Positions 1 through 16,644 of a stretch of 16,644 bases of DNA are shown piece by piece. This stretch comes from an uncultured Anaerolineae bacterium (lineage in GTDB: Bacteria > Chloroflexota > Anaerolineae > Anaerolineales > Villigracilaceae), in the NCBI GenBank assembly GCA_903854805.1, contig CAINXK010000132.1, positions 1-16,644 of the forward strand, read 5' to 3'. The translations under genes were made by a program, and so were the position numbers. The notes below the pieces were generated by a model. The model was not told where the DNA came from and did no database searches. It saw nothing but the letters and a program-made list of their open reading frames with translations. The first letter of the stretch is position 1; every line of letters starts with the position of its first letter.

Positions 1-2475
1 AGCTCAGTCTGCACCCCTGTTGGCGTCGCATTGGGAGCCACCTGGAATGTGGAATTGGTTGAACAGATTGGAAATGTACTCGGCGATGAAGTAAAGTCCA
101 AAGGGGCCCATATCTTATTGGCTCCAACAGTAAATATCCATCGTTCTCCTATTGCCGGGCGTAATTTTGAATGTTATTCCGAAGACCCCTATTTAAGTGG
201 AGAAATGGCAACCGCCTATATCAAGGGCATCCAAAATCGAGGTGTCGGTACATGCATTAAGCACTTTGTATGCAATGATCAGGAATTCGAACGCATGTCA
301 ATGAGTTCCGAAGTAGAAGAACGTCCACTCCGTGAGTTATACCTGGAACCCTTCCGAAAAGCGATCAAAAATGCCCATCCCTGGTCGGTGATGTCTGCTT
401 ATAACCGTGTGCGAGGCAGCTTCGCAAGCGAAAACACCTACACATTAAAAACCATACTCAAAGATGAATGGGGCTTTGATGGTCCAGTCATTTCTGATTG
501 GTATGGCACTTACTCCGACAATGTTCCGACGGGCGGATTGGATTTGGAAATGCCTGGCCCAGCGCGCTGGATGAACGCCGACAAAGTCAGGAGCGCGCTC
601 GCCAACGGCACATTAACCGAAACAGAGCTTTCTGACAAAGTCAGGCGCTTGCTTAAAGTAATCGAAAAGGCTGGATTATTCCAAAACCCCGAACTCCAAC
701 CTGAAAGGGGCGAAGACAGGTCAGCCCATCGCGAAATTATCCGATCTGCAGCAGGTGAAGCCATCGTTTTATTAAAAAATAAGGATGGTTTGCTACCTCT
801 GATTGGAGCGAAATCCATCGCGGTGATCGGTGAAAATGCGCGCTGGACTCAAATCCTGGGTGGAGGCAGTTCTGCAGTCACACCTCATTATGTGATTTCG
901 CCACTCGAAGGCATAAGAACCCGCGCTGGCCAGCAAGTAAAAGTTGAGTACGCGCCCGGATGTTTTATTCACCGAACCATGCCCGCACCTGACCCCGATA
1001 CACTCTCAACTGTAAACGGAGCTCAGGGCTTATTCGTCGAAATATTCAATAACCTTGACTTTTCGGGACCTGCCGCTTTTACTCAAGTAAATAAGCATGT
1101 TCAATTTGGTTGGTTTGGAGACTGTGTACCAAATGTTGACCAGTCTCGCTTCTCAGTTCGCCTGAGCGGTTTCTTTTCCCCGAAAGAAACAGGTAAGCAT
1201 GCTTTTGGGTTGGGAACGGTCGGCCGCGGCAAACTATTTATTGACAATAAAGAAGTCATCGATAACTGGCTTGAACCTGCGCCCTATGGACAAAAAACCA
1301 CCGAAATAGACATGCTTGCCGGCCAAAAATATGCCGTTAAAGTTGAGTATAACTGGGATGGCAACCCACTTTGGCGTTCGCTAAGTTTCAGTCATATGCC
1401 CCCACATGCCCCAGATCTACTGGCTGAAGCAGTGGAACTTGCCAGTCGCTCCGATGTGGTCATTCTGGTTGCAGGTCTGACTGGAGAATGGGAAGCCGAA
1501 GGATTTGACCGCCTGGATATGAAATTGCCAGGGAATCAGGATGAATTAATCGCCAGAGTAACAGCCGCCAATCCAAATACTATTGTTGTCCTCAATTCAG
1601 GTTCCCCTGTCGAAATGCCATGGGTCGACGAAGTCTCTAGTATATTACAGATCTGGTATGACAGCCAGGAGCAGGGAAACGCCCTGGCTGATGTACTTTT
1701 CGGAGATGTTACCCCCTCTGGCAAGCTGCCAACCACCTTCCCACGGCGGTTGCAGGATAACCCAGCTTATATAAACTTCCCCGGAGAGAATGGAAAGGTT
1801 TACTACGGGGAAGGCTTGTTCGTCGGGTATCGTTATTACGATAAAAAAGCGGTCGAACCTCTATTTCCTTTTGGGCATGGACTTTCCTATACAACTTTTG
1901 AGTATAAAAACCTGCTTGTGCCCGAAAGTTTCAAGATCGAGACTGGTTTGACTGTAAGATTGGATGTAAAAAACACAGGAAAATGTATTGGAAAGGAAAT
2001 CATTCAAGTCTATGTTCGTGATGTGCGCTCGAGCCTGGTCCGCCCAGAAAAAGAACTTAAATCTTTTTGCAAAATCGAACTCCAACCAGGAGAGAGCAAA
2101 ACGATCAAACTCAACCTTGATAAAGAAGCTTTCTGGTTTTACGACCCCGCGCGTGGAGGCTGGATCACGGAGCCAGGCGAGTTCGAAATTATGGTTGGCG
2201 CATCCTGTCAGGATATCCGATTAATCGCCAGATCGATGCTGGCCGCCGCTCCCATGCGCCACGACACGCGCTTGCATACCGGAATGGCGTTACGCACGGT
2301 CTTAAATGATCCCGCTGGTTACGCAGCCTTCGCCAAACATTTTCGCGAATGGATCAAGGCCCCCGAATTGCAAAATATCCTCGATATGACAATTGACGAA
2401 ATTGCAACGTTTGCGCCAAATATTGTTACTCCAGAGAAACTATTTGCGCTCTCTGATGACCTCGCAAAGGTTTGA
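1..2475 (+). CDS. GH3 beta-glucosidase with PA14 insert (5' partial)
   Basis: Glycoside hydrolase family 3 enzyme, expected to remove terminal beta-linked glucose from oligosaccharides with retention. The frame is open from base 1 (SSVCTPVGVALGATWN), so the true start lies upstream; the TTG at 31 is internal. Seen in order: the (beta/alpha)8 domain with KHFVCNDQEFER and the nucleophile Asp of VISDW (codon 496-498); the alpha/beta sandwich domain; a PA14-like insert at about 1015-1400; the acid/base Glu in EWEAEGFDR (codon 1498-1500); a fibronectin III-like domain (GKEIIQVYVRD) to about 2220; and an extra helical tail of roughly 80 residues. The EWEAEGFDR context and PA14 insert match the Kluyveromyces BglI type of GH3. 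Whether a signal peptide exists cannot be seen. Neighbouring phosphorylases suggest a role in intracellular beta-glucan oligosaccharide breakdown. The exact linkage (beta-1,2, 1,3 or 1,4) is not determined. Confidence 0.93.
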   Translation, partial: SSVCTPVGVALGATWNVELVEQIGNVLGDEVKSKGAHILLAPTVNIHRSPIAGRNFECYSEDPYLSGEMATAYIKGIQNRGVGTCIKHFVCNDQEFERMSMSSEVEERPLRELYLEPFRKAIKNAHPWSVMSAYNRVRGSFASENTYTLKTILKDEWGFDGPVISDWYGTYSDNVPTGGLDLEMPGPARWMNADKVRSALANGTLTETELSDKVRRLLKVIEKAGLFQNPELQPERGEDRSAHREIIRSAAGEAIVLLKNKDGLLPLIGAKSIAVIGENARWTQILGGGSSAVTPHYVISPLEGIRTRAGQQVKVEYAPGCFIHRTMPAPDPDTLSTVNGAQGLFVEIFNNLDFSGPAAFTQVNKHVQFGWFGDCVPNVDQSRFSVRLSGFFSPKETGKHAFGLGTVGRGKLFIDNKEVIDNWLEPAPYGQKTTEIDMLAGQKYAVKVEYNWDGNPLWRSLSFSHMPPHAPDLLAEAVELASRSDVVILVAGLTGEWEAEGFDRLDMKLPGNQDELIARVTAANPNTIVVLNSGSPVEMPWVDEVSSILQIWYDSQEQGNALADVLFGDVTPSGKLPTTFPRRLQDNPAYINFPGENGKVYYGEGLFVGYRYYDKKAVEPLFPFGHGLSYTTFEYKNLLVPESFKIETGLTVRLDVKNTGKCIGKEIIQVYVRDVRSSLVRPEKELKSFCKIELQPGESKTIKLNLDKEAFWFYDPARGGWITEPGEFEIMVGASCQDIRLIARSMLAAAPMRHDTRLHTGMALRTVLNDPAGYAAFAKHFREWIKAPELQNILDMTIDEIATFAPNIVTPEKLFALSDDLAKV

Positions 2476-2479
2476 TATT

Positions 2480-2508
2480 TTGACTGGCCGCCAGGGAACC
2501 ATAAGAAT
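2480..2508 (+). promoter_or_regulatory. possible weak promoter before the first GH94 gene
   Basis: In the 130-base gap between the GH3 and GH94 genes, TTGACT (2480-2485) is followed after 17 bases by AAGAAT (2503-2508), a fair -35 and a poor -10 match. It could give the phosphorylase genes their own start in addition to read-through from GH3. The rest of the gap is AT-rich without a clear hairpin. Confidence 0.2.
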
Positions 2509-2605
2509 ATTTTTGGATAATCCCTTTACAGCTTTCAATGTCATTATTCTCGCAATTCAAATACACTCACCAGGATATCTGGGAAATTAAAGAAAAGAGA
2601 ATTCC

Positions 2606-5107
2606 ATGCAATACGGACATTTTGATGACGCAACCCGCGAATATGTTATTGAACGTCCCGATACACCTTTACCCTGGATCAATTATCTAGGCTGTGAGGA
2701 ATACTTTGGTTTGATATCCAATACAGCTGGTGGATACTCTTTCTATAAAGACGCCCGCTTGCGGCGGCTGACACGTTACCGCTACACCAACACACCCATT
2801 GATATGGGTGGACGGTATATTTACCTGCGCGACAATATTGCCGGCAATAAGCGTGAGAATAGCGACGGCAATAAAACTAAAATTTCTCGGCCCTATTGGT
2901 CACCAACCTGGATGCCAACCCGCACGAAGCTCGATAGTTATGAATGCCGCCATGGACAGGGATATACCGTAATCAAGTCAATTGCCCACAAAATCGAGGC
3001 GAAAACACGTTATTTTGTCCCACTTGGAGAAAACCTGGAAATTTGGGAACTCACCATCACCAATCATCGTGAAAAGGTCGCTGATATTTCGATTTTCTCT
3101 GCAGTTGAATTTTGCCTTTGGGACGCGAATGACGATGCCACAAATTACCAGCGTAATTTCTCTACGGGTGAAATGGAAATAATTGACGGCGTTATTTACC
3201 ACAAAACAGAATACCGCGAGCGCCGCGACCACTTTGCATATTTTGCCTGCTCTGAAAAGCTGGATGGATACGACACTCAACGAGAAGACTTCCTGGGGCC
3301 GTACAGAGGCTGGGATTCCCCCATCGTCGTTGAGAAAGGCATCTCGGGAGAATCTGAAGCACATGGTTGGCAGCCAATTGGCTCTCATCACGTACGCATT
3401 CAAATGGAGCCGGGCGCACAAAAAAAGGTCATCTTCATTCTTGGATACCATGAAAACCCTAAAAATGCAAAGTTCGACCCGCCTGATTCGCAAGTGATCA
3501 ACAAAAAAACTGTCCTTCCAATCATCGCAAAATATCTCAAGCCCGCGAATGTCGACAAAGCCTTCTCGGCATTAAAAACCCACTGGGATAACTTACTGGG
3601 CAAAATGCAAGTTACCACCCCCGATGAGCACACCAATCGTATGGTAAATATTTGGAATGCTTACCAGTGCATGGTCACCTTCAATATGAGTCGTTCAGCC
3701 TCCTATTTTGAGAGTGGCATTGGGCGCGGTATGGGTTTTCGGGACTCCAACCAGGATTTGCTTGGTTTCGTCCACATGATCCCCGAACGAGCTCGCGAAC
3801 GCATCCTTGATCTATCAGCAACGCAATTTAAAAACGGTGGTGCCTTTCATCAATACCAGCCTCTCACAAAACGTGGAAATAATGATGTCGGCTCTGGATT
3901 TAACGATGACCCGGCCTGGTTGGTTTTAGGAGTGGCGGCCTACATCAAAGAAACCGGCGATTGGAGCATATTAGATACGCTGGTCCAATACGAAAACGAT
4001 CCGGGCAGTGAAAAACCCCTTTACGATCACCTTGAAAGGGCAATTGAATACACGCTAGAAAGACTCGGTCCCCACCGTTTACCACTCATTGGACGGGCCG
4101 ACTGGAACGACTGCCTTAATCTCAATTGTTTTTCAGACACGCCGGGGCAATCATTTCAGACTACAACAAACAAGGCTGGGTTGGTAGCCGAGAGTGTCTT
4201 TATCGCCGGATTATTCGTGATGGCTTGTAAAGAAATGGCCGAATTACGCTCCAAGCACTTACCCGCCAGCAATGCGCAAATGACTGCCAGCTTTTACCTG
4301 GATACAGCCGCAGAGATGGAAGCAACAATTTGGAAAACCGGGTGGGACGGCGCCTGGTTCAAACGAGCGTATGATGACTCTGGTAAGGTTCTTGGCTCTA
4401 AAGAAAATGTGGAAGGAAAAATTTTCATAGAACCCCAGGGAATTTGCATCATGGCCGGGCTGGGTATTGACGACGGACGCGCCATGAAAGCACTCGACTC
4501 GGTGGGAAAACAATTAGCCACCAGGCACGGCATCGTTCTGCAACAGCCGGCCTTCAGTCAATATTATATTCACCTGGGCGAAATTTCATCATACCCGCCT
4601 GGTTACAAAGAAAATGCCGGAATTTTCTGCCATACAAACCCCTGGATCATGATCGCCGAAACAAAAATCGGTCGTGGAGACCGGGCATACGATTATTACC
4701 TGCGCATAAATCCATCCGCGCGCGAAAGCATAAGCGAGATACACCGCTGTGAACCGTATGTGTATGCACAGATGATCGCGGGCAAAGATGCCCGCAGCCA
4801 TGGGGAAGCCAAAAATTCCTGGTTAAGCGGCACGGCTGCCTGGAACTATGTGGCGATTACTCAGGCAATTCTGGGAATTCAACCAACCTATGACGGCTTG
4901 CAAATTTCTCCTGTAATCTCTCAGGATTGGAATGGGTTCGAGGCAGTCCGGGAATTTCGTGGGTTTAGATACGAAATTTCCATTCGACGCGACGGACCCG
5001 GCAATGAAGTCAATCTAGTGGTGGATGGACAGCCAATCCAGGGCCAGCTCATCAGTCTTCCTCATGGCAAACCAAGAACCGTCAAAGTGTTAGGCATTCT
5101 AAAATAA
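2606..5107 (+). CDS. GH94 cellobiose phosphorylase
   Basis: Inverting phosphorylase that converts cellobiose and phosphate to alpha-glucose 1-phosphate and glucose in the cytoplasm. The 833-residue protein is close to the usual length of about 810-820 and aligns by eye along its whole length with the Clostridium thermocellum enzyme. Shared blocks are the N-terminal NTAGGYSFYKDARLRRLTRYR, FCLWDANDDATNYQRNFSTGE, the MSRSASYFESGIGRGMGFRD stretch with the RDSNQD motif (Arg379-Asp384), the general acid Asp502 in RADWNDCLNLN, the PPGYKENAGIFCH loop and the NSWLSGTAAWNY loop near the C-terminus. There is no signal peptide. An AAAGAAAAGAGA stretch lies just upstream of the ATG. Compared with the Clostridium protein there is a short insertion after about residue 78 (NKRENSDGNKTK). 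The second GH94 gene follows after 20 bases, so the two are almost certainly co-transcribed. Cellobiose specificity is inferred from similarity and is the best supported substrate call in the window. Confidence 0.95.
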   Translation: MQYGHFDDATREYVIERPDTPLPWINYLGCEEYFGLISNTAGGYSFYKDARLRRLTRYRYTNTPIDMGGRYIYLRDNIAGNKRENSDGNKTKISRPYWSPTWMPTRTKLDSYECRHGQGYTVIKSIAHKIEAKTRYFVPLGENLEIWELTITNHREKVADISIFSAVEFCLWDANDDATNYQRNFSTGEMEIIDGVIYHKTEYRERRDHFAYFACSEKLDGYDTQREDFLGPYRGWDSPIVVEKGISGESEAHGWQPIGSHHVRIQMEPGAQKKVIFILGYHENPKNAKFDPPDSQVINKKTVLPIIAKYLKPANVDKAFSALKTHWDNLLGKMQVTTPDEHTNRMVNIWNAYQCMVTFNMSRSASYFESGIGRGMGFRDSNQDLLGFVHMIPERARERILDLSATQFKNGGAFHQYQPLTKRGNNDVGSGFNDDPAWLVLGVAAYIKETGDWSILDTLVQYENDPGSEKPLYDHLERAIEYTLERLGPHRLPLIGRADWNDCLNLNCFSDTPGQSFQTTTNKAGLVAESVFIAGLFVMACKEMAELRSKHLPASNAQMTASFYLDTAAEMEATIWKTGWDGAWFKRAYDDSGKVLGSKENVEGKIFIEPQGICIMAGLGIDDGRAMKALDSVGKQLATRHGIVLQQPAFSQYYIHLGEISSYPPGYKENAGIFCHTNPWIMIAETKIGRGDRAYDYYLRINPSARESISEIHRCEPYVYAQMIAGKDARSHGEAKNSWLSGTAAWNYVAITQAILGIQPTYDGLQISPVISQDWNGFEAVREFRGFRYEISIRRDGPGNEVNLVVDGQPIQGQLISLPHGKPRTVKVLGILK

Positions 5108-5116
5108 ATTTTTCCG

Positions 5117-5122
5117 TAGGAG
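5117..5122 (+). promoter_or_regulatory. ribosome binding site of second GH94 gene
   Basis: TAGGAG sits five bases before the ATG at 5128 and inside the 20-base gap after the cellobiose phosphorylase stop. It fixes the start choice for the downstream gene. Confidence 0.7.
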
Positions 5123-5127
5123 CAGCT

Positions 5128-7542
5128 ATGAAATTCGGCGATTTTGACGATCTTCATCGCGAATATGTAATTACCAATCCGCGCACACCCACAAAGTGGA
5201 TTAACTACATCGGTACGCTTGAATTTGGCGGTTTTGTCGATCACACCGGCGGCGCACTCATCTGCAAACAGGATCCAACCTTTAATCGGCTGACCAAATA
5301 CTTGCAGCAAGCGCCTGCATCAGATTTCAAAGGAGAAACCCTGTACCTGCGGATAAACAATCCGCGCACACAGGTGGTATTCTCCCCCTTTTATGTTCCC
5401 ACCCTGGATCAATACGACCTTTATGAGTGCCACGTCGGGCTTGGTTACACTCGCATTATCAGTGAATTTTTCGGCCTTAGAACCGAGGTAACTATTTTCG
5501 CAGTGGGAGCCAAGGGTGGAGGATATCGGGAAATCCGCGATAGTAAAATCACCAATATTTCCAAGAAAACGCTATCTGTCGATGCGATTCCTGTGATCGA
5601 GTATTCCCACCCAGATGCGCTCAAACAGTTTACAAATGCAGATTGGATCCCGCAGACCATGCAATCCAAAGCCTTCCGGGATAAAGACCTAACGATCCTG
5701 ACACAATATCCTTTTATGCATCGGGATACAAAGATCAATTACTTTACATCCAACTTGCCGGTCTCATCGTTCGAGACTGATCGCAAGCGTTTCCTTGGCG
5801 CAAACGAATATGGAACCTGGGCTAAACCGCTTAGCCTTGAAAATCAAGAACTAAGTAATACCGAGGCGCAGCGCGGAGATAATATTGCCGCCCTGATGCA
5901 TCATCTTGGCAGGATTCAACCTGGCCAAACCCGCAGGTTAATCACCCAGCTTGGGCAGGAAACCAGCCTGGAAGAAGCTCAAATCGGAATTGAAAAGTAT
6001 CGCCAGCCTGAAACGATTAGCACCGAATTGGAACGCATAGCAGCATTCTGGGACAATTATCTATCAACGTTGCAGGTCGATACTCCGAACGCAGCCATGA
6101 ACAGTATGCTGAATGTTCACAATCCGCACCAATGTTTTATTACCAAAACCTGGTCACGCTACCTTTCCTATTACCAACTAGGGCTGGGCGCGCGAGGCAT
6201 TGGCATTCGCGACTCATCCCAGGATGTTTTGGCAATTGCAGCCGCTCTGCCGGAAGATGCCAGGGCATTCTTGAAAATTTTACTGTCCTTCCAAAAACGG
6301 GATGGCTCTGCCATGCACCAGTTCAACCCGCTGTCGATGGAAGGCTCGGAAGGTGACTCACTTGAACGCAATGATCGGCCTCATTATTACAGTGACGACC
6401 ACCTATGGAGCATTCTGGGCGTAACTGCCTATATCAAAGAAACCGGTGATTTCGCTTTTTTGAATGAAATCATTCCTTTTTACGAAAAGGATGAAACCGG
6501 AGTTCCCTTAGAATCTGCAACCATATTAGACCACCTGGCTGCAGCGCTCAACTTTACCAAGCAAGATACTGGCGGGCACGGTCTGCCCTTGCTTGGCTTC
6601 GCGGACTGGAATGACACGATTAACCTGGCGCCTGGGGCAGAGTCATTGTTCAGCGCACATTTATACGGCCGGGCATTAAATGAATTCTGCGACCTGTTGC
6701 ATTTTTCCGGCAAGACAGCCCTCGAAGCGCAATTCCGTCAGGACTATAACATTATCAAAAATCGAGTAGAGAGCTCAGCTTGGGATGGAAACTGGTATGT
6801 CATGTATTTTGACCAGCTGGGAAACCCACTTGGTTCTCACAAAAACGAAAAAGGGCAAATTCATCTCAACGCCCAATCCTGGGCTGTGCTATCTGGGTTT
6901 GCAGCGCCGGATCGGGCACGCCAGGCTATGGATGCGGTCTATCAACGGCTGAACACCAAATTCGGGTTAAAGCTTTCGGCGCCCGGGTATAACGGCTTTG
7001 ATCCGCAGGTCGGCGGGGTCACAACCTACCCACCGGGAGCAAAAGAAAACAGCGGGATCTTCCTACACCCCAATCCGTGGGCGATCATCGCCGAGACTCA
7101 ACTTGGTAATGGCGAACGAGCCTTTGAATATTACTCACAGATTAATCCGGCAGGGAAAAACGATAGCATTGAGCTTTACGAAAGTGAGCCGTACGTTTAC
7201 CCACAAAACCTGCTCGGGGATGAACATCCGCAATTCGGCTTGGCTCGCAACTCGTGGCTCTCCGGAACGGCCTCATGGTGCTATCAAGCTGGAACACAAT
7301 ATATTCTAGGCTTGCGTGCCGAATACGATGGGTTGAGGATCGATCCCTGTATCCCGTCCGCCTGGGATGGGTTTAAGGCAATTCGCCGATTTCGCGGAAG
7401 TGTCTTCCATATCACCGTACACAACGATAAACACATTTGCAAGGGTATCGAAAAGATCGCAGTCGATGGCCAATTCAGCCATGGGAATCTTGTTCCGGTC
7501 ATGGATGGCGGAAAACATACTTTAGAAGTCTGGATGGGATAA
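5128..7542 (+). CDS. second GH94-family phosphorylase, substrate unresolved
   Basis: An 804-residue GH94 protein, a divergent paralogue of the gene before it. It keeps the family frame: FGDFDDLHREYVITNPRTP at the N-terminus, IGIRDSSQD (Arg361, Asp362), YSDDHLW (Asp423-Asp424-His425), the putative general acid Asp496 in GFADWNDTINL, the YPPGAKENSGIFLHPNPW loop and NSWLSGTASW. It departs from true cellobiose phosphorylases at substrate-side positions: DHTGGALICKQDPTFNRLTKY replaces the NTAGGYSFYKDARLRR block, WNDTINL replaces WNDCLNL, and an EGSEGDSLERNDRPHYYSDDH segment replaces GSGFNDDP. It therefore probably uses another acceptor. Candidates within GH94 include cellobionate, laminaribiose or a chitobiose-like disaccharide, and none can be chosen from sequence alone. 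It is cytoplasmic with no signal peptide. The stop lies one base before the cupin start, which implies translational coupling. Confidence 0.9.
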   Translation: MKFGDFDDLHREYVITNPRTPTKWINYIGTLEFGGFVDHTGGALICKQDPTFNRLTKYLQQAPASDFKGETLYLRINNPRTQVVFSPFYVPTLDQYDLYECHVGLGYTRIISEFFGLRTEVTIFAVGAKGGGYREIRDSKITNISKKTLSVDAIPVIEYSHPDALKQFTNADWIPQTMQSKAFRDKDLTILTQYPFMHRDTKINYFTSNLPVSSFETDRKRFLGANEYGTWAKPLSLENQELSNTEAQRGDNIAALMHHLGRIQPGQTRRLITQLGQETSLEEAQIGIEKYRQPETISTELERIAAFWDNYLSTLQVDTPNAAMNSMLNVHNPHQCFITKTWSRYLSYYQLGLGARGIGIRDSSQDVLAIAAALPEDARAFLKILLSFQKRDGSAMHQFNPLSMEGSEGDSLERNDRPHYYSDDHLWSILGVTAYIKETGDFAFLNEIIPFYEKDETGVPLESATILDHLAAALNFTKQDTGGHGLPLLGFADWNDTINLAPGAESLFSAHLYGRALNEFCDLLHFSGKTALEAQFRQDYNIIKNRVESSAWDGNWYVMYFDQLGNPLGSHKNEKGQIHLNAQSWAVLSGFAAPDRARQAMDAVYQRLNTKFGLKLSAPGYNGFDPQVGGVTTYPPGAKENSGIFLHPNPWAIIAETQLGNGERAFEYYSQINPAGKNDSIELYESEPYVYPQNLLGDEHPQFGLARNSWLSGTASWCYQAGTQYILGLRAEYDGLRIDPCIPSAWDGFKAIRRFRGSVFHITVHNDKHICKGIEKIAVDGQFSHGNLVPVMDGGKHTLEVWMG

Positions 7543-7543
7543 T

Positions 7544-7984
7544 ATGATTGAAAACCTGCTTGAAATCCACTCATTCGAAGGGCTTGGGTACAAACCATTA
7601 ATCGATTATGGCACCTGGCGTGTTGCAGTTCTACGATATATCGATGACCTGATCCCAAACCAAATTGAACGCGCAGAACGTCATAACGAAACTGATGAGG
7701 TCTTTGTGCTATTGGATGGCAAGGCTGTGCTGTTTATCGGTGAAGGAGATCAGCAAATTACAGCGCTGCACCCCCAGGTTCTGAGACCCGGAAAAATGTA
7801 TAACGTAAAACGCCATACCTGGCACACAGTTGTGCTTAGCAAGGATGCCAGTATATTACTGGTTGAAAATCAGGATACTGGTGAAGCAAATTCAGACTAT
7901 GCTGCTCTTAATGCCGGCTGCAAGCGCACAATCATTGAAACAGCAGCCCAAGAACAACCTGAGTTTTGGAGCAATTCGAGCTGA
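7544..7984 (+). CDS. small single-domain cupin protein
   Basis: A 146-residue protein with one cupin barrel. Motif 1 is seen as ERHNETDEVFVLLDGKA (the usual first motif carries His and Glu metal ligands), and motif 2 as RPGKMYNVKRHTWHTVVL, with PG and a conserved WH. An N-terminal strand pair (YGTWRVAVLRY) precedes the barrel. The start is one base after the second GH94 stop. Cupins bind metals and small sugars or act as isomerases, lyases or sensors; no specific enzyme family can be assigned. Its position suggests a role tied to the phosphorylase products, perhaps handling an unusual sugar, but this is inference only. There are no membrane segments or signal peptide. Confidence 0.82.
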   Translation: MIENLLEIHSFEGLGYKPLIDYGTWRVAVLRYIDDLIPNQIERAERHNETDEVFVLLDGKAVLFIGEGDQQITALHPQVLRPGKMYNVKRHTWHTVVLSKDASILLVENQDTGEANSDYAALNAGCKRTIIETAAQEQPEFWSNSS

Positions 7985-8031
7985 GGTTTTTATTTTTATT
8001 TGGGCCATGGGCCATGATAATTATTTACTCC

Positions 8032-8071
8032 AAAATTGGTTAGATAACATAAATCGTTTGATACCAATTTT
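8032..8071. repeat. 9-bp inverted repeat upstream of the 1157-residue gene
   Basis: AAAATTGGT (8032-8040) and ACCAATTTT (8063-8071) are perfect complements separated by 22 bases, inside the AT-rich 123-base gap after the cupin gene. The right arm runs into further T residues. It could be an operator or a weak attenuator hairpin controlling the downstream gene. The AT-rich stem makes strong termination unlikely. Confidence 0.35.
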
Positions 8072-8107
8072 TTATAAACAGCACAAGTAAGACCGGGTAT
8101 TTAATCT

Positions 8108-11100
8108 ATGCAGAAAGAATTATTTGTCGGGAATAGCGTTCTCCATACTTCGGATATTGGCGGTGTCACAGGAGAATACGTCTCCATACTTGGGGATGAG
8201 TTTTACCGCATCGGTCATTATGACCGGATGCAACCATTCTTTATGAGTATCGTAAGCAATTCAGATCATTGGATGTTTATATCCAGTACTGGTGGTCTTT
8301 CTGCAGGTCGATCAAACGCAGAGTCAGCCATCTTTCCCTATTACACTGACGATAAAATCACCGAAAACCATCCCAACACAGGCTCAGTTTCCATCTTCCA
8401 AATCAAACGCGGGCAAAAAACCTATTTATGGGAACCGTTTTCTAGCCGTTTCGAAAACCTGTACCAAATCGAACGTAATATTTACAAAAATATACTGGGC
8501 AATCAGCTGATATTTGAAGAAATTAACTACGACCTGCATCTCATGTTCAGAACCATTTGGCGAACCAGCGAAAAATTCGGTTTTGCCAAAACAAGCTGGA
8601 TAATAAATACCGCAAATTCAGAATGTAACCTGGAAATCATTGACGGTTTACAAAATATCTTACCCTACGGCGCCACCACTGCGCTGCAAACCGCCTTTAG
8701 TAATTTACTAAATGCATATAAACGCGCTGAACTAGAACCAGTAACCGGATTGGGCATTTTTTCGCTTAGCTCAACCTTGACCGATCTCGCCGAACCCAGT
8801 GAGTCGTTGAAAGCCACGGTTGCCTGGCAATATGGATTGGAAAATCCCTATTACTTATTATCCACCCAGCAATTGGATTCCTTTCGAAGCGGGGCTGACC
8901 TCACCCCAGAACTTGACATCCGTGGAAGTCGTGGTGCCTACCTGGTCAATGCCAGCTTTGGTGTTGCAGCGGGGAAAGAAAAAGAATGGACCATCGTTTC
9001 TGATGTTAATCAAGACGGTAATAGCATCGCAAAACTTCTGATCCAACTGGAACAAAATTCGGGAAACCTTTTTTCTGAGCTTAAACATGATATTGAGCTA
9101 GGCAGCGCTGACCTGCGGCGCATTGTCGCCAGTGCTGACGGATTACAGGTCTCTAAAGATCGCCTGAGTACAGCTCACCATTTTTCAAACGTATTATTTA
9201 ATTGCATGCGTGGGGGTATTTTTGCTGAAAATTACTTGATTCAAAAAAACGATTTTCTGGATTTCATCAAAACCCGCAACCAGGCTGCACTGCTGAATTA
9301 CCCGGAATTCTTTGCAGCCTTGCCCGAAACATTTAACTCTTCCGAACTGATTTCTCGCGCCGCAACCATCCAGGCAGCAGCCGATATTCGCCGTCTTTGC
9401 TTCGAATACCTGCCACTCACCTTTAGCCGGCGTCATGGCGACCCCAGCCGTCCATGGAACAAATTCTCGATCAACCTTAGAAAACCGGACGGCTCACGCC
9501 GCCTGGATTATCAAGGTAATTGGCGTGATATTTTTCAGAACTGGGAACCACTGGCCTGGTCATACCCAGAATTTATTGAGGCAATGGTCTGCAAATTTCT
9601 GAATGCCACAACTGCTGATGGCTATAATCCATACCGCGTCACTCGCGACGGTGTCGAATGGGAAGCCCCAACTCCTAACGATCCGTGGGCAAACATCGGG
9701 TACTGGGGTGATCATCAAATTGTTTATCTGGAGAGTCTGCTCGAAATTTCCCACAGGTTTCATCCTGGTCGATTAGAAGAATTGCTTGGAGAAAAAATAT
9801 TTAGCCATGCAAATGTGCCCTATCACATCAAACCATATGCTGACCTGCTCATTGATCCGTTTGCCACGATTATCTTTGACCGGCAGTGCGATGACCTGGT
9901 CAAGAGTCGCATCAAAAGCCTTGGCACGGATGGCAGACTATTATTAAACTCGGACGGTCAGGTTTTTCACGTAACCTTGCTGGAAAAATTAATGACGCTT
10001 TTGCTGGCCAAACTGGCTAACTTTGTACCCGATGGTGGTATTTGGATGAACACCCAGCGACCAGAATGGAATGATGCCAATAACGCCCTGGTCGGTAAAG
10101 GACTGTCAATGGTTACCCTGGGTTATCTCCGGCGCTTTATGGTCTTCACCAGACAACTCTTGCTCGAAAACCACAATTCAGCGTTCATGGTTACCGCAGA
10201 AATTGCAGATTTTTTCTCCAGCATAGCTTCGATTCTCCAGAATTATTCAAGTTTACTGCACGCTAATTCTGGCTTTGAACCCGACACTCGCCGGCAGGTC
10301 ATGGATGCACTTGGCCAGGCTGGCAGTACATATCGGACGAATTATTATCAAAACGGTTTTTCTGATAAATACAAAACTTTGCAGAAAGCGGAGCTCTCGG
10401 ATTTTCTAAGTCTATCCCTCGAGTATATCGAGCAGTCTCTCAAAAATAATCAGCGCCCAGATAAGCTTTTTCATTCGTACAACATTCTTCAACTCAAAGA
10501 TCGCGAAGCCAGCATCAAGCACCTGGATCCAATGCTTGAAGGACAGGTTTCAATTCTTGGGTCAGGATTACTTTCCAGCGCTGAAGCCTTAAGCGTCCTG
10601 GATAATCTCAGAAATTCAGCGCTTTTCCGGCAGGACCAGCTTAGCTACACTCTTTATCCGGATCGCAACCTACCCGGGTTCATTCAGAAAAACCTCATCG
10701 AAAAAGAAAAGATTCTCGGATCCAAACTGATCGAAAAATTGATCGACCAAAAGGATCAAAGATTAATCAGCCAGGATCTGAAAGGAAATTATCATTTCAA
10801 TGGCACCTTCAAGAATGCCCGGGATGTAAAAGCTGCCCTCAGTGATTTGCGGAAATCCGAAACTTACCAGGAATTGGTTGACTCTGAAACCGAATTTATA
10901 CTGGAGCTGTTTGAAGGTTTGTTCAAACACGATGCATTTACCGGACGATCGGGTACTTTTTTTGCTTACGAAGGGTTGGGCAGCATTTACTGGCACATGG
11001 TCTCCAAGCTTATGTTAGCCGTGCAGGAGAATTTTTTCCATGCGGTAGAAATACAAGCGCCAACTGAAACCACCCAGCAGCTTTCCAAATACTATTATGA

Positions 11101-11581
11101 AATTCGATCAGGCCTGGGCTTTAACAAATCGCCAGATATTTACGGCGCATTTCCCACCGACCCATACTCACACACACCTGCCGGTCAGGGTGCCAAACAG
11201 CCAGGGTTGACAGGCCAGGTGAAAGAAGAAATATTAACTCGTCTGCGAGAGCTTGGGATATTTGTTAATAATGGACAGATTTTCTTTAATCCAATCTTAT
11301 TGCGACCATCGGAATTGTTAGTCCAGCCTGAAATATTTACCTACATAGCGGTAAATGGACTTTCAAATGAAATTGAGCTTCTCCCAGGCTCTTGCGCTTG
11401 TACGCTTTGCCAGGTACCCATGGTTATCCAATCGGGTGCAGATCAGCAGCTGAAGATCATATTTTCGGATAACAGTTTTGAAGAGTTTTCAGGCAACAAC
11501 CTTGACGTTGAAACTTCAAAACACATATTCGAACGAGATAATCATATCAAGCAAATTACATTTACTACTTTGATGAGGTAA
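8108..11581 (+). CDS. large GH94-like protein, probable oligosaccharide phosphorylase of uncertain family
   Basis: A 1157-residue cytoplasmic protein of the size seen for oligoglucan phosphorylases (GH94 beta-1,2-oligoglucan, GH149 and GH161 beta-1,3-oligoglucan enzymes). Its N-terminal part has ISSTGGLSAGRSNAES, which parallels the TAGG or HTGG block of the two GH94 neighbours. About residues 1-350 look like a beta-rich sandwich domain. The helical middle has GNWRDIFQNWEP, then PNDPWANIGYWGDHQIVYLE (Asp535, His536), like the DDHLW block of GH94. RPEWNDANNALVG places Asp656 where GH94 has its general acid. Near the C-terminus are YEGLGSIYWHMVSKL (954-968), PYSHTP (1019-1024) and QPGLTGQVKEE (1031-1041), in the place of the GH94 SGTA loop. 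Overall similarity to the neighbours is too low to name a family. An alternative is a non-catalytic or hydrolytic relative. GH1 follows after three bases. Confidence 0.75.
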   Translation: MQKELFVGNSVLHTSDIGGVTGEYVSILGDEFYRIGHYDRMQPFFMSIVSNSDHWMFISSTGGLSAGRSNAESAIFPYYTDDKITENHPNTGSVSIFQIKRGQKTYLWEPFSSRFENLYQIERNIYKNILGNQLIFEEINYDLHLMFRTIWRTSEKFGFAKTSWIINTANSECNLEIIDGLQNILPYGATTALQTAFSNLLNAYKRAELEPVTGLGIFSLSSTLTDLAEPSESLKATVAWQYGLENPYYLLSTQQLDSFRSGADLTPELDIRGSRGAYLVNASFGVAAGKEKEWTIVSDVNQDGNSIAKLLIQLEQNSGNLFSELKHDIELGSADLRRIVASADGLQVSKDRLSTAHHFSNVLFNCMRGGIFAENYLIQKNDFLDFIKTRNQAALLNYPEFFAALPETFNSSELISRAATIQAAADIRRLCFEYLPLTFSRRHGDPSRPWNKFSINLRKPDGSRRLDYQGNWRDIFQNWEPLAWSYPEFIEAMVCKFLNATTADGYNPYRVTRDGVEWEAPTPNDPWANIGYWGDHQIVYLESLLEISHRFHPGRLEELLGEKIFSHANVPYHIKPYADLLIDPFATIIFDRQCDDLVKSRIKSLGTDGRLLLNSDGQVFHVTLLEKLMTLLLAKLANFVPDGGIWMNTQRPEWNDANNALVGKGLSMVTLGYLRRFMVFTRQLLLENHNSAFMVTAEIADFFSSIASILQNYSSLLHANSGFEPDTRRQVMDALGQAGSTYRTNYYQNGFSDKYKTLQKAELSDFLSLSLEYIEQSLKNNQRPDKLFHSYNILQLKDREASIKHLDPMLEGQVSILGSGLLSSAEALSVLDNLRNSALFRQDQLSYTLYPDRNLPGFIQKNLIEKEKILGSKLIEKLIDQKDQRLISQDLKGNYHFNGTFKNARDVKAALSDLRKSETYQELVDSETEFILELFEGLFKHDAFTGRSGTFFAYEGLGSIYWHMVSKLMLAVQENFFHAVEIQAPTETTQQLSKYYYEIRSGLGFNKSPDIYGAFPTDPYSHTPAGQGAKQPGLTGQVKEEILTRLRELGIFVNNGQIFFNPILLRPSELLVQPEIFTYIAVNGLSNEIELLPGSCACTLCQVPMVIQSGADQQLKIIFSDNSFEEFSGNNLDVETSKHIFERDNHIKQITFTTLMR
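11575..11579 (+). promoter_or_regulatory. ribosome binding site of GH1 gene
   Basis: GAGGT lies inside the last codons of the 1157-residue gene, five bases before the GH1 ATG at 11585. The site and the three-base gap indicate translational coupling of the two genes. Confidence 0.65.
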
Positions 11582-11584
11582 AAC

Positions 11585-12955
11585 ATGAAATCGAATGAAG
11601 CATTAAATTTTCCTGAAAAATTCACATGGGGTGCCGCAACCGCATCCTACCAAATCGAAGGTGCCTGGAATCTAGACAACAAGGGCGAATCAACTTGGGA
11701 TCGCTTTACGCACACGCCAGGCAAAATCCACGCAGGCGATACAGGCGATATCGCCTGCGATCATTACCACCTCTGGAAGGATGACGTTGCCATGATGAAG
11801 AAGCTCGGCCTCCAGGCTTACCGATTCTCCATCAGCTGGCCTCGAATTTACCCCAATGGCCGCGGAATGATCAATCAGGCTGGTCTGGATTTCTATAGTC
11901 GCCTGGTAGATGAGTTATCAAACGCCGGGATTACCCCTTTCATAACCCTGGAACATTGGGATATACCCCAGGCATTGGAAGCTGAAGGTGGTTGGGCTGT
12001 CCGCCCAACGGCAGAAGCCTTTGTCGAATACGCCGATACGTTATCTCGAACCCTGGGGGATCGCTGCAAACACTGGATCACCCATAACGAGCCTGCGGTT
12101 GTTTCCTGGATGGGCTATTCAATGGGTATCCACGCCCCAGGGACAAAAGATTACGCACTGGGTATTCGCGCATCTCACCACCTGCTGCTATCCCATGGTT
12201 GGGCTGTGCCCATTATTCATAGCCATAGCCCCGGATCAGAAGTGGGCATAACCTTGAATGCCGCCTGGACAGTGCCAGCTTCTAACAGCGCTGCCGATCG
12301 GAACGCAACCCGTCAAGGCGATGGAATGTGGACACGCTGGTACTTCGATCCGCTCTATGGGCGGGGTTATCCGGCTGATATCTGCGCCGATTTTGAAAAG
12401 ATGGGAGCATTGCCCAACGGTTTGGATTTTGTTCAGCCCGGTGACATGGACATTATTTCAGTACCAACCGATTTTATCGGCATAAATTATTATTCCCGCC
12501 ATGTGGTACGTGCTGGTGAGCCCGGGAATGAACCACAAACTGTCTTTCCGGCAGAGAAAAACCTTGAAAACTATACAGATGTCGATTGGGAAAACTACCC
12601 GGATGGATTGTTTGGCCTGCTATCAAAGGCGTATTTCAATTACTTGCCTCAAAAAATATACATCACAGAAAATGGCGCCAGCTATGCCGATGGTCCAGAT
12701 GCAAATGGACGTATTGCCGACAACCATCGGCTAAATTATATCAAGCAGCATTTGATCGCAACCCAGCGAGCAATCCGGGCCGGCATTCCAGTGGCGGGCT
12801 ACTTCGCCTGGTCTTTGATGGATAACTTCGAATGGGCAAAAGGTTACGAAAAGCGCTTCGGAATAGTCTGGGTGGATTATGAAACCCAACAGCGCATCAT
12901 CAAAGACAGCGCACTTTGGTACGCAAACGTCATTCGCACAAATGCAATTGACTGA
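11585..12955 (+). CDS. GH1 beta-glucosidase
   Basis: Retaining family 1 glycosidase of 456 residues, the usual single-barrel length, expected to hydrolyse cellobiose, other beta-glucosides or beta-galactosides in the cytoplasm. The N-terminal FPEKFTWGAATASYQIEGAW signature is intact. The acid/base is Glu169 in WITHNEP and the nucleophile is Glu362 in IYITENGA. YFAWSLMDNFEWAKGYEKRFG supplies the C-terminal substrate-binding Trp and Glu residues. Minor departures are THNEP rather than the commoner TLNEP or TFNEP, and LEHWDIPQAL where most members have a Tyr or His before HWD. There is no signal peptide. It is the last gene of the sugar cluster and ends about 40 bases before a strong hairpin. 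Substrate specificity cannot be decided from the sequence; beta-glucosidase is the conventional call. Confidence 0.95.
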   Translation: MKSNEALNFPEKFTWGAATASYQIEGAWNLDNKGESTWDRFTHTPGKIHAGDTGDIACDHYHLWKDDVAMMKKLGLQAYRFSISWPRIYPNGRGMINQAGLDFYSRLVDELSNAGITPFITLEHWDIPQALEAEGGWAVRPTAEAFVEYADTLSRTLGDRCKHWITHNEPAVVSWMGYSMGIHAPGTKDYALGIRASHHLLLSHGWAVPIIHSHSPGSEVGITLNAAWTVPASNSAADRNATRQGDGMWTRWYFDPLYGRGYPADICADFEKMGALPNGLDFVQPGDMDIISVPTDFIGINYYSRHVVRAGEPGNEPQTVFPAEKNLENYTDVDWENYPDGLFGLLSKAYFNYLPQKIYITENGASYADGPDANGRIADNHRLNYIKQHLIATQRAIRAGIPVAGYFAWSLMDNFEWAKGYEKRFGIVWVDYETQQRIIKDSALWYANVIRTNAID

Positions 12956-12994
12956 ACGTCAAGTATCCACGAAGCGATTACCAGACAAACATTA

Positions 12995-13042
12995 AACGGC
13001 CCGGGAATGGATCCGATGGACTGGATCCGTTCCCGGGCCGTT
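12995..13042. terminator. bidirectional hairpin between GH1 and prfB
   Basis: Two 20-base arms (12995-13014 and 13023-13042) pair with a single T/G mismatch, which is a wobble in RNA, around an 8-base loop. The arms are centred on CGGCCCGGGAA and GGATCC. It lies between the convergent stop codons of GH1 (12955) and prfB (13058), the expected place for a shared terminator. Neither side has a real T-tract, so it may act as an RNA end stabiliser or rely on another factor. Confidence 0.65.
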
Positions 13043-13057
13043 AGTGAAATATAATCT

Positions 13058-14144
13058 TTATCCCTTTGCCTGGCGCAGAAAGGCTTCCATAAATCCATTT
13101 AATGTGCCATCCAAAACAGACTGCGTATTGCCGACTTCATGGTCAGTACGGTGATCTTTGACAAGTTGATAGGGGTGCAAGACATAGGAACGGATCTGGC
13201 TACCCCATTCCGCCTTGGTGTAATCGCCTTTCAACACTGAAATTTCTGCTTCCTGCTTGGCATGTTGGATCTGAAGCAAGCGTGCCCGCAAAACCTGCAT
13301 CGCTGCTTCCTTGTTCTGCATTTGAGAACGTTCATTCTGGCAGGTCACAACAATCCCTGTCGGCAAGTGAGTTAGCCGAATAGCGGTAGAATTTTTTTGA
13401 ACATTTTGGCCACCGGCACCCGATGAGCGAAAAACATCAATTTTTATATCATTTGGATCAACTGGAACTTCCGGACTGTCCATGGCAACTTGCGGAAGAA
13501 CCTCTACAAGCGCAAAAGAAGTATGCCGGCGATGAGCAGCATCGAAAGGAGAAAGACGAACCAGGCGGTGCACGCCCATTTCTGAGCGCAAATAACCATA
13601 AACATAATTACCGCCGATCGCGATCGTTACAGATTTGATCCCAGCTTCTTCACCAGGGGTCATATCGATAATCTCGGCTGAAAATTTTTGAGACTCTGCC
13701 CAACGCAAATACATCCTCTCGATCATCTCAGCCCAATCCTGGCTATCAGTTCCACCCGCACCAGCATGGATAGCCAGGATGGCATCGCCGCTATCATACG
13801 GCCCTGAAAGCATAGCTGTGAAAGAGCGTTTTTCCAGTTCTGTCTCAATGGTTTTTATTTCAGCTTCGATATCAGCGAACAGACTTTCATCCTTCATGTC
13901 GGCTAATTCGCGCACATCACGAATACGCTGCTGAAAGGTATGCCAATCTTCCAGCTCGTCGCGAAGGGTGGCGGCTGTTTTGCTTATTTTCTGGGCTCGC
14001 TGAGGGTCATCCCAAAAATCAATGGCCGCGATTTGTGTATCTAGTTCAGAAAGTTGTTTTTCCTTTGAAAGTAAGTCAAAGCCGCACCATTAATTGCGAA
14101 GTCAGCTCCCCAGCTTGCCGCAGTCGGTCGATCAAATCCTGCAT
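13058..14144 (-). CDS. prfB: peptide chain release factor 2, with programmed +1 frameshift
   Basis: Class I release factor that reads UAA and UGA and triggers peptidyl-tRNA hydrolysis in the ribosome. The reading frame starts at ATG 14144-14142 behind GGAGG (14153-14149). It runs MQDLIDRLRQAGELTSQLMVRL to an in-frame TGA (14078-14076) and continues in the +1 frame as DLLSKEKQLSELD to the stop at 13060-13058. The joined product is 361 residues, close to the usual 365. The SPF codon-recognition motif is at residues 198-200, and the catalytic GGQ (SGAGGQNVQKN) is at 244-246. The unframeshifted frame alone would lack about 76 N-terminal residues and have only a GTG start at 13915. The gene lies 19 bases downstream of ftsY. 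Regulation is autogenous: low RF2 activity favours the shift. It is not a pseudogene. Confidence 0.96.
14075..14088 (-). promoter_or_regulatory. prfB +1 recoding site
   Basis: On the - strand the mRNA reads GGUG, CGG, then CUU UGA C. CUU UGA C is the classical RF2 slippery site: tRNA-Leu slips from CUU onto UUU and the next codon becomes GAC. The GGUG (14088-14085) three bases before CUU could pair with the end of the anti-Shine-Dalgarno and stimulate slippage. It is weaker than the AGGGGG of Escherichia coli. The Leu codon is residue 22, near the Escherichia coli position of 25. Confidence 0.93.
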
Positions 14145-14148
14145 GTTG

Positions 14149-14153
14149 CCTCC
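14149..14153 (-). promoter_or_regulatory. prfB ribosome binding site
   Basis: GGAGG four bases before the ATG at 14144 on the - strand. It supports this start over the internal GTG at 13915, and places initiation just after the ftsY stop. Confidence 0.75.
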
Positions 14154-14163
14154 ATCATATTTT

Positions 14164-15072
14164 TCAGCCTAAAATCCCATCTACAAAAGCATCCGGGTCA
14201 AAAAGAGTCAGATCATCCGACTTTTCACCCAGGCCGGCAAACAAAATCGGTAATCCCAGTTCGCGTTGGATCGCAAAAGCCATTCCACCACGCGCAGATG
14301 AATCGAGTTTTGAAAGTATTACACCGTTTACATGCACAGCCTGCTTAAAGGCTTTGGCCTGCTGTAAAGCATTTTGACCAGTCGTCGCATCCAACACCAA
14401 CCAAACCGCATGTGGTGCGCCATCCAAAGCCTTGCCCACGACCCGGTTGACTTTTTTTAATTCTTCCATCAAATTAAACCTTGTATGCAGGCGGCCAGCG
14501 GTATCAATCATGATCAAGTCAATATTTCGAGCGAGGCCAGCCTGAACTGCTGTAAATGCGACAGCCCCAGGATCAGATTCGGGCGCGCCAGATATTACCT
14601 CGATATTCAACCGCTCACCCCAGACTTGCAGTTGATCTACAGCAGCTGCTCTGAAAGTATCTGCAGCCCCAAATAAAACGGACTTGCCTTCTTGTTTAAA
14701 GCGTTGGCCCAATTTTGCGGCTGTGGTCGTCTTGCCTGACCCATTTACGCCCACCAACAAGATGACAGCCGGTTTCGCATCAAACCGAATCAATGGTACA
14801 GAAGCAGATAACCTCGATCGAAGCTCCGCCTTGAGTACTGATTGAAGTTCGGCTGCCCGGGTCAGGCCATCACGTTTTACAGCCTCCTTCAGGGCGATCA
14901 AAACAGACTGGGTCGTTTCCAATCCCAGGTCAGCCTGGATAAGCAATGATTCTAAATCATCCCAGGTATCAGCATTGATTTCAGTTGCGCCAAGCAAACC
15001 AGCCAATCGCCCAAAAGCGGCTTTGGATGTTCGAGCAAGACCTGTCTTCCAGCGTGAGAAAAATTCTGCCAT
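14164..15072 (-). CDS. ftsY: signal recognition particle receptor FtsY
   Basis: SRP-type GTPase that docks ribosome-nascent chain-SRP complexes at the inner membrane for co-translational insertion. With the ATG at 15072 it has 302 residues: a helical N domain (about 1-95) and the NG GTPase core. Motifs, in ATG numbering, are GVNGSGKTTTAAKL (108-121), DTFRAAAVDQ (138-147), DTAGR (190-194) and SKLDSSARGGM (254-264, usually TKLDGTAKGG), and the C-terminal GLGEKSDDLTLFDPDAFVDGIL. It lacks the long acidic A domain of enterobacterial FtsY, as in many other phyla. A TTG three codons upstream (15081) is a possible longer start. It is rejected because an extended -10 element overlaps it so closely that the transcript would begin after it. 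prfB follows after 19 bases, so the pair forms an operon. Confidence 0.96.
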   Translation of the reverse strand: MAEFFSRWKTGLARTSKAAFGRLAGLLGATEINADTWDDLESLLIQADLGLETTQSVLIALKEAVKRDGLTRAAELQSVLKAELRSRLSASVPLIRFDAKPAVILLVGVNGSGKTTTAAKLGQRFKQEGKSVLFGAADTFRAAAVDQLQVWGERLNIEVISGAPESDPGAVAFTAVQAGLARNIDLIMIDTAGRLHTRFNLMEELKKVNRVVGKALDGAPHAVWLVLDATTGQNALQQAKAFKQAVHVNGVILSKLDSSARGGMAFAIQRELGLPILFAGLGEKSDDLTLFDPDAFVDGILG

Positions 15073-15082
15073 AGCGGCCAAG

Positions 15083-15091
15083 ATTATAACA
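15083..15091 (-). promoter_or_regulatory. extended -10 promoter of ftsY-prfB
   Basis: The - strand carries TGTTATAAT, a perfect -10 with the TG extension (-10 hexamer 15088-15083), and no recognisable -35. Transcription would begin near 15076, leaving only a few bases before the ftsY ATG at 15072, where no Shine-Dalgarno is present. The transcript would be leaderless or nearly so. Confidence 0.45.
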
Positions 15092-15100
15092 TGCTGTTTG

Positions 15101-15109
15101 TGTTATACT
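15101..15109 (+). promoter_or_regulatory. possible extended -10 promoter toward trxA
   Basis: TGTTATACT on the + strand matches an extended -10. It faces away from the ftsY element and overlaps its upstream region. It would leave a leader of about 150 bases before trxA. The rest of 15110-15268 is AT-rich, with no hairpin or other promoter that I can defend. Confidence 0.3.
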
Positions 15110-15268
15110 CGCCCAAGTTGCGAAAACCAGACAAAAATAATTAGAAAGTAACTTTTTCGACTTCTGCGCATCAAATAAAAATACTATTGTGCTGGCTATT
15201 TTTCATAAAACAATAATGAAAATGCCACGAACTTAACGATCAATCATTCAGAAAAAAGGAAAATTAAT

Positions 15269-15613
15269 ATGTTAGACACTCCCTTACACGTCACAGACGA
15301 CGCATTTGAACAGACAGTATTAAAATCAACCACACCAGTGATTGTCGATTTTTGGGCCCCCTGGTGCGGTCCTTGCAAGATGGTCGCGCCAATCCTTGAT
15401 AAATTAGCCGTAGAATATGCAGGTAAGGTCATCATCGCCAAGGTTAACACCGACGAAAATTCGGAATGGGCCCAAAAATATGGTGTGCAGGGAATTCCGA
15501 CCATGCTTTTCATTGCTGATGGTAAAATTGTACATCGTCAGGTTGGCATGCTCCCCGAAAGAATGTTGAAGGAAGCAGTCGCCCAGTTTTTGGAAGTTGC
15601 CGGGAAGAACTAA
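15269..15613 (+). CDS. trxA: thioredoxin
   Basis: Cytoplasmic dithiol-disulfide oxidoreductase that reduces protein disulfides, itself reduced by thioredoxin reductase. The 114-residue protein has the single thioredoxin fold, with the active site FWAPWCGPCK (Cys33, Cys36), the buried-Asp strand PVIVDFW, the cis-proline in GIPT (Pro77) and the C-terminal helix MLKEAVAQFLE. AAAAGGA precedes the ATG with suitable spacing. There is no signal peptide, so it is a cytoplasmic form rather than an envelope one. A palindromic terminator follows directly, so the gene appears to be a single-gene transcript or the end of one. Confidence 0.97.
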   Translation: MLDTPLHVTDDAFEQTVLKSTTPVIVDFWAPWCGPCKMVAPILDKLAVEYAGKVIIAKVNTDENSEWAQKYGVQGIPTMLFIADGKIVHRQVGMLPERMLKEAVAQFLEVAGKN

Positions 15614-15618
15614 AATCA

Positions 15619-15648
15619 AGTCCCGCAGAATTCTGCGGGACTTTCCTT
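15619..15648 (+). terminator. intrinsic terminator of trxA
   Basis: AGTCCCGCAGAA and its exact complement TTCTGCGGGACT (15619-15642) form a perfect 24-base palindrome, giving a stem of 10 bp with an AATT loop. It is followed by TTCCTT. It starts six bases after the trxA stop. Confidence 0.85.
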
Positions 15649-15667
15649 GTAAAGGATAATAGATCGC

Positions 15668-16264
15668 ATGAAACGAATTGCCATAATAGTCGCTATTTCG
15701 ATGCTGATTACAGCCTGTGGCCCAACCCCAGTGAGTATCCCGACACCGGATATTCAGGCGACGACCGCCGCCATCGTAAGCCAAATGATCAAAACTACAC
15801 AAGAAGCGCAGTTGAGCGCAACACTTGCGCCTACCAACACATCGCTTCCGACCGCTACCATGACCGATCCTCCGCCGGACACCCCGACACCTGAACAGGT
15901 TGTGGCGACGATTACAGCAAGCGTTGACCCATTGATGGGTTTGGCGACTTCCACACCCTGGTTTGGAACGCTATCTCCTGGAAATACCGAAGGCTTGCCA
16001 ACCGGGTTCCTGCGCATCGAAAACAATACTGGTGTAAAAGAAATTATTGTCACCCTTACCGGCGTTACCTTAAAGCGTGACCAGCCAGTCTATTACGCTT
16101 ACAAGGTTAATGGAGCGCTTGTCCTCACCATTTTATGGGCCCGTTATCAATACGTGGTACAGGTCCCGAATAAGAGGGTTTTTACAGGTAGCTTCAGCCA
16201 GGCGAGTAAAGATAAAACAATTTTGCGGGTTAACCCTACTGTTGTTAACATCATTGGACCCTAG
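15668..16264 (+). CDS. small lipoprotein with Thr/Pro-rich linker
   Basis: A 198-residue predicted lipoprotein of unknown function. The N-terminus has Lys-Arg, a hydrophobic stretch and a lipobox ITAC with the lipid-bearing Cys17, so it should be anchored on the outer face of the cytoplasmic membrane. Residues about 18-110 are low-complexity and rich in Thr, Ala and Pro (PTNTSLPTATMTDPPPDTPTP), typical of an extended surface linker. The C-terminal part (GFLRIENNTGVKEIIVTLTG onward, about 115-198) is rich in alternating hydrophobic residues and probably forms a small beta domain. It matches no family I can name. AAAGGA lies 11 bases before the ATG, a somewhat long spacing. A terminator separates it from trxA, so a separate or read-through transcript is needed. 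Confidence 0.8.
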   Translation: MKRIAIIVAISMLITACGPTPVSIPTPDIQATTAAIVSQMIKTTQEAQLSATLAPTNTSLPTATMTDPPPDTPTPEQVVATITASVDPLMGLATSTPWFGTLSPGNTEGLPTGFLRIENNTGVKEIIVTLTGVTLKRDQPVYYAYKVNGALVLTILWARYQYVVQVPNKRVFTGSFSQASKDKTILRVNPTVVNIIGP

Positions 16265-16458
16265 AACCTGTAAAAGCACCACTCCCTGGTTTCGTTTTTT
16301 CAAGACTTGATCGGTTTTCAAGCAGTCAGACCAATACCTTTTCGCTCCAACTATCAGGTTTCCGGTTTCACACCACTCAGGTTTCAAGAGTGTTATGCTG
16401 CTCATCTCGTGTCGTTCCCGGACGCATAAGTTCTGGTTCTGTCACTGAGGAGGTCGGG
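16265..16458. other. gap with no gene recognised
   Basis: No convincing coding frame, tRNA or terminator. It holds a T6 run (16295-16300) next to the small palindrome TCAAGACTTGA (16300-16310), and two copies of TCAGGTTTC about 25 bases apart (near 16353 and 16378). A short ATG frame at 16395 ends after 17 codons. Confidence 0.4.
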
Positions 16459-16644
16459 GTGAAAGTCCAACAGTTGACCGAACCACAAGAAACCGGTCCG
16501 ATACGACTTGCTTTATTTTCTTATAACCTCCAATCGGGCTATTCCTGGTTCGGTCTGGGGATGCAACTGTTTCCAAAAAGATCCGTGCCAAAGTACAGGC
16601 TTAATATTTTTATCAAGCCCAAAGAGCAAGAAGTGGGAGTGCAG
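16459..16644 (+). CDS. possible 3'-truncated gene of unknown function
   Basis: A GTG at 16459 with GAGGAGGT (16447-16454) at good spacing opens a frame of 62 codons that is still open at the window end. It begins VKVQQLTEPQETGPIRL and includes LQSGYSWFGLGMQLFPK. I recognise no domain. The frame may be chance. The stretch GGGGTGAAAGTCC around the GTG resembles a segment found in domain I of some bacterial group II introns, so this could instead be structured RNA. The strong Shine-Dalgarno sequence favours a gene. Confidence 0.35.
   Translation, partial: MKVQQLTEPQETGPIRLALFSYNLQSGYSWFGLGMQLFPKRSVPKYRLNIFIKPKEQEVGVQ

Follow-up and report, generated by a model that had tools for sequence, protein, structure and literature searches.

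A large open reading frame next to two GH94 genes in an Anaerolineae bacterium almost certainly encodes a GH149 beta-1,3-glucan phosphorylase

The GH149 family of phosphorylases was described in 2018 (PMC5827456) and a GH149 structure was published in 2019 (PMC6771811). Two enzymes of the founding paper, Pro_7066 and EgP1, phosphorolyse beta-1,3-glucooligosaccharides from the non-reducing end with formation of alpha-glucose 1-phosphate, and a review lists GH149 as inverting and alpha-glucose 1-phosphate forming (PMC8950772). The founding paper assigns most family members to two phyla, Proteobacteria and Bacteroidetes, and also reports eukaryotic members that form a branch in Euglenophyceae (PMC5827456). 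In a passage of PMC11919646, Chloroflexota are listed for GH1 only. Glucose as acceptor is used by the characterised GH149 enzymes and not by the GH161 enzyme PapP, and the same report presents its GH94-GH161 tandems as the first case in which genes from two families of phosphorylases are adjacent (PMC6484121). The structure paper names W651, N652, D653, R470, D471, H959 and E951 as active-site residues of Pro_7066 (PMC6771811).

We analysed a stretch of 16,644 nucleotides, referred to here as the window, in which the initial annotation had pointed to an open reading frame of 1157 codons. This frame is genuine. Its ATG is preceded, at a distance of two codons, by a stop in the same frame, and no earlier in-frame start is present between them. 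It is no chance frame either, since the closest homologue among the matches listed, the protein itself excluded, has 68% identity with 100% coverage. The order on the + strand is GH3 (partial), GH94 (833 aa), GH94 (804 aa), cupin-like (146 aa), the 1157-aa frame and GH1 (456 aa). The neighbours had thus been named correctly as two GH94 genes, a cupin gene and a GH1 gene, but the frame does not lie between the GH94 genes, both of which are upstream (Table 1). The cupin-like protein resembles the uncharacterised CA_C3497 (3D0J); its gene separates the second GH94 gene, GH94b, from the 1157-codon frame, and a relative (54% identity) is also found 3' of GH94b in another locus (L138). Downstream of GH1 both strands carry genes, the - strand prfB- and ftsY-like ones and the + strand one for thioredoxin. 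Within prfB the reading frame changes at CTTTGAC (position 14081), which we take to be the usual programmed frameshift site of this gene.

Table 1. Features of the window with their coordinates and the evidence for each assignment.
Feature	Position	Strand	Evidence
GH3 protein, partial (5' end beyond the window), PA14 and Fn3-like domains present	1..2475	+	PF00933, PF01915, PF07691, PF14310
GH94a, cellobiose-phosphorylase-like, 833 aa	2606..5107	+	PF17167 541 bits; 8HO7 (cellobiose phosphorylase) 1081 bits
GH94b, second GH94 phosphorylase, 804 aa	5128..7542	+	PF17167 432 bits; 3QDE 502 bits, 1V7V 448 bits
Small cupin-like protein, 146 aa	7544..7984	+	Cupin_2 23.6 bits (below curated cut-off 27.2); PDB 3D0J E 2.8e-10
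Predicted GH149 beta-1,3-glucan phosphorylase, 1157 aa	8108..11581	+	ATG ORF, 1157 codons
Arg473-Asp474, predicted donor sugar phosphate recognition (R470/D471 of Pro_7066)	9524..9529	+	alignment and PMC6771811
Trp654-Asn655-Asp656 catalytic loop; Asp656 predicted general acid (D653 of Pro_7066)	10067..10075	+	alignment and PMC6771811
Glu955 to His963 (E951, H959 of Pro_7066), within YEGLGSIYWHMVSKL	10970..10996	+	alignment and PMC6771811
GH1 beta-glucosidase, 456 aa	11585..12955	+	PF00232 536 bits; TIGR03356 586 bits (cut-off 478.5)
prfB (peptide chain release factor 2)	13058..14163	-	ORF list gives 3' part only

The family assignment rests on a comparison with family profiles and solved structures. 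The initial annotation had stated that a confident full-length match to a characterised family would overturn its reading, and both comparisons gave such a match. The NCBIfam equivalog model NF058639 ('1,3-beta-D-glucan phosphorylase, GH149 family') matches the protein with 1629.5 bits at a cut-off of 1150, covering residues 20-1152 of the protein and positions 5-1131 of the 1134 profile positions. Among solved structures, Pro_7066 (6HQ6) is matched with 1248.9 bits over residues 18-1152. Only three further structures are found up to E 10: 9QQK (GH161) with 48.9 bits in three stretches, 9H8V with 47.3 bits and a laminaribiose phosphorylase with 12.6 bits. 9H8V is labelled cellobiose phosphorylase; we count it as GH161 because a GH161 protein matches 9H8V and 9QQK equally (883 and 882 bits). 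The predicted fold matches GH149 over the whole length. GH149 had been named among the candidate families, and we are now all but certain that the protein is a GH149 beta-1,3-glucan (laminaridextrin) phosphorylase. Enzymes of this family use phosphate to split glucose from substrates such as laminarin.

The active site points in the same direction. All seven residues named for Pro_7066 are identical when mapped through the alignments (R473, D474, W654, N655, D656, E955 and H963), and each is invariant in 31 sequences, comprising the window protein and 30 chosen from 120 homologues listed. The motifs noted by eye are present where they were placed, with TGG at residue 61, GDH at 534-536, WND at 654-656, TGQ at 1035, YEGLGSIYWHMVSKL at 954 and PYSHTPAGQGAKQPGLTGQ at 1019. 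The latter two had been read as a conserved signature of their own, a view that does not hold: YEGLGSIYWHMVSKL, which carries Glu955 and His963, occurs letter for letter in Pro_7066, and PYSHTPAGQGAKQPGLTGQ differs from the Pro_7066 sequence at a few positions. Both GH149 insert domains, Dom 1 (about 371-432) and Dom 2 (about 856-942), are traversed by the alignment with short gaps only, their positions being derived by hand from the Pro_7066 alignment and the structure paper. In the predicted model, pLDDT is below 50 at the catalytic loop 648-663 and at segment 944-959, which holds Glu955, so that the placement of both relies on the sequence alignment and not on the model. For the window protein itself, computation thus shows the family it belongs to, its fold and the conservation of its active site.

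By analogy with Pro_7066 and EgP1, the enzyme most likely works by inverting phosphorolysis, removing glucose from the non-reducing end of beta-1,3-glucooligosaccharides as alpha-glucose 1-phosphate. This terminal glucose would sit in the -1 subsite (Arg473/Asp474, Glu955), where phosphate bound near His963 would attack its anomeric carbon. The leaving oxygen would be protonated by Asp656, which aligns with D653 of Pro_7066 and had already been proposed as general acid of a GH94-clan oligoglucan phosphorylase, a proposal that our alignment supports. The expected products are alpha-glucose 1-phosphate and a chain shortened by one glucose. What is said here on catalysis, linkage specificity, cellular location and pathway is extrapolated from the characterised relatives.

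The departure from GH94 noted by eye is borne out by Pfam. With the 1157-aa protein as query, none of its families is matched at E<=1, the GH94 models (Glyco_hydro_94 and GH94_b-supersand) included, which sets the protein apart from its two GH94 neighbours, both of which match Glyco_hydro_94 (432 and 541 bits), and excludes GH94 membership. This missing Pfam model helps to explain why the protein looks novel by eye, and it is one of two observations that would favour the original reading of an undescribed phosphorylase type in the GH94 clan; the other is that the 120 relatives listed are either nameless or called hypothetical protein. Against these stand the whole-length match to a described family above its curated cut-off and a solved and assayed homologue with the same fold. 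The NF058639 match, the 6HQ6 alignment and the fold match together rule the undescribed type out, leaving it a very small residual probability. Still less credit can be given to a GH161 beta-1,3-glucan phosphorylase, which would need acceptors of at least two glucoses, given 48.9 bits in three stretches for GH161 versus 1248.9 bits for GH149. The large unannotated frame thus represents an ordinary GH149 enzyme and no new phosphorylase type.

Within GH149, substrate preference could still have shifted, e.g. towards a different linkage or towards oligosaccharides of mixed linkage. Such a shift could be reflected in the surface site that binds laminarihexaose in Pro_7066, of which three of eight residues are kept (Y997, E998 and R1066). 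In Pro_7066 numbering, K831 is changed to R, E838 to Q, Y841 to L, E982 to T and E990 to K. The adjoining cellobiose-phosphorylase-like GH94a could be read in the same way. However, the donor-site residues are unchanged, the review lists all three of the GH149 enzymes that it names as beta-1,3 (PMC8950772), and the surface site is variable in the relatives as well: of the 31 sequences, 28 have Asp and 2 have Glu at position 998, and at position 994, a Lys in the window protein, 13 have Glu and 11 have Asp. The surface site is a feature of Pro_7066 that does not define the family, and it is reported to be less conserved in GH149 proteins more distant from Pro_7066 (PMC6771811). We therefore regard a shifted substrate as unlikely and retain the assignment as a beta-1,3-glucan phosphorylase, whose chain-length preference may differ from that of Pro_7066 given that only three of the eight residues are kept.

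Relatives of the protein are numerous. The protein collection yields at least 7999 matches at E 1e-3 (7999 of 7999 scored), and ten plasmid records carry GH149 relatives, all less than 60% identical. In a tree of the window protein and the first 40 of 80 genome loci, the window protein falls into a set of 11 rows (support 100/100) together with eight Chloroflexota and two Trueperaceae, which makes a Chloroflexota bacterium the probable source. We further sampled 298 genomes of the class to which Ornatilinea apprima (locus L018) belongs, Anaerolineae. NF058639 matches 37 of them at E<=1e-3, with 14 above the cut-off and two more, at 902 and 186 bits, in which the gene is truncated by a contig end. 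The other matches, 21 of the 37, score below 60 bits; from frame length and partial coverage, and with one of them (L157) checked, we take most of these to be GH161. Compared with the distribution given in the founding paper, GH149 in Chloroflexota is clearly exemplified by the 14 of 298 genomes of one class.

How far does the gene order extend beyond the window? We examined 80 GH149 genome loci of at least 588 found, many of the stretches being cut by contig ends. Either window GH94 is present in one of the 80 (L017) and GH3 in 18, and neither the window GH1 nor the cupin is seen in any of these often contig-cut stretches. At the 14 above-cut-off loci of the 298 genomes, GH3 occurs twice and either GH94 in none within the stretch fetched, which for one locus (L090) is 3.5 kb and nearly all GH149. 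In five of the nearest relatives, GH149 and GH94b lie on longest contigs of equal size (15611, 745168, 14595, 10755 and 103416), from which, as given in two protein listings, we infer that the two genes are linked. The combination therefore looks like a local arrangement; to judge from the wider sample, GH94 and GH149 are not regular partners outside close relatives.

Starting from GH94b gives a complementary view. Among 21 loci with relatives at least 57% identical to the window GH94b (three further genomes, G159, G147 and G062, have GH94b-like hits of 61-70% identity outside this set), GH94a is found in 15, GH1 in seven, GH3 in four and the cupin in one. None of the 21 carries GH149, and one (L157) carries GH161, the GH161 query in this count being the frame of that locus itself. 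In this locus (2-5815), a GH94b relative truncated by the contig end (64% identity over 540 residues) lies upstream of an open frame of 1096 aa, which belongs to GH161 (882 bits to 9QQK). The arrangement is suggestive only, in that GH161 and GH149 may occupy the same place beside GH94b.

The gene cluster probably handles beta-glucan fragments, with the GH94 enzymes acting on disaccharides and GH1 and GH3 hydrolysing the remainder. With a cellobiose-phosphorylase-like GH94a among the neighbours, its scope is not confined to beta-1,3 linkages. While GH94a is close to cellobiose phosphorylases of solved structure (1081 bits), GH94b is far from any solved structure (cellobiose phosphorylase 502 bits, chitobiose phosphorylase 448, laminaribiose phosphorylase 56.5). 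The review describes GH94_B and GH94_C as laminaribiose phosphorylases (QCO92990.1, QCO92945.1; PMC8950772). A possible but doubtful picture is a Chloroflexota beta-glucan cluster in which a core GH94 pair is joined by GH149, as in the window, or by GH161, as in L157, and in which GH94b may have a so far unassigned acceptor or linkage specificity, e.g. as a separately evolved laminaribiose phosphorylase serving GH149. The specificity of GH94b is worth an assay.

No GH94-GH149 cluster of Chloroflexota was found in the literature searched, and as far as seen in these sources, GH149 in Chloroflexota and the gene order GH94-GH94-GH149 add a little to what has been published. The Bacteroidetes polysaccharide utilisation loci described with GH149 contain susCD-like and GH16/GH17 genes (PMC5827456), none of which we recognised in the 16.6-kb window. 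Laminaribiose, cellobiose and other phosphorylases of GH94 are described without the two GH149 insert domains (PMC6771811). With the GH161 beta-1,3-glucan phosphorylases (9GY9, 9QQK), the window protein has the clan fold and the reaction type in common. The GH149 beta-1,3-oligoglucan phosphorylase Pro_7066 (6HQ6, 6HQ8) is 49% identical in the Foldseek alignment over residues 18-1152, and it differs at five of the eight laminarihexaose surface-site residues while sharing the complete active site and the same domain order, both insert domains included.
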